This document shows, piece after piece, positions 1 through 64,000 of a stretch of DNA of 64,000 nt. Origin of the DNA: an uncultured Bacteroidia bacterium (GTDB taxonomy: Bacteria > Bacteroidota > Bacteroidia > Bacteroidales > UBA932); the NCBI GenBank assembly GCA_902779765.1, contig CACZCQ010000003.1, positions 124,001 through 188,000 of the forward strand, in the 5' to 3' direction. Made by a program: the position numbers and the translations under genes. Within the stretch, counting starts at the first letter, position 1, and every line of letters starts with the position of its first letter. The notes beneath the pieces were generated by a model. It saw only the letters and a program-made list of their open reading frames with translations. It was not told the DNA's origin and did not search any database.

Positions 1-1229
1 TATTCCTGGAGAAGCACCCTGTTGAAGGTTTTCTCCCCATCGAGGTCGAATGTGACGGTTGAGCTGACGGCGTCCTTCGCTGCAGCCCAGTAAGAATCGT
101 AGTTCCCGTCAAGGATGTTCTTAGCTCCGTATCCGCGTCCCCAGGAATCGGTTGCGGAAGCCTTCGCCCTGTCGGCGAGGTTCTCCTTGAATATCTCATC
201 CAGGGCGCCCTTGAATTCCAGGAGCCTGACCGAATCGACGGGATTGATGCGTCCGGTTGTGTCCGGAGGTACGTTGAGCAGGAGCAGGGAATTGCGACCT
301 ACGCTGGTGTAATATATTCCGACCAGCTGTTTCACAGACTTTACCTTGTCGTTTTCGCTTTCCCTCCAGAACCATCCCGGACGGATGGATACATCGGTCT
401 CTGCCGGATGCCAGCATTCTCCGCCCATGTCTCCGGAATTAAGGTTCCTGGAAGGTGGTGCTCCCGCTCCGGGGGTGAAACCTTTGGAATTCAGGGTACT
501 CCAGTTCGTCCTTCCGGCCACGCCGCTCTCATTGCCTACCCAGCGGCAGCCGGGGCCCACGTCGCTGAACATGATTGCGCCGGGCTGAAGCCTTCTGACG
601 GTCTCGTGGAAGAGAGGCCAGTCGTATACCTGCTTCTTGCCGTTGGGACCTTCGCCGTTGGCTCCGTCGAACCACTGCTCGAAGACCTCCCCGTAATTTC
701 CGAGAGCACTCTCGAGAGTCTTGACGTAGACGTCGTTGTATTCAGGAGTGCCGTAATGAGGGTCGTAACGGTCCCAGGGGGAGATATACACTCCGAATTT
801 GAGGCCCTCCTTCGAACAAGCCTCGGAAAGCTCCTTGAGCACGTCGCCTTTACCGTCTTTCCAGGGACTCTGCGCCACAGTGTGCATGCTTACAGGATTC
901 GGCCACAGGCAGAAGCCGTCGTGGTGCTTGGCTGTAATGATTATTCCCTTGAAGCCGGAGGCCTTTGCGATGGAGGCCCATTGTCCGCAATCGAGACCGG
1001 TGGGATTGAATATATCCTCCGCCTCGTTGCCGAGACCCCATTCCCTTCCTGTGAATGTGTTGGGCCCGAAGTGGGTGAACATGTTCATCTCCATCTTCTG
1101 CCATTCTATCTGCTGGGGAGTCGGAAGCGCTCCGTACGGCTCGGGCGGTGCAACCTTGCCGCAGGCGGCAACCAACGCCACCGCGAAGACTGCTATCATC
1201 GATGCCGGAAAAGAAGTCCTGTTCATCAT
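1..1229 (-). CDS. GH29 alpha-L-fucosidase lipoprotein (3' end beyond window)
   Basis: This gene runs off the left edge, so only about 409 N-terminal residues are visible. Two ATGs are adjacent at 1229 and 1226. A hydrophobic signal ends in the lipobox LVAAC, so the protein is probably lipidated and exported. The family motifs follow in order: HFGPNTF near residue 52, AKHHDGFCLW near 99, GVYISPWDR, and WFDGANG. The Asp of WFDGANG (about residue 188) is the expected GH29 nucleophile. The last visible stretch (ATASDSWGRGYGAKNILDG, then YWAA) looks like the start of an F5/8 type C (CBM32-like) domain. GH29 enzymes release alpha-linked L-fucose from host or plant glycans. It lies 78 nt downstream of the M16 peptidase gene, and a one-mismatch -7 box on the minus strand (1254-1261) may serve it. 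Family assignment is firm; linkage specificity is not visible. Confidence 0.9.
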   Translation of the reverse strand, partial: MMNRTSFPASMIAVFAVALVAACGKVAPPEPYGALPTPQQIEWQKMEMNMFTHFGPNTFTGREWGLGNEAEDIFNPTGLDCGQWASIAKASGFKGIIITAKHHDGFCLWPNPVSMHTVAQSPWKDGKGDVLKELSEACSKEGLKFGVYISPWDRYDPHYGTPEYNDVYVKTLESALGNYGEVFEQWFDGANGEGPNGKKQVYDWPLFHETVRRLQPGAIMFSDVGPGCRWVGNESGVAGRTNWSTLNSKGFTPGAGAPPSRNLNSGDMGGECWHPAETDVSIRPGWFWRESENDKVKSVKQLVGIYYTSVGRNSLLLLNVPPDTTGRINPVDSVRLLEFKGALDEIFKENLADRAKASATDSWGRGYGAKNILDGNYDSYWAAAKDAVSSTVTFDLDGEKTFNRVLLQE

Positions 1230-1307
1230 GGTGCTCTGATTATTAGTGTATAACAAATATGGCAATAATATTCGTCATTCGGAAATCAGATCGATAAAGA
1301 AATATGA

Positions 1308-2537
1308 TCACAGGAATACGAGGGAAGAAGTGGTCTCGGGGTCGAAAATCTTCCTTGCGATTTCCTGCAGTTGCTCCGCCGTTATCGCTTCTATGGCTTC
1401 CCTGTTCTGGGCGTCCGTGGATACCGTTCCGAACGAAACCAGGCTCTTGCCCATCGACAGGCATTGTGTCTCCCCGTTGTCCGAACTGATGGAAAGCTGC
1501 CCGAGCAGCTGTTTCTTGGCAGCCTTGAGCCGGGCGTCACTGAGCCGGTCCTCCTGCATCCTTCCGATGACCTTGCCGACGGCCTTCATGCATTTCTCGA
1601 GGTTGCCGCGGTCACATCCCAAGGTTATTGCGAACACTCCGGATTCGGAGTACTGGGTATACGAACTCTCGACACCGTACACCCATCCGTTCCTTTCCCT
1701 CAGCAGGTCGTTGAGCATCGAGTTGGAAGCGGGGCCTCCGATTATGTTGCCGAACAGGATGGCAGGGAAGCGGAGGTTTTTCTCATACAGCGAGGGGGCG
1801 AGGTTGCCTATTACAGCATTGACCTCGTGATTCCTTTTCTCAACTCTCCTGCAGAACTTTTCAGGAGCTTTGATTTCGGACAGTATGCGCTCACCGCTTT
1901 CAGGCCATTTGCCGTCGAAAACCTTCCAGGCGAGTTTCTGGATAGCCGCTTCCATCTTCTTCTCATCCAGGTCGGCAACCACTGCAAGTGCCATGTTGCC
2001 GGGGGTGAAATGCTCCTTGACGAAGCTGCGCAATTCCTGTCCGGTGATTTTCCTGACACTTGCTGCCGTGCCGAGGATAGGCCTGCCAAGGGGATGGCCT
2101 GCGAACAGGGCCTCCTCGAACTTGTCGTAGACATCGTCGGCAGGGGAATCCTTGTAAGAGTTGATCTCGTCGATCACGACCCCTTTCTCCACCTCGATCT
2201 CATCGTCAGGGAAAGCAGGACAGGTGGCCAGTTCGAGCAGGAGGGACATCGCCTTGCCGAGGTCCTCTTTCAATACAGTCGAATGAAGGACTATCTCTTC
2301 CTTCGTGGTGAAAGCGTTGAGGTCCCCGCCCAGGCGGTCAAGGTAGCCGTTGATCACGTGGGCGCTCTTGCGCTCCGTGCCCTTGAATATCGTATGTTCG
2401 GTGAAATGCGCTATCCCGCTGTGATAGCCGCCTTCGTCACGGGTCCCGCATTTGATTGTCAGGGAACAGTATCCGACGGCATTCCCGCTCCTTTTGACAG
2501 CGTACTGCAGCCCGCAGGCTGTCTTTCCTATAAGCAT
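1308..2537 (-). CDS. M16 family zinc metallopeptidase
   Basis: The 409-residue protein carries the inverted zinc motif HFTEH (H44, E47, H48), with the third ligand glutamate expected 76 residues on at E124 (VVIDEI). This is the HxxEHx(74-76)E signature of M16 insulinase/pitrilysin-type peptidases. Its length fits one catalytic N-terminal half plus an inactive half, as in the bacterial processing-peptidase-like M16B group. No signal peptide is visible, so a cytoplasmic location is likely. Its ATG overlaps the stop codon of the preceding gene as TAATG, which implies translational coupling within dnaX-lptB-secreted protein-M16. The substrate cannot be read from the sequence. Confidence 0.88.
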   Translation of the reverse strand: MLIGKTACGLQYAVKRSGNAVGYCSLTIKCGTRDEGGYHSGIAHFTEHTIFKGTERKSAHVINGYLDRLGGDLNAFTTKEEIVLHSTVLKEDLGKAMSLLLELATCPAFPDDEIEVEKGVVIDEINSYKDSPADDVYDKFEEALFAGHPLGRPILGTAASVRKITGQELRSFVKEHFTPGNMALAVVADLDEKKMEAAIQKLAWKVFDGKWPESGERILSEIKAPEKFCRRVEKRNHEVNAVIGNLAPSLYEKNLRFPAILFGNIIGGPASNSMLNDLLRERNGWVYGVESSYTQYSESGVFAITLGCDRGNLEKCMKAVGKVIGRMQEDRLSDARLKAAKKQLLGQLSISSDNGETQCLSMGKSLVSFGTVSTDAQNREAIEAITAEQLQEIARKIFDPETTSSLVFL

Positions 2538-3397
2538 TACTTCCTGAGCTGATTGATGGCGCGGAGGTCGCTGTCCAGGAACCCGCTTCCGCTTCTGGGG
2601 GATATCCGGTGCTTTTTGTACCAGTATAGCTTGTGGTTGTCGGCTCCGATGAGCAGTTTGTAGCAGACCGAACCGTTGACCGGCTCGCTCGGGGCGACGA
2701 CATAGCTGACCACGCAGTTGAAAGTCCCGTCGGTGAACACCTTGTCGACATCATCTTCGTCCTCCTCTACGATTATGTCTTCGTCGAGTGAATCGATGGT
2801 CTTCTGGTCCACCTGGGGTGCGAAATCATCCTTGCTGAAATAGATCCTTCTCATCCCGAGTTTCTTGGAGTCCGTGGCGCCAAGGGGAGTGTAGGCCTTC
2901 ACTTCGGAAGTCATAAGGGTCATCGCATGGTCCTGGATGATGGTCAGGAAAGCAGGCAGAAGGATGAATTCCCTTCCGGAAGGATCGACGGCGGACCTCA
3001 AGGGGAAGGTGACCACCTCCATCATATCGTTGATCGACTTGCTTGCCCCATCACCACCCTTTACGAAGGTGAGGAGATCGATTCCGGGTTCGGATTCCTT
3101 CCTTTGCTGGCCCTTTACGACGAGGAGGAAATAATACTTGTCGCTGGTCTTGATCTTGTCGAATTCCTGAACGGAGCAGAATTCGAACGGGGATATAGTC
3201 CAGGTGGCCGATACGCTTTCCTTGAAGGCTTCGTCGAACACTTCGTCGCCTGAAAGGACGACCTTGGTGGTCTTGGCAGTCAGGTCCTTGAGTTTCTCCT
3301 TCCTGGTATAGATCTGTGCCTGCGCAAAAAGGTCTGCCGAAATGACTATCCCGGCGAGCAGGCAAATGAATATCCTGATGCTAGTTTTCATTTTCAT
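2537..3397 (-). CDS. secreted protein of unknown function
   Basis: I do not recognise the family. The 286-residue protein begins [18 protein letters not shown] and has a signal peptide ending near LFAQA, so it is probably exported. The reading frame stays open to 3598, but the upstream part lies inside lptB and is low-complexity Arg/Ser sequence. I therefore start at ATG 3397 (3391 is an alternative), which overlaps the 3' end of lptB by 17 nt. An acidic run near residues 205-215 ([14 protein letters not shown]) and a basic C terminus are the only visible peculiarities. Sitting between lptB and an M16 peptidase suggests an envelope role, but that is inference only. Confidence 0.7.
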
Positions 3398-4181
3398 CGT
3401 TTGAATTCTGGTTGAGCATGGCCTGGTGTTCAGCCTTCGCCCTTTCGACGGAGACGGATTTCTTGAGGATGAAGCCCGAACCCAGATATTTCGTGCGGAC
3501 GTCTTCGTCGGCCGCAAGGGATTCCGGGGTGCCCTGCTGGAGGATGGTTCCTTCATAAAGCAGGTAAGCCCGGTCAGTGATCGCGAGGGTCTCGCCAACG
3601 TTGTGGTCGGTGATGATCACACCGATATCCTTGTATTTCAGTTTGGCGATGATGAACTGTATGTCTTCGACGGCGATCGGGTCGACTCCGGCGAAAGGCT
3701 CGTCAAGCAGGATGAACTTGGGGTCGATGGCGAGAGCCCTTGCGATCTCGCAGCGGCGTCTCTCGCCTCCAGAGAGCTGGATTCCGAGGCTCTTGCGTAC
3801 CTTCGAGAGATTGAACTCGTCGATCAGGCTTTCCAGCCTTTCGTGCCGTTCCTCCTTGGACATGTCCGACATCTCCATAACGGACATTATATTGTCCTCG
3901 ACGGACATCTTGCGGAACACGGAAGCCTCCTGGGGAAGGTATCCGATACCTTTCTGAGCCCTCTTGTACATGGGCAGCTCCGTGATGTCTTCATCGTCAA
4001 GGTATACACGGCCGCCGTTCGGGACGATCTGGCCTGTGATCATATAGAAACTGGTGGTCTTCCCGGCTCCGTTGGGGCCCAGGAAGCCAACGATCTCTCC
4101 CTGGCTTATCTCCATCGAAACGCCCTTGACAACAGTCCTGATTCCATATTTCTTGACAAGGTTCTCGCAGCGAAGTATCAT
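3381..4181 (-). CDS. lptB: LPS export ABC transporter ATP-binding protein LptB
   Basis: This is a 266-residue ABC ATPase. It has Walker [10 protein letters not shown] near residue 35, the signature LSGGERRR, Walker [14 protein letters not shown] and the switch histidine in ITDHNV. The segment [19 protein letters not shown] and the [13 protein letters not shown] sequence are characteristic of LptB, the cytoplasmic motor that drives lipopolysaccharide from the inner membrane to the Lpt bridge. The C-terminal extension after about residue 240 is rich in Asn and Glu and longer than in enterobacterial LptB. The gene follows dnaX by 22 nt and overlaps the next gene. The permeases LptF and LptG are not in this window. 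Confidence 0.92.
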
Positions 4182-4203
4182 CGTCGTTCCAAATAATAAA
4201 GTT

Positions 4204-5919
4204 CTACTTTGTTTCCAGTCCGAAATCCTTAATGAGATTCTGGACTTCTCCGTTCGCCCCCATCAGTGCCGTAGCTTTCTCCTGGTCGGTATAGGGCTGG
4301 ACTTCCTTTTCCTCCAAAGGTATCAGTCCGACATCGAGGCGCAGCAGTGAGGACTTTGTCTTGGTCTGCAAAATTCCTTCCAAAGAATGAAGGCTGTTCT
4401 CCCGGATCCACCTTTGCTGGGCTTCATTGCTGACCTTGAAGGTAAGGACCTTCACGCCATCGCCGTCGGATATCTCCACCTCTGCGTTCTTTAGGGTGTT
4501 GGCAAGGCGGGGCTGTTTGGATGCATATTCCTCCGGTACGGACTTCCAGGCAGTCAGAATGGTCTCGTCGTCAGGGAGTTCATCCGTTACCGTGGCTGCG
4601 GGGGGTGCCGGCTTGATTCCGGTTTCCTCTTTCATAATTGAGTTGAGCGACAGTGCTGCTCCGGTCTTGGCCGGTCTCTTCCGGGGTGTCCTCGCAGGTT
4701 CGCTCGGCCGCGGTGGTTCGACCGGTTCCTGAGCTTGTCGAAGGACCGGTTCCTGTACCTTTGCCACCGGTTCCTGAGCCTGTCGAAGGACCGGCGTCTC
4801 GACACGCTCCCCGGCCGGTTGCGGAGCCTTCATCAGGAAACTGAGCTTCATGAGGGCGAACTCGATGTGCAATCTTGGATTGACAGCCTGCTTGTATCCT
4901 GCCTCGCAGGCGGTCGTTATGCCCAATGCATCGTAGAGGAATTTCAGGGAACAGCGGGAAGCCTGTTCAAGGTATCTCTTCTTCAATGACTCGGGAAGTT
5001 CCAGCAGGGAATCCAGGGCACCGTTCTTCGCCACCATCAGGTCCCTCAGGTGAGAGCTCAGGGCGGCGCAGAAATGCAGCGCATTGAAACCCTTCGAAAG
5101 GATATCGTCGAAGGACAGGAGCGCCTTCCCGTAATCCCCGGCCAGGAAAGTGTCCACAAGTCCGAAAGAATAGTCGTAATCGAGTACCCCAAGGTTCTTG
5201 ATGATATCAGCATATTTGACATCGGTGCCGCAGAAAGCGACCGTCTGGTCGAAGATGGTCAGCGCATCGCGCATCGCTCCGTCGGCCTTCTGGGCTATTA
5301 CATGGAGGGATTCGTCATCGATGCTGACATTCTCCTTTGATGCGATCATCTTCAGGTTGGTGACGATGTCGGGGATTGAAATCCTGTTGAAATCGTATGT
5401 CTGGCAACGTGAAAGGATCGTCGGGAGTATCTTGTGCTTTTCCGTTGTGGCCAGGATGAATATCGCATGTGCCGGCGGTTCTTCGAGCGTTTTCAGGAAA
5501 GCGTTGAAGGCAGCCGTGGAGAGCATGTGGACCTCGTCGATTATATAGACGCTGTATTTGCCGACCTGGGGCGGAATCTGGACCTGGTCCATCAGGTTCT
5601 TTATATCTTCGACTCCGTTGTTGGAGGCTGCGTCCAGCTCATGGATGCAGTAGGACCTTCCTTCCTGGAAGGAGATGCATGATTCGCACTCTCCGCAGGG
5701 TTCCATCTCCGGGGATGGGTTCGAGCAATTGATCGCCTTGGCGAAAATCCTTGCGGTGGTGGTCTTCCCTACGCCCCTTGGACCGCAGAAAAGGTATGCG
5801 TGCGCCAGTTTCCCCCTAATGATCGAGTTCTTGAGGGTCTGCGCGATATTGTCCTGTCCGATGAGGGTCTCGAATGAGTCAGGACGGTATTTTCTGGCTG
5901 ATACGATATAGTCTGGCAT
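4204..5919 (-). CDS. dnaX: DNA polymerase III subunits gamma/tau
   Basis: The clamp-loader ATPase opens [16 protein letters not shown]. It has Walker [10 protein letters not shown] (residues 46-54), a four-cysteine zinc module ([17 protein letters not shown]), Walker [10 protein letters not shown] and the sensor [17 protein letters not shown] choose ATG 5919: the upstream in-frame ATG at 5937 lies just before the -7 promoter box, and the TATGTT spacer leaves almost no leader. The protein has 571 residues. Between the clamp-loader core and the C-terminal tau-like domain, residues about 376-400 hold two copies of LRQAQEPV, each encoded by a short palindromic DNA repeat. I saw no A-rich slippery site for a shortened gamma form. 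It is the first gene of an apparent dnaX-lptB operon. Confidence 0.95.
4721..4794 (-). repeat. two copies of TTCGACARGCTC-type palindromic repeat inside dnaX
   Basis: Copy one (4721-4750) and copy two (4766-4794) start 45 nt apart. Read on the dnaX strand, each has the core TTCGACAAGCTC or TTCGACAGGCTC. The core is flanked by nearly complementary arms, CCGGTCC on the 5' side and AGGAACCGG on the 3' side, so each copy could fold as a hairpin. They encode VLRQAQEPV twice in the proline-rich linker. The same core with other arms occurs in ssb and in the putative anti-sigma gene. Confidence 0.85.
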
Positions 5920-5925
5920 AACATA

Positions 5926-5956
5926 CAAATTTAGCATTATTTTGCGGAATGAAAAA
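5926..5956 (-). promoter_or_regulatory. dnaX promoter with -7 box abutting the start codon
   Basis: On the minus strand TAAATTTG (5926-5933) matches TAnnTTTG exactly. A TTTT lies 19 nt upstream in the -33 position, 3 of 4 matches to TTTG. Only six bases separate the box from ATG 5919, so the transcript would start at or within a few bases of the start codon. The -33 region overlaps the terminator of efp. Confidence 0.6.
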
Positions 5957-5980
5957 CGGACAGCCATAAGACTGTCCGTT
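5950..5980 (-). terminator. Rho-independent terminator of efp
   Basis: A perfect 9-bp inverted repeat, AACGGACAG and CTGTCCGTT (5955-5963 and 5972-5980), has an 8-nt loop. On the minus strand a run of T follows. It lies 25 nt downstream of the efp stop codon. Confidence 0.85.
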
Positions 5981-6005
5981 GTTCTCTTTGCTTGGAAAGA
6001 CAGGG

Positions 6006-6572
6006 CTAGACCCTCTGGCCGTAGCTGCGGTCGGAAGTGTTGACCGTGATCTTTTCGCCCTGGTTGATGAAGAGCGGAACCATCACCTTGGCACCGGTCT
6101 CGAGGGTAACCTCCTTGAGGGCGCTGGTGGAAGCCGTGTTGCCCTTTACTGCGGGCTCGGCATAGGTGACCTCGAGTTCGACATAGGTAGGAAGCTCGCA
6201 GGTGAGGCACCTCTCCTCCGGCTCCAGTACGAACATCATCTCGACATGCTGTCCTTCCTTCATGAGGTCGGAGTTCTCGACCACGTCATGAGGCAGGTGG
6301 ATCTGCTCGTAGGTCTCTTCGTGCATGAAGTTGAATCCATCCTCATCTGAATAGAGGAACTGGTAGGGACGCCTTTCGACGGTGATGACATCGATCTTCA
6401 TACCGGCGGTGAAGGTGTTCTCCAGGATCCTTCCGTTCTCCAGGTTGCGGAGCTTGGTCTTGACGAAAGCGGGGCCCTTGCCCGGTTTTACGTGCTGGAA
6501 GTAGACTACCTGGCAGGGTTTGCCATTGTAGTTGATGAACAGTCCGTTCTTGAAATCTGCAGTTGTTGCCAT
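6006..6572 (-). CDS. efp: translation elongation factor P
   Basis: The 188-residue protein has the length and three-domain organisation of EF-P. An N-terminal KOW-like domain carries the tip loop HVKPGKGPAF, with Lys32 at the position that is modified in many bacteria. Two OB-type domains follow, with the C-terminal signature EVTLETGAKVMVPLFIN and the ending SDRSYGQRV. EF-P binds the ribosome between P and E sites and relieves stalling at polyproline. Neither an EpmA-type nor an EarP-type modification gene lies in this window. It appears to be a single-gene transcription unit, with its own promoter overlapping the 3' end of ispH and a strong terminator. Confidence 0.97.
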   Translation of the reverse strand: MATTADFKNGLFINYNGKPCQVVYFQHVKPGKGPAFVKTKLRNLENGRILENTFTAGMKIDVITVERRPYQFLYSDEDGFNFMHEETYEQIHLPHDVVENSDLMKEGQHVEMMFVLEPEERCLTCELPTYVELEVTYAEPAVKGNTASTSALKEVTLETGAKVMVPLFINQGEKITVNTSDRSYGQRV

Positions 6573-6608
6573 ATACTAATCGAATTAAAATTCTGAATAT
6601 CAATCATG

Positions 6609-6640
6609 CAAATTTAACTAATTGCCTCTAACCTTGCAAT
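6609..6640 (-). promoter_or_regulatory. efp promoter
   Basis: On the minus strand TAAATTTG (6609-6616) is a full -7 match. It is preceded by ATTG at 20 nt, giving ATTG-N20-TAAATTTG. The expected start lies about 30 nt upstream of efp. The -33 element lies inside the last codons of ispH. Confidence 0.6.
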
Positions 6641-7533
6641 TTTTTTATGGTTGAGAGCTTCGCGGCCACCTCCTCCAGGAGCCAACGGGGAGTCGATGTG
6701 GCTCCGCAGACGCCGACGCTGTCATCCGGTCCGAACCATTCCGGGTCGATCTCGTCAGGTGACGAAATATGGTATGTCCTTGGATTCCTGGACAGGCAGA
6801 GGTCGCACAGGACTTTCCCATTTGAACTGGAAGCGCCTGATACGAATATGATTACATCGTGCGAGAGGGCGAAGGCAGCCAGTTCCTCATGTCTGGAGGC
6901 CACCTGGGAGCAAATCGTATTGTGAACGGTCAGCCCTGCATCCGCGTGCTCCGAGAGAACCTTGCATATCTCCGAATATTCGACCGGGCTCTTGGTCGTC
7001 TGGGAGAATATCTCCAGTGGCCGGCCGGTACATATCCGCCCGTTTCCAAGAGCCTCGAGGAGCATCGGCATATCCTCGATGACTACGGCGTCCCCGCCGA
7101 CCTGCCCCAGCAGGCCTAGTACCTCAGCATGACCTACTTTCCCGAATATGATGATCTGTCCGGATGTGCCGTTCAGTTCATTGTATGCCTTGCGTATGCT
7201 TTCCTGGAGCCTCAATACCACCGGGCAGGTGCAGTCGATGACGTTGATTCCGACCTTTCGGGCCTGGGTGTAAGTCTCGGGCGGTTCGCCGTGAGCACGG
7301 ATCAGAAGGGTCTCGCCTTCCGGAGAGGGGATGCCGGCGATATCGTCATGGCCTATGGTCACAAGTCCCTTGTCTCCCAGTCTTTTGAGTTCGGCTTCGT
7401 TGTGGACTATGGCTCCCAGGGAATACAGTCTTCCGGAAGGATTCCCGTCGAGGAATTCTTCCGCGCGGCTTATAGCCCTGATGACGCCTCCGCAGAAACC
7501 GGAACGTTTGTCTATCTCGACCTTGAGGGCCAT
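6628..7533 (-). CDS. ispH: 4-hydroxy-3-methylbut-2-enyl diphosphate reductase
   Basis: IspH/LytB makes IPP and DMAPP from HMBPP in the last step of the MEP isoprenoid pathway, using a [4Fe-4S] cluster. The 301-residue sequence has the three conserved cluster ligands in context: C14 (SGFCGGVIRA), C103 (DCTCPVV) and C208 (HNTICSQVASR). It also has the H-x-G motif IIFGKVGHAEV and FVSGASSSNGKVL for substrate phosphate binding. Its ATG shares a TAATG junction with the cmk stop, so cmk and ispH are translationally coupled. Confidence 0.96.
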   Translation of the reverse strand: MALKVEIDKRSGFCGGVIRAISRAEEFLDGNPSGRLYSLGAIVHNEAELKRLGDKGLVTIGHDDIAGIPSPEGETLLIRAHGEPPETYTQARKVGINVIDCTCPVVLRLQESIRKAYNELNGTSGQIIIFGKVGHAEVLGLLGQVGGDAVVIEDMPMLLEALGNGRICTGRPLEIFSQTTKSPVEYSEICKVLSEHADAGLTVHNTICSQVASRHEELAAFALSHDVIIFVSGASSSNGKVLCDLCLSRNPRTYHISSPDEIDPEWFGPDDSVGVCGATSTPRWLLEEVAAKLSTIKKLQG

Positions 7534-8219
7534 TACTCGAGGATACCGAACTTGCCTTGTGCGAGTCCCTGGAACCAGACCGTCTCCTCGTGGAGGGTCA
7601 TGTCGGAATTGTCCAGGACATAGGCGTCCGCAGCACGGGAGAGAGGGGAAGTCTCACGATGGGAGTCGATATAATCCCTCTCCAGGAGGTTCTTCATCAC
7701 TTCCTCCATCACCGGTTCCTGTCCCTTCATCTTCATTTCGTCGAAGCGTCTCTGCGCCCTGACTTCCGCAGAAGCGGTCATGAATATCTTGATTTCGGCA
7801 TCCGGGAAAACCGTCGTGCCGATATCGCGTCCGTCCATCACGACCCTCTTGCGGCGACCGAAGGCATGGAGCCTGTCGTCCACGAAGTTCCTGACGAAAG
7901 GGATCGCCGAGATCGGGCTGACGTGGCTGGATACTTCGAGGGTGCGTATGACCTTCTCTACGCAGCGGTCCCCGATATAGGTTCCGTCAGTACGGAAATC
8001 CAGATCCAGGGAGGGCAGGGAAGCCTTGAGCCCCTCCTCGTCGATGGTCCCGTCTTCAGCGATGAGGCCGTTCTCGAGGGCATGGAGCGTTACTCCGCGG
8101 TAAAGCGCTCCGGAGTCGAGGTAGAGGAATGAATACTCTTCAGCGATGAGCTTGGCCAGGGTGCTCTTCCCCGTAGATGAGTAGCCGTCAATGGCTATTA
8201 TGATGTCTGGTATGTTCAT
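7533..8219 (-). CDS. cmk: cytidylate kinase
   Basis: The protein has 228 residues from ATG 8219 (MNIPDIIIAIDGYSSTGKST), which is the standard length. The P-loop is GYSSTGKST, and the CMP-kinase segment LDSGALYRGVTLHAL follows it. VVMDGRDIGTTVFPDAEIKI and the lid residues RAQRRFDEM complete the family pattern. It phosphorylates CMP and dCMP. The frame stays open further upstream into the antisense of the regulator gene, but that part has no kinase sequence. A full -7 box only five bases before the ATG supports this start and suggests a leaderless message. Confidence 0.96.
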   Translation of the reverse strand: MNIPDIIIAIDGYSSTGKSTLAKLIAEEYSFLYLDSGALYRGVTLHALENGLIAEDGTIDEEGLKASLPSLDLDFRTDGTYIGDRCVEKVIRTLEVSSHVSPISAIPFVRNFVDDRLHAFGRRKRVVMDGRDIGTTVFPDAEIKIFMTASAEVRAQRRFDEMKMKGQEPVMEEVMKNLLERDYIDSHRETSPLSRAADAYVLDNSDMTLHEETVWFQGLAQGKFGILE

Positions 8220-8224
8220 AATGA

Positions 8225-8232
8225 CAAAAATA
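8225..8232 (-). promoter_or_regulatory. -7 box for cmk-ispH
   Basis: TATTTTTG on the minus strand matches TAnnTTTG and ends five bases before the cmk ATG. No clear -33 TTTG is present at 19-20 nt. The 75-nt region between cmk and the divergent regulator also holds a one-mismatch box for the plus strand (GATATTTG, 8256-8263). Confidence 0.4.
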
Positions 8233-8294
8233 TCAAAATTCCGAGAAAAATATCCGATATTTGCATAAAGAAGTGATTGAAAAGGTATTCTGAA

Positions 8295-9452
8295 ATGAAG
8301 ATTCTGATTGTAGACGACGAACGGGCTATCAGGAACTCCCTGAAGGAGATCCTTGGCGATGAGGGCTATGACGTGGACATCGCGGAGGACGGACCTTCCG
8401 CTCTGGCAAAGGTCGACAAGGAAAAATACGATGTGATTTTCTGCGACATCAAGATGCCCGGGATGGACGGCACTGAAGTCCTGGACAAGCTTGTGGCCGA
8501 CGGCGTGGATGCCGCCATCGTGATGATCTCCGGTCACGGGGATATCGCCACCGCCGTGGAGTGTATCAAGAAGGGAGCCTTTGATTTCATACAGAAGCCT
8601 TTGGATCTCAACAGGATACTCATCACCATCAAGAATGCCACCGACAAGGTCAGCATCGTGAAGGAGAACCGCCAGCTGAAGAAGAAGGTCTATGGCCAGA
8701 AGATGATTGGCGAATCGGCTCCGATCCAGCATATCCGTGATATGGTGTCCAAGGTGGCGCCTACCGATGCCAGGGTGCTTATCGTCGGCCCCAACGGTTC
8801 CGGAAAGGAACTGGTGGCAAGGAGCCTCTACGAGCAGAGCACGCGCAGCGGGATGCCGTACATCGAAGTCAACTGCGCCGCGATCCCTTCCGAACTGATC
8901 GAGAGCGAGCTCTTCGGCCACGAAAAGGGATCTTTCACTTCCGCCATCAAGCAGCACAAGGGCAAGTTCGAGCAGGCTGACGGAGGGACCCTCTTCCTCG
9001 ATGAGATAGGTGACATGAGCCTGGCCGCCCAGGCCAAGGTCCTGCGTGTCCTTCAGGAGAAGAAACTTTCACGCGTCGGCAGCGACAAGGATATCATCGT
9101 GGATGTCAGGGTCATCGCTGCGACCAACAAGGATCTCATGAAGGAGATCGACAAGGGCAATTTCAGGGAAGACCTCTATCACCGGCTCAGCGTGATCGTG
9201 CTGACCGTCCCTTCTCTGGACGAGAGGAAGGACGACATTCCGCTGCTGGTGGATTATTTCGTGAAGCAGGTCAGTACCGAATCGGGTATGCCGGTCAGGG
9301 AATTCTCTCCTGAAGCCATAAAGCTCCTGCAGGAGAAATCCTGGCCCGGAAACATCCGTGAGCTGAGCAATGTGGTGGAGCGCCTGATGATCCTCGGAGG
9401 CAATCCGGTCAGCGCCCAGGATGTGAAGCTCTACGTCACTCCGTTCCAATAG
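8295..9452 (+). CDS. orphan NtrC-family response regulator lacking a DNA-binding domain
   Basis: The protein has 385 residues from ATG 8295 (MKILIVDDERAI). The receiver domain has the acidic pair D8/D9, phosphoacceptor D51 (FCDIKMPG) and K101 (FIQKPLDL). The AAA+ domain has Walker A GPNGSGKE at about 165-172, Walker B GGTLFLDEIGD, and arginine-finger sequences of the NtrC group. The sigma54-contact loop reads GSFTSA instead of GAFTGA. After ELSNVVERLMI only about 22 residues remain, ending KLYVTPFQ, so the Fis-type helix-turn-helix usual in this family is absent. No histidine kinase gene is adjacent. It may act on RNA polymerase from solution or may not be a canonical sigma54 activator. Its 3' end overlaps the convergent protease gene by 17 nt. 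Confidence 0.9.
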   Translation: MKILIVDDERAIRNSLKEILGDEGYDVDIAEDGPSALAKVDKEKYDVIFCDIKMPGMDGTEVLDKLVADGVDAAIVMISGHGDIATAVECIKKGAFDFIQKPLDLNRILITIKNATDKVSIVKENRQLKKKVYGQKMIGESAPIQHIRDMVSKVAPTDARVLIVGPNGSGKELVARSLYEQSTRSGMPYIEVNCAAIPSELIESELFGHEKGSFTSAIKQHKGKFEQADGGTLFLDEIGDMSLAAQAKVLRVLQEKKLSRVGSDKDIIVDVRVIAATNKDLMKEIDKGNFREDLYHRLSVIVLTVPSLDERKDDIPLLVDYFVKQVSTESGMPVREFSPEAIKLLQEKSWPGNIRELSNVVERLMILGGNPVSAQDVKLYVTPFQ

Positions 9453-11010
9453 CCTTCATGACGGTGGTATCAACCCCGAGGTACAGTTTGTAGAAAGCGT
9501 TGTCTCCCAACTTCGAGTAGCGCCCGGTGAGTGCGCGGAGCTGGGGGAGAAGATACTCTTCGGTTTCCTTCCATTCCTTGTCAGAACAGGTGATACCGTC
9601 TTTCGCGGAAGCATATTCACGGAACTTGGAAGGGATGTCCAACCTGTCCAGGAAGCGCTCCAACTCGTCGAAATCGCTTATTTCTGAAAGGGAGGCCCTG
9701 TAGCGGTCGAACATGGCCGATGCGAATCTCATGGGGGTCGCCTTCCTGTTGCAGTTGATATAGAACTGACTGGCCCTGGTGGTGTCTACAGGGACGAATA
9801 CATCCGGGATTATTCCACCTCCGCCATAGACGGTCCGGCCTGCCACGGTCTTGTAGGTCAGTGTCGAATCCACCTTTATGCTGTCCGCATCGTACATCTC
9901 TCCGTCTGTGTATCGTTTGTAGATGTCGTAACGGTAGTCGTCAGAATAAGGCTTCTGAATGCATCTTCCTGAAGGAGTGTAGAATCTGGCGACGGTCAGC
10001 CGGACACCTGACCCATCGTTGAAATATATCGGTTCCTGGACGAGTCCCTTGCCGAAAGAGCGCCTTCCGATGATCCTACCCCTGTCATTGTCCTGTATCG
10101 CACCTGCGAATATCTCGCTGGAGGATGCCGATGACTCGTTGATCAGGACATCCAGGACGACATCCTTCAGGATGCCCCTTCCGTCGGCCTTGTATTCTTC
10201 TTTCTTGCGGTGAAGCCCCTGCATGTAGACGATCTCGTCGCCCTTCTGGAGGAACATGTTGCTGAGCAGGAGGGCTTGGTCGAAATAGCCTCCGCTGTTG
10301 TCCCTGAGGTCGAAGACGAGCTTTTTCATCCCGTTCGACAGAAGCTTGGATGCAGCCTCGTTGACCTCCTTGAAAGTGGTCTTGGAGAACTTTGAGAGCT
10401 TGATGTATCCGATGCTGTCGTCAACCATGAAAGCGGCGTCGACGCAATGGAGGGGAATCTTCCCCCTGGTAATCTCGAAAGGAATCTTTTCACCGCCCCT
10501 GCCGACGAGGATGTTGACCTTCGAACCTGCGGGACCCTTCATCCTGCGGACCATGCTGTCCTGCGGGAATTTCACTCCGGCGATGTCCTTGTCTCCTACC
10601 CTGAGGATCCTGTCTCCCTGCAGGAGGCCTGCCTTCTCGGAGGGCCCTCCGGGAATGACTTCCAGGACTATTGCAGTGTCATTGGGCACGTTGAACTGGA
10701 TTCCGATACCGTCGAAATTGGCGGCGAGATCGGTTTCGGCGGCCTCCAGTTCAACCGGAGGCATGTAAACGGAGTGCGGATCCAATTCTGCGAGCGCAGC
10801 CACGATGGCGGCATCGGTGACCTTTCCGTTGTCGATTGTGTCGACGTAGTTCCTGTCGATCTGGTCCAGGATAAGGTTGAGCTTGCGCCACTCGCTGTAC
10901 TGGGTGTGATACAGCCTTTTTTTCTGGAGATAGGTATTGTATGTCATCACCGTCAGGGCTCCGACGATGATTCCAAGCACTGCTATCAGGATGGGGGATA
11001 TGCGTTTCAT
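9436..11010 (-). CDS. S41 family C-terminal processing protease
   Basis: The protein has 524 residues from ATG 11010. An N-terminal membrane anchor (ISPILIAVLGIIVGALTVMT) is followed by a helical region, a PDZ domain (about 95-180, containing GIGIQFN and GGPSEKAGLLQGD) and the S41 catalytic domain. The latter contains LRDNSGGYFDQAL, the catalytic serine region NESSASSSEIFAGAI near residue 295 and the general-base lysine in SFGKG near 321. Such CtpA/Prc proteases trim envelope proteins from their C termini in the periplasm. It is the last gene of the asnS-led operon. ATG 11010 sits one base after the deaminase stop codon. Confidence 0.92.
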   Translation of the reverse strand: MKRISPILIAVLGIIVGALTVMTYNTYLQKKRLYHTQYSEWRKLNLILDQIDRNYVDTIDNGKVTDAAIVAALAELDPHSVYMPPVELEAAETDLAANFDGIGIQFNVPNDTAIVLEVIPGGPSEKAGLLQGDRILRVGDKDIAGVKFPQDSMVRRMKGPAGSKVNILVGRGGEKIPFEITRGKIPLHCVDAAFMVDDSIGYIKLSKFSKTTFKEVNEAASKLLSNGMKKLVFDLRDNSGGYFDQALLLSNMFLQKGDEIVYMQGLHRKKEEYKADGRGILKDVVLDVLINESSASSSEIFAGAIQDNDRGRIIGRRSFGKGLVQEPIYFNDGSGVRLTVARFYTPSGRCIQKPYSDDYRYDIYKRYTDGEMYDADSIKVDSTLTYKTVAGRTVYGGGGIIPDVFVPVDTTRASQFYINCNRKATPMRFASAMFDRYRASLSEISDFDELERFLDRLDIPSKFREYASAKDGITCSDKEWKETEEYLLPQLRALTGRYSKLGDNAFYKLYLGVDTTVMKAIGTE

Positions 11011-11011
11011 C

Positions 11012-11416
11012 CTAGTCGATCTTTTCAACCTCGATACCGGCCCTGCGGAGCAGGTCCACTCCGTCGGTCAGACGGTATTCATCCCTGTACACCACTCTCT
11101 TGATTCCTGACTGGATGATGAGTTTCGAGCATTCCAGGCAGGGGGAAGCGGTGACATAGAGGGTGGATCCCTGACTGCTGTTGCCGGATTTCGCCACCTT
11201 GGTGATCGCATTGGCCTCGGCATGGAGGACATATGGCTTGGTCACTCCGTTCTCATCTTCGCAGACGTTCTCGAAGCCCGACGGTGTTCCGTTGTATCCG
11301 TCGGAAATGATCATCTTGTCCTTCACTATCAGGGCGCCTACCTGGCGTCTCTTGCAGTAGGAATTCCTGGCCCAGATCCCGGCCATCTCAATGTATCTCT
11401 GGTCGAATTTTTCCAT
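11012..11416 (-). CDS. dCMP deaminase family protein
   Basis: The 134-residue zinc deaminase has the HAE motif (YVLHAEANAI) and the second zinc site SPCLECSKL. GYNGTPSGFENVCED near residue 41 is typical of dCMP/ComEB-type deaminases, which convert dCMP to dUMP for thymidylate synthesis. The start codon overlaps the acyl-CoA ligase stop as TAATG. Family assignment is firm; exact substrate is inferred from the motif context. Confidence 0.92.
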   Translation of the reverse strand: MEKFDQRYIEMAGIWARNSYCKRRQVGALIVKDKMIISDGYNGTPSGFENVCEDENGVTKPYVLHAEANAITKVAKSGNSSQGSTLYVTASPCLECSKLIIQSGIKRVVYRDEYRLTDGVDLLRRAGIEVEKID

Positions 11417-13089
11417 TATTTGCCGCTTCTTTGGTAGAGGTATCTCTTGATCGAACGCTTGGGGGTCCTTTCGAAGTCTTCCGGAAGGAATTCGATCTTC
11501 CTGACCTGGGCATAACCGGGGAGTTCCTTGTTGATCTCCGGAAGCAGGCCGTAGAGGGTCTTCTCGAGTTCGGCGCGGGTCAGCCCGTCAAGTTCGGCCT
11601 GGTGATAGTCAGGGTAGATGAGGGCCGTCAGGCCTCCATTGTCCTCGATCACCAGTGAATCCACCACATAAGATACAGCATTGATCACGGCCTCAAGTTC
11701 CTCGGGATAGATATTCTGCCCGTTGGGACCGAGGATCATGCATTTGCTGCGTCCCCTTATGAACAGGAATCCGTCCTTGTCGATGATACCCATGTCGCCG
11801 GTCCTCATCCATCCGTCCTCGGTGAACAGGTCTTTTGTCGCCTCTTCGTTCTTGAAATATCCGAGAGCGGTATTGGGACCCTTGCACTGGATCTCTCCTT
11901 CGATATGCTCAGGATCCTCGGAATCGATCCTTATCTGCATGTTGTATGCGGCCTGTCCGCAGGAATACAGCTTCTTCTTGTCGAAATGGGCGTAGGTGAT
12001 GATGGGAGCGCACTCGGTCATTCCGTAACCTACAGTGTAAGGGAATTCGATATCCCAGAAGAACTTCTCGATGTCCTTGTTGAACGCCGCACCACCCATG
12101 ATTATCTCGATGAAATTGCCACCGAAGGCAGTCACGAGTTCCGTGCAGATCTTCTTCCGGACCATGTCGCTCAGCACGGGGATCTTCAGCATGGTCTTGA
12201 CGGTTCCCTTCTCGATGGTCTTCTGGATCTTGGACTTGTAGACCTTTTCGATGATCAGAGGAACCGCGATGATGATGTTCGGCTTGACTTCCTGGAGGGC
12301 CTGGGTGATGATCTTCGGACTGGGGACCCTGGTGAGGAAGTGCACGTGCATGCCGATGGTCATCTCGAACAGGAATTCGAACATCATACCGTACATGTGG
12401 GCGGTGGGCAGCATCGACACCACGTTGGACTTGTTGTTCAGTTCCGGGAGGACATGTTTTGCGAACTGGATATTCGAGCACAGGGCGCGGTAGGGAATCA
12501 TCACACCCTTCGAGAACCCGGATGTTCCGGAAGTGTAGTTGATCATCGCCAACTCGTTGGGAGCGTCCTTGTAGTAGCAAAGGTCCTCCGGGAGGAAAGC
12601 GTTGGGATGACGTTTTCCGAAATACTCGTTCATGTGCTCGCGGGTCTCCGTGATCCTCTCATGCCTGGCGTACAGAAGCTGGAAGGTATTGATCCTCACT
12701 ACGGCGTATACCCCGGGCATCTCGTCGGGACTCAGGCCTTCCCAGACCACGTCGTCCACGAAGAGGACCTTTGCGTCCGAATGGTTGACCAGATAGTGGA
12801 TGTTGCCCGGCTTGAACTCGTGCAGGATAGGCACGACGACCGCTCCGTATGTGATGGTGGCAAGGTAGCTGACCGCCCAGTTGACCTGGTTGCGCGCGCA
12901 TATGGCGACCTTGTCCCCCTTGTGGAGGAAGCACTTCTCAAAGGCTATATGAAGCTTCTCGATCCTTCTTGCCACATCCCTGTAGCAAAGGCTGGCACCC
13001 TGGTAGTTCGACAGGGCCTGCCTGTCCCAGTTGTCGCGGAAGCTCTTTTCGATCATTTTGTTGACCGACTCGAATTTGAATTCGTTCAT
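11416..13089 (-). CDS. AMP-dependent acyl-CoA synthetase/ligase (FadD/long-chain type)
   Basis: This 557-residue ANL-superfamily enzyme activates a carboxylic acid as the acyl-AMP and transfers it to CoA. The P-loop-like motif is YTSGTSGFSKGVM near residue 190, followed by GYGMTECAP, GWMRTGDMG and the hinge FIRGRSKCMILGPNGQN. The C-terminal lysine region is RTPKRSIKRYLYQ. No signal peptide is present. The FIRGR and GPNGQNIYPEELE sequence and the length fit long-chain fatty acyl-CoA ligases. The chain length used cannot be read from the sequence. It is cotranscribed seven bases after a membrane-anchored unknown protein. Confidence 0.88.
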   Translation of the reverse strand: MNEFKFESVNKMIEKSFRDNWDRQALSNYQGASLCYRDVARRIEKLHIAFEKCFLHKGDKVAICARNQVNWAVSYLATITYGAVVVPILHEFKPGNIHYLVNHSDAKVLFVDDVVWEGLSPDEMPGVYAVVRINTFQLLYARHERITETREHMNEYFGKRHPNAFLPEDLCYYKDAPNELAMINYTSGTSGFSKGVMIPYRALCSNIQFAKHVLPELNNKSNVVSMLPTAHMYGMMFEFLFEMTIGMHVHFLTRVPSPKIITQALQEVKPNIIIAVPLIIEKVYKSKIQKTIEKGTVKTMLKIPVLSDMVRKKICTELVTAFGGNFIEIIMGGAAFNKDIEKFFWDIEFPYTVGYGMTECAPIITYAHFDKKKLYSCGQAAYNMQIRIDSEDPEHIEGEIQCKGPNTALGYFKNEEATKDLFTEDGWMRTGDMGIIDKDGFLFIRGRSKCMILGPNGQNIYPEELEAVINAVSYVVDSLVIEDNGGLTALIYPDYHQAELDGLTRAELEKTLYGLLPEINKELPGYAQVRKIEFLPEDFERTPKRSIKRYLYQRSGK

Positions 13090-13096
13090 TTTGTCA

Positions 13097-15277
13097 TCAT
13101 TTTACGTTGTCCAGCTTGAAGGCCCTTTCCTTGCCGTCATAGCATGTGGCAGTGATTGTGCCCTTGTCATTGAGGACGATCTTGCTGTCGGGACGTATCA
13201 TCTTGTCACCGTCTCCCTTAACCAGCGGATCCCCGCCGTCGAAAGGATAGACCAGGGTCTGGATGGAAGTCCGGACAATCCAATATTTCTTTCCCTTGCC
13301 CTCGAAGAGTTCGGGAATGCTCTTTATGGTCTCGTTTGCCGTTATGCCTTTCCAGGAAGAGCGGACCTTTCCATGGAGGTCGTACATTCCGACAGTGTTG
13401 TCCTTGTGAAGGACCATGGCGGTGTAGCCCTTGGCTCCGGTGAAATCATGGACCACCGGACCCACCGCAATTTTCTTGCCTAATTCGACTGGGAAACCGC
13501 CTACGAAGCGGCCCAGCCGGTCGATCAGGTACAACTTGCTGTCCGCTGCAAAGAGATACTGCAGCTTGCCGTTGTTGAAGTAATCGATGGCGGTGACATA
13601 TCCGCATACCGGGTACTTGAAAGGTATTCCCCAGACATCCTTCCCGTTCTCATCCTGCAGGCAGAGCGAGAGATGGCTGTTCTGGTAGAAGGTGTTTTCC
13701 TTGCCGGTTGCACTGTTCATAACCTTGAACGGCCCGGCGGGAACTACTACGGCAGTATCCCTGTCGGCGCTTGCCGGGGCCTTGCTCTTGGTGATGTTGG
13801 TTCTCGCAAGGTTCAGGTTCAGTCCCATCTTTTCCCCCTTTGACGTGGCGAAGAGGGTCACGGGGACGAAGGTCACGCCCTTTATCACATCCCGGAATCC
13901 CTTGGCCATCAAAGGGCTGAACGTGGCATCGATGATATTCGGATCCTCGGTCATGGAATGATACATCCAGAAACCGCAGTTTTTCTGAGGAATCCTGTCG
14001 CCGAGGCCGTTCGAAGCCAGCCTTTCCTTCAATGATTCTCCAAGCATGTTCGCATATTCACCGACACAGTCTGCCGCCCCCACTGCTATCCAGCCTTTGA
14101 CCAGGGTAGCGGTGGTCTCGTCTTCTCCGGTGAACGTCTCTCCGAAAATGGTCCTGGCATAACCTGTATAAGGGCTGAAATCGAAGATACCGTCTGCCGA
14201 CTGCTTGTTCCCGGGCTTGATCAGGATCATCTGGCGGAGCTTGTCGCCGAGATGCCAGTTGACAACGGCCACTTCCCTGATATCCAGTGATTTCGCCCAG
14301 TCTTCCGCCGACTTCCCGCGTTCTTTTTTCTGCCTAGCAAGGGTGGATTCGTACTTGTCGAGCCTCGCCTTGGCATCCAGATAGTTGCGGTATGCCTTGA
14401 GGTAGGAATCGATATTGCCGATCGGGATGTCGATTATGAAATCGGTGGAGGCCGGTACGGCATCGGCTATCCCGACCGATGAAGTGCCGGCATGCCTGAG
14501 CACGTTCATGTAGTAGTTGGGATCGCTGCCGTAAAGGAGGGTGCCGTCCATCGACACTCCGGAACCGGAATGCCTGGTGATCGTGAAGGCGGTCCATCCG
14601 GCCAGTTCCTTGAAGAATGTTCCCGTCTTGCGGTATTTCCTCGAGAAGTAGGTCTCCAGGATATTGTCGGTATAAGCGTTGGACGCGAAGATTATGTCGC
14701 TGCCAGGCACTATGGAAGCCAATTCTGTGAAGCCCTTGGACTCGAGGACGGAATGTCCTTCGGACATGTGCCTTATCGAGGAATTGATGATGGTTTCGGA
14801 TGAGGATATGAGGATCAGGTCTCCGCTGACTTTGGAGAACAGTCCTGAGGAATCTGCGGCGGCCAGGAGCCTTGGGCAGTCATTGCTTGTGGAGTCGGTC
14901 AGTTCCGGTCCGGCCTTTACGACCAGGAGCGGAGGCATGTCCTTGCTGTAATGGATGGATATTATCGCAGGAGCTTTCCGGAGGTTGCCGAAGGGTTCAG
15001 AGGCAATCCTGTCGAACTTGCCGGAGGTCAGTTCGCTGAATACGGCCACGGTGTCCCCAATCAACTCGCAGGCTCTTTCGAAGTCCTTGACACAGAATAC
15101 GATGGCGGCATCGGAAGGGACGGCCTCTATCAGTTCATGATGCTCGATGAACTGTCCGGCATCCGCAGGGGAGGGCTTCTTGCCGGAGTCCGAATACAGC
15201 ATGGCCACGGCGACGGCGATTCCGCCAACCAGGACCAGCGCCAGGACGGTCATCAGTATCAGGGTCTTCTTGTTCAT
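13097..15277 (-). CDS. large membrane-anchored protein of unknown function
   Basis: The protein has 726 residues from ATG 15277 (MNKKTLILMTVLALVLVGG), with one N-terminal membrane segment and the rest presumably periplasmic. Residues about 40-330 (VPSDAAIVFCVKDFERACEL onward) resemble the loosely defined DUF3352-type fold seen in Bacteroidetes exported proteins; I am not certain of this. The C-terminal 180 residues have repeating short strands (YVTAIDYFNNGKLQYLFAA, LYLIDRLGRFVGGFPVELG, IKSIPELFEGKGKKYWIVR) that suggest a beta-propeller-like domain. It lies between a TonB-like protein and the acyl-CoA ligase in the asnS operon. No catalytic motif is visible. Confidence 0.7.
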   Translation of the reverse strand: MNKKTLILMTVLALVLVGGIAVAVAMLYSDSGKKPSPADAGQFIEHHELIEAVPSDAAIVFCVKDFERACELIGDTVAVFSELTSGKFDRIASEPFGNLRKAPAIISIHYSKDMPPLLVVKAGPELTDSTSNDCPRLLAAADSSGLFSKVSGDLILISSSETIINSSIRHMSEGHSVLESKGFTELASIVPGSDIIFASNAYTDNILETYFSRKYRKTGTFFKELAGWTAFTITRHSGSGVSMDGTLLYGSDPNYYMNVLRHAGTSSVGIADAVPASTDFIIDIPIGNIDSYLKAYRNYLDAKARLDKYESTLARQKKERGKSAEDWAKSLDIREVAVVNWHLGDKLRQMILIKPGNKQSADGIFDFSPYTGYARTIFGETFTGEDETTATLVKGWIAVGAADCVGEYANMLGESLKERLASNGLGDRIPQKNCGFWMYHSMTEDPNIIDATFSPLMAKGFRDVIKGVTFVPVTLFATSKGEKMGLNLNLARTNITKSKAPASADRDTAVVVPAGPFKVMNSATGKENTFYQNSHLSLCLQDENGKDVWGIPFKYPVCGYVTAIDYFNNGKLQYLFAADSKLYLIDRLGRFVGGFPVELGKKIAVGPVVHDFTGAKGYTAMVLHKDNTVGMYDLHGKVRSSWKGITANETIKSIPELFEGKGKKYWIVRTSIQTLVYPFDGGDPLVKGDGDKMIRPDSKIVLNDKGTITATCYDGKERAFKLDNVK

Positions 15278-15297
15278 CCTTGCTTGTTTTAGGGGAG

Positions 15298-16005
15298 TTA
15301 CTGTGCTATGAACATATATACGATGTTGCCCATCTGTCTGGGAGGAGCCGAGGCGGAGGCCGAGAACTTGGAAAGCCTGGCCGCCCTTATTGCGAAATCC
15401 CTGAGGCACCTGTCATTCGAGGAAGCATCATCCTGGATCTTGGCATTGACTACGTTGCCGGAAGGATCGACAGTGATTATCACGGTCACATGGCCGGCTC
15501 CAAGGCATCTGTATGCCGGGATTGAAAGCCGGCTGGCCTTCCTGCCGTCCAGGGCGTAAGACACGACTGAAGGACCGCTGTAAGTCTGTTTCTTGGGGTC
15601 CTCCTTCTTTATTGGAGCCGGTTTGCTGACGGCGACGTAGTCATCGTCAGGCTCATCTGCCTTGAAACCGTCCTTGAGTTCCTGCGCCAGCCTCTCCGCG
15701 TCCTTGTAGAGCTGCTCGGCGTCGGTGTTGCGGTCGTCTTTCAGGGTGGAACTCCTGTCCACGGCGATGTTGCGGATGGGAACTCCGGCAGCGGCGGCAA
15801 GGAGTTCGTCAAGCTTGTCGCTGACCTCTTCCTTGAAATTCTCCTCGGCCTTCTGTTTCTCTACCTCTTCCTGCTTGGTGAAATCCAGGACGAAGGTGTT
15901 ATCCCTTCTCAAAACAGCCCCGATCTGGCATGCCAGGAGCACGATGATCACCAGGAGATGGAAAATCACCGTGATATAGAGGCCTGCCCTGTCTTCGCTG
16001 TTCAT
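15298..16005 (-). CDS. TonB-like energy transducer
   Basis: The 235-residue protein has TonB-type architecture. A short cytoplasmic N terminus precedes one membrane helix (YITVIFHLLVIIVLLACQIG), then a charged Glu/Lys-rich spacer (about 45-150, with a KPAPIKKEDPKK stretch). The C-terminal domain has the family pattern VTVIITVDPSGNVVNAKI followed by CLRDFAIRAARLSKF and GNIVYMFIA. It would couple an ExbB/ExbD motor to outer-membrane receptors. An ExbB/ExbD operon lies about 2 kb upstream on the same strand, though in a separate transcription unit. Confidence 0.82.
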   Translation of the reverse strand: MNSEDRAGLYITVIFHLLVIIVLLACQIGAVLRRDNTFVLDFTKQEEVEKQKAEENFKEEVSDKLDELLAAAAGVPIRNIAVDRSSTLKDDRNTDAEQLYKDAERLAQELKDGFKADEPDDDYVAVSKPAPIKKEDPKKQTYSGPSVVSYALDGRKASRLSIPAYRCLGAGHVTVIITVDPSGNVVNAKIQDDASSNDRCLRDFAIRAARLSKFSASASAPPRQMGNIVYMFIAQ

Positions 16006-16017
16006 CCGGATAGCTCG

Positions 16018-16644
16018 TTATTCTTCGACCTTCTGTGCCTGAAGCGACTTTTCGACCGTGGCCGAGATTACGTCGATGGCCACCTTGTTGTGACCGCCCT
16101 GCGGAATGATTATGTCGGCGTATCGCTTGCTGGGTTCGATGAACTGGAGATACATCGGCTTGACGGTCTTGGTGTATCTCTCGATCACCGTCTCGACTGT
16201 CTTGCCCCTCTCGAGGATATCCCTGGCCATGACCCTCATCAAGCGGTCGTCATCGTCGGCATCGACGAATATCTTGATGTCCATCTGGTCCCTGAGCTCC
16301 TTGCAGGTGAAGATAAGGATACCTTCTATGATGATCACGTCCGCGGGTGAGACCCTCACCGTCTCGGTCTTGGACCTTGAACAGGTGATATAGGAATATA
16401 CCGGCTGCTCGATCGTGCGGCCCTCCTTCAATTCGGCGAGCTGCTGGCAGAGCAGTTTGAAGTCGATGGCATCCGGGTGGTCGAAATTGATCTGCTGCCT
16501 TTCTTCCATCGGGAGGTGGCTGGAGTCCTTGTAGTAGGAGTCCTGAGGTATGATCACGACCTTCTCCTTAAGCTTGCTCGTGATGGCATTGACTACAGTG
16601 GTTTTTCCTGAGCCGGAACCGCCGGCTATTCCTATGACTAGCAT
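16018..16644 (-). CDS. udk: uridine kinase
   Basis: The 208-residue protein has the standard length and motifs. The P-loop is GIAGGSGSGKTT (residues 5-16). IIPQDSYYKDSSHLPMEER and NFDHPDAIDFKLL bind the nucleoside, and IIEGILIF and RDILERGKT form the lid region. It phosphorylates uridine and cytidine with ATP or GTP for pyrimidine salvage. It lies 14 nt downstream of asnS and 12 nt upstream of the TonB-like gene. Confidence 0.97.
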   Translation of the reverse strand: MLVIGIAGGSGSGKTTVVNAITSKLKEKVVIIPQDSYYKDSSHLPMEERQQINFDHPDAIDFKLLCQQLAELKEGRTIEQPVYSYITCSRSKTETVRVSPADVIIIEGILIFTCKELRDQMDIKIFVDADDDDRLMRVMARDILERGKTVETVIERYTKTVKPMYLQFIEPSKRYADIIIPQGGHNKVAIDVISATVEKSLQAQKVEE

Positions 16645-16658
16645 GACACTTGGTATTA

Positions 16659-18074
16659 TTAGAATTCAGCGTTCTTTGGAGTTCTCGGGAAGGGGATGAC
16701 ATCACGGATGTTGGACATTCCGGTGACGAAGAGCAGAAGCCTTTCGAAGCCGAGGCCGAAACCGCTGTGGGGCACGGTTCCGAACCTGCGGGTATCTATG
16801 TACCACTCGAGGTTCTTGCGGCTCATTCCGAGATCGGTGATCCTCTTCTCGAGCTTTTCAAGGGAAGCCTCCCTCTCGGAGCCGCCGATGATCTCGCCGA
16901 TCTTCGGGAAGAGGACATCCATTCCCCTGACAGTCTCGCGTCCGGGTTCGCAACCTTCATTCTGCTTCATGTAGAAGGCCTTGATAGCCATCGGGAAGTC
17001 GGTGAGGATGACCGGCTTGCCGAAATGCTTCTCCACCAGGTAGCGCTCGTGCTCGCTCTGGAAGTCGGTACCCCAGCAGACAGGGAATTCGAACTGGACC
17101 CCGTTCCTGACGGCTTCCTCGAGTATAGCCACGGCATCCGTGTAGGTAAGCCTCTGGAATTCGATTCCGAGGACGCTGCGAAGCCTTTCCACCAGACCTT
17201 CATCGTATTTGCCCTGGAGGAACTGGAGGTCGTCCATGCAGTTGTCCAGCGCGTACTGGACCAGGTACTTCACGAATTCCTCTGCCAGGACCATATTGTC
17301 ATCGATGTCGTAGAATGCCATCTCCGGCTCTATCATCCAGAACTCTGCAAGGTGCCTTGGAGTGTTTGAATTCTCAGCCCTGAAAGTCGGACCGAAGGTA
17401 TAGATCTCGCCCACGGCGGTGGCTCCCAGTTCGCCTTCGAGCTGGCCGCTCACGGTGAGGCTTGTCTTCTTTCCGAAGAAATCCTTGCTGAAGTCTACCT
17501 TCCCGTTGTCCTTCTTCGGGACGTTCTCGAGGTTCAGGGTGGTCACCTGGAACATGTCACCTGCCCCTTCTGCATCGGATTCGGTGATAAGGGGAGTGTT
17601 GAGGTACACGAAGCCCTTGTCATTGAAGAATTTATGGATGGCGAAGGCCATTGCGTGACGGATTCTCAAGATGGCTCCGAAGGTATTGGTCCTCGGGCGC
17701 ATGTGTGCGACCGTGCGCAGGTATTCGAGGGAAGTGTCCTTTTTCTGGAGCGGGTATCTCATGGGATCGCATTCTCCCAGTACCTCGATTTCCTTAGCCT
17801 GGATCTCGACAGCCTGGCCGCTGCCTACGGACTCAACCAGGAGGCCTTTTACGGCAAGGCTCGCTCCGGTCGTTATCCTGGCCACCAGCGTCTCGTCGAA
17901 GGATGCCATATCCACTACTACCTGTATGTTGTAGATGGTCGAGCCGTCGTTCAGCGCGATGAACTTGATCTGTTTGTTGCCTCTTTTTGTCCTGACCCAG
18001 CCCTTTGCCAGCACTTCCTGTCCGGGAGCGGATTTGAGCAGGTCCTTAACCTTTGTCCTAGTCATTTCACTCAT
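16659..18074 (-). CDS. asnS: asparaginyl-tRNA synthetase
   Basis: This class IIb synthetase has 471 residues from ATG 18074 ([12 protein letters not shown]). The N-terminal OB-fold anticodon-binding domain contains [20 protein letters not shown]. Catalytic motif 2 is [22 protein letters not shown] and motif 3 is [10 protein letters not shown] near the C terminus. The ending [16 protein letters not shown] is typical of AsnRS rather than AspRS. A strong promoter is centred about 40 nt upstream, making it the lead gene of a seven-gene operon with gaps of 20 nt or less or overlaps. Confidence 0.97.
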
Positions 18075-18099
18075 TGTTGACAATTAATTACAAATCATA

Positions 18100-18130
18100 C
18101 AAAGATACTACAAAAATCAGCCAAGACAAA
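18100..18130 (-). promoter_or_regulatory. asnS operon promoter, near-consensus
   Basis: On the minus strand TTTG (18127-18130) is followed by a 19-nt spacer and TATCTTTG (18100-18107). This is an exact fit to the Bacteroidetes primary-sigma consensus TTTG-N19-TAnnTTTG. The predicted transcript starts roughly 20 nt before the asnS ATG. Confidence 0.8.
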
Positions 18131-18145
18131 GGGTCGGACACATAA

Positions 18146-18174
18146 AAAAAAGGCACCCGGTAAGGTGCCTTTTT
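18146..18174 (-). terminator. terminator of the exbB-exbD operon
   Basis: The inverted repeat AAAAAGGCACC / GGTGCCTTTT has a 6-nt loop. On the minus strand it is followed by a continuing run of eight T. It lies 19 nt after the last exbD stop and separates this operon from the asnS promoter. Confidence 0.9.
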
Positions 18175-18192
18175 CAAATTGTTTCTGACGGG

Positions 18193-18654
18193 CTACTGGC
18201 CGGCCTTGCGGGCGGCGTACATGATCTTAAGGGCGGAGCAGCGCCTGAGCTCCTGCTTCACGTCCGTAATGATACCCATCCTGACGTCTTCGTCAGCTTT
18301 GATAGAAACCTGCATCAACTGTCTGTCGGCCTCGCTCATGGCGTCGCGCTCGGCGGCGATGAAGTCGCGGATGTCATTGGTGGTCTTGAAAGAATCGTTG
18401 AGCTGGATCCTGGCCTCGGTTCCGAACTGGCTCTGATACTGAGCATTCGGAGATCCGATGTAGATATAGGATGCCAAGTCTTTCCTCTCAAGCTTCGCAA
18501 CCTCGGTAGCCTCAGGAAGGTGAACCCTGACCTTTACCTCACTGGAACGCATCTGCGTCGTGACCATGAAGAAGAACAGGAACATGAACACTATGTCGGA
18601 GCTTGTTCCAAGCTCGGGCATGTCTTTCTTACCGCTTCTTTTGAAAATAGGCAT
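18193..18654 (-). CDS. biopolymer transporter ExbD (second copy)
   Basis: This 153-residue ExbD/TolR family protein has a single N-terminal membrane helix (DIVFMFLFFFMVTTQM), preceded by MPELGTSSD. That segment contains the conserved membrane-embedded Asp that carries protons. A periplasmic domain follows, with the family pattern MQVSIKADEDVRMGIITDVKQEL. With ExbB it would form the proton-driven motor for TonB or a Tol-like system. It is the last gene before the terminator. Confidence 0.9.
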   Translation of the reverse strand: MPIFKRSGKKDMPELGTSSDIVFMFLFFFMVTTQMRSSEVKVRVHLPEATEVAKLERKDLASYIYIGSPNAQYQSQFGTEARIQLNDSFKTTNDIRDFIAAERDAMSEADRQLMQVSIKADEDVRMGIITDVKQELRRCSALKIMYAARKAGQ

Positions 18655-18670
18655 TTGTCAGTCCTCCTGA

Positions 18671-19249
18671 TTACTTTTTGGTTACGTCCTTAGGCTCTGC
18701 CTCAGAGATGTTCTGTGGAATGGCTTCCCTCGCGATCTTCTGCTGGTCTTCGGTAACAAGGTTGTACACCCTTCCGAAGTGCTGGCGGCAGAAGTCGTCG
18801 CGGATCTCGTTGATGGCCTTCACAAGTTCATTCTGGACTGCGATATAGGCCTGGTAACTCGTTCCACGGTCATTCTGGAGAGAGATGACTCCCTTCGTGA
18901 CAGGATAATCACCGAATCCCTCGATGTTCTTGACCTCCTTCTCGGGAAGGTTGGGATCGTCGTTGGGGTTCGTCATGAATTCCTTGATCTTATCCTTGAG
19001 CTGGCTAACATCCATGAGCTGGTCACCTGCAAACAGCCTGTCGGAAGAGTTGATCTTCACGATGATGATATTACGCCTGTTGACCTTCGTGTCCTCGGTC
19101 TTCTGGTTCTTGTCAGGCATGGGGGGCAGACGGCGCACAAGGCCGGACTGCTGGTCCATGGTAGAAACCATCAGGAAGTAGCACAACAGAAGGAAAGCGA
19201 TGTCGGCTGTTGATTGAGTGTTCAGACCCGGAGTTTTTCTTTTAGCCAT
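18671..19249 (-). CDS. biopolymer transporter ExbD (first copy)
   Basis: This 192-residue ExbD/TolR family protein has an N-terminal membrane segment TADIAFLLLCYFLMVST with the expected Asp. The periplasmic domain carries an inserted stretch (about 95-125, NPNDDPNLPEKEVKNIEG) and a C-terminal extension compared with the second copy. Two dissimilar ExbD proteins behind one ExbB are common in Bacteroidetes and probably assemble as a mixed dimer in the motor. That is inference from operon structure. Confidence 0.88.
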   Translation of the reverse strand: MAKRKTPGLNTQSTADIAFLLLCYFLMVSTMDQQSGLVRRLPPMPDKNQKTEDTKVNRRNIIIVKINSSDRLFAGDQLMDVSQLKDKIKEFMTNPNDDPNLPEKEVKNIEGFGDYPVTKGVISLQNDRGTSYQAYIAVQNELVKAINEIRDDFCRQHFGRVYNLVTEDQQKIAREAIPQNISEAEPKDVTKK

Positions 19250-19258
19250 AGCCGAAAA

Positions 19259-19681
19259 TTATTTGTTGGTGATAGCGCTTCTGATAACTCCGAAGAGGAT
19301 GGACAGTACAGCTGCACCTCCAAGGATGTACACCAGCAGCATGATGGTGTCAGTCAACTTGAGCCAAGTTGCGCTTGGCTGATTCTTAACATTGACGACG
19401 GGGTCGCCGGAAGCGAGCGCATAGGCAATCGCCACGAGAGCGGCTATGCCGACAATCACGAGGATAGCCCTGATAAGGCTCTTCGGATTGTTCCTGGCGG
19501 CCTGGATAAGGGCGAGTCCCAGCAGGATCACTATAGCTGCGATAAGCAGGAAATAGCTATACCTGAGGAGGAGGTTCACCGGGCCTTCGTTCGACGCCTC
19601 ACCTTTAGTGAGACACCAAATTCCCAGCACGATGCCAAGGATACCCAGCACCCAGCCGATTAACTTGGATAATTTGTTCAT
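19259..19681 (-). CDS. four-helix membrane protein of unknown function in the exb operon
   Basis: I do not recognise a named family. The 140-residue protein has four hydrophobic segments, at about 8-22, 37-60, 69-90 and 108-133, joined by short loops. A WCLTKGEASNEG loop follows the first helix. It lies between exbB (38 nt) and the first exbD (9 nt), so it is almost certainly cotranscribed with them. It may be an accessory of the motor complex. Confidence 0.7.
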   Translation of the reverse strand: MNKLSKLIGWVLGILGIVLGIWCLTKGEASNEGPVNLLLRYSYFLLIAAIVILLGLALIQAARNNPKSLIRAILVIVGIAALVAIAYALASGDPVVNVKNQPSATWLKLTDTIMLLVYILGGAAVLSILFGVIRSAITNK

Positions 19682-19719
19682 TTCAAATGATTCTAAAAGT
19701 GATTCTTACTGGACTATAA

Positions 19720-20517
19720 TTATTTGGACTTCTTCTCGTACTTGGCAAGAGCGTCGACGAGGTTGATTGAAGCCTCCTCCATGTCGATCGAAAGAGCATC
19801 GATCCTGGAAAGGATATAGTTGTAGAACACCTGGAGAATCATAGCCACGATAAGACCACCGACGGTGGTGATAAGGGCGACCTTCATACCTCCAGCGACG
19901 ATGTTCGGGGAGATGTCACCCGCAGCCTCGATAGCATCGAAGGCCTTGACCATACCGATAACCGTTCCCAAGAATCCGAGTGAAGGGGCGATGGCGATGA
20001 ACAGGGAGATCCAGGAAAGGTTGTTCTCCATAAGGCTCATCTGGACGCCACCGGCAGAAGCGATTCTCTTCTCGACCACGTCGAGACCCTCGTCATAGTG
20101 AAGCAGACCATCGTAGAAGATGCTGGCGACGGGGCCCTTGGTGTTGCGGCAGAGATCCTTTGCCTTCTCGACTCCACCTTCGGCGAGGGCTTCCTCAACC
20201 TTGGCGACGAGTTTCTTGGTGTTGGTTTTCGCGAACGACAGGTAGAGGATCCTCTCGATAGCGAGGGCAAGACCGAGGATCAAGCAGAGGATGATTGCGG
20301 ACATGAAGGCCGGACCTCCCTGGATGAAGTAGGACTTGATCTGCTGGTGGAAAGGAACATCTTCGCCGGTACCCTTGAGGAGATCCTCGGCGGAGAGCTG
20401 CTGGGGAGCTGCCTGCTCGGTGGCGGCGGGTTCAGCGGCCTGATCCTGAGCGGACGCGATGCTTGCAGAGAAGGTGAGAGCACCTGCTACTGCCAAGAAC
20501 ATGAAAAACTTTTTCAT
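19720..20517 (-). CDS. exbB: MotA/TolQ/ExbB proton channel protein
   Basis: The 265-residue protein starts with a cleavable-looking signal (MKKFFMFLAVAGALTFSASI...ASA). An Ala/Glu-rich periplasmic segment and three membrane helices follow, the first near 65-90 (FMSAIILCLILGLALAIERI). The conserved TolQ/ExbB stretch is LSWISLFIAIAPSLGFLGTV, followed by GMVKAFDAI and VAGGMKVALITTVGGLIVA. It forms the pentameric channel of the inner-membrane motor. It is the first gene of a four-gene operon. Confidence 0.92.
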   Translation of the reverse strand: MKKFFMFLAVAGALTFSASIASAQDQAAEPAATEQAAPQQLSAEDLLKGTGEDVPFHQQIKSYFIQGGPAFMSAIILCLILGLALAIERILYLSFAKTNTKKLVAKVEEALAEGGVEKAKDLCRNTKGPVASIFYDGLLHYDEGLDVVEKRIASAGGVQMSLMENNLSWISLFIAIAPSLGFLGTVIGMVKAFDAIEAAGDISPNIVAGGMKVALITTVGGLIVAMILQVFYNYILSRIDALSIDMEEASINLVDALAKYEKKSK

Positions 20518-20567
20518 AACCGTTTTCGTGTGATTTAATTAATAAAGTATTAAAAAGTTATCTTTCT

Positions 20568-20587
20568 TCTGACTCAATCTGACTCAA
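20568..20587. repeat. tandem 10-bp repeat upstream of exbB
   Basis: TCTGACTCAA occurs twice without a gap in the 136-nt leader/promoter region of exbB, about 50-70 nt before its ATG. On the minus strand a near -7 box (TAACTTTT) lies just downstream. The spacing of one helical turn suggests an operator for a dimeric or oligomeric regulator. Nothing else is recognisable in 20518-20653. Confidence 0.4.
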
Positions 20588-20653
20588 ATCGGATGGTTGA
20601 AAACCTTCTAAAAAACCGTTGCAATTTACTAATTTATTTTCAAAAGGCAAGGG

Positions 20654-21688
20654 TTACTCGGAAATTTCTCCTTTAAGATTGTCTCCGAGCCTGGCCTTGA
20701 CCCATCTGTTGTCCGGACTCTTGCCCATCAGGTAGAACAATTTCGCGAGTGCGCTCTCTGTCGTGATGTCCTTGCCGGAGATCACGCCGGCCTTCTCCAG
20801 GGCCTTCCCGGTGGCGTACAGATCCATGTCCACTGTGCCTGAGAGACATTGTGTTACGTTGATAAGCACCTTTTCCATTCCGGCGGCTTCCTTGACTATG
20901 TCTATGAACCACTGGCTGGATGGTGCGTTGCCCGAACCGTATGTTTCCAGGATGACGGCCCTGACAGCATCGCTGCACAGGAAGTGGCGCATCACCTGCG
21001 GAGTTATGCCCGGATGGACCTTGAGTATCGAAACCCTGGTGTCAAGGGACGTGCTGATCTGAAGCGGGGCGGACCAGAGAGCAGGTTTCATTATCACCTT
21101 CCGGTTATACTTGATGTTTATGCCCGCTTCCGCCAGGGGAGGACAGTTGGGTGACCGGAACGCCCTGAATTCCTCAGAACTGACCTTCGTGCTCCGGTTG
21201 CCGCGCATCAGCAGGGAGTCGAAATAGATGCAGACCTCGGGCACCAGCGGATGTCCTTCCGGATCCTTCGCCGAAGCGATCTCCACAGCCGAGACAAGGT
21301 TCTCCTTGCCGTCCGTCCTCGGAACTCCGATCGGAAGCTGGCTTCCGGTGAAGACCACCGGCTTGGACAGGTTCTCGAGCATGAAGCTGAGGGCCGATGC
21401 CGAATATGCCATCGTGTCCGTCCCGTGGAGTACGACGAAGCCGTCGTAATCGTCGTAACGGTCCCTGATCAAGGTGGCAAGTGACTGCCACAGTGATGGT
21501 TCCACGTCTGAGGAATCAATCAGGGGGTCGAAAGTGTACGAGTCGATCCTGAGGGCGTATTTCCCGAGTTCCGGCACTTCGTCCAGGATCTGGTCGAAGT
21601 CGAAGGGCTTGAGAGTCTGATCCCTGAGATCCTGCTTCATGCCGATCGTACCGCCGGTGTAAATCATCAGAATTGAAGATCCTTTCAT
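20654..21688 (-). CDS. ansA: type I L-asparaginase
   Basis: The 344-residue enzyme hydrolyses asparagine to aspartate and ammonia. The first catalytic threonine lies in IYTGGTIGM (about residues 10-18). The second is in VLHGTDTMAYSASALSFML (HGTDT near 85-89), followed by the conserved FTGSQLPIG. No signal peptide is present, consistent with the cytoplasmic type I enzyme. The start codon overlaps the tatD stop by 4 nt (ATGA). It is the last gene of the nudix-queA-dprA-tatD-ansA run. Confidence 0.94.
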   Translation of the reverse strand: MKGSSILMIYTGGTIGMKQDLRDQTLKPFDFDQILDEVPELGKYALRIDSYTFDPLIDSSDVEPSLWQSLATLIRDRYDDYDGFVVLHGTDTMAYSASALSFMLENLSKPVVFTGSQLPIGVPRTDGKENLVSAVEIASAKDPEGHPLVPEVCIYFDSLLMRGNRSTKVSSEEFRAFRSPNCPPLAEAGINIKYNRKVIMKPALWSAPLQISTSLDTRVSILKVHPGITPQVMRHFLCSDAVRAVILETYGSGNAPSSQWFIDIVKEAAGMEKVLINVTQCLSGTVDMDLYATGKALEKAGVISGKDITTESALAKLFYLMGKSPDNRWVKARLGDNLKGEISE

Positions 21689-22464
21689 ATTCCGAACAAG
21701 GTTTTGGCGTTATTCGTGGTAGTCTCGGCCACCTCCTCGACGGAGATGCCCTTGAGTTCTGCCACCCTGGCTGCTATGATGGGTATGTATGAACTTTCAT
21801 TCCTCCGGCCCCTGAAGGGTACGGGCGTAAGGTACGGGGCGTCGGTTTCGAGCACTATCCTTTCGAGCGGAACCTTCCGGACGACTTCGGCCAGCGAGGC
21901 GTTCTTGAAGGTGACGACCCCTCCGACTCCGATGTACCAGTCCCCGAGCCGGCTCAGCTCGAGGAAGCTTTCGTAGCTGCCGCTGTAGGCATGCATGTTC
22001 CCCCTGAGTCCCTTGTGCCTGCGGAATACGTCGAGAAGATCCCCCATCGCATCCCTCATGTGGATGTTGACAGGAAGGTCATGTCCGGCCGCATAGTCCA
22101 GCTGCCAGTCAAGGGCCTCTTTCTGCTCCTTCTCGAACTCCCGCCCCTCGTGATAGTCAAGTCCGATCTCTCCGATCGCAACCACCGGCCTTGAAGAGTA
22201 TCCGAGCATCCTGTCGATCTCTTCCTTCCAGTTCGCGTCCACGGATCCGGGATAGAGGCCGAGCATGGGACGCAGGACGTCCGGGTGCCTGTCCACAAGG
22301 TCGAACATGGCCTTGCGTTCCTTGCTGTCGACATCCGGCTGCAGCATGAGTCCGACCCCGGCTTCAAGGGCACGGTCGATGTAGGCCTCCTCCTCGCCGG
22401 AGAACGCTTCGTCTGAAAGATGGCAATGAGTATCGATGAAGAACATGTTTTCAAAGATACTCAT
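21685..22464 (-). CDS. TatD family metal-dependent deoxyribonuclease
   Basis: The 259-residue TIM-barrel hydrolase has the metal motifs FIDTHCHL (N terminus), AIGEIGLDYH, PVNIHMRDA, NMHAYSG and LETDAPYL. Homologues usually begin right at the FIDTHCHL motif, so ATG 22446 (MFFIDTHCHL) is a credible alternative to 22464. I keep 22464 because it lies six bases after the dprA stop. TatD proteins act as 3'-5' exonucleases in DNA repair. Co-location with dprA is suggestive but not evidence of a joint role. Confidence 0.92.
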   Translation of the reverse strand: MSIFENMFFIDTHCHLSDEAFSGEEEAYIDRALEAGVGLMLQPDVDSKERKAMFDLVDRHPDVLRPMLGLYPGSVDANWKEEIDRMLGYSSRPVVAIGEIGLDYHEGREFEKEQKEALDWQLDYAAGHDLPVNIHMRDAMGDLLDVFRRHKGLRGNMHAYSGSYESFLELSRLGDWYIGVGGVVTFKNASLAEVVRKVPLERIVLETDAPYLTPVPFRGRRNESSYIPIIAARVAELKGISVEEVAETTTNNAKTLFGI

Positions 22465-22470
22465 TTTTCT

Positions 22471-23643
22471 TTATAACTTGGCAGCTAGCGGATGGCAGTG
22501 TTGAAGGAGGTCCACTGAGATGAACCCGTCGCATTCCAGGGTGGTGACCGTCCTGCTTACCTTGCTGAAGTTCCATCCGAGACGGGAACAAAGTTCGTCG
22601 ACGCTTATCCCGCGGTGTCCCTTTACCGTCATCGCGACTTTCATAAGTTCCTCCCTGCTTCCCTCCGGTAAATCCGAGTAGGACCGGTCCAAGGCTTCCT
22701 TGAAGTCGTCCTTCAGGCGTATGTCGGAACTCCCGAGCCCCAGTCCTTCGACAAGGTCCGCCAGATCCCCGATGGGGGAGGCCAGGTTTTCCTTGATAAG
22801 CAGGTTGCATCCTTGGGACAGAGGGTCGTCGACACGGCCCGGAAGGGCATGGACATCCCGGTCGTATGAATATGCGAGCCTGGCCGTCATCATCCCGCCT
22901 CCCTTGATTTTCGATTCGACCAGGATGGTGGCCGCGGACATACCGGCGATAATCCTGTTGCGCCGGAGGAAGTTGATCCTGACGGCTCCGGTTCCCGGTG
23001 TGTAATCCGTCAGCAGGGCGCAGCCGTCGGTGGTGCTTATCCTTTCCGCGACATTGCGGTTGGCGGAAGGATATACGCCGTCGATACCGGTCGGCATTAC
23101 GGCCACAGTGGGGAGTCCGCATTCAAGGGCCGCCTTATGTGCCGTTACATCAATTCCAAGGGCAAGGCCGCTGACTATCAACGGCTTGACCCTAGCCTTG
23201 GAGAGCGCTTCCACTATGGTGGAACACCAGTCCCTCCCATAGTAAGACATGCTTCTCGTCCCGATGACTGCAATCTGCGGTCTCTTGTTGAATACATTCT
23301 CCGGTGGCAGCGACCCTTTGTAATAGAGACCCAGCGGCGGGTCGTCGCATTCCAGGAGCATCCGGGGATACCCCGGTTCACCCATCCCTATGAAACGGCA
23401 ACCCTCCGCCTCCAGCCTTTCCAGTTCCATGGCGGAGGAATCATACGCGCTCATGGATATTTCCGAGGCGTATCTGATCCTTGAATATGCCCCAAGGGCA
23501 TCGGAGATGTCTTTTCCGGTCTGCCGGAATACTTCAGAGGCCCCGCCGAAAAGTTCGACAAGGCCTGCTCCGACCTTCGGTTCGAATCCGAAGATCCTGT
23601 TGAGTGCGCACAGGCACACCCGTTCCTCGTTGATGTTTTCCAT
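22471..23643 (-). CDS. dprA: DNA processing protein DprA
   Basis: This 390-residue single-strand DNA-binding protein loads RecA during natural transformation. An N-terminal SAM-like segment precedes the Rossmann-fold core, which has AVIGTRSMSYYG, VSGLALGIDVTAHKAAL, LLTDYTPGTG and FLRRNRIIAGMS. A C-terminal winged-helix domain (GISVDELCSRLGWNFSKVSR) matches the DprA_WH type. Other competence genes are not in the window. Confidence 0.95.
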   Translation of the reverse strand: MENINEERVCLCALNRIFGFEPKVGAGLVELFGGASEVFRQTGKDISDALGAYSRIRYASEISMSAYDSSAMELERLEAEGCRFIGMGEPGYPRMLLECDDPPLGLYYKGSLPPENVFNKRPQIAVIGTRSMSYYGRDWCSTIVEALSKARVKPLIVSGLALGIDVTAHKAALECGLPTVAVMPTGIDGVYPSANRNVAERISTTDGCALLTDYTPGTGAVRINFLRRNRIIAGMSAATILVESKIKGGGMMTARLAYSYDRDVHALPGRVDDPLSQGCNLLIKENLASPIGDLADLVEGLGLGSSDIRLKDDFKEALDRSYSDLPEGSREELMKVAMTVKGHRGISVDELCSRLGWNFSKVSRTVTTLECDGFISVDLLQHCHPLAAKL

Positions 23644-23682
23644 AGTTCATGACAGTTGTTTGAAGTTTAGTAAGGAACAGTA

Positions 23683-24732
23683 TCAGATCACCAGCATCGC
23701 GTCGCCGTATGGACCGAACCTATAGTCCTGCTCAAGGGCGACCTTGTAGGCGTTCATGATGTGGTCGAATCCTCCGAATGCCGCGACCGCCATCAGCATG
23801 GTCGATTCCGGCAGATGGAATCCGGAGACGACCGCATCAGGTACAGAGAAATCATAAGGAGGGAATATGAACTTGTTGGTCCATCCGTCGAAAGGTTTGA
23901 CCTCGTGGGTGGTCGTTACATATGTCTCGAGTCCCCTCAGGACCGTGGTACCGATGGCGACCACCTTGTGTCCTGAATTCTTGGCCTTGTTTATCACCTC
24001 GCATGCTTCCGGCAGGATAATGATCCTCTCGGAATCCATCCTGTGCTTCGACAGGTCTTCGACATCGACCCTGCGGAACTGGCCGATACCCATGTGCACG
24101 GTGATAAATGCCTTGTTTATATCCTTGAGGATCATCCTGTTGAACAGCTCGCGGCTGAAATGAGTGCCGGCGGCGGGAACTGCCACGGCGCCCTCGTTCT
24201 TCGCGAAGATGGTCTGGTAGTTCTCATTGTCCTCTGGGGTGACCTTGCCCTTCACCCACTTGGGTACGGGCAGCTCACCAAGGTCGAACAGCGACTTCTT
24301 GAAATCCTCGTACGGTCCGTCGTAGAGGAACCTGAGGGTGCGGCCCCTGGATGTGGTATTGTCGATGACTTCGGCCACCAGGCTCTGGTCCTCGCCGAAA
24401 TACAGCTTGTTGCCTATCCTTATCTTCCTGGCGGGATCCACGATTACGTCCCAGAGATGCTGCTCGCGGTTGAGTTCGCGGAGGAGGAACACCATGATGT
24501 CGGCTCCGGTCTTTTCCTTCTTGCCATACAGCCTGGCGGGGAAGACCTTGGTGTCGTTGAACACGAAGGTGTCACCTTTACCGAAATAATCAATGATGTC
24601 CTTGAAAATCCTGTGCTCGATCTCACCTGTGTCCTTGTGGACTACCATGAGTTTGCATTCGTCGCGCCATCTTGTAGGCTCCTGGGCCACGCGCTCCTTG
24701 GGAAGGATGAACTGGAATTGAGAAAGTTTCAT
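23683..24732 (-). CDS. queA: S-adenosylmethionine:tRNA ribosyltransferase-isomerase
   Basis: QueA transfers and isomerises the ribosyl moiety of SAM onto preQ1 at tRNA position 34 to give epoxyqueuosine. The 349-residue protein has full length and clear motifs: [19 protein letters not shown] at the N terminus, [23 protein letters not shown], and [14 protein letters not shown]. The C terminus is [18 protein letters not shown]. It lies 52 nt after the nudix gene and 39 nt before dprA. Confidence 0.97.
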
Positions 24733-24784
24733 AAGTACGATAATATCGACACTTTATATATACGGACAATGTCACCGGAATGTT

Positions 24785-25396
24785 TCAACCCCTGGCCTCG
24801 CGGAAGACTTCCACGATTGACGGATAGGTATTCTTCAGGTAGGGGGACAGGCCTGACCGGGCTACCCAGGCTGCCTTGGTGATGTCCTCCTCCTTCTGCG
24901 GAGTGAGGTCTACGGGGTCCATGTACAGCATGTCATACCACCAGGTGTGCTTGAGATGCCAGATGTCGTTCCGGCGATAGCAATGGTCGGTTATGCAGAT
25001 CAATCCTCCCAGCCGGAGGTTCAGCACACCGGTCTCTTCCTGGACCTCCCGCAGGGCTGTCACGCTGATGTCCTCACCTTCCTCCTGATGGCCTTTTGGC
25101 AGGTCCCAGAGGTCGTTCCTCCGGATCAGCAATACGTCGCCCCTGCGGTTGGAGACGAGGCCTCCTGCGGCGTTGACCTCCTTGAACTGGGAGCAGAATC
25201 CCTTGTAGGTGCCCTCGATGTCTTCAGTAGGGATATATACCCTGGAAAGAGAACTTGAAGTCTCGAACATGCCCACGATGGATGCGATGTCTGGCATCCC
25301 GCCAAGGTGGAGTTCGATCGAATTCGGATCGGACAGGGCGGGATCATCCGGCGGGCAGATGACTATACATCTCTTTTCAAGGTAGATCTTGTGCAT
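24785..25396 (-). CDS. Nudix hydrolase
   Basis: The 203-residue protein has a perfect Nudix box, GHQEEGEDISVTALREVQEETGV (about residues 101-123), which binds the catalytic magnesium. The N-terminal 75 residues are a separate segment starting MHKIYLEKRCIVICPPDD that I do not recognise. The Nudix domain begins near NAAGGLVSNRRGDVLLIRR. Substrate cannot be predicted; nucleotide-pyrophosphate or diadenosine-type substrates are typical. It is divergent from pyrE, with promoters that overlap in the 66-nt gap. Confidence 0.9.
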   Translation of the reverse strand: MHKIYLEKRCIVICPPDDPALSDPNSIELHLGGMPDIASIVGMFETSSSLSRVYIPTEDIEGTYKGFCSQFKEVNAAGGLVSNRRGDVLLIRRNDLWDLPKGHQEEGEDISVTALREVQEETGVLNLRLGGLICITDHCYRRNDIWHLKHTWWYDMLYMDPVDLTPQKEEDITKAAWVARSGLSPYLKNTYPSIVEVFREARG

Positions 25397-25414
25397 CTTA
25401 AGGCCTAAAATTAC

Positions 25415-25422
25415 TATATTTG
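25415..25422 (+). promoter_or_regulatory. -7 box for the pyrE operon
   Basis: TATATTTG is a full match to TAnnTTTG, 40 nt before the pyrE ATG. No TTTG lies at exactly 19-20 nt upstream; a TTG ends 23 nt upstream. Confidence 0.5.
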
Positions 25423-25434
25423 TAAGCTATGCTG

Positions 25435-25442
25435 CAAAGTTA
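25435..25442 (-). promoter_or_regulatory. -7 box for the nudix-queA operon
   Basis: TAACTTTG on the minus strand is a full match to TAnnTTTG, 38 nt before the nudix ATG. It faces the pyrE box, with only 12 nt between the two boxes, so the two initiation sites would coincide or overlap. Confidence 0.5.
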
Positions 25443-25462
25443 GCAAATCATTTGAAAGTAAT

Positions 25463-26095
25463 ATGGATTCCATCGAGAGAAAACTGGCCTCCGGGCTTCT
25501 TGACATTGGCGCTGTGCTTCTCAGGCCTGACAATCCCTTCACTTGGGCATCCGGCTGGCATTCGCCGATCTATTGCGACAACAGGAGGATCTTTTCCGAT
25601 CCCGGGCTCCGGTCCTTCGTCGCCGAAGCCCTGGCAGGCAGGGCATCGGAGCTTTATCCGGAAGCGGAAGTGGTCGCCGGAGTGGCCACGGGTGCCATCG
25701 CCCACGGAGTGCTTGCGGCTGACAGGATGGGCAAGCCTTTCGTCTATGTACGTCCGAAACCCAAGGATCACGGGACCGGTTCCCAGATCGAGGGGGTGCT
25801 GCCCCGGGGTGCGAAGGTGGTGGTCATAGAGGACCTCGTTTCCACCGGAATGAGCAGCCTCGCTGCTGTGGACGCCCTGAGATCCGCCGGAGCGGAGGTG
25901 CTTGGCATGGTGGCGGTATTCACATACGGATTCGGAGTCGCCGCCGAGGCTTTCGCCGCCAAGGGAGTAAGTCTCTCGACCCTGTCGAATTATGGTGCGC
26001 TTATTGAAGAGGCCACTGAAGCCGGATACATCAAGCCTGCCGACAAGGAAATCCTTGGCCGCTGGCGGGAAGACCCGGCAGGATGGGACAATTAA
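25463..26095 (+). CDS. pyrE: orotate phosphoribosyltransferase
   Basis: PyrE converts orotate and PRPP to orotidine monophosphate in pyrimidine synthesis. The 210-residue sequence has the N-terminal region NPFTWASGWHSPIYCDNRR, GVATGAIAHGVLAAD, the KPKDHG loop with the catalytic lysine, and the PRPP-binding motif VVVIEDLVSTGMSSLAAV. It leads a four-gene plus-strand run (SRPBCC protein, rsmF-like, TPR protein). Confidence 0.96.
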   Translation: MDSIERKLASGLLDIGAVLLRPDNPFTWASGWHSPIYCDNRRIFSDPGLRSFVAEALAGRASELYPEAEVVAGVATGAIAHGVLAADRMGKPFVYVRPKPKDHGTGSQIEGVLPRGAKVVVIEDLVSTGMSSLAAVDALRSAGAEVLGMVAVFTYGFGVAAEAFAAKGVSLSTLSNYGALIEEATEAGYIKPADKEILGRWREDPAGWDN

Positions 26096-26107
26096 TGACA
26101 AGAGAAT

Positions 26108-26596
26108 ATGACAACGGAGATTATAAGCAAGCACGGACTGGTGTCCAAGTCGCCTTTCGAACTCTACATGGCTTTCGTGGACATGCGGAATTTCCTCCAG
26201 ATGCTCCCGGAAGACAAGAGGCAGGACGTGGTCGCTGACTACGATACCATTACCGCCACCGTCCAGGGATTCAAGATCGGCCTTATGGTCAAGGACAGGA
26301 TTCCGTATTCCAGGATAGAGTTCATCGACTGCGGAGCTCCTTTCAGTTTCGGGGGGGCGCTGCATTTCGACGCCTCTTCGGATGAACCTTCCAGGACGGA
26401 TTTCCATATCGAGTTCCACGCCGACCTGAACCTCATGATGAAGATGATGCTGTCCGGGAAGATCAAGGAAGCTCTCGACAGGGTCGTGGACGGCCTCGTG
26501 TCGGTTTCCGAAGGACGCATCCCGGAAGGCCTCGACGAGGAGACCATGCGGAAGATGCAGGAGGAACTGGCGAAGAGGCAGGGCGGAAATCAGTGA
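26108..26596 (+). CDS. small SRPBCC-like (START-fold) protein of unknown function
   Basis: The 162-residue cytoplasmic protein begins MTTEIISKHGLVSKSPFELY. The opening (a strand, then SPFELYMAFVDMRNF), the central DYDTITATVQGFKIGLMV and the C-terminal helix resemble the START/polyketide-cyclase helix-grip fold. There are no catalytic signatures. The same arrangement next to pyrE is familiar from Bacteroidales genomes, but no function is known to me. Its stop overlaps the next ATG as TGATG. Confidence 0.75.
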   Translation: MTTEIISKHGLVSKSPFELYMAFVDMRNFLQMLPEDKRQDVVADYDTITATVQGFKIGLMVKDRIPYSRIEFIDCGAPFSFGGALHFDASSDEPSRTDFHIEFHADLNLMMKMMLSGKIKEALDRVVDGLVSVSEGRIPEGLDEETMRKMQEELAKRQGGNQ

Positions 26597-28065
26597 TGGT
26601 TGGCTTGGACGACAGGGTCCTGATGGACATCTTGGAAAGGGCGGTAGGGCCGGACCGGGCCTCCACCGCCTTCGATGCCTTCTCCCTGCCACCCTCCGTC
26701 TCAATCCGTTACAATCCTTTCAAGATAAACTGTGACCTTGATAACCCAGCTGGTTCCGGACAGCCGTCCGGGCCCGGCCGAGTCCATCCTCGCTTTGCTG
26801 CGGCTGAGTACGGCCTAAGCCCGGCGGCCGCTCCGGAAGTTTCTGGCTTTCCGGCCCTGGCGGCAGTGGCCTATGAGGACAATGCCACCCTCGGCACTAG
26901 AGGGGGGACCGGAGCGGAACGAAGTGAAGCGAGCGGTGGGGCCGAGCGCAGCGAGGCGTCCGAGTGGCCACTGCCACCGGGGGCAAGGACACGTAAGATT
27001 CCTTGGAATCCGTATGGGGTGATGCTGGAAGAGAGGCCGAGGTTCGTAATGGACCCGCTGTTCCATGCCGGATGCTATTACGTCCAGGACTCCTCGGCGA
27101 TGGTGGTCGGCCATATGGTCAGGGAATTCCTCGACCGTTTCGATGGCCTTGGAAGGCCCGTCAGGGTGCTTGACCTGTGCGCTGCACCGGGAGGAAAGAC
27201 CACGGACCTGGCGGCATCGTTGCGTGAGCGTTTCGGCGACGGTTTCCTGCTGGTCGCCAACGAGGTGATGCGCAACCGTGCATCCATCCTGTGTGACAAT
27301 GTGGCGGTCTGGGGCGATCCGAATGTGGTGGTGACCAGCTGCGACCCCAAGGCCTTTGAGAGGCTGGAGGGTTTCTTCGACATAGTCGTTACCGATGTTC
27401 CCTGTTCGGGAGAAGGAATGTTCCGGAAGGACCCCAAAGCCGTCGAAGACTGGTCCCCGGAAGCTGTCAGTCTATGTTCCGCCCGCCAGAAAAGGATACT
27501 TGCCGATGTCTGGCCCTCGCTCAGGCAGGGAGGACTGCTTGTTTATTCCACTTGCACTTTCGAGGAAGCCGAGAACGACGCCAATGTCGGATGGGCAGCC
27601 TCCGAACTCGGAGCCGAAGTCCTGGAATATGGTTATTCCAGTCTTCCCGGCGTGATACCGACCCGGACAGGAGGCCTTCTGGTGCCTGGATTCGTCCAGG
27701 GAGAGGGACAGTTCGTATCAGTGCTGGAAAAGACCGCTCCGACCGGATCGGTCCGGCAGGGCATCGAAATCCTCCGTCCGTTGAGGAACGGTCTGGAGAA
27801 AGGGACGGTTAAAGGGAAGGACCTGGTACCGTCTGCAGACTGGGCCTTGAGCATATTCCCTCCGACGGATATTTATCCTGCAGTGGACCTGGACCTCGGA
27901 ATGGCGCTCAAGTTCCTGCACCGTGACGGCATATTCATTGAAGGACAACCTGAAGGTTACCTCATAGTACGCTTCGAGGGACACCCCCTCGGATTCGTAA
28001 AGAACATAGGGAAACGGTGGAATTCCCTCCACCCCCAGAACAGAAGGATCAGAATTGACGTATGA
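26596..28065 (+). CDS. RsmF-like 16S/tRNA cytosine-C5 methyltransferase with inserted repeat elements
   Basis: This NOL1/NOP2/Sun-family enzyme has 489 residues from ATG 26596 (a GTG one codon earlier is possible). The SAM-binding motif LDLCAAPGGKTTDLAASL is near residue 193. The two catalytic cysteines are in TDVPCSGEGMFRKD and VYSTCTFEEAEN, and the C-terminal domain resembles that of RsmF. Normally SIRYNPFK is followed closely by the PW(x)PxG segment (here IPWNPYGVML). Here about 80 extra residues of Gly/Ala/Pro/Ser-rich sequence intervene (about 55-135). They are encoded by a 128-nt structured repeat and a second hairpin. The insertion does not touch catalytic motifs, so the enzyme is probably active. 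The 3' end overlaps the TPR gene (ATGA). Confidence 0.9.
   Translation: MVGLDDRVLMDILERAVGPDRASTAFDAFSLPPSVSIRYNPFKINCDLDNPAGSGQPSGPGRVHPRFAAAEYGLSPAAAPEVSGFPALAAVAYEDNATLGTRGGTGAERSEASGGAERSEASEWPLPPGARTRKIPWNPYGVMLEERPRFVMDPLFHAGCYYVQDSSAMVVGHMVREFLDRFDGLGRPVRVLDLCAAPGGKTTDLAASLRERFGDGFLLVANEVMRNRASILCDNVAVWGDPNVVVTSCDPKAFERLEGFFDIVVTDVPCSGEGMFRKDPKAVEDWSPEAVSLCSARQKRILADVWPSLRQGGLLVYSTCTFEEAENDANVGWAASELGAEVLEYGYSSLPGVIPTRTGGLLVPGFVQGEGQFVSVLEKTAPTGSVRQGIEILRPLRNGLEKGTVKGKDLVPSADWALSIFPPTDIYPAVDLDLGMALKFLHRDGIFIEGQPEGYLIVRFEGHPLGFVKNIGKRWNSLHPQNRRIRIDV
26770..26822 (+). repeat. secondary hairpin insertion in the rsmF-like gene
   Basis: GGGC-cc-GGCCG (26770-26780) pairs with CGGCC-taa-GCCC (26811-26822) around a 30-nt loop. 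It lies in the non-conserved insertion of the methyltransferase gene, 32 nt before the larger repeat element. I see no second copy in this window. Confidence 0.35.
26855..26982 (+). repeat. structured in-frame repeat element, copy A (family 1)
   Basis: A 17-nt 5' arm (26855-26871, starting CCCTGGCGGCAG) pairs with a 3' arm (26966-26982, GGCCACTGCC then ACCGGGG), with one mismatch and one G-T pair. They enclose 94 nt. Within these, the 54 nt at 26902-26955 match 51 of 54 positions of the complement of 63248-63301. A small hairpin (TGCC-ACCCTC-GGCA) just upstream is also shared. The segment is translated without stops as residues about 87-129, including GGTGAERSEASGGAERSEAS. Confidence 0.85.
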
Positions 28066-28997
28066 CCATGAAAATGAAACAGATACTATTGACTATCGCA
28101 GCCATCGCGGCACTGCTGCCCGCCGCTGCCCAGACCAAGCCCACCCAGAAGGAATATGCTGACCATTACCAGCTGCTCGTCTCGAAACTCGGACAGGTGG
28201 GACTGGGAATCGAAACCCATCTGCAGAAGTGGGGAAGGGATTATCCGGACGACCTTGACATGCTCCTCGGGAAATTCTCCTATTATCTTACCAAGAGCAT
28301 GACCACCACCCTGGAAATCAAGGAAGGGAAGCGCTATCTCGGGAATGCTCCAAGGCTGAGCCTCAAGGATTCGCTTGACAATGACGTGAACTATTTCGAG
28401 GTGACCACATATGACGACGAGTTGTTCGGAAAGGCGACCCAGGCTATCGACAGGGCGATCGAATTGAACCAGAACCGCCTGGACCTGAGGGTTTTCAAGA
28501 TTTCCGCACTTCTGGGATATGAGCAGGACAGTCCGGACATGGCCCTGTCCAATCTCAAGGCTTTGATCGACTATGACGGGCACAGCCATCCGTCCTGGGA
28601 GTACCCAGGTTTCGTCTCGGACAAGGAACTCTTCCCCTCCGTCATACAGGAGTGCTGCTATGCTTTCTTCACCATAGGTACCCCGGCTTCTTACGAGGCT
28701 TTCAAGGAACTCTCCGAGAAGATGCTCTCATATTATCCTTCCGCCACCGAGTACATGTCCAACATCGGGTCATATTACCTGGTTTACAAAGGGGACAGCA
28801 AGAACGCCCTCAAGATGTACAACAAGGTCCTGAAGAAGAAGCCCGATGACTATGCCGCCATAAAGAACTGCGTACTTCTGGCGCGGAAGGACAAGAATGT
28901 CAAGTTGGAGAAGAAATATCTTCCGATGCTCATCAAGGTGACCCCGGACGAAACCGAGAAGGCCACCGCCCAGGCACGTCTGTCCGTGCTCAAGTAA
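28062..28997 (+). CDS. secreted TPR-like protein
   Basis: The 311-residue protein has a signal peptide (MKMKQILLTIAAIAALLPAAAQ). ATG 28062 overlaps the methyltransferase stop, and ATG 28068 is equally possible. The C-terminal half has tetratricopeptide-like helical pairs, for example YLVYKGDSKNALKMYNKVLK then KPDDYAAIKNCVLLA. Earlier, ELNQNRLDLRVFKISALLGY with DSPDMALSNLKALI fits the same pattern. Such proteins usually mediate protein contacts in the periplasm. It abuts the convergent SUMF1/sialidase gene with no base between the stop codons. Confidence 0.78.
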   Translation: MTMKMKQILLTIAAIAALLPAAAQTKPTQKEYADHYQLLVSKLGQVGLGIETHLQKWGRDYPDDLDMLLGKFSYYLTKSMTTTLEIKEGKRYLGNAPRLSLKDSLDNDVNYFEVTTYDDELFGKATQAIDRAIELNQNRLDLRVFKISALLGYEQDSPDMALSNLKALIDYDGHSHPSWEYPGFVSDKELFPSVIQECCYAFFTIGTPASYEAFKELSEKMLSYYPSATEYMSNIGSYYLVYKGDSKNALKMYNKVLKKKPDDYAAIKNCVLLARKDKNVKLEKKYLPMLIKVTPDETEKATAQARLSVLK

Positions 28998-30848
28998 TCA
29001 ATCCAGAATCCAGGCGAGATTGAAGCGGTAATGCAGGCGGCTGGAGATCAGGTGGATGATGCCGTCCGGAGTTTGGGTGCATGCGAAATATCCTTTAGGC
29101 TCAGCGTGGGTCGCGTCCATGGTGAAATCCCCGGTCCAGGCCCCTCCCGCTGTCCTGCGTCCTGACCCGTCCGTCAGCAGTTTGCAGACCGGCCAGGTTT
29201 TCCCCTCGTCATAGGACAGGTGTATGGTCATGCCGTTCTCCTTGAAGGTCGCCAGCATTACAGGTCCCTCCTGAAGCCTCTTCAGGACGAGTCTCTGCCC
29301 GCTTCCTATCGGCGGGAAACCACTTGCCCGGCTGGTCCATGTCCTGCCTTTGTCGTGCGAGAAACTAACCGGCATCTGCCCGTCGATTGAATTCCCCCTC
29401 CCGTAGGCCATAAGGGATCCATCATCCAGTTCCACGACTCCGGCATGGATTCCCGGGATCGTGGATCCGGTATCCGTACAGGTGAGCCCTCCGTCGGTGC
29501 TGATATGGAACGAAGTGCCGTCATCTCCGCCGGGACCGGCGTCGCAGCATTGGATGATGGTCCCGTCCGAGCATATTATCGGACCTGCTATGACCTGATG
29601 CCTGACCGCGTGGTCGGCTTCCACGATCGAAGGTGCGGACCAGGTACGCCCGTTGTCGGAACTTCTCCTGGTTACCATCGCCAGCCTTTTCCAGTCGCCC
29701 GAGTCCGCCACTCCGTTGACGTGCAGCAAAGTGCCGTCTTCCAGGAGCAGGAGGGATGAACCGGTCATGTTACGGTCCGGAACCTTGAAGAACAGGGAAG
29801 CCGGATCCCATGTCGATGACCCACTGCGCATCCTTGAACCCAGGACCACCATCTCACGGCCGCTTTCCTCGTCGGTCGAGAACCAGATTGCCAGCAGGTC
29901 CCCGTTGGGACACCAGGTGATCGCAGGCTGGTGGTTATGTCCATAGAACGGGGTTCCGTCGGCAGGGGGGACGACGAAAGAAACCGGTTCCATCCATAAC
30001 GGCCTGTCGGACGGCTTGTCCCACACGGCCTTCTTCTGCTTCACATCCGAAGCGAGAAGCGGCTTTCCTTCCTTGCCCCTGAAAGTATGAGGTCTGGTTC
30101 CTGATTCAACTATCCGGAAGCCTATCTGGGTATGCCTGTCTCCGGGGATCGCAGCTGACCTCGAAGCGCTGCGGAGATACCTGACGGGGGTATTGTGACT
30201 GCCACCGCGGGTGACCCTGTATATCCCTTTGGATGGCCCTGCCGGATCCTTTTCCTCCCTGCCCCTGTATCCTCCGTACCAGTCGAGGCACCATTCCTCG
30301 ACATTGCCGTGCATATCGTACAGGCCGAATGGATTTGGCCGTGACTGCCCGACCTTCAGTGAAACGGGTTTCAACTCCCTCTCAGTCCTCTGGTTCTTCA
30401 TCATTTCCCTCGGCAAGGTCTCTCCGGTGCTGAATGCGGAAGTAGTGCCGGCCCTGCAGGCATATTCCCACTCGGCCTCGGTAGGAAGCCTGAAGTGCCT
30501 GCCGGTTTTCCGTGAAAGCCATCGGCAGTAATCCTCGGCATCATGGTATGAAACGAACACCACCGCATCGTCATCTTCCGATGAGAACCCGTCCCTGCCG
30601 CGGAGAACCTTGTGCTCCGGGCGGAACCGTTCGAACTGTGCATTGGTAATTTCGGTGGCACTCATCCGGAAACCTTTGGAAATGGTAACCTTGTGTGCAG
30701 GCGCTTCATCACGGTCAGGACCGGTCCCTTCTCCTCCCATGATGAAAGACCCGGCCGGGATACCGACCATTTCAGGAATATCCTGCCCATAGGCTGCGGC
30801 CGTCAGGAATAATGAAAGGACCGCGATGAAGAGGGAACTATTTCTCAT
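28998..30848 (-). CDS. SUMF1/FGE-like domain fused to sialidase-like (BNR) domain, secreted
   Basis: The protein has 616 residues from ATG 30848, with signal peptide MRNSSLFIAVLSLFLTAAAYG. Residues about 25-247 form a SUMF1/EgtB-type domain: IPAGSFIMGGE, VSYHDAEDYCRWLSRKTG, RLPTEAEWEYACRAG, NVEEWCLDWYGG, VTRGGSHNTP and IGFRIV. The two copper-binding cysteines that follow RGGSW in true formylglycine-generating enzymes are absent here (RGGSHNTPVRYLRSASR), so sulfatase activation is unlikely. Residues about 280-616 resemble exo-sialidase propellers, with Asp-box sequences SSDNGRTWS, SHDKGRTWT, SYDEGKTWP and a degenerate STDGGLTCT. Its start overlaps the permease stop by 11 nt. Substrate unknown; a sugar or carbohydrate-processing role is inferred. 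Confidence 0.85.
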   Translation of the reverse strand: MRNSSLFIAVLSLFLTAAAYGQDIPEMVGIPAGSFIMGGEGTGPDRDEAPAHKVTISKGFRMSATEITNAQFERFRPEHKVLRGRDGFSSEDDDAVVFVSYHDAEDYCRWLSRKTGRHFRLPTEAEWEYACRAGTTSAFSTGETLPREMMKNQRTERELKPVSLKVGQSRPNPFGLYDMHGNVEEWCLDWYGGYRGREEKDPAGPSKGIYRVTRGGSHNTPVRYLRSASRSAAIPGDRHTQIGFRIVESGTRPHTFRGKEGKPLLASDVKQKKAVWDKPSDRPLWMEPVSFVVPPADGTPFYGHNHQPAITWCPNGDLLAIWFSTDEESGREMVVLGSRMRSGSSTWDPASLFFKVPDRNMTGSSLLLLEDGTLLHVNGVADSGDWKRLAMVTRRSSDNGRTWSAPSIVEADHAVRHQVIAGPIICSDGTIIQCCDAGPGGDDGTSFHISTDGGLTCTDTGSTIPGIHAGVVELDDGSLMAYGRGNSIDGQMPVSFSHDKGRTWTSRASGFPPIGSGQRLVLKRLQEGPVMLATFKENGMTIHLSYDEGKTWPVCKLLTDGSGRRTAGGAWTGDFTMDATHAEPKGYFACTQTPDGIIHLISSRLHYRFNLAWILD

Positions 30849-31821
30849 CGGAAGCGTGATTGACAGTGGCCTTGTGATGACGTTGCTCGTAGAGTTCGAG
30901 GGCGTTGAAGAGATTCTGCCAGATGCTGTAAAGTCCTCCGGCAACGGAGGTCACAGGGGTCATCCAGGAATACCCGAGCCAGATCAGGAAGCCGGTATTC
31001 TTCTGACCCAGGGCCTGCCCTGCCGTGACCGGATCGCCGCTGAAGCGCCGCCCTGTCCATCTCCCGAACTTGAACTGGATGAATGTGCAGAGTAGCGACA
31101 CGGCGCAGATCATCAGGAATACCCATCCGGACACTCCGCTTCTGAGGAATGCTCCCGTTGCGAGATAGATGGACAGGCAGAGTGTGACTCCCCATACGTA
31201 GAACGCCCACCCCGCATAACTCACCAGCTTTTGGTGAAGCCTTTTCATCGTATACCGGATAAACCAGGCGACCAGCAGGGGGAATACCAGCAGGGGGAAC
31301 ACCCTCATGCAGATAGCTATGAACCTTACGAAGAAGGTGCTGTCGCCCACCGGATGGACGATAGGGATGACCAGCGGGATGACTATGGCTGCAATCAGAT
31401 TGATAAGCACCACATAAGTCACTGTCTCGGAAAGACTTCCTCCAAGCCTGTCGGTGATCACTCCGGCAGCTGCCGCGGTGGGACAGACGAAGCAGAGCAT
31501 CGCACATTCGATCAGGATCCTGATGATTCCGTGGGGCAGGGTGGTAGTGACAAGGGCAAGCGAGATAAAGATAACGGTCTGGAATATCAGCAGCCAGAGG
31601 TGCCACCTGCGGAGCCTGAGTTCGCTTGGAGATATCTTGTTGAACTGGAGGAAGAGCATCAGGGCGACCAGCACCGGCTGCACGTCCTTGACAACCCCGG
31701 TGAATCCGGGCTCGGCGTCAGCAAGGAAACCGACATGATGCATGGCCAGACAAAGCAGGATCCCGACGGCGATTGCCAGGGGAAGCATCCATTCCTTTAT
31801 GAATTCAATGAATCTCGACAT
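30838..31821 (-). CDS. SBF/BASS family (bile acid:sodium symporter-like) permease
   Basis: The protein has 327 residues from ATG 31821 (MSRFIEFIKEWMLPLAIA), with about nine to ten hydrophobic segments. FVCPTAAAAGVITDRLGGS and the later GQKNTGFLIWLGYSWMTPV correspond to the discontinuous, sodium-binding helices of the SBF/BASS fold. Family members carry bile acids, pantothenate, pyruvate or other organic anions, and the substrate here is not readable. It is cotranscribed with the secreted SUMF1/sialidase-like protein, so it might take up a product of that protein; this is conjecture. Confidence 0.82.
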   Translation of the reverse strand: MSRFIEFIKEWMLPLAIAVGILLCLAMHHVGFLADAEPGFTGVVKDVQPVLVALMLFLQFNKISPSELRLRRWHLWLLIFQTVIFISLALVTTTLPHGIIRILIECAMLCFVCPTAAAAGVITDRLGGSLSETVTYVVLINLIAAIVIPLVIPIVHPVGDSTFFVRFIAICMRVFPLLVFPLLVAWFIRYTMKRLHQKLVSYAGWAFYVWGVTLCLSIYLATGAFLRSGVSGWVFLMICAVSLLCTFIQFKFGRWTGRRFSGDPVTAGQALGQKNTGFLIWLGYSWMTPVTSVAGGLYSIWQNLFNALELYEQRHHKATVNHASDEK

Positions 31822-31838
31822 GTGAGGGAGCGGGAATG

Positions 31839-31846
31839 CAAATATC
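31839..31846 (-). promoter_or_regulatory. putative -7 box for the SBF permease
   Basis: GATATTTG on the minus strand matches TAnnTTTG at seven of eight positions and lies 17 nt before ATG 31821. No clear -33 element is seen. Confidence 0.35.
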
Positions 31847-31859
31847 GCAAAATAAATGA

Positions 31860-31867
31860 TAACTTTG
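31860..31867 (+). promoter_or_regulatory. -7 box for the M13 peptidase gene
   Basis: TAACTTTG is a full TAnnTTTG match, 34 nt before ATG 31902. The -33 position is not conserved. Confidence 0.5.
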
Positions 31868-31901
31868 CAGTTTGGAATTGATAATCGATACAATTGCATA
31901 T

Positions 31902-33932
31902 ATGAAAAAAATCCTTTTGATGATGGCTGCTGCAACAGTACTTGCCGCCTGTGGCCAGAAGCAGGCTAAAGTGCCCGCTATCGACATGAACAACCTGGAC
32001 CTGACGGTTTCCCCGGCCGTCGACTTCTACCAGTATTCCACCGGAGGTTGGCAGAAGAACAATCCTCTCAAACCCGAATTCGCACGTTTCGGCTCTTTCG
32101 ACCAGCTCCGTGAGAACAATGTCGAAAGGCTGAACGACCTCTTCGCCCAGATGACCACGATGAAGACCGTCCCCGGCTCGGTGGAGCAGAAGATCGCCGA
32201 CCTGTACAAGCTCGGTCTCGACTCTGTCAGGCTCAATCAGGAAGGGGCCGCTCCGTTGAAGGAATATCTTGATTGCATCTACGGAGTCGGCAGCAAGGCA
32301 GACCTGGTCAAGCTGGTCGCCGACCTGCACAATTCCGGAGTGGGAGTATTCTTCGGTGCATATGTTTCCTCCGACCTCGCGGACAGTGACAACCAGATCC
32401 TCTTCTTCGGCCAGGGAGGACTTGGAATCGGGGACAGGGATTACTATCTCGAACCCTCCAATGCCGCCCTCAAGGAAGGATACCGGAAGTATCTCGAGAA
32501 GATATTCACACTCTCCGGCATCGAGGCCCCCGAGAAGGCTTCTTACAATGCGCTGGCAGTCGAGGATATCCTTGCGATGAACTCCTGGGACAGCGTCAAG
32601 GAGAGGGATGTACAGGCCCAGTACAATGTGTACGGGTCCGCCGCCCTTGCGGAAGAGTTCCCCGGCTTTGACTGGAACGCCTATCTCGAGGCACGCGGAA
32701 TCCCGGCCCAGGAGAAACTGGTAGTTGCAGAACCCGACTTCTTCCAGAAATTCGCGGAGTATTTCAACAATGAAGACCTCAACGTCCTCAAGGACTATAT
32801 AGCAGGCCAGTACATAGGAGATGCGGCCGGTTCCCTCAGCGACGACTTCTATGCGGCGTCCTTCGACTTCTTCAGTACCCAGATGTCAGGCATCAAGGAG
32901 CAGAAGCCCCGTTGGAAGAGGGCGATGCAGGTTCCCAACAGCATCCTTGGCGAGGCTGTCGGAAAGATGTATGTAGAAAAGTATTTCCCCGAGTCTTCCA
33001 AGAACAAGATGATTACCCTAGTGGACAATCTCAAGCTCGCTTTCGACCAGCATATCGATGAACTCGACTGGATGAGTGATTCCACTAAGGTCAAGGCCCA
33101 CGAGAAGCTCGCTAACTTCACGGTGAAGATCGGATATCCGGACAAATGGAAGGATTATTCCTCCCTTGAGATCGATCCTGCCAAGAGCTATCTGGAAAAC
33201 CTCGCCGCAGCCAGCAGGTGGTACGTGGCGGACAACCTCTCCAAGCTTGGCAAGCCTACCGACAGGACCGAATGGGGGATGTCTCCTCAGACAGTCAATG
33301 CTTATTACAATCCTACCACGAACGAAATCTGCTTCCCTGCAGCGATCCTCCAGCCGCCGTTCTTCAATCCTGACGCTGACGATCCGGTCAACTACGGAGG
33401 TATCGGTGTGGTGATCGGACACGAGATGTCCCACGGATTCGACGACCAGGGCCGTCTGTTCGACAAGGACGGCAACATGTCGAACTGGTGGACTGACGAG
33501 GATGCCGCCAAGTTCAATGCCAAGGCCGAGGTGCTTGTCAAGCAGTTCGATGAGGTCGAGGTGCTTCCTGCGAAGGACGGCAAGCCTGCCATGATGGCGA
33601 ACGGAAGGCTTTCCCTCGGAGAGAATATCGGTGACCACGGCGGACTCAGCATAGCCTACACCGCCATGCACAATGCCATCGCCGGCAAGGAGCAGGGCCT
33701 CATCGACGGCTTCACTCCCGACCAGAGGTTCTACCTCGGCTATGGCGCGGTCTGGGCCCAGAACATCACCGATGAGGAGATTGCCAGGAGGACCAGGCTT
33801 GACGTTCACTCCCTCGCAGTCAACAGGGTCAACGTTTCGGTCAGGAATTTCCAGTCCTTCTTCGACGCCTTCGGCATCAAGGAGGGCGACCCGATGTGGA
33901 GGCCTGAAAGCGAAAGGGTACACATCTGGTAA
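31902..33932 (+). CDS. M13 family metallopeptidase lipoprotein
   Basis: The protein has 676 residues from ATG 31902. The lipobox VLAAC follows a short hydrophobic signal, so it is anchored as a lipoprotein. The neprilysin-like catalytic domain has the zinc motif GHEMSHGFDDQGR (H507, H511) and the third ligand with the stabilising Asp in ENIGDHGG (E574, D578). Upstream is the substrate-binding stretch NAYYNPTTNEICFPAAILQPP. The ending WRPESERVHIW is typical of the family. It degrades peptides outside the cytoplasm. It is followed within 8 nt by the permease gene. Confidence 0.96.
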   Translation: MKKILLMMAAATVLAACGQKQAKVPAIDMNNLDLTVSPAVDFYQYSTGGWQKNNPLKPEFARFGSFDQLRENNVERLNDLFAQMTTMKTVPGSVEQKIADLYKLGLDSVRLNQEGAAPLKEYLDCIYGVGSKADLVKLVADLHNSGVGVFFGAYVSSDLADSDNQILFFGQGGLGIGDRDYYLEPSNAALKEGYRKYLEKIFTLSGIEAPEKASYNALAVEDILAMNSWDSVKERDVQAQYNVYGSAALAEEFPGFDWNAYLEARGIPAQEKLVVAEPDFFQKFAEYFNNEDLNVLKDYIAGQYIGDAAGSLSDDFYAASFDFFSTQMSGIKEQKPRWKRAMQVPNSILGEAVGKMYVEKYFPESSKNKMITLVDNLKLAFDQHIDELDWMSDSTKVKAHEKLANFTVKIGYPDKWKDYSSLEIDPAKSYLENLAAASRWYVADNLSKLGKPTDRTEWGMSPQTVNAYYNPTTNEICFPAAILQPPFFNPDADDPVNYGGIGVVIGHEMSHGFDDQGRLFDKDGNMSNWWTDEDAAKFNAKAEVLVKQFDEVEVLPAKDGKPAMMANGRLSLGENIGDHGGLSIAYTAMHNAIAGKEQGLIDGFTPDQRFYLGYGAVWAQNITDEEIARRTRLDVHSLAVNRVNVSVRNFQSFFDAFGIKEGDPMWRPESERVHIW

Positions 33933-33939
33933 GATATTC

Positions 33940-35115
33940 ATGGATGCGTCGGGCTTCATAGCAAGGCGCCTCCGTTTTGGAGGAAAGATCGCGATGGTCT
34001 CCATCGCGATTTCCTTCCTTGTAATGATTATCGCTGTCTCGGTCTCATCAGGTTTCCGTGAGGAGATCAGGGACGGTATCTCGGACCTTACGGGCGACGT
34101 CCAGCTCATGCCCGTGGACATGAACTACATCAACGAGAGTTCCTCGATATCTTCCTCTCCCAGCTTCCTAGGCGAGATCGAGTCAATGCCGGAAGTCAGG
34201 TCGATAGTTCCGGCGGTCTATCGCGCGGGGATAATCAAGAAGGGCGAGAATATCCACGGGGTACTGTTCAAGGGCGTGCCCAGGGATCCGTCGGTTCCGG
34301 ATTCGGTCAAGCTCGGGGTTTCCATCCCGACCAGTCTGAGTGACTTGCTGGACCTGCATGAAGGTGACAAGATGCTCACATATTTCGTGGGAGAGAATGT
34401 CAAGGTAAGGAACTTCAATGTCATAAAGGTTTATGAGGGGGTGATGGACGGTACCGACAACATCATTGTCCTCGCCGACATGGCTGATATCCAGAGGCTC
34501 AACGGATGGGAGAAGGATGAAGTGTCGACCCTCGAGATCTCACTCGCCCCATATTCGAGGAATGCCGCCGGGATGCGGCGGGCGACTGACCAGATCGGGA
34601 TGATCGCCCTGGAGGATGCCGGTGCCGATGACGACACACTGGTCGCCACCTCGGTCATGACCAGGTATCCCCAGATATTCGACTGGCTCAACCTGATTGA
34701 CTTCAACGTGGTCTTCATCCTTATCCTGATGACCATCGTGGCCGGATTCAACATGATTTCCGGACTCCTGATAATGCTTTTCAGGAATATCTCCACGATA
34801 GGTACGCTGAAATCACTGGGAATGACTGACCGCTCGATCGCGAAAGTGTTCCTGAAAGTGGCTTCCGTGATAGTGCTTAAAGGGATGTTGGCCGGCAATG
34901 CCCTGGCTTTGCTGTTCTGTGGGATCCAGAAATGGACCCATGTTCTGAAACTCAATCCTGAGAACTATTTCGTCCCTTTCGTACCGGTGCATCTGAACCT
35001 GCCGGTCGTACTTGCAGCTGACGTGCTGTCATTCCTTGTCATCATGCTGCTGCTTCTCATCCCCTGCATGTTCATCGCCAGGGTCGATCCCGCCCAGACC
35101 GTCCGGGCCCAGTAG
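33940..35115 (+). CDS. LolC/LolE-like ABC transporter permease (FtsX fold)
   Basis: The protein has 391 residues from ATG 33940 (MDASGFIARRLRFGGKIAM). The frame is open further upstream, but only inside the peptidase gene. One N-terminal helix (MVSIAISFLVMIIAVSVSSG) is followed by a large periplasmic domain (about 50-265). Three C-terminal helices carry the FtsX-type sequences FNVVFILILMTIVAGFNMIS, TIGTLKSLGMTDRSIAKVF and PVVLAADVLSFLVIMLLLL. This is the layout of lipoprotein-releasing or macrolide-type permeases. The partner ATPase (LolD-like) is not in this window. Its last 87 bp overlap, antisense, the lytic transglycosylase gene. Confidence 0.88.
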   Translation: MDASGFIARRLRFGGKIAMVSIAISFLVMIIAVSVSSGFREEIRDGISDLTGDVQLMPVDMNYINESSSISSSPSFLGEIESMPEVRSIVPAVYRAGIIKKGENIHGVLFKGVPRDPSVPDSVKLGVSIPTSLSDLLDLHEGDKMLTYFVGENVKVRNFNVIKVYEGVMDGTDNIIVLADMADIQRLNGWEKDEVSTLEISLAPYSRNAAGMRRATDQIGMIALEDAGADDDTLVATSVMTRYPQIFDWLNLIDFNVVFILILMTIVAGFNMISGLLIMLFRNISTIGTLKSLGMTDRSIAKVFLKVASVIVLKGMLAGNALALLFCGIQKWTHVLKLNPENYFVPFVPVHLNLPVVLAADVLSFLVIMLLLLIPCMFIARVDPAQTVRAQ

Positions 35116-36126
35116 GACGGTGACAGCGGTGCTGTCCATCGGAATCGTATTTTCCACGGAATCAAGGACTTCCTTGTAACGTGGCTCCTCGTCACGGAAA
35201 ATGTCGTATTGGTTGAGTACGGACTTGATGTAGGCAGTAGTCTCCGCACTCTGTTCCCTTCCGTCAAGGTCCTCGAGGGTCCTGCCTTCTCCGCAGTTGT
35301 ATGATGCGATGGTCAGTCTCATCAGCATCTCGGGGTCGTCTGTATATGCGCTGAACAACTTCTGGAGCATCGAAAGATACTTCGCTCCTGCGGTTATGTT
35401 CTCCTCCGGATCGAGCACGTTGTCCACTCCAAAGCGCTTTGCAGTGCGAGGCATCATCTGCATAAGTCCTACCGCTCCCCTGGGCGAGGTAACATCTATC
35501 CTGAACATCGACTCGCTCCAGATAAGGGCGGCCAGAAGTCTCCAGTCCCAGCCGATGACCCTGGAATTCCTCTTGATTGATTCGTCATACGGACTGATGA
35601 TCCTGGGGTTCCTTTTGGAAGAATAGGGGTTGTAGCAGTTGAAGAAACGCTGGACCAAAGAAGGATATTCAGGGGTAGACTTGAAGGAATTGAACCACCT
35701 GATGATCTCATGCCCTTTGTATGGATTCGACTTGAATACCCAGGCGACGGATGAATCGACCGGAAACAATGCCGTAATGCCTTGGACTGCAGGGATTTCC
35801 TCGGGTGGTACCACCAGCACGGAGAGACTGTCCAGCAGAAGCGAATCAGCATAGTCGGCACCTTTCTCGGCGAGCGTGATGATGGTGGAGTCGCTGTGGG
35901 CGTTCCCGAAAGCTTTCAGGAGCTCATAGTTGAATCCGGAGAGATATCCCTTCGACAGATAGTTCTTATAACTCTCCAGACCGAGTATGCACTTGAAAGG
36001 CTTGTCCTTGAAGGAGTCGGATGCCTTCTGCGACTGGTATCTGCCGGTCACCGGAATTATCAGAAGCACCAGGAGGGTAGGGACCAGGTACCTCAGGAAT
36101 TTCTTGAATACTCTCTTGACTCCCAT
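35029..36126 (-). CDS. MltF-like membrane-bound lytic transglycosylase
   Basis: The 365-residue protein has an N-terminal membrane segment (LRYLVPTLLVLLIIPV). Next comes a solute-binding-protein-like domain (about 40-150, KPFKCILGLESYKNYLSKGY onward), then a C-terminal SLT domain. The catalytic Glu is E205 in IWSESMFRID, followed by SPRGAVGLMQMMPRTA and IASYNCGEGRT. It would cleave peptidoglycan to 1,6-anhydro-muropeptides. The last ~28 residues (GPDGLGGIDPGDEHAGDEKQ...) come from sequence antisense to the permease gene and look like a readthrough tail. It follows the porin gene by 9 nt. Confidence 0.9.
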   Translation of the reverse strand: MGVKRVFKKFLRYLVPTLLVLLIIPVTGRYQSQKASDSFKDKPFKCILGLESYKNYLSKGYLSGFNYELLKAFGNAHSDSTIITLAEKGADYADSLLLDSLSVLVVPPEEIPAVQGITALFPVDSSVAWVFKSNPYKGHEIIRWFNSFKSTPEYPSLVQRFFNCYNPYSSKRNPRIISPYDESIKRNSRVIGWDWRLLAALIWSESMFRIDVTSPRGAVGLMQMMPRTAKRFGVDNVLDPEENITAGAKYLSMLQKLFSAYTDDPEMLMRLTIASYNCGEGRTLEDLDGREQSAETTAYIKSVLNQYDIFRDEEPRYKEVLDSVENTIPMDSTAVTVLLGPDGLGGIDPGDEHAGDEKQQHDDKE

Positions 36127-36135
36127 CGGCTGTTA

Positions 36136-38820
36136 TCAGTGAATTCCGGAGAAACCGCCCCTTCCGCCGCGGCCGGAGTTCCCTGAACCTCCTGAAAGGC
36201 CGGAGCCGGCCTGGACCTGGGTATTCTGGTGCGGCTGCAGGTAGAACGGCCAGTATATTCCGAACTTCAGAGCCCTCTGGGTCCGGATGTAATTATGCGT
36301 ACTGAAATAGTCGAACTTGTCCATCGGCCATCCCTGACCGACATTCTCGACCTTCACGAAAATGCAGGCCCTCTTCCATTGGACGTTCACGAAAGCGTCG
36401 ATTACGGGGCCGTTGTTGTACTTCTCCTCCTTCTGGTTGTAGAACACTCCCACAGCCGGATTCCATGCAGGAGAGTAGTACTTGGTGTTGTACCAGGCAT
36501 CGGCTCCGAGCTGCATCTGCATCACTCCGTGGCTGATGTCGAACTGAAGGTACCATCGCGCGTTCGCGGCGAGGGTCGGCACGGGGACCACGTCCTGGTT
36601 GGACGATACCTGGAAGAGGACGCGGTTGTCGAGATGGAGGGGCCCCAGCACGAAGGCTTTCGTGACCGAAGCGCTCAGGACGCTCATGGGATCGGCATTC
36701 TGCCTTACTACGGCCAGGGAATCGAAATAGACGTTGTTGGCGAGGAGGGCATAGCCGGCCTCAGCGCTGAATTTCCACCTCGGGATATCCATCCTGGCCT
36801 GCAGCTTGGTGGTCGAGACCTTTCCGAAGTCATTGTCCCACTTGTAATGGTTGGAATAGTAGCGGCGCTGATAATGCTCAGGTTCCCTGAGGGAAGTCTC
36901 GAAGTGGAGGTTCAACGACACCGGGCTGTGCTTGGCCTTCCTGAAAGGATACATCGACAGCTTTGCGTTCGCCTTGACGGACATGTCGTTCATCTCGTTC
37001 CCGAGGAAAACATAATCACCCGTGGCATCCCACTGGATATAGTTCCTGAGCTGGCCTTCCACTCCGGCATACACGAAGGTGGAGTTCCATACCGTATTGA
37101 CGCTACCGTTGAGGAAAGTCGGGTCGAAATCGTACCAGGAGGTGATACGGTTGCCGATACCTCCGTTGAGTTTCGAGACGATGGCTTCTTCGGACCAGGG
37201 TTGCAGCCTCAGGAATATCCTGTTCTCCAGTTTGGAAACCCTGGCGGAGTCGCTGGTGTTAGTGGGGTGGTAGAAGAAGTTCCTGCCATAGAAATTCCTC
37301 CCTATCACATCACTCGAGGAGATCTGGTCGGTATAGTTCCTGCGGTACACCGAATATTCAGAACTGTGGCCGATGAAGGCCGTGGTGACGTCGTCCTTCC
37401 CGAGCGTGTCGGCCGCCTCCCTCTCGGCGGCATTGACCGCCACCAGACTGTCGACATTGGCGATCAGCAAGGAGTCGCCTGAAGACATGATCCTCTGGCG
37501 GAAATCCTTGTCGCTCTTCCTGTCCTGGAGTTTCTTTATGAAGCTGAACGGGATCCTGTACTGCTGGTCGAGGAATACCGTCTTCCTGGTGGTCGTGCTG
37601 TTCGCTGAGGACAGGTGGACCGGATACTCTCGGGCATCCAGGGTCGTGTCCCTGACCATCGAAATGTCAGTGGTTCCGCCGTTTTCATTCCGGACTATCT
37701 TGTTGTGGATATAGCCGGCATGCATCAGGTATTTCTTGCCAAGATAGTTGGTGGTGGCTGAGAAGGTCTTGTTGGTCGTCTTCTCGTGCTCCATTATTCC
37801 GTTGCCTCCGAAGCGGTTGTATTCCAGGGTGTAATTCAGTGCCGGGAAGATGTTCTGGGATGTCAGGATATGGAGGTTGTCCGACTCTTTCTGGGAGTTG
37901 GCGAAGAGGGTGCCGAAATAGCCGAGCTCGGTATAAGCCGTCTTGGTGTTGTACATCGGCAGCGTCTTTGCCGAATAGGTCCACGCCTCGTATGGAGTGT
38001 AGAACGATACCCCGCTCTCGCTGGCCCGGTTGAAGTAGTTGTAATACTGCAGAGGAGAACCGGCGACTCCGAGCCAGGAGGCATTGACATCCTTCCGGTA
38101 GAACGGATAGTCATGGAACCGGAAGTTGAAGTTAGTGTCGGGCTCGCTGACGTCCATCTTGTGGAATTCCCTTTCATGGGTCCACTGGATGATCCTCTTG
38201 TACTGCATGGAATCCGTCAGGGCGAAGGTCTCAAGGATCCTGGGAGTATTCTCGCGGATGCTGTCCCTGACCGCCTTTGCATCGTCACGGATGGCCTGGA
38301 GGCTGTCTGCACGCTGCTTCTTGATCCTCTCCTTCAGTTCCGTTTCATATTTCTTCCTCTCTGTCTTGGACATCCCGGCAAGCCAGGCTTCATGGGCGGC
38401 CTTCTTCCTTTCCGCCACACCCAGCGTATAGAGGGAATCCAGGATCGGCCAGTCTAGGCTGTCTCCGGCCTGCTTGAGTGAATCACTCACGAAGGCATGG
38501 GTCAGGGAGTCGATGAGGGCGACGTAATACTTGTACCTGAACGGGTCCGTCTCCCTAAGGGAATCCGGAGGGAATATCGTATCCCTTGCTGTCAGCACGG
38601 GGGTGGTGTCGATGAGGGAAAGGAAAGAGGAAGTGTCGCCCAGGCCAGTGCCTCCCCGCTTTATGAAAGGATTCCTGTAGCGTATGGTATCGGGCCTCTG
38701 GGGCGATTCGGCGCATACGAAACCGTATCCCGGGTCTCCGTCCGTGGGACGGAAGCCCATGCCTACCGCGTGGAGCGAAATGATACACACCACGACCAGG
38801 GGGAACCACACTCTCTTCAT
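36136..38820 (-). CDS. putative outer-membrane porin
   Basis: This is an 894-residue exported protein. After a signal peptide and a disordered N-terminal region there is a charged helical stretch (about 145-190, ERKKAAHEAWLAGMSKTERK onward). About 650 residues of alternating aromatic beta-strand pattern follow, for example NFNFRFHDYPFYRKDVNASW, YTLEYNRFGGNGIM and WYNTKYYSPAWNPAVGVFYN. This matches the Bacteroidetes putative porin family. The C terminus ends in a Gly-rich tail (SGLSGGSGNSGRGGRGGFSG), unusual for a barrel that should end on a strand. A strong promoter lies 6 nt before the ATG. Confidence 0.82.
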   Translation of the reverse strand: MKRVWFPLVVVCIISLHAVGMGFRPTDGDPGYGFVCAESPQRPDTIRYRNPFIKRGGTGLGDTSSFLSLIDTTPVLTARDTIFPPDSLRETDPFRYKYYVALIDSLTHAFVSDSLKQAGDSLDWPILDSLYTLGVAERKKAAHEAWLAGMSKTERKKYETELKERIKKQRADSLQAIRDDAKAVRDSIRENTPRILETFALTDSMQYKRIIQWTHEREFHKMDVSEPDTNFNFRFHDYPFYRKDVNASWLGVAGSPLQYYNYFNRASESGVSFYTPYEAWTYSAKTLPMYNTKTAYTELGYFGTLFANSQKESDNLHILTSQNIFPALNYTLEYNRFGGNGIMEHEKTTNKTFSATTNYLGKKYLMHAGYIHNKIVRNENGGTTDISMVRDTTLDAREYPVHLSSANSTTTRKTVFLDQQYRIPFSFIKKLQDRKSDKDFRQRIMSSGDSLLIANVDSLVAVNAAEREAADTLGKDDVTTAFIGHSSEYSVYRRNYTDQISSSDVIGRNFYGRNFFYHPTNTSDSARVSKLENRIFLRLQPWSEEAIVSKLNGGIGNRITSWYDFDPTFLNGSVNTVWNSTFVYAGVEGQLRNYIQWDATGDYVFLGNEMNDMSVKANAKLSMYPFRKAKHSPVSLNLHFETSLREPEHYQRRYYSNHYKWDNDFGKVSTTKLQARMDIPRWKFSAEAGYALLANNVYFDSLAVVRQNADPMSVLSASVTKAFVLGPLHLDNRVLFQVSSNQDVVPVPTLAANARWYLQFDISHGVMQMQLGADAWYNTKYYSPAWNPAVGVFYNQKEEKYNNGPVIDAFVNVQWKRACIFVKVENVGQGWPMDKFDYFSTHNYIRTQRALKFGIYWPFYLQPHQNTQVQAGSGLSGGSGNSGRGGRGGFSGIH

Positions 38821-38826
38821 AACCTA

Positions 38827-38858
38827 CAAAGGTACTCTTTTTCTGTTTTTTCAACAAA
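38827..38858 (-). promoter_or_regulatory. porin promoter, leaderless geometry
   Basis: On the minus strand TTTG (38855-38858) is followed by 20 nt and TACCTTTG (38827-38834), both full matches. Six bases separate the -7 box from the porin ATG at 38820, so the transcript should begin at or next to the start codon. Confidence 0.7.
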
Positions 38859-38893
38859 TCCCGAGCCGTCCTGAAAATCTCAGGAATATTTCG

Positions 38894-38901
38894 TAAATTT
38901 G
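38894..38901 (+). promoter_or_regulatory. -7 box for the glycogen operon
   Basis: TAAATTTG is a full match to TAnnTTTG, six bases before ATG 38908 of glgB. No clear -33 element is present. If used, the message starts at the first ATG, or gives a leader of about ten bases to the second ATG at 38917. Confidence 0.5.
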
Positions 38902-38907
38902 AAAACT

Positions 38908-40884
38908 ATGGTAAGAATGAAGAAGATATATAAAACCGACCCTTATCTCGAGCCTTTCAAGGAGGCTATCGAGGCCAGGCACGAAAGGATCCTGGCCGCC
39001 AGGAAGAAGATCACCGGCGACGGAAGCCTGTCCGAAGGGATCAACAATCATCTCTATTACGGCCTTCACAAGGAACCGGACGGATCGTGGGTGATCAGGG
39101 AATGGGCTCCCAATGCTTCCAGGCTGTATCTCGAAGGGGATTTCAACAACTGGAAACGGACTTCCGCCTATGAGTTCAAGGCTGTCGGAGCCGGTAATTG
39201 GGAGTTGAGGATGGACGGTATGTTCCTCAACCATGGGGACCTCTACAAGCTGTATGTCGAGTGGCCGGGAGGCGGCGGTGAAAGGATTCCCGCATATTGC
39301 ACCCGCCTGGTCCAGGACCCCAAGACCAAGGTGTTCTGCGCACAGGTCTGGGAACCCGCGGAACCATATTCCTGGAAGAATGACAGGACTTTCCGGAGGC
39401 CTCATCCACTGATCTATGAATGCCATATCGGAATGAGTTCCGAGGAACCCAAGGTCGCAAGTTTCAGTGAATTCCGGAAAAATGTCCTGCCACGGGTGAA
39501 GAAGCTCGGGTACGATACCATCCAGATAATGGCGCTGCAGGAGCACCCGTATTACGGCTCTTTCGGTTACCAGGTGTCCAATTTCTTCGCCCTCAGTTCC
39601 CGTTTCGGGACTCCGGAGGAATTCAAGGAGCTGGTGGATACTGCTCACGGAATGGGAATCGCGGTGGTTATGGATATCGTCCATTCCCACAGCGTCGACA
39701 ACGTGGCCGAAGGCCTGAGTCTGTTTGACGGGCGTGACGACCTGTATTTCTACCAGGGCCCCCAGGGGCACCATCCTGCCTGGGGCTCGAGGTGTTTCGA
39801 TTACGGCAAGGACGAGGTCATAAGATTCCTGCTGTCGAACTGCAAATACTGGCTGGAAGAATACCATCTGGACGGTTTCCGTTTCGACGGGGTGACCAGC
39901 ATGATCTATTGGGACCATGGTCTCGGCAAGGATTTCGGCGACTATGCGCTGTACTTCGACCAGGGAGTCGATGAGAATGCGGTCACCTACCTTGCTCTGG
40001 CCAACATGCTGACCAGGGAGGTCAAGCCCGGAGCGATAACCATAGCCGAGGACGTGAGCGGAATGGCCGGACTGGCGGCTCCGTTCGAAGCCGGCGGAGT
40101 CGGATTCGACTTCCGTATGGCGATGGGGATCGCCGACCACTGGATCAAGTGGATCAAGGAAAAGTCCGACGAACAGTGGAGCCCCGGCGAGATGTGGTAC
40201 GAGCTTACCAACAAGCGTGCGGATGAGAAGACGGTCAGCTATGCCGAGTGCCATGACCAGGCCCTGGTCGGTGACAAGACCATCATCTTCCGTCTGATGG
40301 ACAAGGAGATGTATTTCTCCATGAACATGGAGTCGCAGAATCCCGTCGTCGACAGGGGAATCGCCCTCCACAAGCTCATAAGGCTGGCCACCCTCGGGAC
40401 AGCCGGCAACGGGTACCTCAATTTCATGGGCAATGAATTCGGTCATCCCGAGTGGATCGATTTCCCCCGCGAAGGCAATAACTGGAGTTTCGACCATGCC
40501 AGGAGACTCTGGTCGCTGGCGGACAACGGATTCCTGCGCTATCCCCGTCTCCAGGCTTTCGACAGGGCCATGATCCATCTGGTCAAGCGCTACGGAGTCC
40601 TGTCGGAAAAACCTGTGCTCCTGAGAGCGGACGAGGAAAAGAAAATCTTGATATTTGGCCGCAAAAACCTTATCTTTGCACTGAATTTCAACCCGGTAGG
40701 TTCCTATGCCGACTATGGCTTCCCGGCACCTCCCGGCAAGTATGTGAAAGTGCTTGATTCTGATGCGGAAGAGTTCAACGGATTCTCGCGCCTTGAAGGT
40801 GACGGGAATCACTTTACCGTGGACGGAACGTTGAGCCTTTATCTGCCGAGCCGCTGTGCGCTCGTGCTGAAAAAAGAAGATTAG
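38908..40884 (+). CDS. glgB: 1,4-alpha-glucan branching enzyme (GH13, eukaryote-like subfamily)
   Basis: The protein has 658 residues from ATG 38908; ATG 38917 (MKKIYKTD) is an alternative. An N-terminal CBM48-like domain contains GSWVIREWAPNASRLYLEGD. The GH13 barrel has nucleophile D327 (DGFRFDGVTSM), acid/base E381 (ITIAEDVSGM) and the third carboxylate D450 (YAECHDQALVGDKT). The IYWDHG stretch after the nucleophile and the FMGNEFGHPEWIDFPREGN segment are typical of GH13_8 enzymes, the group of eukaryotic and some bacterial branching enzymes. It introduces alpha-1,6 branches in glycogen. It opens a six-gene operon. Confidence 0.95.
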   Translation: MVRMKKIYKTDPYLEPFKEAIEARHERILAARKKITGDGSLSEGINNHLYYGLHKEPDGSWVIREWAPNASRLYLEGDFNNWKRTSAYEFKAVGAGNWELRMDGMFLNHGDLYKLYVEWPGGGGERIPAYCTRLVQDPKTKVFCAQVWEPAEPYSWKNDRTFRRPHPLIYECHIGMSSEEPKVASFSEFRKNVLPRVKKLGYDTIQIMALQEHPYYGSFGYQVSNFFALSSRFGTPEEFKELVDTAHGMGIAVVMDIVHSHSVDNVAEGLSLFDGRDDLYFYQGPQGHHPAWGSRCFDYGKDEVIRFLLSNCKYWLEEYHLDGFRFDGVTSMIYWDHGLGKDFGDYALYFDQGVDENAVTYLALANMLTREVKPGAITIAEDVSGMAGLAAPFEAGGVGFDFRMAMGIADHWIKWIKEKSDEQWSPGEMWYELTNKRADEKTVSYAECHDQALVGDKTIIFRLMDKEMYFSMNMESQNPVVDRGIALHKLIRLATLGTAGNGYLNFMGNEFGHPEWIDFPREGNNWSFDHARRLWSLADNGFLRYPRLQAFDRAMIHLVKRYGVLSEKPVLLRADEEKKILIFGRKNLIFALNFNPVGSYADYGFPAPPGKYVKVLDSDAEEFNGFSRLEGDGNHFTVDGTLSLYLPSRCALVLKKED

Positions 40885-40902
40885 TTTAATTAGCTGGATT
40901 AT

Positions 40903-42834
40903 ATGGCTTTTCTGAAATTCAACAAGTCCGAGCTGGTCAATCTCTCATATTCTCTGAAGAGGGAGATCATCAGTGCCAGCAAGACGGGTGCCTATTGCAA
41001 CACGTCGATCGTGACTTGCAACACAAGACGTTATCACGGCCTGCTGGCCGTCCCTGTCGACAGGTTCGGAGGCAGGAAGCACCTGCTGCTCTCATCGATG
41101 GACGAGAGCCTGGTGCTGGGAGGAAAACAATTCAACCTGGGTATCCATTGCTATGGGGATATCTATGAGCCCAGGGGACACAAGTACATCATCGACTTCG
41201 AGGCCGACCCTGTACCGAAGATCACCTACAAGGTGGGAAGCATGGTCCTGACGAAGACCATCCTTCTGGTCCCCGACGCAGACCAGGTGATGGTCCGTTA
41301 CGACCTGGTGAACGCACCTGCGAAGGTCAGGCTGCTGCTCACTCCTTTCCTGGCTTTCAGGGATATCCATTCCCTGACCCAGGAGAATCCCAATGCCCGT
41401 ACCGAGGGCTGGGAGATCAGGAACGGAATGGCCTGGAACCTGTACGACGGCTTCCCGGACCTGAACATCCAGTTCAATACCAAGGAGGTCGAATTCTCTT
41501 CCACTCCCTGCTGGTACAAGGGTATCACCTATTCCGACGAGTACAGGCGCGGATTCGACTGCCGCGAGGACCTTTATGTCCCCGGACATTTCGAAGTCGA
41601 CCTCAAGGAAGGGGACGCCATCGTATTCTCGGCTTCGGTCGCTGAAGTTGCCCCCACGCAGTTGAAGAGACATTTCGACACCATCCTTTCGAAGGTGCCG
41701 AGCATAACTTCCTATCATGACCAGCTGCTCCATTGCGCCGACCTGCTCATTCAGGACAGGGGAGGGCACAAGAGGATCAATGCAGGCTTCTCCTGGATGT
41801 ATACCGGCCTCCTGAGGGAGACCATCCAGGCTCTCCCGGGAATGACCCTGTTCGCCGGAGGCGATCTCAAGGCATTCGAGGAAATCCTGGACAACCTGAT
41901 CGCCGACGAACAGGAAAGACTGTTCCACAGGACCACCCAGGTGGAGGCTCCGCTCCGCATAGCAGGCGCCTTGAGGCAGTATATCCAGTTCGGGGCTGAT
42001 CCCAAGGTGGTCTGGAAGAAGTACGGACCTGTGATCAAGGGTATCCTTGAGAGTTATCTGCCCGGCAGGAGGGCTGAAGTGGTGATGCAGCCCAACGGAC
42101 TTCTCTGGGCCCAGCTCGAAGGTTGGGCACTCTCATGGATGAATGCCTACATCGAAGGCCGTCCGGTTACCGAAAGGGCCGGATTCCAGGTCGAGACCAA
42201 TTCCTTCTGGTACCACACGATCTGCTTCGCCCTTGAGATGGAGACCAGATACGGTCCCAAGGGCAGTGCTTTCGTGAAGGAATGGACCAGGATCCGCGAC
42301 CTCGTCAGGGAGAACTTCCAGCCGGTGTTCTGGAATCCACGTGCCGGGTACCTTGCCGATTACGTGGACAACTACGGACAGCATATGGAGGTCCGTCCCA
42401 ATATGATTTATGCCCTCGTCGAGGAGGACATGCCCGTCGAGCCAGAAGTCGCCAGGTCGGTCATGCATGTCATCGACAACGAACTGGTCACCCGCAGGGG
42501 CATCCGCACCCTTTCACCCCGCAACGCCGACTACAAGGGCGTTTACGAGGGTTCCCAGTATGACAGGGACCTCGCATACCACGGTGGCAGCACCAGGGTA
42601 TTCCTGCTTGCCCCTTACATCCATGTGAGTTTCATGCTCAAGGGACCTTCCTTCCTCAAGAAGGCCGAATGGCTGGTCGAAGGATTCTACGAGGATCTCA
42701 ACAAGCACGGAGTCGGTGCATTCTCGGAGCTTTATGACGGTGATCCGCCCCATGAGCCCCACGGAGCCATCTCCTCCGCGCTCAGTACCTCGGCCCTCCT
42801 GATGGTTGATTATTTCATCGCCAAATACAAGTAG
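40903..42834 (+). CDS. glycogen debranching enzyme, amylo-alpha-1,6-glucosidase family (GH133-like)
   Basis: The 643-residue protein has an N-terminal beta-rich domain (GAYCNTSIVTCNTRRYHGLL near residue 28, a hallmark of the archaeal/bacterial GDE_N domain). The C-terminal (alpha/alpha)6 barrel contains INAGFSWMYTGLLRETIQAL, NALWAQ-like NGLLWAQLEGWALSWM, and HEPHGAISSALS. It should hydrolyse alpha-1,6 linkages of glycogen limit dextrins. It lies 18 nt downstream of glgB and three bases before the GT4 gene, which fits coupled expression. Mechanism is inferred from family. Confidence 0.9.
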   Translation: MAFLKFNKSELVNLSYSLKREIISASKTGAYCNTSIVTCNTRRYHGLLAVPVDRFGGRKHLLLSSMDESLVLGGKQFNLGIHCYGDIYEPRGHKYIIDFEADPVPKITYKVGSMVLTKTILLVPDADQVMVRYDLVNAPAKVRLLLTPFLAFRDIHSLTQENPNARTEGWEIRNGMAWNLYDGFPDLNIQFNTKEVEFSSTPCWYKGITYSDEYRRGFDCREDLYVPGHFEVDLKEGDAIVFSASVAEVAPTQLKRHFDTILSKVPSITSYHDQLLHCADLLIQDRGGHKRINAGFSWMYTGLLRETIQALPGMTLFAGGDLKAFEEILDNLIADEQERLFHRTTQVEAPLRIAGALRQYIQFGADPKVVWKKYGPVIKGILESYLPGRRAEVVMQPNGLLWAQLEGWALSWMNAYIEGRPVTERAGFQVETNSFWYHTICFALEMETRYGPKGSAFVKEWTRIRDLVRENFQPVFWNPRAGYLADYVDNYGQHMEVRPNMIYALVEEDMPVEPEVARSVMHVIDNELVTRRGIRTLSPRNADYKGVYEGSQYDRDLAYHGGSTRVFLLAPYIHVSFMLKGPSFLKKAEWLVEGFYEDLNKHGVGAFSELYDGDPPHEPHGAISSALSTSALLMVDYFIAKYK

Positions 42835-42837
42835 GAT

Positions 42838-44127
42838 ATGAAAGTTCTGATGTTCGGATGGGAGTTTCCTCCCCATATCGCCGGCGGTCTGGGTACTGCC
42901 TGCTACGGAATAGTCAAGGGACTGGCCCACAACGGCGTTGATACAATATTCGTAATGCCTTCCGCATCCGGTGACGAGGACCAGAGCGTGGCCCGGATCA
43001 TCAATGCGAGCGACGTCGCCGTCGAGGCCGTGAGTTCATCGGTCGACGAGTTCCTGGACAAGGTGAAATTCGTGAGGGTGGGTTCAAACATGATCCCTTA
43101 CGCAGATCCCGATGAGTTCTATGAACTGGTCGAAGCCGAGAAGAAGCTTCGCGAGCAGTCCGATTACAAGATCTACGGGGCGAAATACCGTTTCTCCGGC
43201 AAGTACGGATCCAACCTCCTCGAAGAGGTTGCAAGGTATGCCATGGTAGGCGGTACGATTGCGATGGAGCACAAGGATGAGTTCGACCTTATCCACGCTC
43301 ACGACTGGCTGACCTATCTGGCCGGAATAGCCGCCAAGGAGCTCACCGGCAAGCCGCTGGTCGTCCATGTCCACGCCACGTCCTTCGACCGCGGTACCGA
43401 GGACATGATCGACAGCAGGGTCTTCGATATCGAGAAGAGGGGAATGATGGCGGCCGACAAGGTCATAGCCGTGAGCGACCTGACCAGGAATATCGTGATC
43501 AACAAGTACGGTATCTCTCCTGACAAGGTGGTCACCGTCCATAATGCCGTGGATTTCAGCGGCCGTGAGAATGTGAAGGTCGAGCGCGGGGTCCGTGACA
43601 AGGTCGTCACCTTCCTCGGCAGGATTACCTTCCAGAAGGGTCCCGAATATTTCATCGAGGCTGCTGCCAAGGTCCTCAAGAGGACCGACGGCGTGCGTTT
43701 CGTGATGGCGGGAAGCGGAGACATGATGAACCGCTGCATCCGCCACGCCGCCCGTCTGGGAATATCCGACCGTTTCCACTTCACCGGTTTCCTGCGCGGA
43801 GCCGAGGTCCAGAAGATGTTCGCAATGTCGGATGTCTATATCATGCCCTCGGTGTCGGAGCCTTTCGGCATATCTCCCCTGGAGGCCATGAGGACAAACG
43901 TCCCCTCCATCATTTCCAACCAGTCGGGTGCGGCTGAGGTACTCAAGTACGCCTTCAAGGTGGACTTCTGGGATGTCGACGCCATGGCGGACGACATCTA
44001 CGCCCTCCTCAAGTATCCTGCCCTTGCCGATTTCTCGGCCAAGGCCGGTTACGACGAGGTCAACAGGCTCAAGTGGAACATCGCCACTGCCAAGATGAAG
44101 AAAGTTTATGAATCCGTCATTAAATAG
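42838..44127 (+). CDS. GT4 family glycosyltransferase (glucan-associated)
   Basis: This 429-residue GT-B fold enzyme begins MKVLMFGWEFPPHIAGGLGT, where the KxGGL-like glycine loop binds the acceptor or donor. The nucleotide-sugar side shows GRITFQKGPEYFIEAAAKV, and the EX7E motif lies in SVSEPFGISPLEAM. The N-terminal loop resembles starch/glycogen synthases (GT5), but the remainder fits GT4. Position inside the glycogen operon suggests a glucan or maltosyl-type glucosyltransferase, possibly for priming. The donor sugar cannot be determined. Confidence 0.85.
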   Translation: MKVLMFGWEFPPHIAGGLGTACYGIVKGLAHNGVDTIFVMPSASGDEDQSVARIINASDVAVEAVSSSVDEFLDKVKFVRVGSNMIPYADPDEFYELVEAEKKLREQSDYKIYGAKYRFSGKYGSNLLEEVARYAMVGGTIAMEHKDEFDLIHAHDWLTYLAGIAAKELTGKPLVVHVHATSFDRGTEDMIDSRVFDIEKRGMMAADKVIAVSDLTRNIVINKYGISPDKVVTVHNAVDFSGRENVKVERGVRDKVVTFLGRITFQKGPEYFIEAAAKVLKRTDGVRFVMAGSGDMMNRCIRHAARLGISDRFHFTGFLRGAEVQKMFAMSDVYIMPSVSEPFGISPLEAMRTNVPSIISNQSGAAEVLKYAFKVDFWDVDAMADDIYALLKYPALADFSAKAGYDEVNRLKWNIATAKMKKVYESVIK

Positions 44128-44133
44128 TCAGTC

Positions 44134-45339
44134 ATGAAAAAGAGTATCTGTCTATATTTCCAAGTCCATCAGCCTACGAGGTTGAGGTTGTACCGATTCT
44201 TCGATATCGGCAAGGACTCCCATTACTATGATGATTTCGCCAACAGGACCATCCTTCACAGGATAGCTCAGAAGTGCTACCTTCCCATGAACAGGCTCCT
44301 GCTCGACCTCATCAGGAAGCACGGGGGAGATTTCAAGGTCACATTCTCAATCACCGGTTCGGCTCTCGAGCAGTTCGACAGGTATGAGCCCGAGGTGATC
44401 GAGAGTTTCAAGGAACTGGCTGCGACGGGATGCGTGGAATTCCTCGCCGAGACCTATTACCATTCCCTTGCCTCACTTGCCAACGAAGGCGAGTTCAAGC
44501 ATCAGGTGGAGAAGCATGTCAAGGCTATCGAGGACCATTTCGGAGTCACTCCCACTGCTTTCAGGAACACCGAGCTCATCTATTCCGATACCATCGGAAG
44601 GCAGGTCTACGACCTCGGCTTCAAGACGATGCTCACCGAAGGCGCACGCCATATCCTTGGCTGGAAGAGTCCGGACTACATCTATACCGATCCTCTTCAG
44701 AAGCACCTCAAGGTCCTGCTCCGCAACTATTCTCTCAGCGATGACATCGCTTTCAGGTTCTCCGACAAGGGTTGGCAGGACTGGCCGCTGACCGGAGAGA
44801 AATATCTTTCATGGCTCAAGGCGGCTGAGGGTGATATCATCAACCTCTTCATGGATTATGAGACATTCGGTGAGCACCAGAAGGAGGCTTCGGGAATCTT
44901 CGATTTCATGGGATACCTTCCGGAGGTCATCCTTTCCGACGGCACTTTCGAGTTCACCACTCCGACCAGGGCGGCCAGGAAACACAAGGCTGTCGCCGAC
45001 ATCGAGGTCCAGGATCCGATCTCATGGGCCGACGAGGAAAGGGATGTAACCGCATGGCTTGGAAACGAACTTCAGCAGGATGCCTACAACAAGCTGTACG
45101 AGCAGGCTGAGAAACTGGCGCTCCTGAACAATGCCGTCCTCTGGGAAGATTTCGGCCATCTGCAGGAGAGCGACCATTTCTATTATATGAGCACGAAGTT
45201 CTTCTCCGACGGGGAGGTACACAGGTATTTCAATCCTTACAACACCCCTTACGAGGCTTTTATCAACTATATGAACGCCCTGAGCGATTTCATCATCAGG
45301 ATTGACGATGCCGTCGCGACAAATATTGATAAAGACTAA
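44134..45339 (+). CDS. GH57 alpha-amylase/glucanotransferase-type enzyme
   Basis: This 401-residue GH57 protein contains the conserved regions CLYFQVHQPTRLRLYRFF (HQP, region 1), FSITGSALEQ (region 2), FRNTELIYSD with nucleophile E147 (region 3) and MDYETFGEHQ with acid/base D241 (region 4). No signal peptide is present, so it acts in the cytoplasm on stored glucan. GH57 members include amylases, 4-alpha-glucanotransferases and branching enzymes. The short length and absence of extra domains favour the amylase-like group. Its stop codon is directly followed by the ATG of the next gene. Confidence 0.9.
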   Translation: MKKSICLYFQVHQPTRLRLYRFFDIGKDSHYYDDFANRTILHRIAQKCYLPMNRLLLDLIRKHGGDFKVTFSITGSALEQFDRYEPEVIESFKELAATGCVEFLAETYYHSLASLANEGEFKHQVEKHVKAIEDHFGVTPTAFRNTELIYSDTIGRQVYDLGFKTMLTEGARHILGWKSPDYIYTDPLQKHLKVLLRNYSLSDDIAFRFSDKGWQDWPLTGEKYLSWLKAAEGDIINLFMDYETFGEHQKEASGIFDFMGYLPEVILSDGTFEFTTPTRAARKHKAVADIEVQDPISWADEERDVTAWLGNELQQDAYNKLYEQAEKLALLNNAVLWEDFGHLQESDHFYYMSTKFFSDGEVHRYFNPYNTPYEAFINYMNALSDFIIRIDDAVATNIDKD

Positions 45340-48300
45340 ATGGCAAAAGAACTTATCAACCCTGACTATCTCTTTGAAGTAAGCTGGGAAGTCTGCAACA
45401 AAGTAGGTGGTATCTACACGGTCATTGCGACAAAGTCGCTGTATCTGAAGCAACAGCTTCATAAGCATCACATCCTGATAGGACCTGATGTCTGGATGGA
45501 CACGGAGAGCAATCCGGATTTCATCGAGGACAACCATCTGTACAGTCTCTGGAAGGTCCAGGCTGCTACGGAAGGACTGAGGGTCAGGATAGGAAGATGG
45601 AACGTTCCCGGACGCCCGATAGCCATCCTGGTGGATTACAAGCAGTTCCTGACCAGGCAGAATGATATCCTTACCGAATACTGGAAGCGCTTCGGCGTGG
45701 ATTCCATAACCGGTAACTGGGATTACAAGGAGAACGTCCTCTTCGGTTATGCCGCCGGCCATGTGATCGAGAGTTTCTACCGGTTCAACCTCAATCCTGC
45801 CGACAAGGTCGTGGCCCAGTTCCACGAATGGCAGACCGGATCCGGACTCCTTTATCTCAAGACTACCGACCTCCCGGTCGCGACGGTGTTCACAACTCAT
45901 GCAACTGTCATGGGACGTTGCCTTGCCGGCAACAACCTGCCCCTGTATGATTCCATGTCTCTTTATGACGGAGACCAGAAGGCTCAGCAGTTCGGTGTCG
46001 TCGCCCGCCATTCGATCGAGAAGAAATCGGCCCAGAATGCCGATGCCTTCACTACGGTGAGCGAGATCACGGCCAGGGAGTGCCTCCAGTTCCTCGGAAG
46101 GGAAGTGGATGTCGTCACCCCCAACGGATTCGAGAACAGCTTCACTCCCGCCACGGAGGAACTCTATATTCAGAAGCGCAAGGCCGCAAGGACCAGGCTG
46201 ATCGAGGTCGCTGCAGCGATGTCCGGAGAAGAGGTGTCCAAGGATGCCATCCTCATCGGAATCGGTGGGCGTTATGAGTATCGCAACAAGGGTATCGACG
46301 TGTTCATCGATGCCTTGAAGGAACTGGCAGATACCGATCCCGTCGGCCGCGACATCCAGGCTTTCATCATGATCCCTTCCGGCCACAACGGAGCCGACAA
46401 GGAACTCGTGGCCAAGCTTGCCGGAAACGGTTCCGACTACACGACCCAGACCTCCCATTACCTGATGGACCCCTGGTCGGATGTCGTTACCCGCCGTTTC
46501 AGGGAGCTGGGCTTCAACAATGCCAAGGGGAGCCGCGTAAAAGTCTATTTCATTCCTTCTTACCTGAACGGTAATGACGGGGTGTTCAACAAGCCTTATT
46601 ACGACCTCCTGGTCGGACTCGACCTTACCCTGTTCCCTTCATATTATGAGCCTTGGGGGTATACCCCGCTGGAGAGCCTGGCTTTCAGCATACCTTCTCT
46701 GACCACCAGCCTCGCCGGATTCGGGACCTGGGTCAGGAACCATTATGGGAAGGACCATCCCGGAATCACCATCCTGGACAGGAACGATTCCAATTATTTC
46801 GAGGTGGTGCAAGGAGTGGTCGACAGGGTCAAGGAGATTGCAGCCCTGGATTCGGACGGACGGAAGGCTTACATGCAGTCCGCCAAGGATGTTTCAACCA
46901 TAGCCCTCTGGGAGAACCAGATTCAGTATTACAAGGAAGCATATTCGATCGCCCTGGGCAAGGTGATCGAGTCCAGAGGTGCTTTCCCTGATGAACTTAA
47001 CAAAGACAAACCGATGGTATATTCAAAGATAGATATCAATAACCCTTCGTGGAAGAGCGTGATGGTCACCCGTCACCTTCCTGATGCACTGTCCGGACTC
47101 GAGACGATTTCCAAGAATCTCTGGTGGTGCTGGAACGAATCCGCCAAATCCCTTTTCAAGTCCATCGATCCGGTGGTCTGGCACAATACCAAACACAACC
47201 CGATGGCCTTGCTGGACATCGTGAGCATCAAGCGCTTCAAGGCCCTGGCAAAGGATGAGGCGTTCATGGAAAGGTACAAGGCCGTCCTCGACGAGTTCAA
47301 TGCCTACATGGCACTCAAGGCGGAGCGTACTGACCCCACCATCGGCTATTTCTGCATGGAGTACGGTCTGGACACTTCCCTGAAGATATATTCCGGAGGC
47401 TTGGGTATCCTTGCCGGCGACTATCTCAAGGAGACGAGCGACATGAACGTCAACCTGGTTGCAGTAGGATTCCTCTACAGGTATGGCTATTTCACCCAGG
47501 TACTCACCGGACAGGGTGAGCAGGTGGCCCAGTACGATGCGCAGGATTTCACCAAGATTCCCGCCGAGCCGGTCCTGGACCAGGCCGGCAACTGGATGAC
47601 CACTAGCGTGGCCTTCCCCGGAAGGAACATCACTGCCAGGATCTGGAAGGTCGCCGTTGGACGTACTGACCTGTACCTTCTCGACACCGATTATGAGGCC
47701 AACATCCCCGAGGACCGTCAGGTGACCTATCATCTTTACGGTGGCGATTGGGAGAACCGTCTCAAGCAGGAACTGCTGCTGGGCGTCGGTGGAATCAGGG
47801 CTCTGAGGAACCTTGGCATCAACCCGCAGATATATCACTGCAACGAGGGCCATGCCGCTTTCACCGGCCTTGAAAGGCTCCGTGAATATATCCAGGAAGA
47901 CAATCTCGATTTCGGAGAGGCCGTAGAGGTGGTCAGGGCTTCTTCCCTGTTCACCACCCATACTCCTGTCCCTGCAGGTCACGATTCCTTCGACGAGGGA
48001 CTCCTCAGGAAATATATCGGCCACTATCCCCAGCGGCTTAAGATCGATTGGGAGACCATGATGGCGCTTGGAAAGCCCAACGGATTCGACCAGAATGAGA
48101 AATTCTCCATGAGTTTCCTGGCTTCCAGCCTTTCAGAGAATGTGAACGGTGTTTCCTGGCTCCACGGCGAGGTCAGCAAGGATATATTCAACAGGATGTA
48201 TCCCGGTTACCTGCCCGAGGAACTCTTCATCAGCTACGTCACCAACGGTGTCCACTATCCGACCTGGACTGCGGCCGAGTGGCAGAAGATCCACTCCAGG

Positions 48301-49578
48301 GTGTTCGGCCCCGAGTTCAAGACCCACCACTACGACAAGTCCTGCTTCGACGGCATCTACAATGTCCCTGACGAAGAGATTTGGGCTACTAGGAAGTTCT
48401 TGAAGACAAGGTTGATAAATGTGGTCAAGGAGATCATTTCCGATCCTGCCCTGTGCAACCATTATTCTCCCAGCCAGATCGTTGCAATCAAGGAGAACCT
48501 CAGGGACGACGTGCTGACCATCGGTTTCGCCCGCCGTTTCGCGACCTATAAGAGAGGAACCCTGCTGTTCACCGACCTCGACAGGCTCGACGCCATCGTC
48601 AACGATCCGGAACATCCGGTCCAGTTCCTCTTCGCCGGGAAGGCCCATCCTGCGGACAAGGCAGGACAGGACCTCATCAAGAGGATCGTGGAGATTTCCA
48701 AGCAGGACCGCTTCATCGGCAAGATAGTCTTCGTGCCCGGCTATGACATCCGTCTCGCAAAGCGCCTTGTCCAGGGCGTGGACGTTTGGATGAACAACCC
48801 GACCAGGCCCCAGGAGGCTTCCGGTACATCCGGCGAGAAGGCTTCCATGAACGGAGTGATGCATTTCTCCGTCCTTGATGGCTGGTGGGTAGAGGGTTAC
48901 AAGGAAGGTGCCGGCTGGGCACTGCCCCGTGAAAGGTCCTATGACGACCAGAGGTACCAGGATGAGCTTGATTCAGCCACGATCTACACCATTATCGAGA
49001 ACGAGATCGCTCCCGCATACTACGATGTGGATGAGGAACTCGGCCTCTCTCCCAAGTGGGTCGGCTTCATCAAGAACACCGTTGCCAAGGTGGCCAGCAA
49101 CTTCACTACCAACAGGATGCTGACCGACTACTGTGACCAGTACTATATTCCTCAGGCAAAGCGTGCGGAAGAGGTCATCTCCGATGACTTCCGCCTTGCC
49201 CGGAAGATATCGGCCTGGAAGAAGAGGGTCCGCCGTGAGTGGAAGAACATCGAACTGATTTCCCTTACCCAGCCGGACGCTTCATACAGCCTTTCGATGA
49301 GCAACAGTCTCAGGGTTGAGGTGGTCCTGAATATAGGGGACCTGGATCCCGAGGATATCGGAGTCGAGACCCTGTTCGCGACCATGGACAACAAGCGCAG
49401 GCTGCACATCCAGGAAAGGTACGAGTTCCAGGTGGTCGAGTTCAATGACGGCATCGCCAAGTACCAGACCGACGTGGTGCCTGACAAGACCGGTATGTAC
49501 CAGGTCGCAACCAGGATGTATGCAAAGAATCCGCTCTTGCCTCACCGTCAGGATTTCGAACTGGTCAAATGGTTATAG
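45340..49578 (+). CDS. fusion of GT3 glycogen synthase and GT35 alpha-glucan phosphorylase
   Basis: One uninterrupted 1412-residue chain. Residues 1 to about 550 are a GT3 (eukaryote-type) glycogen synthase: FEVSWEVCNKVGGIYTVI at the N terminus, TTHATVMGRCLAGNN, TPNGFENSF and the EX7E motif YYEPWGYTPLES (E437 and E445). After a short linker near 555-570, a GT35 phosphorylase of the short type begins with the DUF3417-like segment NLWWCWNESA (N593). It continues FCMEYGLDTSLKIYSGGLG, CNEGHAAF, GFARRFATYKRGTLL and the pyridoxal-phosphate site SGTSGEKASMNG (K1167). The two activities are opposite: UDP- or ADP-glucose-dependent elongation, and phosphate-dependent shortening to glucose-1-phosphate. 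Both catalytic centres look intact. The stop overlaps ribF by 10 nt. Confidence 0.95.
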   Translation: MAKELINPDYLFEVSWEVCNKVGGIYTVIATKSLYLKQQLHKHHILIGPDVWMDTESNPDFIEDNHLYSLWKVQAATEGLRVRIGRWNVPGRPIAILVDYKQFLTRQNDILTEYWKRFGVDSITGNWDYKENVLFGYAAGHVIESFYRFNLNPADKVVAQFHEWQTGSGLLYLKTTDLPVATVFTTHATVMGRCLAGNNLPLYDSMSLYDGDQKAQQFGVVARHSIEKKSAQNADAFTTVSEITARECLQFLGREVDVVTPNGFENSFTPATEELYIQKRKAARTRLIEVAAAMSGEEVSKDAILIGIGGRYEYRNKGIDVFIDALKELADTDPVGRDIQAFIMIPSGHNGADKELVAKLAGNGSDYTTQTSHYLMDPWSDVVTRRFRELGFNNAKGSRVKVYFIPSYLNGNDGVFNKPYYDLLVGLDLTLFPSYYEPWGYTPLESLAFSIPSLTTSLAGFGTWVRNHYGKDHPGITILDRNDSNYFEVVQGVVDRVKEIAALDSDGRKAYMQSAKDVSTIALWENQIQYYKEAYSIALGKVIESRGAFPDELNKDKPMVYSKIDINNPSWKSVMVTRHLPDALSGLETISKNLWWCWNESAKSLFKSIDPVVWHNTKHNPMALLDIVSIKRFKALAKDEAFMERYKAVLDEFNAYMALKAERTDPTIGYFCMEYGLDTSLKIYSGGLGILAGDYLKETSDMNVNLVAVGFLYRYGYFTQVLTGQGEQVAQYDAQDFTKIPAEPVLDQAGNWMTTSVAFPGRNITARIWKVAVGRTDLYLLDTDYEANIPEDRQVTYHLYGGDWENRLKQELLLGVGGIRALRNLGINPQIYHCNEGHAAFTGLERLREYIQEDNLDFGEAVEVVRASSLFTTHTPVPAGHDSFDEGLLRKYIGHYPQRLKIDWETMMALGKPNGFDQNEKFSMSFLASSLSENVNGVSWLHGEVSKDIFNRMYPGYLPEELFISYVTNGVHYPTWTAAEWQKIHSRVFGPEFKTHHYDKSCFDGIYNVPDEEIWATRKFLKTRLINVVKEIISDPALCNHYSPSQIVAIKENLRDDVLTIGFARRFATYKRGTLLFTDLDRLDAIVNDPEHPVQFLFAGKAHPADKAGQDLIKRIVEISKQDRFIGKIVFVPGYDIRLAKRLVQGVDVWMNNPTRPQEASGTSGEKASMNGVMHFSVLDGWWVEGYKEGAGWALPRERSYDDQRYQDELDSATIYTIIENEIAPAYYDVDEELGLSPKWVGFIKNTVAKVASNFTTNRMLTDYCDQYYIPQAKRAEEVISDDFRLARKISAWKKRVRREWKNIELISLTQPDASYSLSMSNSLRVEVVLNIGDLDPEDIGVETLFATMDNKRRLHIQERYEFQVVEFNDGIAKYQTDVVPDKTGMYQVATRMYAKNPLLPHRQDFELVKWL

Positions 49579-50447
49579 CAACAGGCTTTTTCGACGGTGT
49601 CCATCTTGGACACCGTTTTGTGATAGACAGGCTTGTCCGGGCAGCCAGGGACAGGGGTGACGAAAGCATGGTCGTCACCTTCTGGCCTCATCCCCGCAAT
49701 GTGCTCCAGGACGACGCCCGCAATCTCCGCCTGCTGACCTCACTCCAGGAGAAGACTGGAATCCTTAAGGGTCTCGGCGTTGACCATGTGGAAGTCCTGC
49801 CCTTCACAAGGGCGTTCAGCCGCCTTACTACGGAGGAGTATTTCAAGGAATATGTCATCGGCCGTTTCGGCGGCAAGGCTGTGCTGATCGGTTATGACAA
49901 CAGGGTCGGCAGCGACCTGCTGAGTCCGGACCAGATCGAAAAGGTGGCCGTGGAATCCGGACTGGATGTCATCAGGACAGACAGCGTCTCGGTCCCGGAA
50001 GGCATAGTGGTCAGCTCTACCAAGATCCGCGAGGCCCTTTCTTCCGGAGACGTCGAGGCGGCCGCCGGAATGCTAGGATATGATTATTCCCTCTTCGGAG
50101 TGGTGGTCGCAGGTAACCGTCTGGGGCATACGATCGGTTTCCCGACAGCGAACATGAGGCTTTACGAACCGCTGAAGCTGCTTCCCGGCAACGGGGTGTA
50201 TTCGGTCGAGGTGGAATCCCTCGGACGCCGTTTCAGGGGGATGTGCAACATCGGGACAAGGCCGACCGTGAATGCCGGCAAGGACACCACCGTCGAGACC
50301 AATATCTTCGATTTCGACGAAGATATCTACGGACTTGACATAAAGGTGACTTTCCTGAAAAAGATCAGGGACGAACGCTGTTTCGGCTCACTGGAGGCTC
50401 TCAAGGCCCAGCTCGAGCTGGACCGCCGTACCTGCCAGGGCTGCTAA
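49569..50447 (+). CDS. ribF: bifunctional riboflavin kinase/FAD synthetase
   Basis: The 292-residue protein begins MVIATGFFDGVHLGHRFVID, so the nucleotidyltransferase HxGH motif falls at residues 12-15. Family members usually carry about 15 more residues in front; here the start is fixed by the overlap with the preceding gene, and no upstream ATG fits. FAD synthetase residues SSTKIREALSSG and the riboflavin kinase domain (GNRLGHTIGFPTANM, then GVYSVEV and FKGMCNIGTRPT-like FRGMCNIGTRPTV) follow. It is the last gene of the glycogen operon, a functionally unrelated passenger. The 3' end overlaps the convergent TPR gene by 4 nt. Confidence 0.94.
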   Translation: MVIATGFFDGVHLGHRFVIDRLVRAARDRGDESMVVTFWPHPRNVLQDDARNLRLLTSLQEKTGILKGLGVDHVEVLPFTRAFSRLTTEEYFKEYVIGRFGGKAVLIGYDNRVGSDLLSPDQIEKVAVESGLDVIRTDSVSVPEGIVVSSTKIREALSSGDVEAAAGMLGYDYSLFGVVVAGNRLGHTIGFPTANMRLYEPLKLLPGNGVYSVEVESLGRRFRGMCNIGTRPTVNAGKDTTVETNIFDFDEDIYGLDIKVTFLKKIRDERCFGSLEALKAQLELDRRTCQGC

Positions 50448-51742
50448 GGCTTTTCCTGCATATGGAGTTCGCCTTTGATGTGGGCTATCGCCTGCTTGGC
50501 GAAGTTCCAGTTCTTGGTGTTCTCCTTTCCTTCCTTCAGGTATCTTTCGTAGTACTGGAGGGCTGCCCTGTACTCTTTCCGCACTTCGTGGCAGTAGCCT
50601 ATCGATACCAGCAGTCCCTTGTCTTCCGGGTAATACGAGAAGGCTTTCTCGTAGTGGGGAAGGGCGTTGTTGACATCGGATGCATTATAGTATAGCTGCG
50701 CCAGTCCGTTGTGGATCTTGTACATCAGGGCTGGGTCGGGGTCGGTCAGTTCGACTGCCCTGAGCAACAGCCTTTTGGCGGCGATCTGATTCTTCGGCAC
50801 CATATTGTCCTTGAAAAGCGAGACCGCATAGTTGGCCGCCAGCTTTGCATCTGTCGAATCGATCTGCCAGGCATTCCCGAAACACTCTCTGGCAACCGTG
50901 AACCTGTTCAGGGACAATGCGTTCATTCCGGAATAGAACATGGTCCCATAAGACTCGTCCCCATCCTTGCGGAGCTGCTTGAAGACCTCGTAGGCATTGT
51001 CCTGGTCATCTTTAAGATAATAGGCTACACCCAGGATCTGTCCCACGGACAGGTTGTCCGGAACTTCCTCAAGGAATCCCTTTGTCAAGTCTATCACTCC
51101 GTCGTAGTCCTTCCTGCCCAGCAGGATATTCGAAATGCTGGTAACCGTCCCTGGGTTCTGCGGGTTGAGACGCAGGGACTTACGGTAGTAGGCGAGGGAT
51201 GAATCGACCTGGCCCATCTTGAGCAGGCTGGCGCCTACGAGCGACAGGATCGATGGTATTGAATCCCTCCTGCAGATTGCCATCCCTTCTTCGGCACATC
51301 CCTCGAAGTCATTGACCTTGAACAGCAGCGAGGCCTTTTGGATCGAGAAATACAGGTTGTCCGGATGCTGCATAGAGAGCAGGCTGTACAGGCTCAGGGC
51401 GTCGACCAGCTTCCCTGAACTGACGTGGCAGTCGGCAAGTTCTCCGGCCACTTCGACATCAAGCATCCCCGGCTTCATCACCGATGCGAGGGTCTCTGCC
51501 GCGGCATCGTAGCGCAGCATCTTCTTCTGGCAGCGTGCCTTCTGGAGCGACAGGTCTCTGATGGCCGCATCATCGCCTGCTGCGCTCTCGAGTGCTTTCT
51601 CAAACAGTTCGATGGCCCTTGAATATTCATATCTGGCCATGGCAGCCCTGGCTTCGGCACGGAAGTCCGTCTCCTGGGCGGCTGCGAAAGTGACGACCAG
51701 GAATAAAGCAATCAAGGGGAATATCGTTCTAACAAATCTCAT
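50444..51742 (-). CDS. secreted tetratricopeptide repeat protein
   Basis: The 432-residue protein has a signal peptide (MRFVRTIFPLIALFLVVTFAAAQ). Many TPR-type helix pairs span about residues 30-420, for example YEYSRAIELFEKALESAAGD, LLKMGQVDSSLAYYRKSLRL, NNALPHYEKAFSYYPEDKGL and YRAALQYYERYLKEGKENTK. No enzymatic domain is visible. It is cotranscribed with the upstream phosphoesterase gene (12-nt gap). A scaffold role in the periplasm or outer membrane is likely. Confidence 0.88.
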   Translation of the reverse strand: MRFVRTIFPLIALFLVVTFAAAQETDFRAEARAAMARYEYSRAIELFEKALESAAGDDAAIRDLSLQKARCQKKMLRYDAAAETLASVMKPGMLDVEVAGELADCHVSSGKLVDALSLYSLLSMQHPDNLYFSIQKASLLFKVNDFEGCAEEGMAICRRDSIPSILSLVGASLLKMGQVDSSLAYYRKSLRLNPQNPGTVTSISNILLGRKDYDGVIDLTKGFLEEVPDNLSVGQILGVAYYLKDDQDNAYEVFKQLRKDGDESYGTMFYSGMNALSLNRFTVARECFGNAWQIDSTDAKLAANYAVSLFKDNMVPKNQIAAKRLLLRAVELTDPDPALMYKIHNGLAQLYYNASDVNNALPHYEKAFSYYPEDKGLLVSIGYCHEVRKEYRAALQYYERYLKEGKENTKNWNFAKQAIAHIKGELHMQEKP

Positions 51743-51754
51743 TTCCGGCTTTTT

Positions 51755-52972
51755 CTATTTCTTTACCACGGGGAAAGAACCCTTGTGTGTCTGGGTTCCG
51801 GACGGGTCGCTTGTCTTGAAACTGATGGTCTTGCCGTCGATGTCCATTACCATAAGCTCGAGGTTGTCGTTGACCAGGACGGGGAAGTTGGCGTTGGAGG
51901 TGCCGGCAGGGCAGAGGCTGTAGTTGTGTTCGTGGCCGGAAACCATCAGGTCGATACCTGCCTCGTTTAGGATCGGGACGAAGAGTTCGCATACGTTCTT
52001 GTTGCCGTGCCAGTGCTTGAGCCTTGGAGGGATGTGGGAGAATACGATCCTGACTGAGGAATTCCTGAAAGCATCGGACCGGGTGACCCCCTTGAGCCAA
52101 TCTGCTTGCTCGCGGAGGTACTGGTCCATGCTGAGCATCCCCTGATACTCGATATCATTGTCCGGCTTGTCCTCACCGCTGTCGAGCATGATGAAGAAGA
52201 ACTTGCCCCACTGGAATGTATAGTACGGCATACCGGTAGGTGTCTGGAACCATTTGAGCCAGTCCCTGGAGAACAGTCCGCGGAACTCGTGGTTGCCCCG
52301 GACGACATACAGGGGAGTCTCGTCCGCGAACAGTTCCGAGGCGGGCCGGACATACACGGCCATATGGGTCTCTTCGTTTATGACCGAAGTCATGTCACCG
52401 TTGAAGACCACGAAATCGTATTTTCCACGGGAGTCCTTGAATAGATTCCTGAAGCCTTCTGCGTCGGCGTGGACGTCATTGACGATCGCTACATGCAGTT
52501 TGTCATAGCTTTCCTCCAGGGTGGTGACAACCGGAGGATTAGCGGAGTACACATTCGCCCCGAAAGGCTTTGTAAAGGTGATGTCACGCTCTCCGTTGAA
52601 GGCCCTCAACCCTTTCATCATGATGCGGTAACGGTATCTGGTCCCGGGCTGGAGTCCGGTTATGCGTACCGTGTGTATCTTCGACAGAGGATTGATTCCA
52701 GCCCCGGTCATGTCATAATACCTCGGGCGGTCCGTATAGTAGAAATTCGTGCCGTCGTCAGGAGCCAGTTCCACCCAGCCGAGGGCGTCGATGTCTGAAA
52801 TCCACATGACCGTGAAACCGTCGGACTTGACATTCTGGAGATATGGTCCGCAGACCAGCTTCACAGTGGAAGGCTGGACGGGAGCCTCGCTGACCGTCGC
52901 CTTGGCTGTCTCCTGACTATGCAGTGCAACGGACGCCAGGATCAGGCAGGAGAGAAGAAGGATTCTTTTCAT
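51755..52972 (-). CDS. secreted metallophosphoesterase with N-terminal fibronectin-III-like domain
   Basis: The 405-residue protein has a signal peptide (MKRILLLSCLILASVALHSQ). Residues about 35-130 resemble the purple-acid-phosphatase N domain (GPYLQNVKSDGFTVMW, VRITGLQPGTRYRYRI). The calcineurin-like core has the full metal set: AIVNDVHAD, FNGDMTS, VRGNHEFRG, FSHIPPR and SGHEHNYSL. It probably hydrolyses phosphoesters in the periplasm; the exact substrate is unknown. Confidence 0.92.
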   Translation of the reverse strand: MKRILLLSCLILASVALHSQETAKATVSEAPVQPSTVKLVCGPYLQNVKSDGFTVMWISDIDALGWVELAPDDGTNFYYTDRPRYYDMTGAGINPLSKIHTVRITGLQPGTRYRYRIMMKGLRAFNGERDITFTKPFGANVYSANPPVVTTLEESYDKLHVAIVNDVHADAEGFRNLFKDSRGKYDFVVFNGDMTSVINEETHMAVYVRPASELFADETPLYVVRGNHEFRGLFSRDWLKWFQTPTGMPYYTFQWGKFFFIMLDSGEDKPDNDIEYQGMLSMDQYLREQADWLKGVTRSDAFRNSSVRIVFSHIPPRLKHWHGNKNVCELFVPILNEAGIDLMVSGHEHNYSLCPAGTSNANFPVLVNDNLELMVMDIDGKTISFKTSDPSGTQTHKGSFPVVKK

Positions 52973-53020
52973 AGCTCTATCTTTTTCTCGTTAAAGATAG
53001 CAAATTCAGTTGATTTTTAT

Positions 53021-53028
53021 TATCTTTG
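53021..53028 (+). promoter_or_regulatory. -7 box for greA
   Basis: TATCTTTG is a full match to TAnnTTTG. It implies a leader of about 70 nt before the greA ATG, which contains the hairpin at 53045-53066. The -33 position is not conserved. Confidence 0.55.
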
Positions 53029-53044
53029 CAAAAGAACGAACCGG

Positions 53045-53066
53045 GTTCCGCCTTTTACGGCGGGAC
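53045..53066 (+). promoter_or_regulatory. hairpin in the greA leader
   Basis: GTTCCGCC (53045-53052) pairs with GGCGGGAC (53059-53066) across a 6-nt loop: eight pairs, one of them G-T. A T-rich stretch follows after a few bases. It may attenuate transcription or shape the 5' untranslated region. Confidence 0.45.
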
Positions 53067-53102
53067 TCTGTTTTATTGATTTTGGAAAACATTTGAATTA
53101 TT

Positions 53103-53573
53103 ATGGCAGATATCCATTACATGACCCAGGAAGGTCTGGACAAGTTGAAGAAAGACCTCGCCGAGGCCCTTGCCCAGCGCCCTGTCATCTCCGCGGCGAT
53201 CGCGGAAGCGAGGGAGAAGGGAGACCTTTCCGAAAATGCTGAATATGATGCGGCACGTGAAGCCCAGGGGCTCCTTGAAGTGAAGATTGCGAAGCTCAAG
53301 GACCTTGTGGCAAATGCCAAGATCATCGACGAGTCCCAGGTAAACACAGATAAGGTCCAGATGCTGAACAAGGTAAAGGTCGAGAACCTTTCCATGAAGC
53401 AGGTCATGGAGTTTACGATCGTGGGCGAGACCGAGGCTGATTTCGCACATGGGAAACTGGCTGCCACCACCCCTATCGCAAAGGCTCTCCTGGGCCATGC
53501 GAAAGGTGACGTGGTTGAAGCCCATGTACCCTCGGGAGTAATCAAGTTCAAGATCCTCGATATTTCCATCTAA
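53103..53573 (+). CDS. greA: transcription elongation factor GreA
   Basis: GreA enters the RNA polymerase secondary channel and stimulates cleavage of backtracked transcripts. The 156-residue protein has the N-terminal coiled coil (about 10-75), with the acidic tip region EKGDLSENAEYDAARE where the catalytic acidic residues sit. The C-terminal FKBP-like domain contains ATTPIAKALLGHAKGDVVEA. Length and motifs match GreA rather than GreB or Gfh. The HIT gene follows after 4 nt. Confidence 0.97.
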   Translation: MADIHYMTQEGLDKLKKDLAEALAQRPVISAAIAEAREKGDLSENAEYDAAREAQGLLEVKIAKLKDLVANAKIIDESQVNTDKVQMLNKVKVENLSMKQVMEFTIVGETEADFAHGKLAATTPIAKALLGHAKGDVVEAHVPSGVIKFKILDISI

Positions 53574-53577
53574 AGCA

Positions 53578-53982
53578 ATGGCGACTATATTCACAATGAT
53601 TGCCAAGGGTGAGATCCCTTCCTACAAGGTGGCCGAGAATGATGAGTTCTATGCTTTCCTTGACATCAACCCCCTTGCAAAAGGTCATACGCTTGTCATC
53701 CCCAAGAATGTCGAGGATGACTATATCTTCAACCTGGATCCCGAAACCTACGAAGGTTTATGGGCATTTGCCCGCAAGGTCGCGGTAGCCCTGAAGGCTG
53801 CGGTTCCCTGCAAGAGGGTCGGAGTGGCAGTACTCGGAATGGAGGTGCCTCACACCCATATCCATCTGGTACCCCTGCAGAGCGAGTCGGACATGGATTT
53901 CAAGAAGGAGAAACTCAAGTTCTCAGACGAAGAGAACAAGGCAGTCGCCCAAACCATTTTCAATGAGTATGAAAAATTATAG
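53578..53982 (+). CDS. HIT family nucleotide hydrolase/transferase
   Basis: The 134-residue histidine-triad protein has HTHIHLVP near residue 98, containing the catalytic His triad. The N terminus ATIFTMIAKGEIPSYKVAEN is typical of Hint/HinT-like proteins. Members hydrolyse adenosine phosphoramidates or related nucleotides. Its 3' end overlaps the start of the lipoprotein gene. Confidence 0.94.
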   Translation: MATIFTMIAKGEIPSYKVAENDEFYAFLDINPLAKGHTLVIPKNVEDDYIFNLDPETYEGLWAFARKVAVALKAAVPCKRVGVAVLGMEVPHTHIHLVPLQSESDMDFKKEKLKFSDEENKAVAQTIFNEYEKL

Positions 53983-55081
53983 GACCATACTTCTTGCGGT
54001 TACCCTAATGGTGGCCGCTTCTTCTTGTGCTGACAAGGTGCGTATCAGCGGAACAGTTACGGGAGCTCCGGATTCCAAAGTCATAGTCAAGCAGCTTGCC
54101 GGCAGCGGCTTCAATGTCCTGGACACCCTGAAGACCGATGGATCGGGAGACTATACCTACAATATGGAGGTCAAGGAAGGTCAGCCTGAATTCGTATATG
54201 TTTTCAAAGGCGACACGAAGATAGCCTCCCTCCTTCTCCAGAAAGGGGACAGGGTCAAGGTGGTATCCGACACCCTTGGCAACTATTCCGTGGAAGGATC
54301 CGAGGAGAGTGCCAAGCTCAGGCAGATCGAGGAAGAATTTGCTTCCTTCATGAATGAAATGTCGAGGTTGGTCGGCGCGGATGACAGCCCTGCAGCTTCC
54401 AGGAAGTATGTGGAGTATTATCGGTCCCGTGTCAAGTACGTGATGGATAACTGCAAGTCCCTGACAGCCATACCCGTACTCTACCAGAAGGTCAATGACG
54501 ACTTCCCGGTGTTCAGCCAGCCGACTGACGGAGTGATGTTCAGGAGTGTATATGATTCGCTCATGACTGTGTATCCTGACTCCAAGTATGTCGCTTCCCT
54601 CGGCAAGGAGACCGAAAGGAGGATGAACATCCTTGCGATCGAGCAGCGCCTCCAGACTGCCGGTGAAGCGGGCTTCCCCGATGTGGACCTTCCCGGCATC
54701 GACGGTACGAGGGTGAAACTTTCGGATGTGGATTCCAAGGTGGTGATGGTCTATTTCTGGCAGGCCTCGGATGCCTCACAGAAGATGTTCAACCAGGATG
54801 TCCTTCTGCCTCTTTATAAGAATTACCATTCAAAGGGATTCGAGATCTATTCGATATCCCTGGACACTGACAAGGGAGCATGGGCGAGTGCCGTCAAGAA
54901 TCAGGACCTGCCTTGGATCAATGTATGTGACAGCCGTGGTGCCGCGACTCCGCTGGTGTCGTTGTACAACATTTCCAATGGGCTTCCCGTGGCTTTCTTC
55001 ATAGTGGACGGTTCCCTGAAGCCTGATACAGTGACGTCCGAGAAAGATCTTCCTTCCAGGATATCGTCATATCTGAAATAA
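53963..55081 (+). CDS. thioredoxin-fold (TlpA/AhpC-like) lipoprotein lacking the CxxC site
   Basis: The 372-residue protein has a lipobox ending AASSC, so it is probably a lipoprotein. ATG 53969 (MKNYRTILLAV) is the more conventional start; 53963 overlaps the HIT gene further. Residues about 25-110 resemble the DUF4369 beta domain common before Bacteroidetes thioredoxins. A helical linker follows. From about 235 the thioredoxin fold is clear (GFPDVDLPGIDGTRVKLSDV, KVVMVYFWQASDASQKMF, KGFEIYSISLDTDKGAWASA, LPVAFFIVDGSL). The usual WCxPC active site is replaced by WQASDAS, so no thiol redox activity is expected. Confidence 0.9.
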   Translation: MSMKNYRTILLAVTLMVAASSCADKVRISGTVTGAPDSKVIVKQLAGSGFNVLDTLKTDGSGDYTYNMEVKEGQPEFVYVFKGDTKIASLLLQKGDRVKVVSDTLGNYSVEGSEESAKLRQIEEEFASFMNEMSRLVGADDSPAASRKYVEYYRSRVKYVMDNCKSLTAIPVLYQKVNDDFPVFSQPTDGVMFRSVYDSLMTVYPDSKYVASLGKETERRMNILAIEQRLQTAGEAGFPDVDLPGIDGTRVKLSDVDSKVVMVYFWQASDASQKMFNQDVLLPLYKNYHSKGFEIYSISLDTDKGAWASAVKNQDLPWINVCDSRGAATPLVSLYNISNGLPVAFFIVDGSLKPDTVTSEKDLPSRISSYLK

Positions 55082-55101
55082 TCCCTGTATCAGTGAAAGA
55101 G

Positions 55102-55138
55102 AAAAGGTGGTGGCCATTTCCGGTCACCACCTTTTTTT
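55102..55138 (+). terminator. terminator of greA-HIT-lipoprotein operon
   Basis: AAAAGGTGGTGGCC pairs with GGTCACCACCTTTT across a short loop, with one G-T pair, followed by seven T in all on the plus strand. The stem is long, and the minus-strand copy also ends in TTTT, so it may work weakly in both directions. Confidence 0.9.
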
Positions 55139-55204
55139 GCGACTGTGCGCGATTCCATTAGGTCTCGTTCCAGTAGTTTTAGTTGTAACTATTTTCAGGT
55201 ACGG
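55102..55204 (-). ncRNA. candidate small RNA between the thioredoxin-fold gene and dcuB
   Basis: The 230 nt between 55139 and 55369 hold no gene. On the minus strand, ATTG (55233-55236), 20 nt and TATCTTTG (55205-55212) form a good promoter. Transcription from it would run about 100 nt into the hairpin at 55102-55138, whose minus-strand side ends in TTTT. I saw no plausible open reading frame in this stretch. The call rests on promoter and terminator geometry alone. Confidence 0.35.
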
Positions 55205-55236
55205 CAAAGATAGATGTAGCCCCATTCCGGTTCAAT
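55205..55236 (-). promoter_or_regulatory. minus-strand promoter with no annotated gene downstream
   Basis: The pattern ATTG-N20-TATCTTTG on the minus strand fits the Bacteroidetes consensus about as well as the efp promoter. It points away from dcuB toward the terminator of the preceding operon. Confidence 0.5.
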
Positions 55237-55320
55237 AGTCATTTCTTGTGAGGTAGGGGGTATTATGTTGTGAGAAATAAAGTGGCACAAGCGAAGGTCG
55301 GATTTTAACGGTTTTATTCC

Positions 55321-55328
55321 TATATTTG
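55321..55328 (+). promoter_or_regulatory. -7 box for dcuB-like gene
   Basis: TATATTTG is a full match, 41 nt before the ATG. No clear -33 TTTG is present at 19-20 nt. Confidence 0.5.
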
Positions 55329-55369
55329 TAAAACTGATCATAGAGATACACCAACAAAGCATTATTCAT

Positions 55370-56722
55370 ATGGCATTGATGATAATCCAACTGCTGATAG
55401 TCCTGGGAGCCCTGTACGTCGGTTCCAGGTACGGCAGCCTTGCCCTTGGCGCGATTTCAGGCATCGGCCTGGCCATCCTCGTATTCGGATTCGGAATGAA
55501 GCCGGGTACTCCTCCCACGGATGTGATCTATATCATTATCGCGGCCGTCACCTGTGCTGGAGTCCTTCAGGCTTCCGGCGGAATGGACTGGCTGATCCAG
55601 CTTGCCGAAAAGCTTCTCAGGAAGCATCCTGAGCGTATCACCATTCTCGCCCCGCTGTGTACCTTCTTCCTTACCGTGCTGGTAGGTACCGGCCATGTGG
55701 TCTATACCCTGATGCCAATCATCGTGGATATAGCCATCAAGAAGGACATCCGTCCCGAAAGGCCTTGCGCCGTGGCATCCGTAGCATCCCAGGTTGGAAT
55801 AACCTGTTCCCCGATTGCAGCTGCGGTCGTGGCTTTCGTCACGATCTCCAATGCCAACGGTTATCAGGTTTCGATTCCGCAGGTCCTGATGGTCACCATC
55901 CCTGCCTGCATCATCGGTCTGCTCTGTGCAGCAATGGCTTCCTATCACAGGGGCAAGGACCTGGACAAGGATCCTGAATATCAGGAGAGGATTTCCGATC
56001 CCAAGATCCACAAGTACATCTACGGCAGCGATGCCACCACCCTCGACAAGGTGATCGACAAGAAAGCCAGGCTGGCCGTTTACATCTTCCTGGCCGCAAT
56101 CCTCGTCATCGTGGGACTGGCTTTCTGCCAGATGATCCTCAGCAAGGAGGCGCTTCAACGGTTGCCGAAGATGAATGTAGCCATCCAGATAATCATGCTC
56201 TGCGCCACTGCATTGATGATCATGCTGTGCAAGGTCGACCTGAAGAACGCTGTATCCGGAGCGGTCTGGAAGTCAGGAATGGTAGCTGTCGTCGCCATTT
56301 ATGGAATCGCTTGGATGGCGGATACCTATTTCGGAAACTATATGGACCAGATCAAGGAGATGCTCACCGGTATCGTCTCCCAGTATCCATGGTCGATAGC
56401 ATTCGTGTTCTTCCTGGTCTCCGTCTTGATCAATTCCCAGGGAGCGGTGGTCGTGGCGATGTTGCCTCTGGCCTATCAGCTCGGCATTCCCGGTCCCGTT
56501 CTGCTTGGAGTGCTGCCCAGTGTATACGGGTATTTCTTCATCCCCAACTATCCTTCCGATATCGCAACGGTCAACTTCGACCGGACCGGTACGACGGTCA
56601 TAGGCAAGTATCTCCTGAACCACAGTTTCATGATGCCGGGATTGATCAGCATCATCGTTTCCACGATTATCGGCTATCTGATGACCATGGTGCTCTTCCC
56701 TGGTTATTTCGCGAGCATTTAA
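55370..56722 (+). CDS. anaerobic C4-dicarboxylate transporter, DcuA/DcuB family
   Basis: The 450-residue protein has 10 or more hydrophobic segments. The sequences ALGAISGIGLAILVFGFGM, TLQASGG-like GVLQASGGMDWLIQLAEKLL, RKHPERITILAPLCTFFLTV, GTGHVVYTLMPIIVDIAIKK and DIRPERPCA follow DcuB of enterobacteria closely. Dcu carriers exchange fumarate or aspartate for succinate during anaerobic fumarate respiration, which suits a fermentative Bacteroidales. DcuB rather than DcuA is favoured by the GTGHVVYT stretch. It forms a single-gene unit with its own promoter box and terminator. Confidence 0.92.
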   Translation: MALMIIQLLIVLGALYVGSRYGSLALGAISGIGLAILVFGFGMKPGTPPTDVIYIIIAAVTCAGVLQASGGMDWLIQLAEKLLRKHPERITILAPLCTFFLTVLVGTGHVVYTLMPIIVDIAIKKDIRPERPCAVASVASQVGITCSPIAAAVVAFVTISNANGYQVSIPQVLMVTIPACIIGLLCAAMASYHRGKDLDKDPEYQERISDPKIHKYIYGSDATTLDKVIDKKARLAVYIFLAAILVIVGLAFCQMILSKEALQRLPKMNVAIQIIMLCATALMIMLCKVDLKNAVSGAVWKSGMVAVVAIYGIAWMADTYFGNYMDQIKEMLTGIVSQYPWSIAFVFFLVSVLINSQGAVVVAMLPLAYQLGIPGPVLLGVLPSVYGYFFIPNYPSDIATVNFDRTGTTVIGKYLLNHSFMMPGLISIIVSTIIGYLMTMVLFPGYFASI

Positions 56723-56743
56723 TCTGCTTTCAGGTTTTTTATT

Positions 56744-56773
56744 GTCCGGGTTGTTACACTTCCCGGACTTTTT
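56744..56773 (+). terminator. terminator of the dcuB-like gene
   Basis: GTCCGGG (56744-56750) pairs perfectly with CCCGGAC (56762-56768) across an 11-nt loop. A run of T follows. It lies 22 nt after the stop codon. Confidence 0.88.
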
Positions 56774-56801
56774 CGTTAATTAGGGTAGAGAACCGGAATT
56801 G

Positions 56802-57275
56802 ATGAAGGAAGATTTCCTGACAGAGGCGTTTGTGTCCATGAAGGACAGGTGGAAGGCGGAAGACGCCCTTCAGGAGGCATTCTGTCGGTTGTGGGGAAGG
56901 AAATACAAGGTATCTAGCCTGAAAGAAGCCATCGGCCTGCTTGCACGTACTGGCAGAAACATCGAAATCGATGAGTTCAGGAAGTCCAGGGGCAGGAAAA
57001 CGGTAGGATTGGACAAGGTGGGCATGGAAGACGATCCTTCGGCGGCGATGGCATTGGAGCGGGAAGCCCTTTTCCGAAAGGTGGAAGCTTCGTTGGACAG
57101 GGATATAACTTTGTTGCAGAAGAAGATCATCCAGCTGCACGAATATGAAGGACTGTCTTTCGAAGAAATTGCCAAGGAACTCGGCATGCAGCCGGCCGCG
57201 GTAAGGATGCAGGCCTCGAGGGCCAGGAAGTTATTAAGGGACAAATTCAGGAATGATGATGGAACGGATAGATGA
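56802..57275 (+). CDS. ECF-type sigma-70 family sigma factor
   Basis: The protein has 157 residues from ATG 56802. The region 2-like part is short (AEDALQEAFCRLWGRKYKVS, then IGLLARTGRNIEIDEFRKSR). Region 4 is clear: LLQKKIIQLHEYEGLSFEEI followed by the helix-turn-helix ELGMQPAAVRMQASRARKLL. No N-terminal region 1 is present. Its stop lies 23 nt inside the next gene, a likely anti-sigma factor, so expression is coupled. The target promoter is unknown; autoregulation of this operon is a reasonable guess. Confidence 0.9.
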   Translation: MKEDFLTEAFVSMKDRWKAEDALQEAFCRLWGRKYKVSSLKEAIGLLARTGRNIEIDEFRKSRGRKTVGLDKVGMEDDPSAAMALEREALFRKVEASLDRDITLLQKKIIQLHEYEGLSFEEIAKELGMQPAAVRMQASRARKLLRDKFRNDDGTDR

Positions 57276-57663
57276 AATGATTGAAAGGTATTTCGAGGCG
57301 ACTCTTTCGGAAGAGGAAGAGACAGCCCTGAAGGCCTTCCTGGCCTCTCCGGAAGGTCAGGCTCCTGAATATGACGAGGTCCGAGCCGTCATGGGCTACT
57401 TTGCAGCTGGCCGGGTGGTTCGACAGGCTCGCCAACCGTCTCGGCTCACCAACCGGATAGTCGCTATCGCCGCAAGTCTGGCTATAATCGTCACCCTGGG
57501 GGTGAACATATATAATAAAACCAACATCTGTGTCTCGTTCGTGGACGGGAAGAAAGTAACTGACAAGGAGGTTGTAATGAACGACGTCGACAACATCCTG
57601 GCCGACCTGCTTTCCGACAGGACAGGCGTGGAAGAACAACTCAATGATTTTTTCGGACAATAG
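57253..57663 (+). CDS. putative membrane anti-sigma factor
   Basis: The 136-residue protein has a cytoplasmic N terminus (MMMERIDEMIERYFEATLSEEEE...), one membrane helix (IVAIAASLAIIVTLGVNIY, about 70-88) and a short periplasmic tail. Size, topology and overlap with the sigma gene point to an anti-sigma factor, though no zinc-binding ZAS motif is seen. The residues just before the helix (GRVVRQARQPSRL) are encoded by a copy of the TTCGACAGGCTC repeat. ATGs at 57253, 57256 and 57259 are all possible starts. Confidence 0.7.
   Translation: MMMERIDEMIERYFEATLSEEEETALKAFLASPEGQAPEYDEVRAVMGYFAAGRVVRQARQPSRLTNRIVAIAASLAIIVTLGVNIYNKTNICVSFVDGKKVTDKEVVMNDVDNILADLLSDRTGVEEQLNDFFGQ
57414..57437 (+). 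repeat. TTCGACARGCTC-type repeat inside the anti-sigma gene
   Basis: The core TTCGACAGGCTC is flanked by GGTGG and GCCAACC, weakly complementary arms of different sequence from the dnaX copies. A degenerate echo, GGCTCACCAACC, follows a few bases later. It encodes VVRQARQP immediately before the transmembrane helix. Confidence 0.65.
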
Positions 57664-57666
57664 ACA

Positions 57667-58113
57667 ATGAAGAAGATTTTAATCATAACCTTGGGTTCCT
57701 TCCTTGTCCTTGCTTCTCAGGCAAGGGCGCAGGCAGGCCTGCAGATAGACAGCCTGTTCAACGGGTCCCTGGTTCCCGCTTCCAGGATCACCGAATCCGA
57801 GGTCAGCGGCAGGGAACTGAAGCCGTATAACCTGGACTATTTCCGGAGTGTCCGGTTCCAGGCGACGGATCAGGAGATAAAGAGAATCACCTCGTGGCTG
57901 GAGGGCGACGCCCTGATGGCAATCGGGAAGGAAATGGATTCGGAGAACGGCTGCTTGGTCTACGCGTTGCTTCATTTCCCCGCGGACAGGGATAGGAACA
58001 AGTACGTCGGCTATCAGGTCAAGGAAGCCTCTGGAAACAAGTATGTGACAGTGGTATATATGACCGGCAAGGCCACAGTAGGAGAGTTGAGGGTCATTTT
58101 CAAGCACAGATAG
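57667..58113 (+). CDS. small secreted protein of unknown function
   Basis: The 148-residue protein has a signal peptide (MKKILIITLGSFLVLASQARAQ). The mature part is a compact mixed alpha/beta sequence with VSGRELKPYNLDYFRSVRFQ and YVTVVYMTGKATVGELRVIF. I do not recognise a family with certainty. It sits four bases after the anti-sigma gene and is probably controlled by the sigma factor. Confidence 0.72.
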   Translation: MKKILIITLGSFLVLASQARAQAGLQIDSLFNGSLVPASRITESEVSGRELKPYNLDYFRSVRFQATDQEIKRITSWLEGDALMAIGKEMDSENGCLVYALLHFPADRDRNKYVGYQVKEASGNKYVTVVYMTGKATVGELRVIFKHR

Positions 58114-58121
58114 GAGGAAAT

Positions 58122-58898
58122 ATGATGAAAAAGATAATTTTAGCATTCGTGGTTTTGGCTGCCGCCGGGGTAATAGCAGCGGCACAGGAGAAAAAGGATA
58201 CGATCCTCATGAAGTCTGACACAGTCGTGATTGTCAAGACCAGCCAGACTATGTCGATGTCGCCGGAAAAGGGCCAGGTCCATTTGGATTTCGATATCCC
58301 TTTCTATCACAAGATAAAGAACTACGGCTCCAGCGCGCTTGTTGGCGCGGTAGGAGTAGGAACGATTTTTTCCAACTCGAAGGCCCCCCTGGATTTCAAT
58401 CCGCAGAATTCCCTTGAGTTCTATTTCTATACCCTTGATTCACAAACTCACGGACACAGCACATTCTCATTCGGATCCGGGATCACTTTCAGGAATCTGG
58501 GTCTGACGGGAGGGAACGCCATGAGCTTGGCTGAAGACGGTAGGATCTCCGTAGCGCCATTCCAGGGCGGAGCTCTGAAGGTGTCCAAACTAAGGGTGTT
58601 CAGCATAAATGCGCCCTTGTTGTATTCATACGATTTCGGAGGAGGATTCGGTTTCACGCTCGGTCCGGTGGTCAATCTCAACACTGGCAGTTCGATTGTA
58701 AACAAGTATGAACAGGGTGGGGACAAGCAGAAGGATAAATACAAGCGTGTCCACTGCAATCTAATCACAGTTGACGCGATGTTCCAGCTGAATCTCAAGT
58801 ATTTCAGCATATACGCGAAGTACTCGCCGATGAACCTTATGGACAAGAAATACTGGCCTGAGTTCACGACATGGTCCATCGGTATCGCCCCGTTCTAA
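58122..58898 (+). CDS. outer-membrane beta-barrel-like protein of unknown function
   Basis: The 258-residue protein has a signal peptide ending near AAAQ. Repeated amphipathic strand patterns follow (LEFYFYTLDSQTHGHSTFSF, VFSINAPLLYSYDFGGGFGF, LNLKYFSIYAKYSPMNL) and a terminal aromatic residue, Phe (WSIGIAPF), as usual for barrels. No named family. It closes the sigma/anti-sigma operon, suggesting an envelope-stress or surface-remodelling regulon. Confidence 0.72.
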   Translation: MMKKIILAFVVLAAAGVIAAAQEKKDTILMKSDTVVIVKTSQTMSMSPEKGQVHLDFDIPFYHKIKNYGSSALVGAVGVGTIFSNSKAPLDFNPQNSLEFYFYTLDSQTHGHSTFSFGSGITFRNLGLTGGNAMSLAEDGRISVAPFQGGALKVSKLRVFSINAPLLYSYDFGGGFGFTLGPVVNLNTGSSIVNKYEQGGDKQKDKYKRVHCNLITVDAMFQLNLKYFSIYAKYSPMNLMDKKYWPEFTTWSIGIAPF

Positions 58899-58905
58899 AA
58901 TAACT

Positions 58906-58922
58906 CCCGAATCGCTTTCGGG
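58906..58922 (+). other. short hairpin after the sigma-factor operon
   Basis: CCCGAA (58906-58911) pairs with TTCGGG (58917-58922) just after the stop codon. There is no T-run, so it is not a standard terminator alone. It may act together with the larger hairpin 23 nt downstream. Confidence 0.35.
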
Positions 58923-58944
58923 TCTCAAGAATAATCATTAAATT

Positions 58945-58985
58945 GCATAGGTTTTGGCGAAAGTTCGCCGGACCTGTGCTTTTTT
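58945..58985 (+). terminator. compound hairpin with T-run immediately before ssb (terminator or attenuator)
   Basis: GCATAGGT pairs with ACCTGTGC (eight pairs, one G-T) and encloses a second hairpin, GGCGA-AAGT-TCGCC. Six T follow (58980-58985). It lies 22 nt before the ssb ATG. It fits a Rho-independent terminator for the sigma-factor operon, or an attenuator in the ssb leader. No promoter is visible in the 22 nt between it and ssb. Confidence 0.7.
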
Positions 58986-59007
58986 AATTATCTAAACATT
59001 CAAGTTT

Positions 59008-59520
59008 ATGTCACTGAACAAAGTAATGCTGATCGGTAACGTTGGTAGAGACCCGGAAGTACGTTACCTTGATGGAAACAACCCCAACCAGGGGGCGACG
59101 AAGGTGGCGCAGTTCACCCTCGCGACAACGGAACGCTATCGTGACCGCAATGGAGAACTTCGCGAGAACACGGAATGGCACAACATCGTGTGCTGGAGGA
59201 ACTCTGCCGACGTGGCCGAGAAATTCATCCGCAAAGGCACCCAGGTCTACATCGAAGGAAAGCTCAGGACAAGGTCCTGGACAGACCAGACCGGTAACAA
59301 GAGGTTCACTACCGAGGTCGCCGTGGACAACCTGCAACTCCTTGGAAAGAGGGATCCTGCAAACCCTGCCGCCCCTTTGGCCCCTTCGACCCCTTCGACA
59401 AGCTCAGGGACCGGGTATCCTCAGCAGCCGGCCTACCAGCAGCCTGCATATCAGCAGCCCGCGCAGCAGGAGCCGGTGGACATCTCCCTCGAGAACCCTA
59501 CCGATGACCTTCCGTTCTGA
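59008..59520 (+). CDS. ssb: single-stranded DNA-binding protein
   Basis: The 170-residue protein has an OB fold (residues 1-115) with LNKVMLIGNVGRDPEVRYLD, FTLATTERYRDRNGELRENT and WHNIVCWRNSADVAEKFIRK. A Pro/Gln-rich linker (YQQPAYQQPAQQEP) leads to the acidic protein-interaction tip ending DDLPF. Linker residues about 129-136 (PSTSSGTG) come from a TTCGACAAGCTC-type repeat. The tip recruits repair and replication proteins. purA follows after 32 nt. Confidence 0.96.
   Translation: MSLNKVMLIGNVGRDPEVRYLDGNNPNQGATKVAQFTLATTERYRDRNGELRENTEWHNIVCWRNSADVAEKFIRKGTQVYIEGKLRTRSWTDQTGNKRFTTEVAVDNLQLLGKRDPANPAAPLAPSTPSTSSGTGYPQQPAYQQPAYQQPAQQEPVDISLENPTDDLPF
59392..59414 (+). repeat. TTCGACARGCTC-type repeat inside ssb
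   Basis: CCTTCGACAAGCTCAGGGACC has the same 12-nt core as the dnaX copies, with CCCC and AGGG arms. A partial duplicate of its left part (CCCCTTCGAC) lies directly upstream at 59381-59390. Here it is read in a different frame from dnaX, giving PSTSSG instead of LRQAQ. Confidence 0.8.
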
Positions 59521-59552
59521 TCCGTTAACCGAATAAATCATATTCATACGCT

Positions 59553-60821
59553 ATGAGTTCAAAACTTGACGTTGTCCTTGGCCTCCAGTGGGGAGACGAA
59601 GGGAAAGGCAAGATCGTGGATGTGCTGGCCGGCCGTTATCCGGCTGTCGCAAGATTCCAGGGCGGTCCGAATGCGGGTCATTCACTCCATTTCGACGGCA
59701 AGAGTTTCGTCGTCAGGAGCATTCCCTCGGGAATATTCCGGGACGGTTCCGTGAACATAATCGGCAGCGGTGTCGTTCTGGATCCCGTGACCTTCAAGGA
59801 GGAGTGCGCGAATGTGTCCGCTATGGGTATCGAGCCCAAGGGACGGATAGTCATATCCAAGAAAGCCCACCTTATACTCCCGACCCACAGGCTGCTGGAT
59901 GCCGCCTACGAGGCTGCTGCCGGCAAGGGCAAGATCGGCTCCACCCTTAAGGGAATAGGCCCGACCTATACCGACAAGGTGGGACGCCACGGACTGAGGG
60001 TTGGAGACATCCTGTCCCCTGATTTCAAGGACCGGTTTGCCAAACTCAAGTCCCGTCACCACAGGATCCTGGACAGTCTGAAGTATGAATATGATCCCTG
60101 TGCGGGCGAGGAAGAGTGGTTTGATGCCGTCGAGTTCCTCAAGGAGTTCGAACTGGTGGACTGCGAGTACTTCGTCAGCGGTCTTCTGGCTTCCGGAAAG
60201 CCTATCCTTGCAGAAGGGGCCCAGGGATCCATGCTGGACGTCGATTTCGGTTCATATCCTTTCGTAACTTCCTCTTCCACTACCGTCGGAGGAGTCTGCA
60301 CCGGTTTGGGATTGGCTCCGTCCAAGGTGGGGAAGGTATTCGGAATATTCAAGGCCTACTGTACCCGCGTGGGCAGCGGACCCTTCCCGACCGAACTCTT
60401 CGACGAGACGGGCGAGAAACTCCGTCAGATCGGCCATGAATATGGTGCCGTGACTGGCCGCCCGCGCCGCTGCGGATGGCTGGACCTCGTGGCTCTCAAG
60501 TACACCGTGATGATAGACGGCGTTACCGACCTCATCATGATGAAGTCCGACTGCCTCGACGATTTCGACACGATCAAGGCCTGCACCGCTTATAAGGTTG
60601 ACGGCAAACTGACCGACCAGGTTCCGTTCGATATCGCTGCCGAGATCGAGCCGGTATACACCGAGTTCCCGGGCTGGAAGAAAGACTTGACAGGAGTCCG
60701 TTCCGAAGAAGGACTCCCGAAAGAGTTCAAGGACTATGTGAAGTTCCTGGAGGACTATCTCGGCGTTCCGGTCACTATCATCTCCCTCGGTCCCGACCGC
60801 GAAGCTACGATAGAGCGCTAG
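59553..60821 (+). CDS. purA: adenylosuccinate synthetase
   Basis: PurA condenses IMP and aspartate with GTP in AMP synthesis. The 422-residue protein has the GTP-binding N terminus VVLGLQWGDEGKGKIVDVLA, GPNAGHSLHF, the IMP-site stretch KGIGPTYTDKVGRHGLRVGD, GAQGSMLDVDFGSYPFVTSS and the C-terminal VSLGP-like ISLGPDREATIER. It is full length and cotranscribed with ssb. The stop overlaps the convergent barrel gene by 4 nt. Confidence 0.97.
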   Translation: MSSKLDVVLGLQWGDEGKGKIVDVLAGRYPAVARFQGGPNAGHSLHFDGKSFVVRSIPSGIFRDGSVNIIGSGVVLDPVTFKEECANVSAMGIEPKGRIVISKKAHLILPTHRLLDAAYEAAAGKGKIGSTLKGIGPTYTDKVGRHGLRVGDILSPDFKDRFAKLKSRHHRILDSLKYEYDPCAGEEEWFDAVEFLKEFELVDCEYFVSGLLASGKPILAEGAQGSMLDVDFGSYPFVTSSSTTVGGVCTGLGLAPSKVGKVFGIFKAYCTRVGSGPFPTELFDETGEKLRQIGHEYGAVTGRPRRCGWLDLVALKYTVMIDGVTDLIMMKSDCLDDFDTIKACTAYKVDGKLTDQVPFDIAAEIEPVYTEFPGWKKDLTGVRSEEGLPKEFKDYVKFLEDYLGVPVTIISLGPDREATIER

Positions 60822-61504
60822 AAGGCGAATCCTACACTGAGTATCAATGCACGGTTTCGGTTGTCGCCGAAACCGTTCTTGCATATATCGGAAAAACCGT
60901 ATTCGTAGCCGAGGTTGGCGTGCAGGAATGACCACGTGACGCCGCATCCGATTGCGAGTCCGCTGTCACCGCGGCGGATATTCGCGTCGTTGAATGAGCT
61001 GGCCGATATCTCCATGCGGTAATCCTTGATCCTCCCGCCGACTCCCATGCCCAGATAGGCTCCGGCATACGGCTGGAAGAACGCCCGACGGCCTGAAAAG
61101 ATGTTGACCTTGAGCAGGAGAGGCAGTTCAAGATAGTGGAGATCGTAAATGATCTTCCCGCCGGTATTCCCTCCGATCCCGCCTTTCTCGACATAATAGA
61201 GTCCGGACTCGAATGCGGCCATCGGACTGATATTGAATCCGGTGGCAAGGCCGAAGGTCGTTCCGGTCTTAATACCTGCCGCATCGATCTCACCCGTTCC
61301 GCTGCTTATGTGCGAAGCGGTCAGGCCGGCCTTGATTCCTGCATAGAGATTATTGTGGCGGCTGTGGCGCTCATGGCCCCTGCCGTAGTCACGACCGTGC
61401 CCGAAAGGGCCTCCGGGATATCCTCCCCGACCGTAGCCCGGCTGAGCCGGAAGGACGGCCACGCTGAGGATTGAAACGACTATGAGTGTTATTATCTTTT
61501 TCAT
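60818..61504 (-). CDS. outer-membrane beta-barrel protein (porin family)
   Basis: The 228-residue protein has a signal peptide (MKKIITLIVVSILSVAVLPAQ). A Gly/His/Arg-rich segment follows (GYGRGGYPGGPFGHGRDYGR), then an eight-strand-like barrel: LYAGIKAGLTASHISSG, FGLATGFNISPMAAFESGLY, LHYLELPLLLKVNI and ALILSVGFAF, ending on Phe. This matches the common Bacteroidetes OmpA-like/PF13568 barrel type. The His/Arg-rich segment after the signal could bind metal or peptidoglycan, but this is speculative. Confidence 0.85.
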   Translation of the reverse strand: MKKIITLIVVSILSVAVLPAQPGYGRGGYPGGPFGHGRDYGRGHERHSRHNNLYAGIKAGLTASHISSGTGEIDAAGIKTGTTFGLATGFNISPMAAFESGLYYVEKGGIGGNTGGKIIYDLHYLELPLLLKVNIFSGRRAFFQPYAGAYLGMGVGGRIKDYRMEISASSFNDANIRRGDSGLAIGCGVTWSFLHANLGYEYGFSDICKNGFGDNRNRALILSVGFAF

Positions 61505-61512
61505 TGCGGACA

Positions 61513-61548
61513 GTTTTTGGTGTTATTGCCTTACGGTAAACCAAAAAC
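61513..61548 (-). other. inverted repeat in the leader of the outer-membrane barrel gene
   Basis: GTTTTTGGT (61513-61521) and ACCAAAAAC (61540-61548) are perfectly complementary across 18 nt, just before the barrel ATG and after the aroE stop. It could be an operator, a leader hairpin or a weak bidirectional terminator. No full -7 box is evident in this 71-nt gap. Confidence 0.4.
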
Positions 61549-61575
61549 CGTTCCACGGATATTCATCAAGTATTT

Positions 61576-62514
61576 TTAGCCTTTCAGTGCGGCCTCCATG
61601 GCCTTGAGGTCTGGCGTAAGGCCGGTCATGAAGGGGTAACCGGTGAGGGCCTGATAGAGAAGCCATCTGTCTCCGGGAATATATATTCCATCAGCGGCTG
61701 CGATCTTGGCCCTTGCTATTTCGTCGAATGAAGGGTTCTTGTAATTGGCTTCCATTATGACCTTGTTGTCGCAGGCTCCTTTCTTCGCGAAATCGTCGGC
61801 GGAGAATTCCTCGATTTCAGGAAGGGCGACAGGCAGGGTGTAGATAACCAGGTCGCATTCCTTGACCGCCTCCTTGAAGTCAGTGATCGGGTCGGCAAAG
61901 AACTCATATTCAGGCATTGCCTCGGCTATCGCCTGGGCCTTTTCGATGGTACGGTTCATCAGTACGGTTCCGAAGCCGAGTTCTGCTGCTGCGACTGCGG
62001 CCGCCCTTCCGGCGCCTCCGCAGCCCACGATGAGCGCCTGTGGCTGCTGGTAGAACCGGCGGCTCAGGCTCATCAGGAAGAACTGGTGCAGCTTGATGAA
62101 GAAACGTTCTCCATATTCCTTGATGAATTCTTCGATGATGCCGGGATAGTAGGCCTCCGCTATGGCGGCGACGATTCCGGTGAAGTCCGAGTTGTGGGCG
62201 GCTATTCCCTCCGAAGTCTTGACCAGAAGGTTTGTAGCCCCAATCCTGGCCACGGGGCCGGAGATGACACCCTTGCCCAGTTCGGCTAGTCCCTCGACCT
62301 TGGCGTATGCCTGCTCCTTGAAAGGTGCGGTGACGTTCACGGCGATGTATTCCTCCTCGAACTTCCTGAAGGAAGCCTCGAAGTCGGCCCCTTCGATGAG
62401 GTCGTATGAATATGCGTTCCCGTCAGGCTGCTCCTGACCCTTGTATGCCGCCTCGAATAGGAGGGGGCTCTTGGATGTCGCTATCGGATCGCCGATAAGT
62501 CCGTATCTTGCCAT
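61576..62514 (-). CDS. aroE: shikimate dehydrogenase family protein
   Basis: The 312-residue protein is longer than typical AroE (about 270-280). The shikimate side has YGLIGDPIATSKSPLLFEAA, the catalytic-lysine motif NVTAPFKEQAY and NSDFTG with the paired Asp. The NADP-binding part has VGCGGAGRAAAVAAAELG and the nucleotide-specificity region LMNRTIEKA. An extra helical segment of about 30 residues (PGIIEEFIKEYGERFFIKLH onward) precedes the Rossmann fold. GATNLL replaces the usual GAVNT. Activity toward shikimate is likely; a quinate/shikimate variant is possible. Confidence 0.88.
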   Translation of the reverse strand: MARYGLIGDPIATSKSPLLFEAAYKGQEQPDGNAYSYDLIEGADFEASFRKFEEEYIAVNVTAPFKEQAYAKVEGLAELGKGVISGPVARIGATNLLVKTSEGIAAHNSDFTGIVAAIAEAYYPGIIEEFIKEYGERFFIKLHQFFLMSLSRRFYQQPQALIVGCGGAGRAAAVAAAELGFGTVLMNRTIEKAQAIAEAMPEYEFFADPITDFKEAVKECDLVIYTLPVALPEIEEFSADDFAKKGACDNKVIMEANYKNPSFDEIARAKIAAADGIYIPGDRWLLYQALTGYPFMTGLTPDLKAMEAALKG

Positions 62515-62550
62515 TTTGCTGAATATTGTTTCTTAACTTTTACCGTCGCC

Positions 62551-62631
62551 CCCATTCTTAGGCCCTTGGGAAGCATTTTAACCTGCATTATGCTTCCGTA
62601 GTCCCATAATTCGGGCTTTGGGAGGCATTTT
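62551..62631 (-). repeat. two copies of a 29-nt hairpin repeat
   Basis: Copies at 62551-62579 and 62603-62631 agree at 23 of 29 positions and start 52 nt apart. On the minus strand each begins AAAATGC and contains complementary CCCA/TGGG ends. Between them GGAAGCAT and ATGCTTCC form another 8-bp inverted repeat that uses part of the downstream copy. The 123-nt gap between the SpoU methylase and aroE holds nothing else I can name. Confidence 0.55.
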
Positions 62632-62637
62632 CCAAAA

Positions 62638-63543
62638 TCAAAGCCTTCTCTGGCGGACGGCCTCGTAAAGGAGGATGGCTGCGGAGACTGAGACGTTGAG
62701 GGAGTCGAGGGCTCCGAGCATCGGGATGAGGATATGCCTGTCGGCAGCCTTGCGCCAGATGTCGGTGAGGCCGGTCGACTCGGTTCCCATGACGATGGCG
62801 GTCGGTCCTGTCATCGGGGTGTCATAATACAGGGACGAATCCTGGAGCTGGGCGGTCAGGATGCTGATGCCGTGTGCCTTGAGCCAGGCGATCGTCTCTT
62901 CGGAGGTCGCAGCTACGACCTGTCTTGTGAATATGGCTCCGATGCTGGAACGGATAAGGTTGGGGTTATAGAGGTCGGTCAGAGGGTCGCAGATGATTAC
63001 CGCGTCCGCTCCGGCTGCGTCGGCGCTGCGCAGTACAGCCCCGAGGTTGCCTGGCTTCTCGACACTCTCCAGAACGATTACCAAAGGGTTCTCCCTGAGC
63101 TCGATGTCTTCCAGCTTCCTGTCCTTGTACTTTATCTCTGCAATGATTCCCTCGGTACCGCCCCTGTAGGCTATCTTCTCATAGACGTTCCGGCTCACCT
63201 CAAATACTTTGGTGCCAATCGGCAGAGGGTATACCCCCCTCGGGAGTCTCGCTTCGCTCGACCCCACCGCTCGCTTCACTGCGTTCCGCTCCGGTCCCCC
63301 CGCTTCCGTGCCGCGGGTGGCACGTCCTTTAGGGGGTATACCCTCCGCCGATGAGTCAAAGATCTCCGGGCAGATGAAGACGGTATCGGGGACGAAGCCG
63401 GCATCCAGGCAGTGGCTGAGTTCGCGGCGGCCTTCCACTACGAAAAGCCCCATCTCCCGGCGCAGCTTCGACTTCTCCTGGAGTTCCAGCAGGGTCTTTA
63501 TCTTCGGGTTCTGTCCCGAAGTTATGGTTTCGGGCGCTGACAT
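62638..63543 (-). CDS. SpoU/TrmH-family RNA 2'-O-ribose methyltransferase with inserted repeat element
   Basis: The protein has 301 residues from ATG 63543 ([12 protein letters not shown]). The N-terminal substrate-binding domain contains GLFVVEGRRELSHCLDAGFV. The SPOUT catalytic domain has LESVEKPGNLGAVLRSADAA, NPNLIRSSIGAIF, AIVMGTESTGL and IPMLGALDSLNVSVSAAILL, the knot motifs that bind SAM. Between the two domains about 45 extra residues (64-109, including GGPERNAVKRAVGSSEARLP) are encoded by a structured repeat. It is probably an RlmB-type rRNA or tRNA methylase. Its ATG overlaps the asnA stop (TAATG). Confidence 0.92.
   Translation of the reverse strand: MSAPETITSGQNPKIKTLLELQEKSKLRREMGLFVVEGRRELSHCLDAGFVPDTVFICPEIFDSSAEGIPPKGRATRGTEAGGPERNAVKRAVGSSEARLPRGVYPLPIGTKVFEVSRNVYEKIAYRGGTEGIIAEIKYKDRKLEDIELRENPLVIVLESVEKPGNLGAVLRSADAAGADAVIICDPLTDLYNPNLIRSSIGAIFTRQVVAATSEETIAWLKAHGISILTAQLQDSSLYYDTPMTGPTAIVMGTESTGLTDIWRKAADRHILIPMLGALDSLNVSVSAAILLYEAVRQRRL
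63218..63352 (-). repeat. structured in-frame repeat element, copy B (family 1)
   Basis: Arms at 63218-63240 and 63331-63352 form a near-perfect stem of about 22 bp (core GAGGGTATACCCCC), with one G-T pair and one bulged base. They enclose 90 nt. The enclosed core on the minus strand matches copy A at 26902-26955 in 51 of 54 positions and shares the adjacent TGCC...GGCA hairpin. The arms share nothing with those of copy A. It is translated in another frame than copy A. Confidence 0.85.
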
Positions 63544-64000
63544 TATATCAGTGGAATATTGTTGTCTGCACATGAAGACACCATCTCGTCAGGCCAGACT
63601 GATGCCTGGATCTCTCCGATATGGGCCTTGCGGAGGAAGAACATGCAGAGGCGTGACTGGCCGATTCCTCCTCCTATGCTCTGCGGAAGCTTGCCTTCCA
63701 GAAGCTGCCTGTGGAAGAACAGTCCGGCTTTCGATTCCTCGCCGGCGAGTTTCAACTGCCTGAGAAGGGCCTCCCTGTCGACGCGGATGCCCATAGAAGA
63801 CAATTCGAAACTGCGCTCCAGGACAGGATTCCAGACAAGGATGTCTCCATTCAGGCCCGGGAGCATCTCGCCGTCATATTCAGCCATCGTGCTCCAGTCG
63901 TCATAGTCCGCTGAGCGGCCGTCGTGCTTGTGACCGTCTCCGAGCTGGCATCCTATGCCGATCACGAACACCGCACCGTATTCCCTGCATATCGCATCCT
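63543..64000 (-). CDS. asnA: aspartate-ammonia ligase AsnA (5' end beyond window)
   Basis: Only the C-terminal ~152 residues are inside the window. The frame enters from the right edge as [59 protein letters not shown] and the ending [20 protein letters not shown] then [14 protein letters not shown] follow. These are conserved in AsnA, the ammonia-dependent asparagine synthetase that is structurally related to class II tRNA synthetases. It is upstream of and coupled to the SpoU methylase (TAATG). Confidence 0.95.

Follow-up and report, generated by a model that had tools for sequence, protein, structure and literature searches.

Small structured DNA inserts with site-specific paired arms, carried in frame in protein genes across one genus of Bacteroidales

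The window analyzed here (the whole 64,000-nucleotide stretch of DNA) contains an rsmF-like rRNA methyltransferase gene that carries, in a linker near the N terminus of its protein, a compact translated segment able to fold on itself, and the questions it raises are what kind of element this is and why the arms that close it pair. An earlier note on this DNA had placed 17-nt arms at either end of a 94-nt interior, and remeasurement reproduced this exactly to the base; the two arm positions that are not Watson-Crick pairs are one T·G and one C·A. The gene and the parts of the element are as follows.

26593..28065, + strand: open reading frame (490 aa) of an rsmF-like 16S rRNA m5C methyltransferase, with Methyltr_RsmF_N, Methyltr_RsmB-F and Methyltranf_PUA matches
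26855..26871, + strand: left closing arm, site-specific, 15/17 positions Watson-Crick with 26966-26982
26966..26982, + strand: right closing arm, pairing with 26855-26871
26877..26961, + strand: core, with inner closing pairs 26877-26880 (GGAC) and 26958-26961 (GTCC)
26883..26896, + strand: hairpin P2, TGCC ACCCTC GGCA, 98.0% of cells paired in the family alignment
26900..26904, + strand: GAGGG, which with the P2 loop CCCTC forms a probable pseudoknot, 98.3% of cells paired
26908..26937, + strand: hairpin P3, ACCG/CGGT, with a highly variable interior
26941..26957, + strand: hairpin P4, GCC-GA-GC-GCA-GC-GA-GGC, its tandem G·A pairs read by eye

A different, second repeat lies directly upstream of the element at 26760-26840 and is also read through, giving the peptide GRVHPRFAAAEYGLSPAAAPE. 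Searching the sequences examined for 20 nt of this repeat (26800-26819), with at most 3 mismatches allowed, gave 29 distinct places.

The window holds one further copy of the element, on the opposite strand and in the gene of another rRNA methyltransferase, of the SpoU/TrmH type (trmH below).

62638..63573, - strand: open reading frame of a SpoU/TrmH-type rRNA methyltransferase, with SpoU_methylase and MRM3-like_sub_bind matches
63218..63238, - strand: second-copy closing arm on the 3' side (core strand), 20/21 positions paired
63239..63331, - strand: core of the second copy, a rare CCCGC variant
63332..63352, - strand: other closing arm (5' side on the core strand), 20/21 positions paired with 63218-63238

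The MRM3-like_sub_bind match in this host is stretched, covering 124 residues against a profile of 84 positions, and the arms enclose 93 nt. When recomputed, the similarity first reported between the copies (26902-26955 against the complement of 63248-63301) again came to 51 of 54 identical positions, and the stretch common to both proved longer than had been noticed, at 69 nt with 88% identity. Their arms, as the earlier note had said, have no sequence in common, yet 15/17 and 20/21 positions pair. A scan of the 64-kb window for 17-nt arms in which 15 or more positions form Watson-Crick pairs across a spacer of 60 to 140 nt returned 2 places, these two copies, while ten first-order Markov sequences used as controls gave 1, 2, 0, 1, 0, 0, 0, 0, 0, and 0 places.

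The element is one of many. We found 18 clear copies and 2 chance-level matches in the window's own genome (G000; 2.48 Mb in 31 contigs) and 26 matches at E 1e-8 in another genome (G188). Among 61 genomes of the genus, 12 gave BLAST matches to the core, one of them the window's own and some of the matches weak, and a covariance model (R1) built from 59 copies detected the element in 183 of the 300 genomes examined from this genus, again with the window's own, compared with 3 of 294 other genomes drawn from Bacteroidales (4 of 295 with the window's own), in a survey whose filters were stricter once more than 40 genomes were taken. When named genome records were searched for an exact core pattern, 20 stretches matched, every one in a record with Bacteroidales or Bacteroidia in its title; nine of the titles refer to ruminant stomach, nine carry RUG names, which we take to denote rumen, and two do neither. 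The host genus is known from ruminant stomachs. One 89-base query found no match in phages and plasmids at E 1e-3, one exact 31-base pattern found none in viral contigs, and a search of Rfam placed no family on the element and a single chance-level match (E=4.9) beside it. With a core of about 85 to 95 nt and a full length of about 125 to 160 nt including the arms, these are small, nonautonomous DNA inserts, structured, present in multiple copies, carried in frame and dispersed through one Bacteroidales genus. No description of this insert family was found in the literature searched (open-licence PMC papers).

The inserts are compatible with the proteins that carry them. Among 109 distinct copies, 92 lie in open reading frames of at least 150 codons, 56 read along the core direction and 36 against it, and 83 of these 92 use one preferred frame per strand. 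The two preferred frames are open in 99 and 102 of the 109 copies; a further frame is open in 82 of the 109 and yet serves only 3 times, so openness alone does not account for the choice of frame. Frame openness would predict 201/395 where 83/92 was observed (p=7e-16, the copies at one site being related). Hosts in the window's genome include, besides rsmF and the SpoU methylase, the genes argD, ispE, ksgA, fmt, and purD and those for a dehydrogenase E2 component and for GH92 and GH3 proteins; of ten host proteins compared with family models, one had no match. The NCBIfam matches listed for host proteins at E 1e-10 included no model named for Rickettsia palindromic elements (RPEs). The comparison with these elements drawn in the earlier note, as a structured, protein-compatible repeat, is supported in that the copies are dispersed, their arms are paired, most lie within reading frames and orthologues without the insert exist; there are further copies in the genome and its relatives, and the segment did not turn up as a conserved protein domain.

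The core has a fixed order of parts. From 5' to 3' these are the inner closing pairs, P2 (TGCC-ACCCTC-GGCA, extended downwards by steps that covary), a spacer, GAGGG able to pair with the P2 loop, P3 (ACCG...CGGT), GGTGGGG, and P4, commonly GCC-GA-GC-NNA-GC-GA-GGC, in which the tandem G·A pairs and NNA loops were read by eye. GNA loops are unusually stable in DNA. In an alignment of 59 sequences 93.3% of core cells are paired, against 34.7 to 54.6% with the partners slid, and 121 core cells show double changes, where shuffles give 50.1 and none of 500 reaches 121; since the structure was defined from the same sequences, with some subfamilies out of register in the alignment, this test leans towards it, and RNAalifold on the mixed alignment recovered P2 only. 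The trmH copy compensates within the pseudoknot, its loop changed from CCCTC to CCCGC and the partner from GAGGG to GCGGG. The core has a structure that compensates for change and probably includes a pseudoknot. Of 371 orthologous pairs with a mean flank identity of 80%, 350 have the same 14-nt P2 motif in both members, a redundant count that takes the same copy under several identifiers; conservation of this kind needs either selection on the core or re-insertion.

The arms differ in sequence from one site to another. In all 18 copies of the window's genome the best closing helix just outside the core measures 9 to 32 bp, with differing sequences, a measure made without a control in which the shortest helices (9 in L032 and 10 in L021) are not beyond chance alone. 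Judged against mispaired flanks, whose maximum of 27 is probably due to some of them being related, the arms pair above the 99th percentile in 51 of 58 locus clusters, and in the other 7 they pair with bulges when read by eye. To follow change at a site we compared 63 pairs of copies sharing site and orientation, with identical copies dropped and cells that are not independent: 847 arm cells are the same in both copies, 275 differ on one side alone, and 304 differ on both sides, of which 194 are still Watson-Crick and 110 are not, where chance would keep 1/3. With only the most diverged pair per site there are 249 unchanged and 59 one-sided cells, 68 double changes still paired, and 46 unpaired, that is, 68 of 114 paired against the same expectation. 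Compensation in the arms is well above chance, at about twice the chance level. The 275 one-sided changes show that arm pairing is often lost or out of register, many cells being out of register because of length changes.

We considered whether a transposon with ordinary terminal repeats could have inserted independently at the different sites, its arms having simply diverged. Eight copies in a genome of another family (G576, L314 to L321) do have nearly identical arms (AGGAATATGCTT / AAGCATATTCCT, with the right-hand AAGCATATTCCT in 8/8), from which it follows that arms can travel with the element, and at two empty sites (L240 and L030, below) both arms are absent, as such a transposon would have it. 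The surplus of double changes that stay paired (194 of 304) runs against simple divergence, and we regard this explanation as very improbable.

If the insert were a structured RNA, with selection on the transcript maintaining its closing stem, this would account for compensation in the outer arms and for covariation of the core helices and pseudoknot. An RNA would be expected to prefer G·T mismatches to A·C. The outer arms of 71 clusters hold 1,551 Watson-Crick, 37 G·T, 27 A·C, and 106 other cells, and the G·T excess is significant neither on the core strand (37 versus 27, p=0.26, only 64 cells) nor on the gene strand (29 versus 17, p=0.10, only 46 cells); the core helices (9 G·T versus 3 A·C) do not differ significantly from the arms, and the test is small throughout. 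The core also lies either way round relative to the gene (48 copies in the same direction, 33 opposite, and 17 in no long open reading frame, among 98), and the absence of a match in Rfam likewise weighs against this reading, which we judge improbable. The structured-RNA interpretation of the earlier note therefore stands in part: the core helices do covary, and the closing stem as a mark of a functional RNA is unsupported, given both gene directions, the lack of a significant G·T excess, and the two-way sites described next.

Sites filled in several genomes hold the core in both orientations. Among 113 distinct copies with flanks, 26 sites have at least two distinct filled copies across genomes, and both orientations occur at 16 of the 26. 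Nine of these 16 have flipped cores with a similarity of 75% or more; the other seven, at 51 to 75%, may be different elements at one place, except trmH, which is exempt because the window's genome and G041 share the rare CCCGC motif. Inverted and same-orientation pairs number 24 and 23 at 70 to 80% flank identity, 32 and 37 at 80 to 90%, and 7 and 3 at 90 to 97%; restricted to cores at least 75% alike, the counts are 19 and 22, 24 and 32, and 4 and 2. These near-equal counts indicate that orientation is close to random, near relatives included. The evidence consists of differences between genomes, not within a population, and in general inversion in place and re-insertion look alike in it. 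At the trmH site the orthologue in G041 has the same 14-nt motif as the window's genome, flipped relative to the flanks, a pattern that favors inversion in place over re-insertion.

Two-way cores invite a further explanation, a recombinase-driven intragenic inverton in which a site-specific enzyme flips the core between its arms, and reversible DNA inversion is described in gut Bacteroides in the passages of PMC10939037 that bear on it. The 16 two-way sites suit it. The arms share no sequence between sites, which would leave a sequence-specific enzyme with no shared target, except if it recognizes the core or the shape of the hairpin, and we consider such an enzyme distinctly improbable.

Both outcomes, compensating arms and cores in either orientation, are those that template switching between inverted-repeat arms produces, homogenizing the arms and inverting the spacer, as reported for yeast genes in the parts of PMC8604942 concerned with it, and for this reason we tentatively attribute the stem pairing mainly to that process. 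We hypothesize that a resident hairpin would be processed by a polymerase switching template between its inverted-repeat arms, which would copy one arm onto the other, could extend the stem into the flanking target and would flip the spacer, so that the closing stem would stay paired mainly for a mutational reason. The core, in turn, would be kept by selection on a folded strand, either RNA or single-stranded DNA, for use in mobility or by a cell factor, and the element itself would be mobile, with a Y1 transposase as a candidate mover. Arm copying fits the data better than a covarying RNA stem does. Counting against it are the 275 one-sided arm changes, the seven two-way sites whose flipped cores are less than 75% alike, the empty sites from which both arms are absent, the nearly identical arms of the G576 copies, the small size of the G·T comparison and, most strongly, the restriction of the evidence to differences between genomes and the conservation of P2, which also fits repeated re-insertion, a process that could itself give flipped cores. 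As a whole explanation, an arm-copying DNA insert with a selected, folded core is the one we adopt tentatively, at a little under an even chance.

Empty sites bear on how the arms arise. Taking "unfilled" to mean that the P2 motif is absent, and with several comparisons representing one site under two identifiers, there are 17 such comparisons for G041 and 20 for G384, each over part of the genome. The best-matched empty site (L240, G398 against G384, flanks 89 to 91% identical) lacks both arms, as does the empty site at L030, and a general model in which the arms are a target plus its inverted copy fails at these two sites. Elsewhere one arm end may predate the insert: in an argD-type gene the empty form reads ANDG-YEPLIKE and the filled form SDG...core...PSD-HQPMIKE (our translation), and with SDG at the outer end of one arm, that end appears to be old and the other arm a later addition, in line with arm copying. 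In fmt it is the opposite side that appears old. G041 retains bare palindromes or arm pieces at three sites, and in its E2 gene part of the core with other sequence inside, and several of its "empty" sites look like deletion scars, as some of those in G384 may also be.

Orthologous rsmF genes had been proposed as the place to look for a clean empty site. Four orthologues (G151, G143, G020, and G082) lack the insert; the rsmF gene of G276, which has only GTCTGAC at the place, was set aside as a clean empty site and may instead reflect excision, since its relatives carry the insert. Two other rsmF genes are of interest in themselves: in G145 (L123) a copy with young-type ends lies between apparent remains of an older element, and in G296 (L125) an extra insert of roughly 85 nt, measured by eye, sits within the core. 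A third repeat (around CTGAGGGGCGTTCCCCTCAGAC) was seen at 10 places in the sequences examined, including L192:8985, L104:286, and L010:1306, and at the argD-type site it is present in G041 where G276 has the core element.

The main competitor to arm copying is a single-strand-acting transposase of the Y1/RAYT type that inserts into small palindromes or makes an inverted target copy, so that the arms are paired from birth and flipped cores are re-insertions. Y1_Tnp matches occur in 219 of the 300 genomes of the genus, in 155 of the 183 with the element and 64 of the 117 without it (odds ratio 4.6, p=2e-8, uncorrected for completeness or kinship), and this association speaks for such an enzyme, as do two Y1 genes near ksgA copies, one about 1.1 kb away in G188 (L303) and one about 1.5 kb away in the window's genome (L010/L313), the latter match being below the family cutoff. 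In the first 20 genomes 18 had a Y1 match, comprising 12 of 12 BLAST carriers and 6 of 8 BLAST noncarriers, four of which (noncarriers G016, G043, G072, and G082) the model later called carriers. The same ksgA sites, filled in both genomes, also hold several different repeats side by side. Short, site-specific paired extensions are already present, by eye and among the copies listed, where the inner arms are nearly identical (GCCAGTCTGG...CCAGAGCTGGC), and G041 has a bare palindrome, CTTCTGCCAGTCTGGCAGAAG, where G161 and G276 carry the element; both are expected if pairing is present from the start, but the palindrome may be a scar between direct repeats. Further against the transposase, 28 genomes with the element have no Y1 match and 64 with a Y1 match have no element, none of the 12 Y1 loci fetched is directly flanked by the core, and compensating change in old copies is unaccounted for. 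A Y1 transposase is thus a candidate mobilizing enzyme, and as the source of the paired arms we find it possible, although unlikely.

Arm copying might be taken a step further, to self-flipping protein linkers: each insert would be an inverton that needs no enzyme, its hairpin itself causing frequent inversion and rewriting of the arms. A genome would toggle linker peptides in about a dozen housekeeping proteins, and the element would have evolved frames open on either strand, allowing translation in both states. We think this rather doubtful. If arm copying itself is correct, the copying of DNA arms within protein genes can produce apparent covariation of a stem, a pattern usually read as the sign of a functional RNA, and the family offers dozens of natural replicates for measuring such copying and its effect on proteins. 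Protein-coding palindromic elements would extend from Rickettsia and Wolbachia to a Bacteroidales genus, in 183 of its 300 genomes, and how such elements move would become a testable question.

The closest known counterparts are the Rickettsia palindromic elements, which as described in the portions of PMC2229807 available to us are 105 to 146 bp long, form long stem-loops and lie in frame in protein genes and also between genes; by that description they resemble the present family in size (∼100 to 150 bp), stem-loop, dispersal, and both kinds of site, and the title of a reference in the same paper indicates a Wolbachia equivalent of the same kind. The family described here differs from RPEs in its site-specific, compensating outer arms, two-way cores, probable pseudoknot, and phylum, and the arms and two-way cores are absent from the RPE descriptions in those portions. 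Correia/NEMIS and ERIC/RU-1 MITEs, as presented there, are likewise small, nonautonomous repeats that fuse in frame to host genes, but their terminal inverted repeats are of set size, whereas the arms here vary by site. In Nematomorpha mitochondria long inverted repeats also occur within translated genes, with both arms encoding conserved protein and no dispersed core element mentioned in the text of PMC6649704 that we drew on. The intragenic DNA inversions of Chanin et al. 2024, as cited in PMC11892184, likewise present a gene segment in both orientations; here, by comparison, the copies are dispersed, the arms have no common sequence, and the evidence lies between genomes. REP/RAYT systems, finally, share dispersed palindromes, and Y1 genes are commoner in the genomes that carry the element described here, but REPs measure 20 to 40 bp in the passages of PMC3733652 on their size, and the core directly flanks 0 of 12 Y1 loci.
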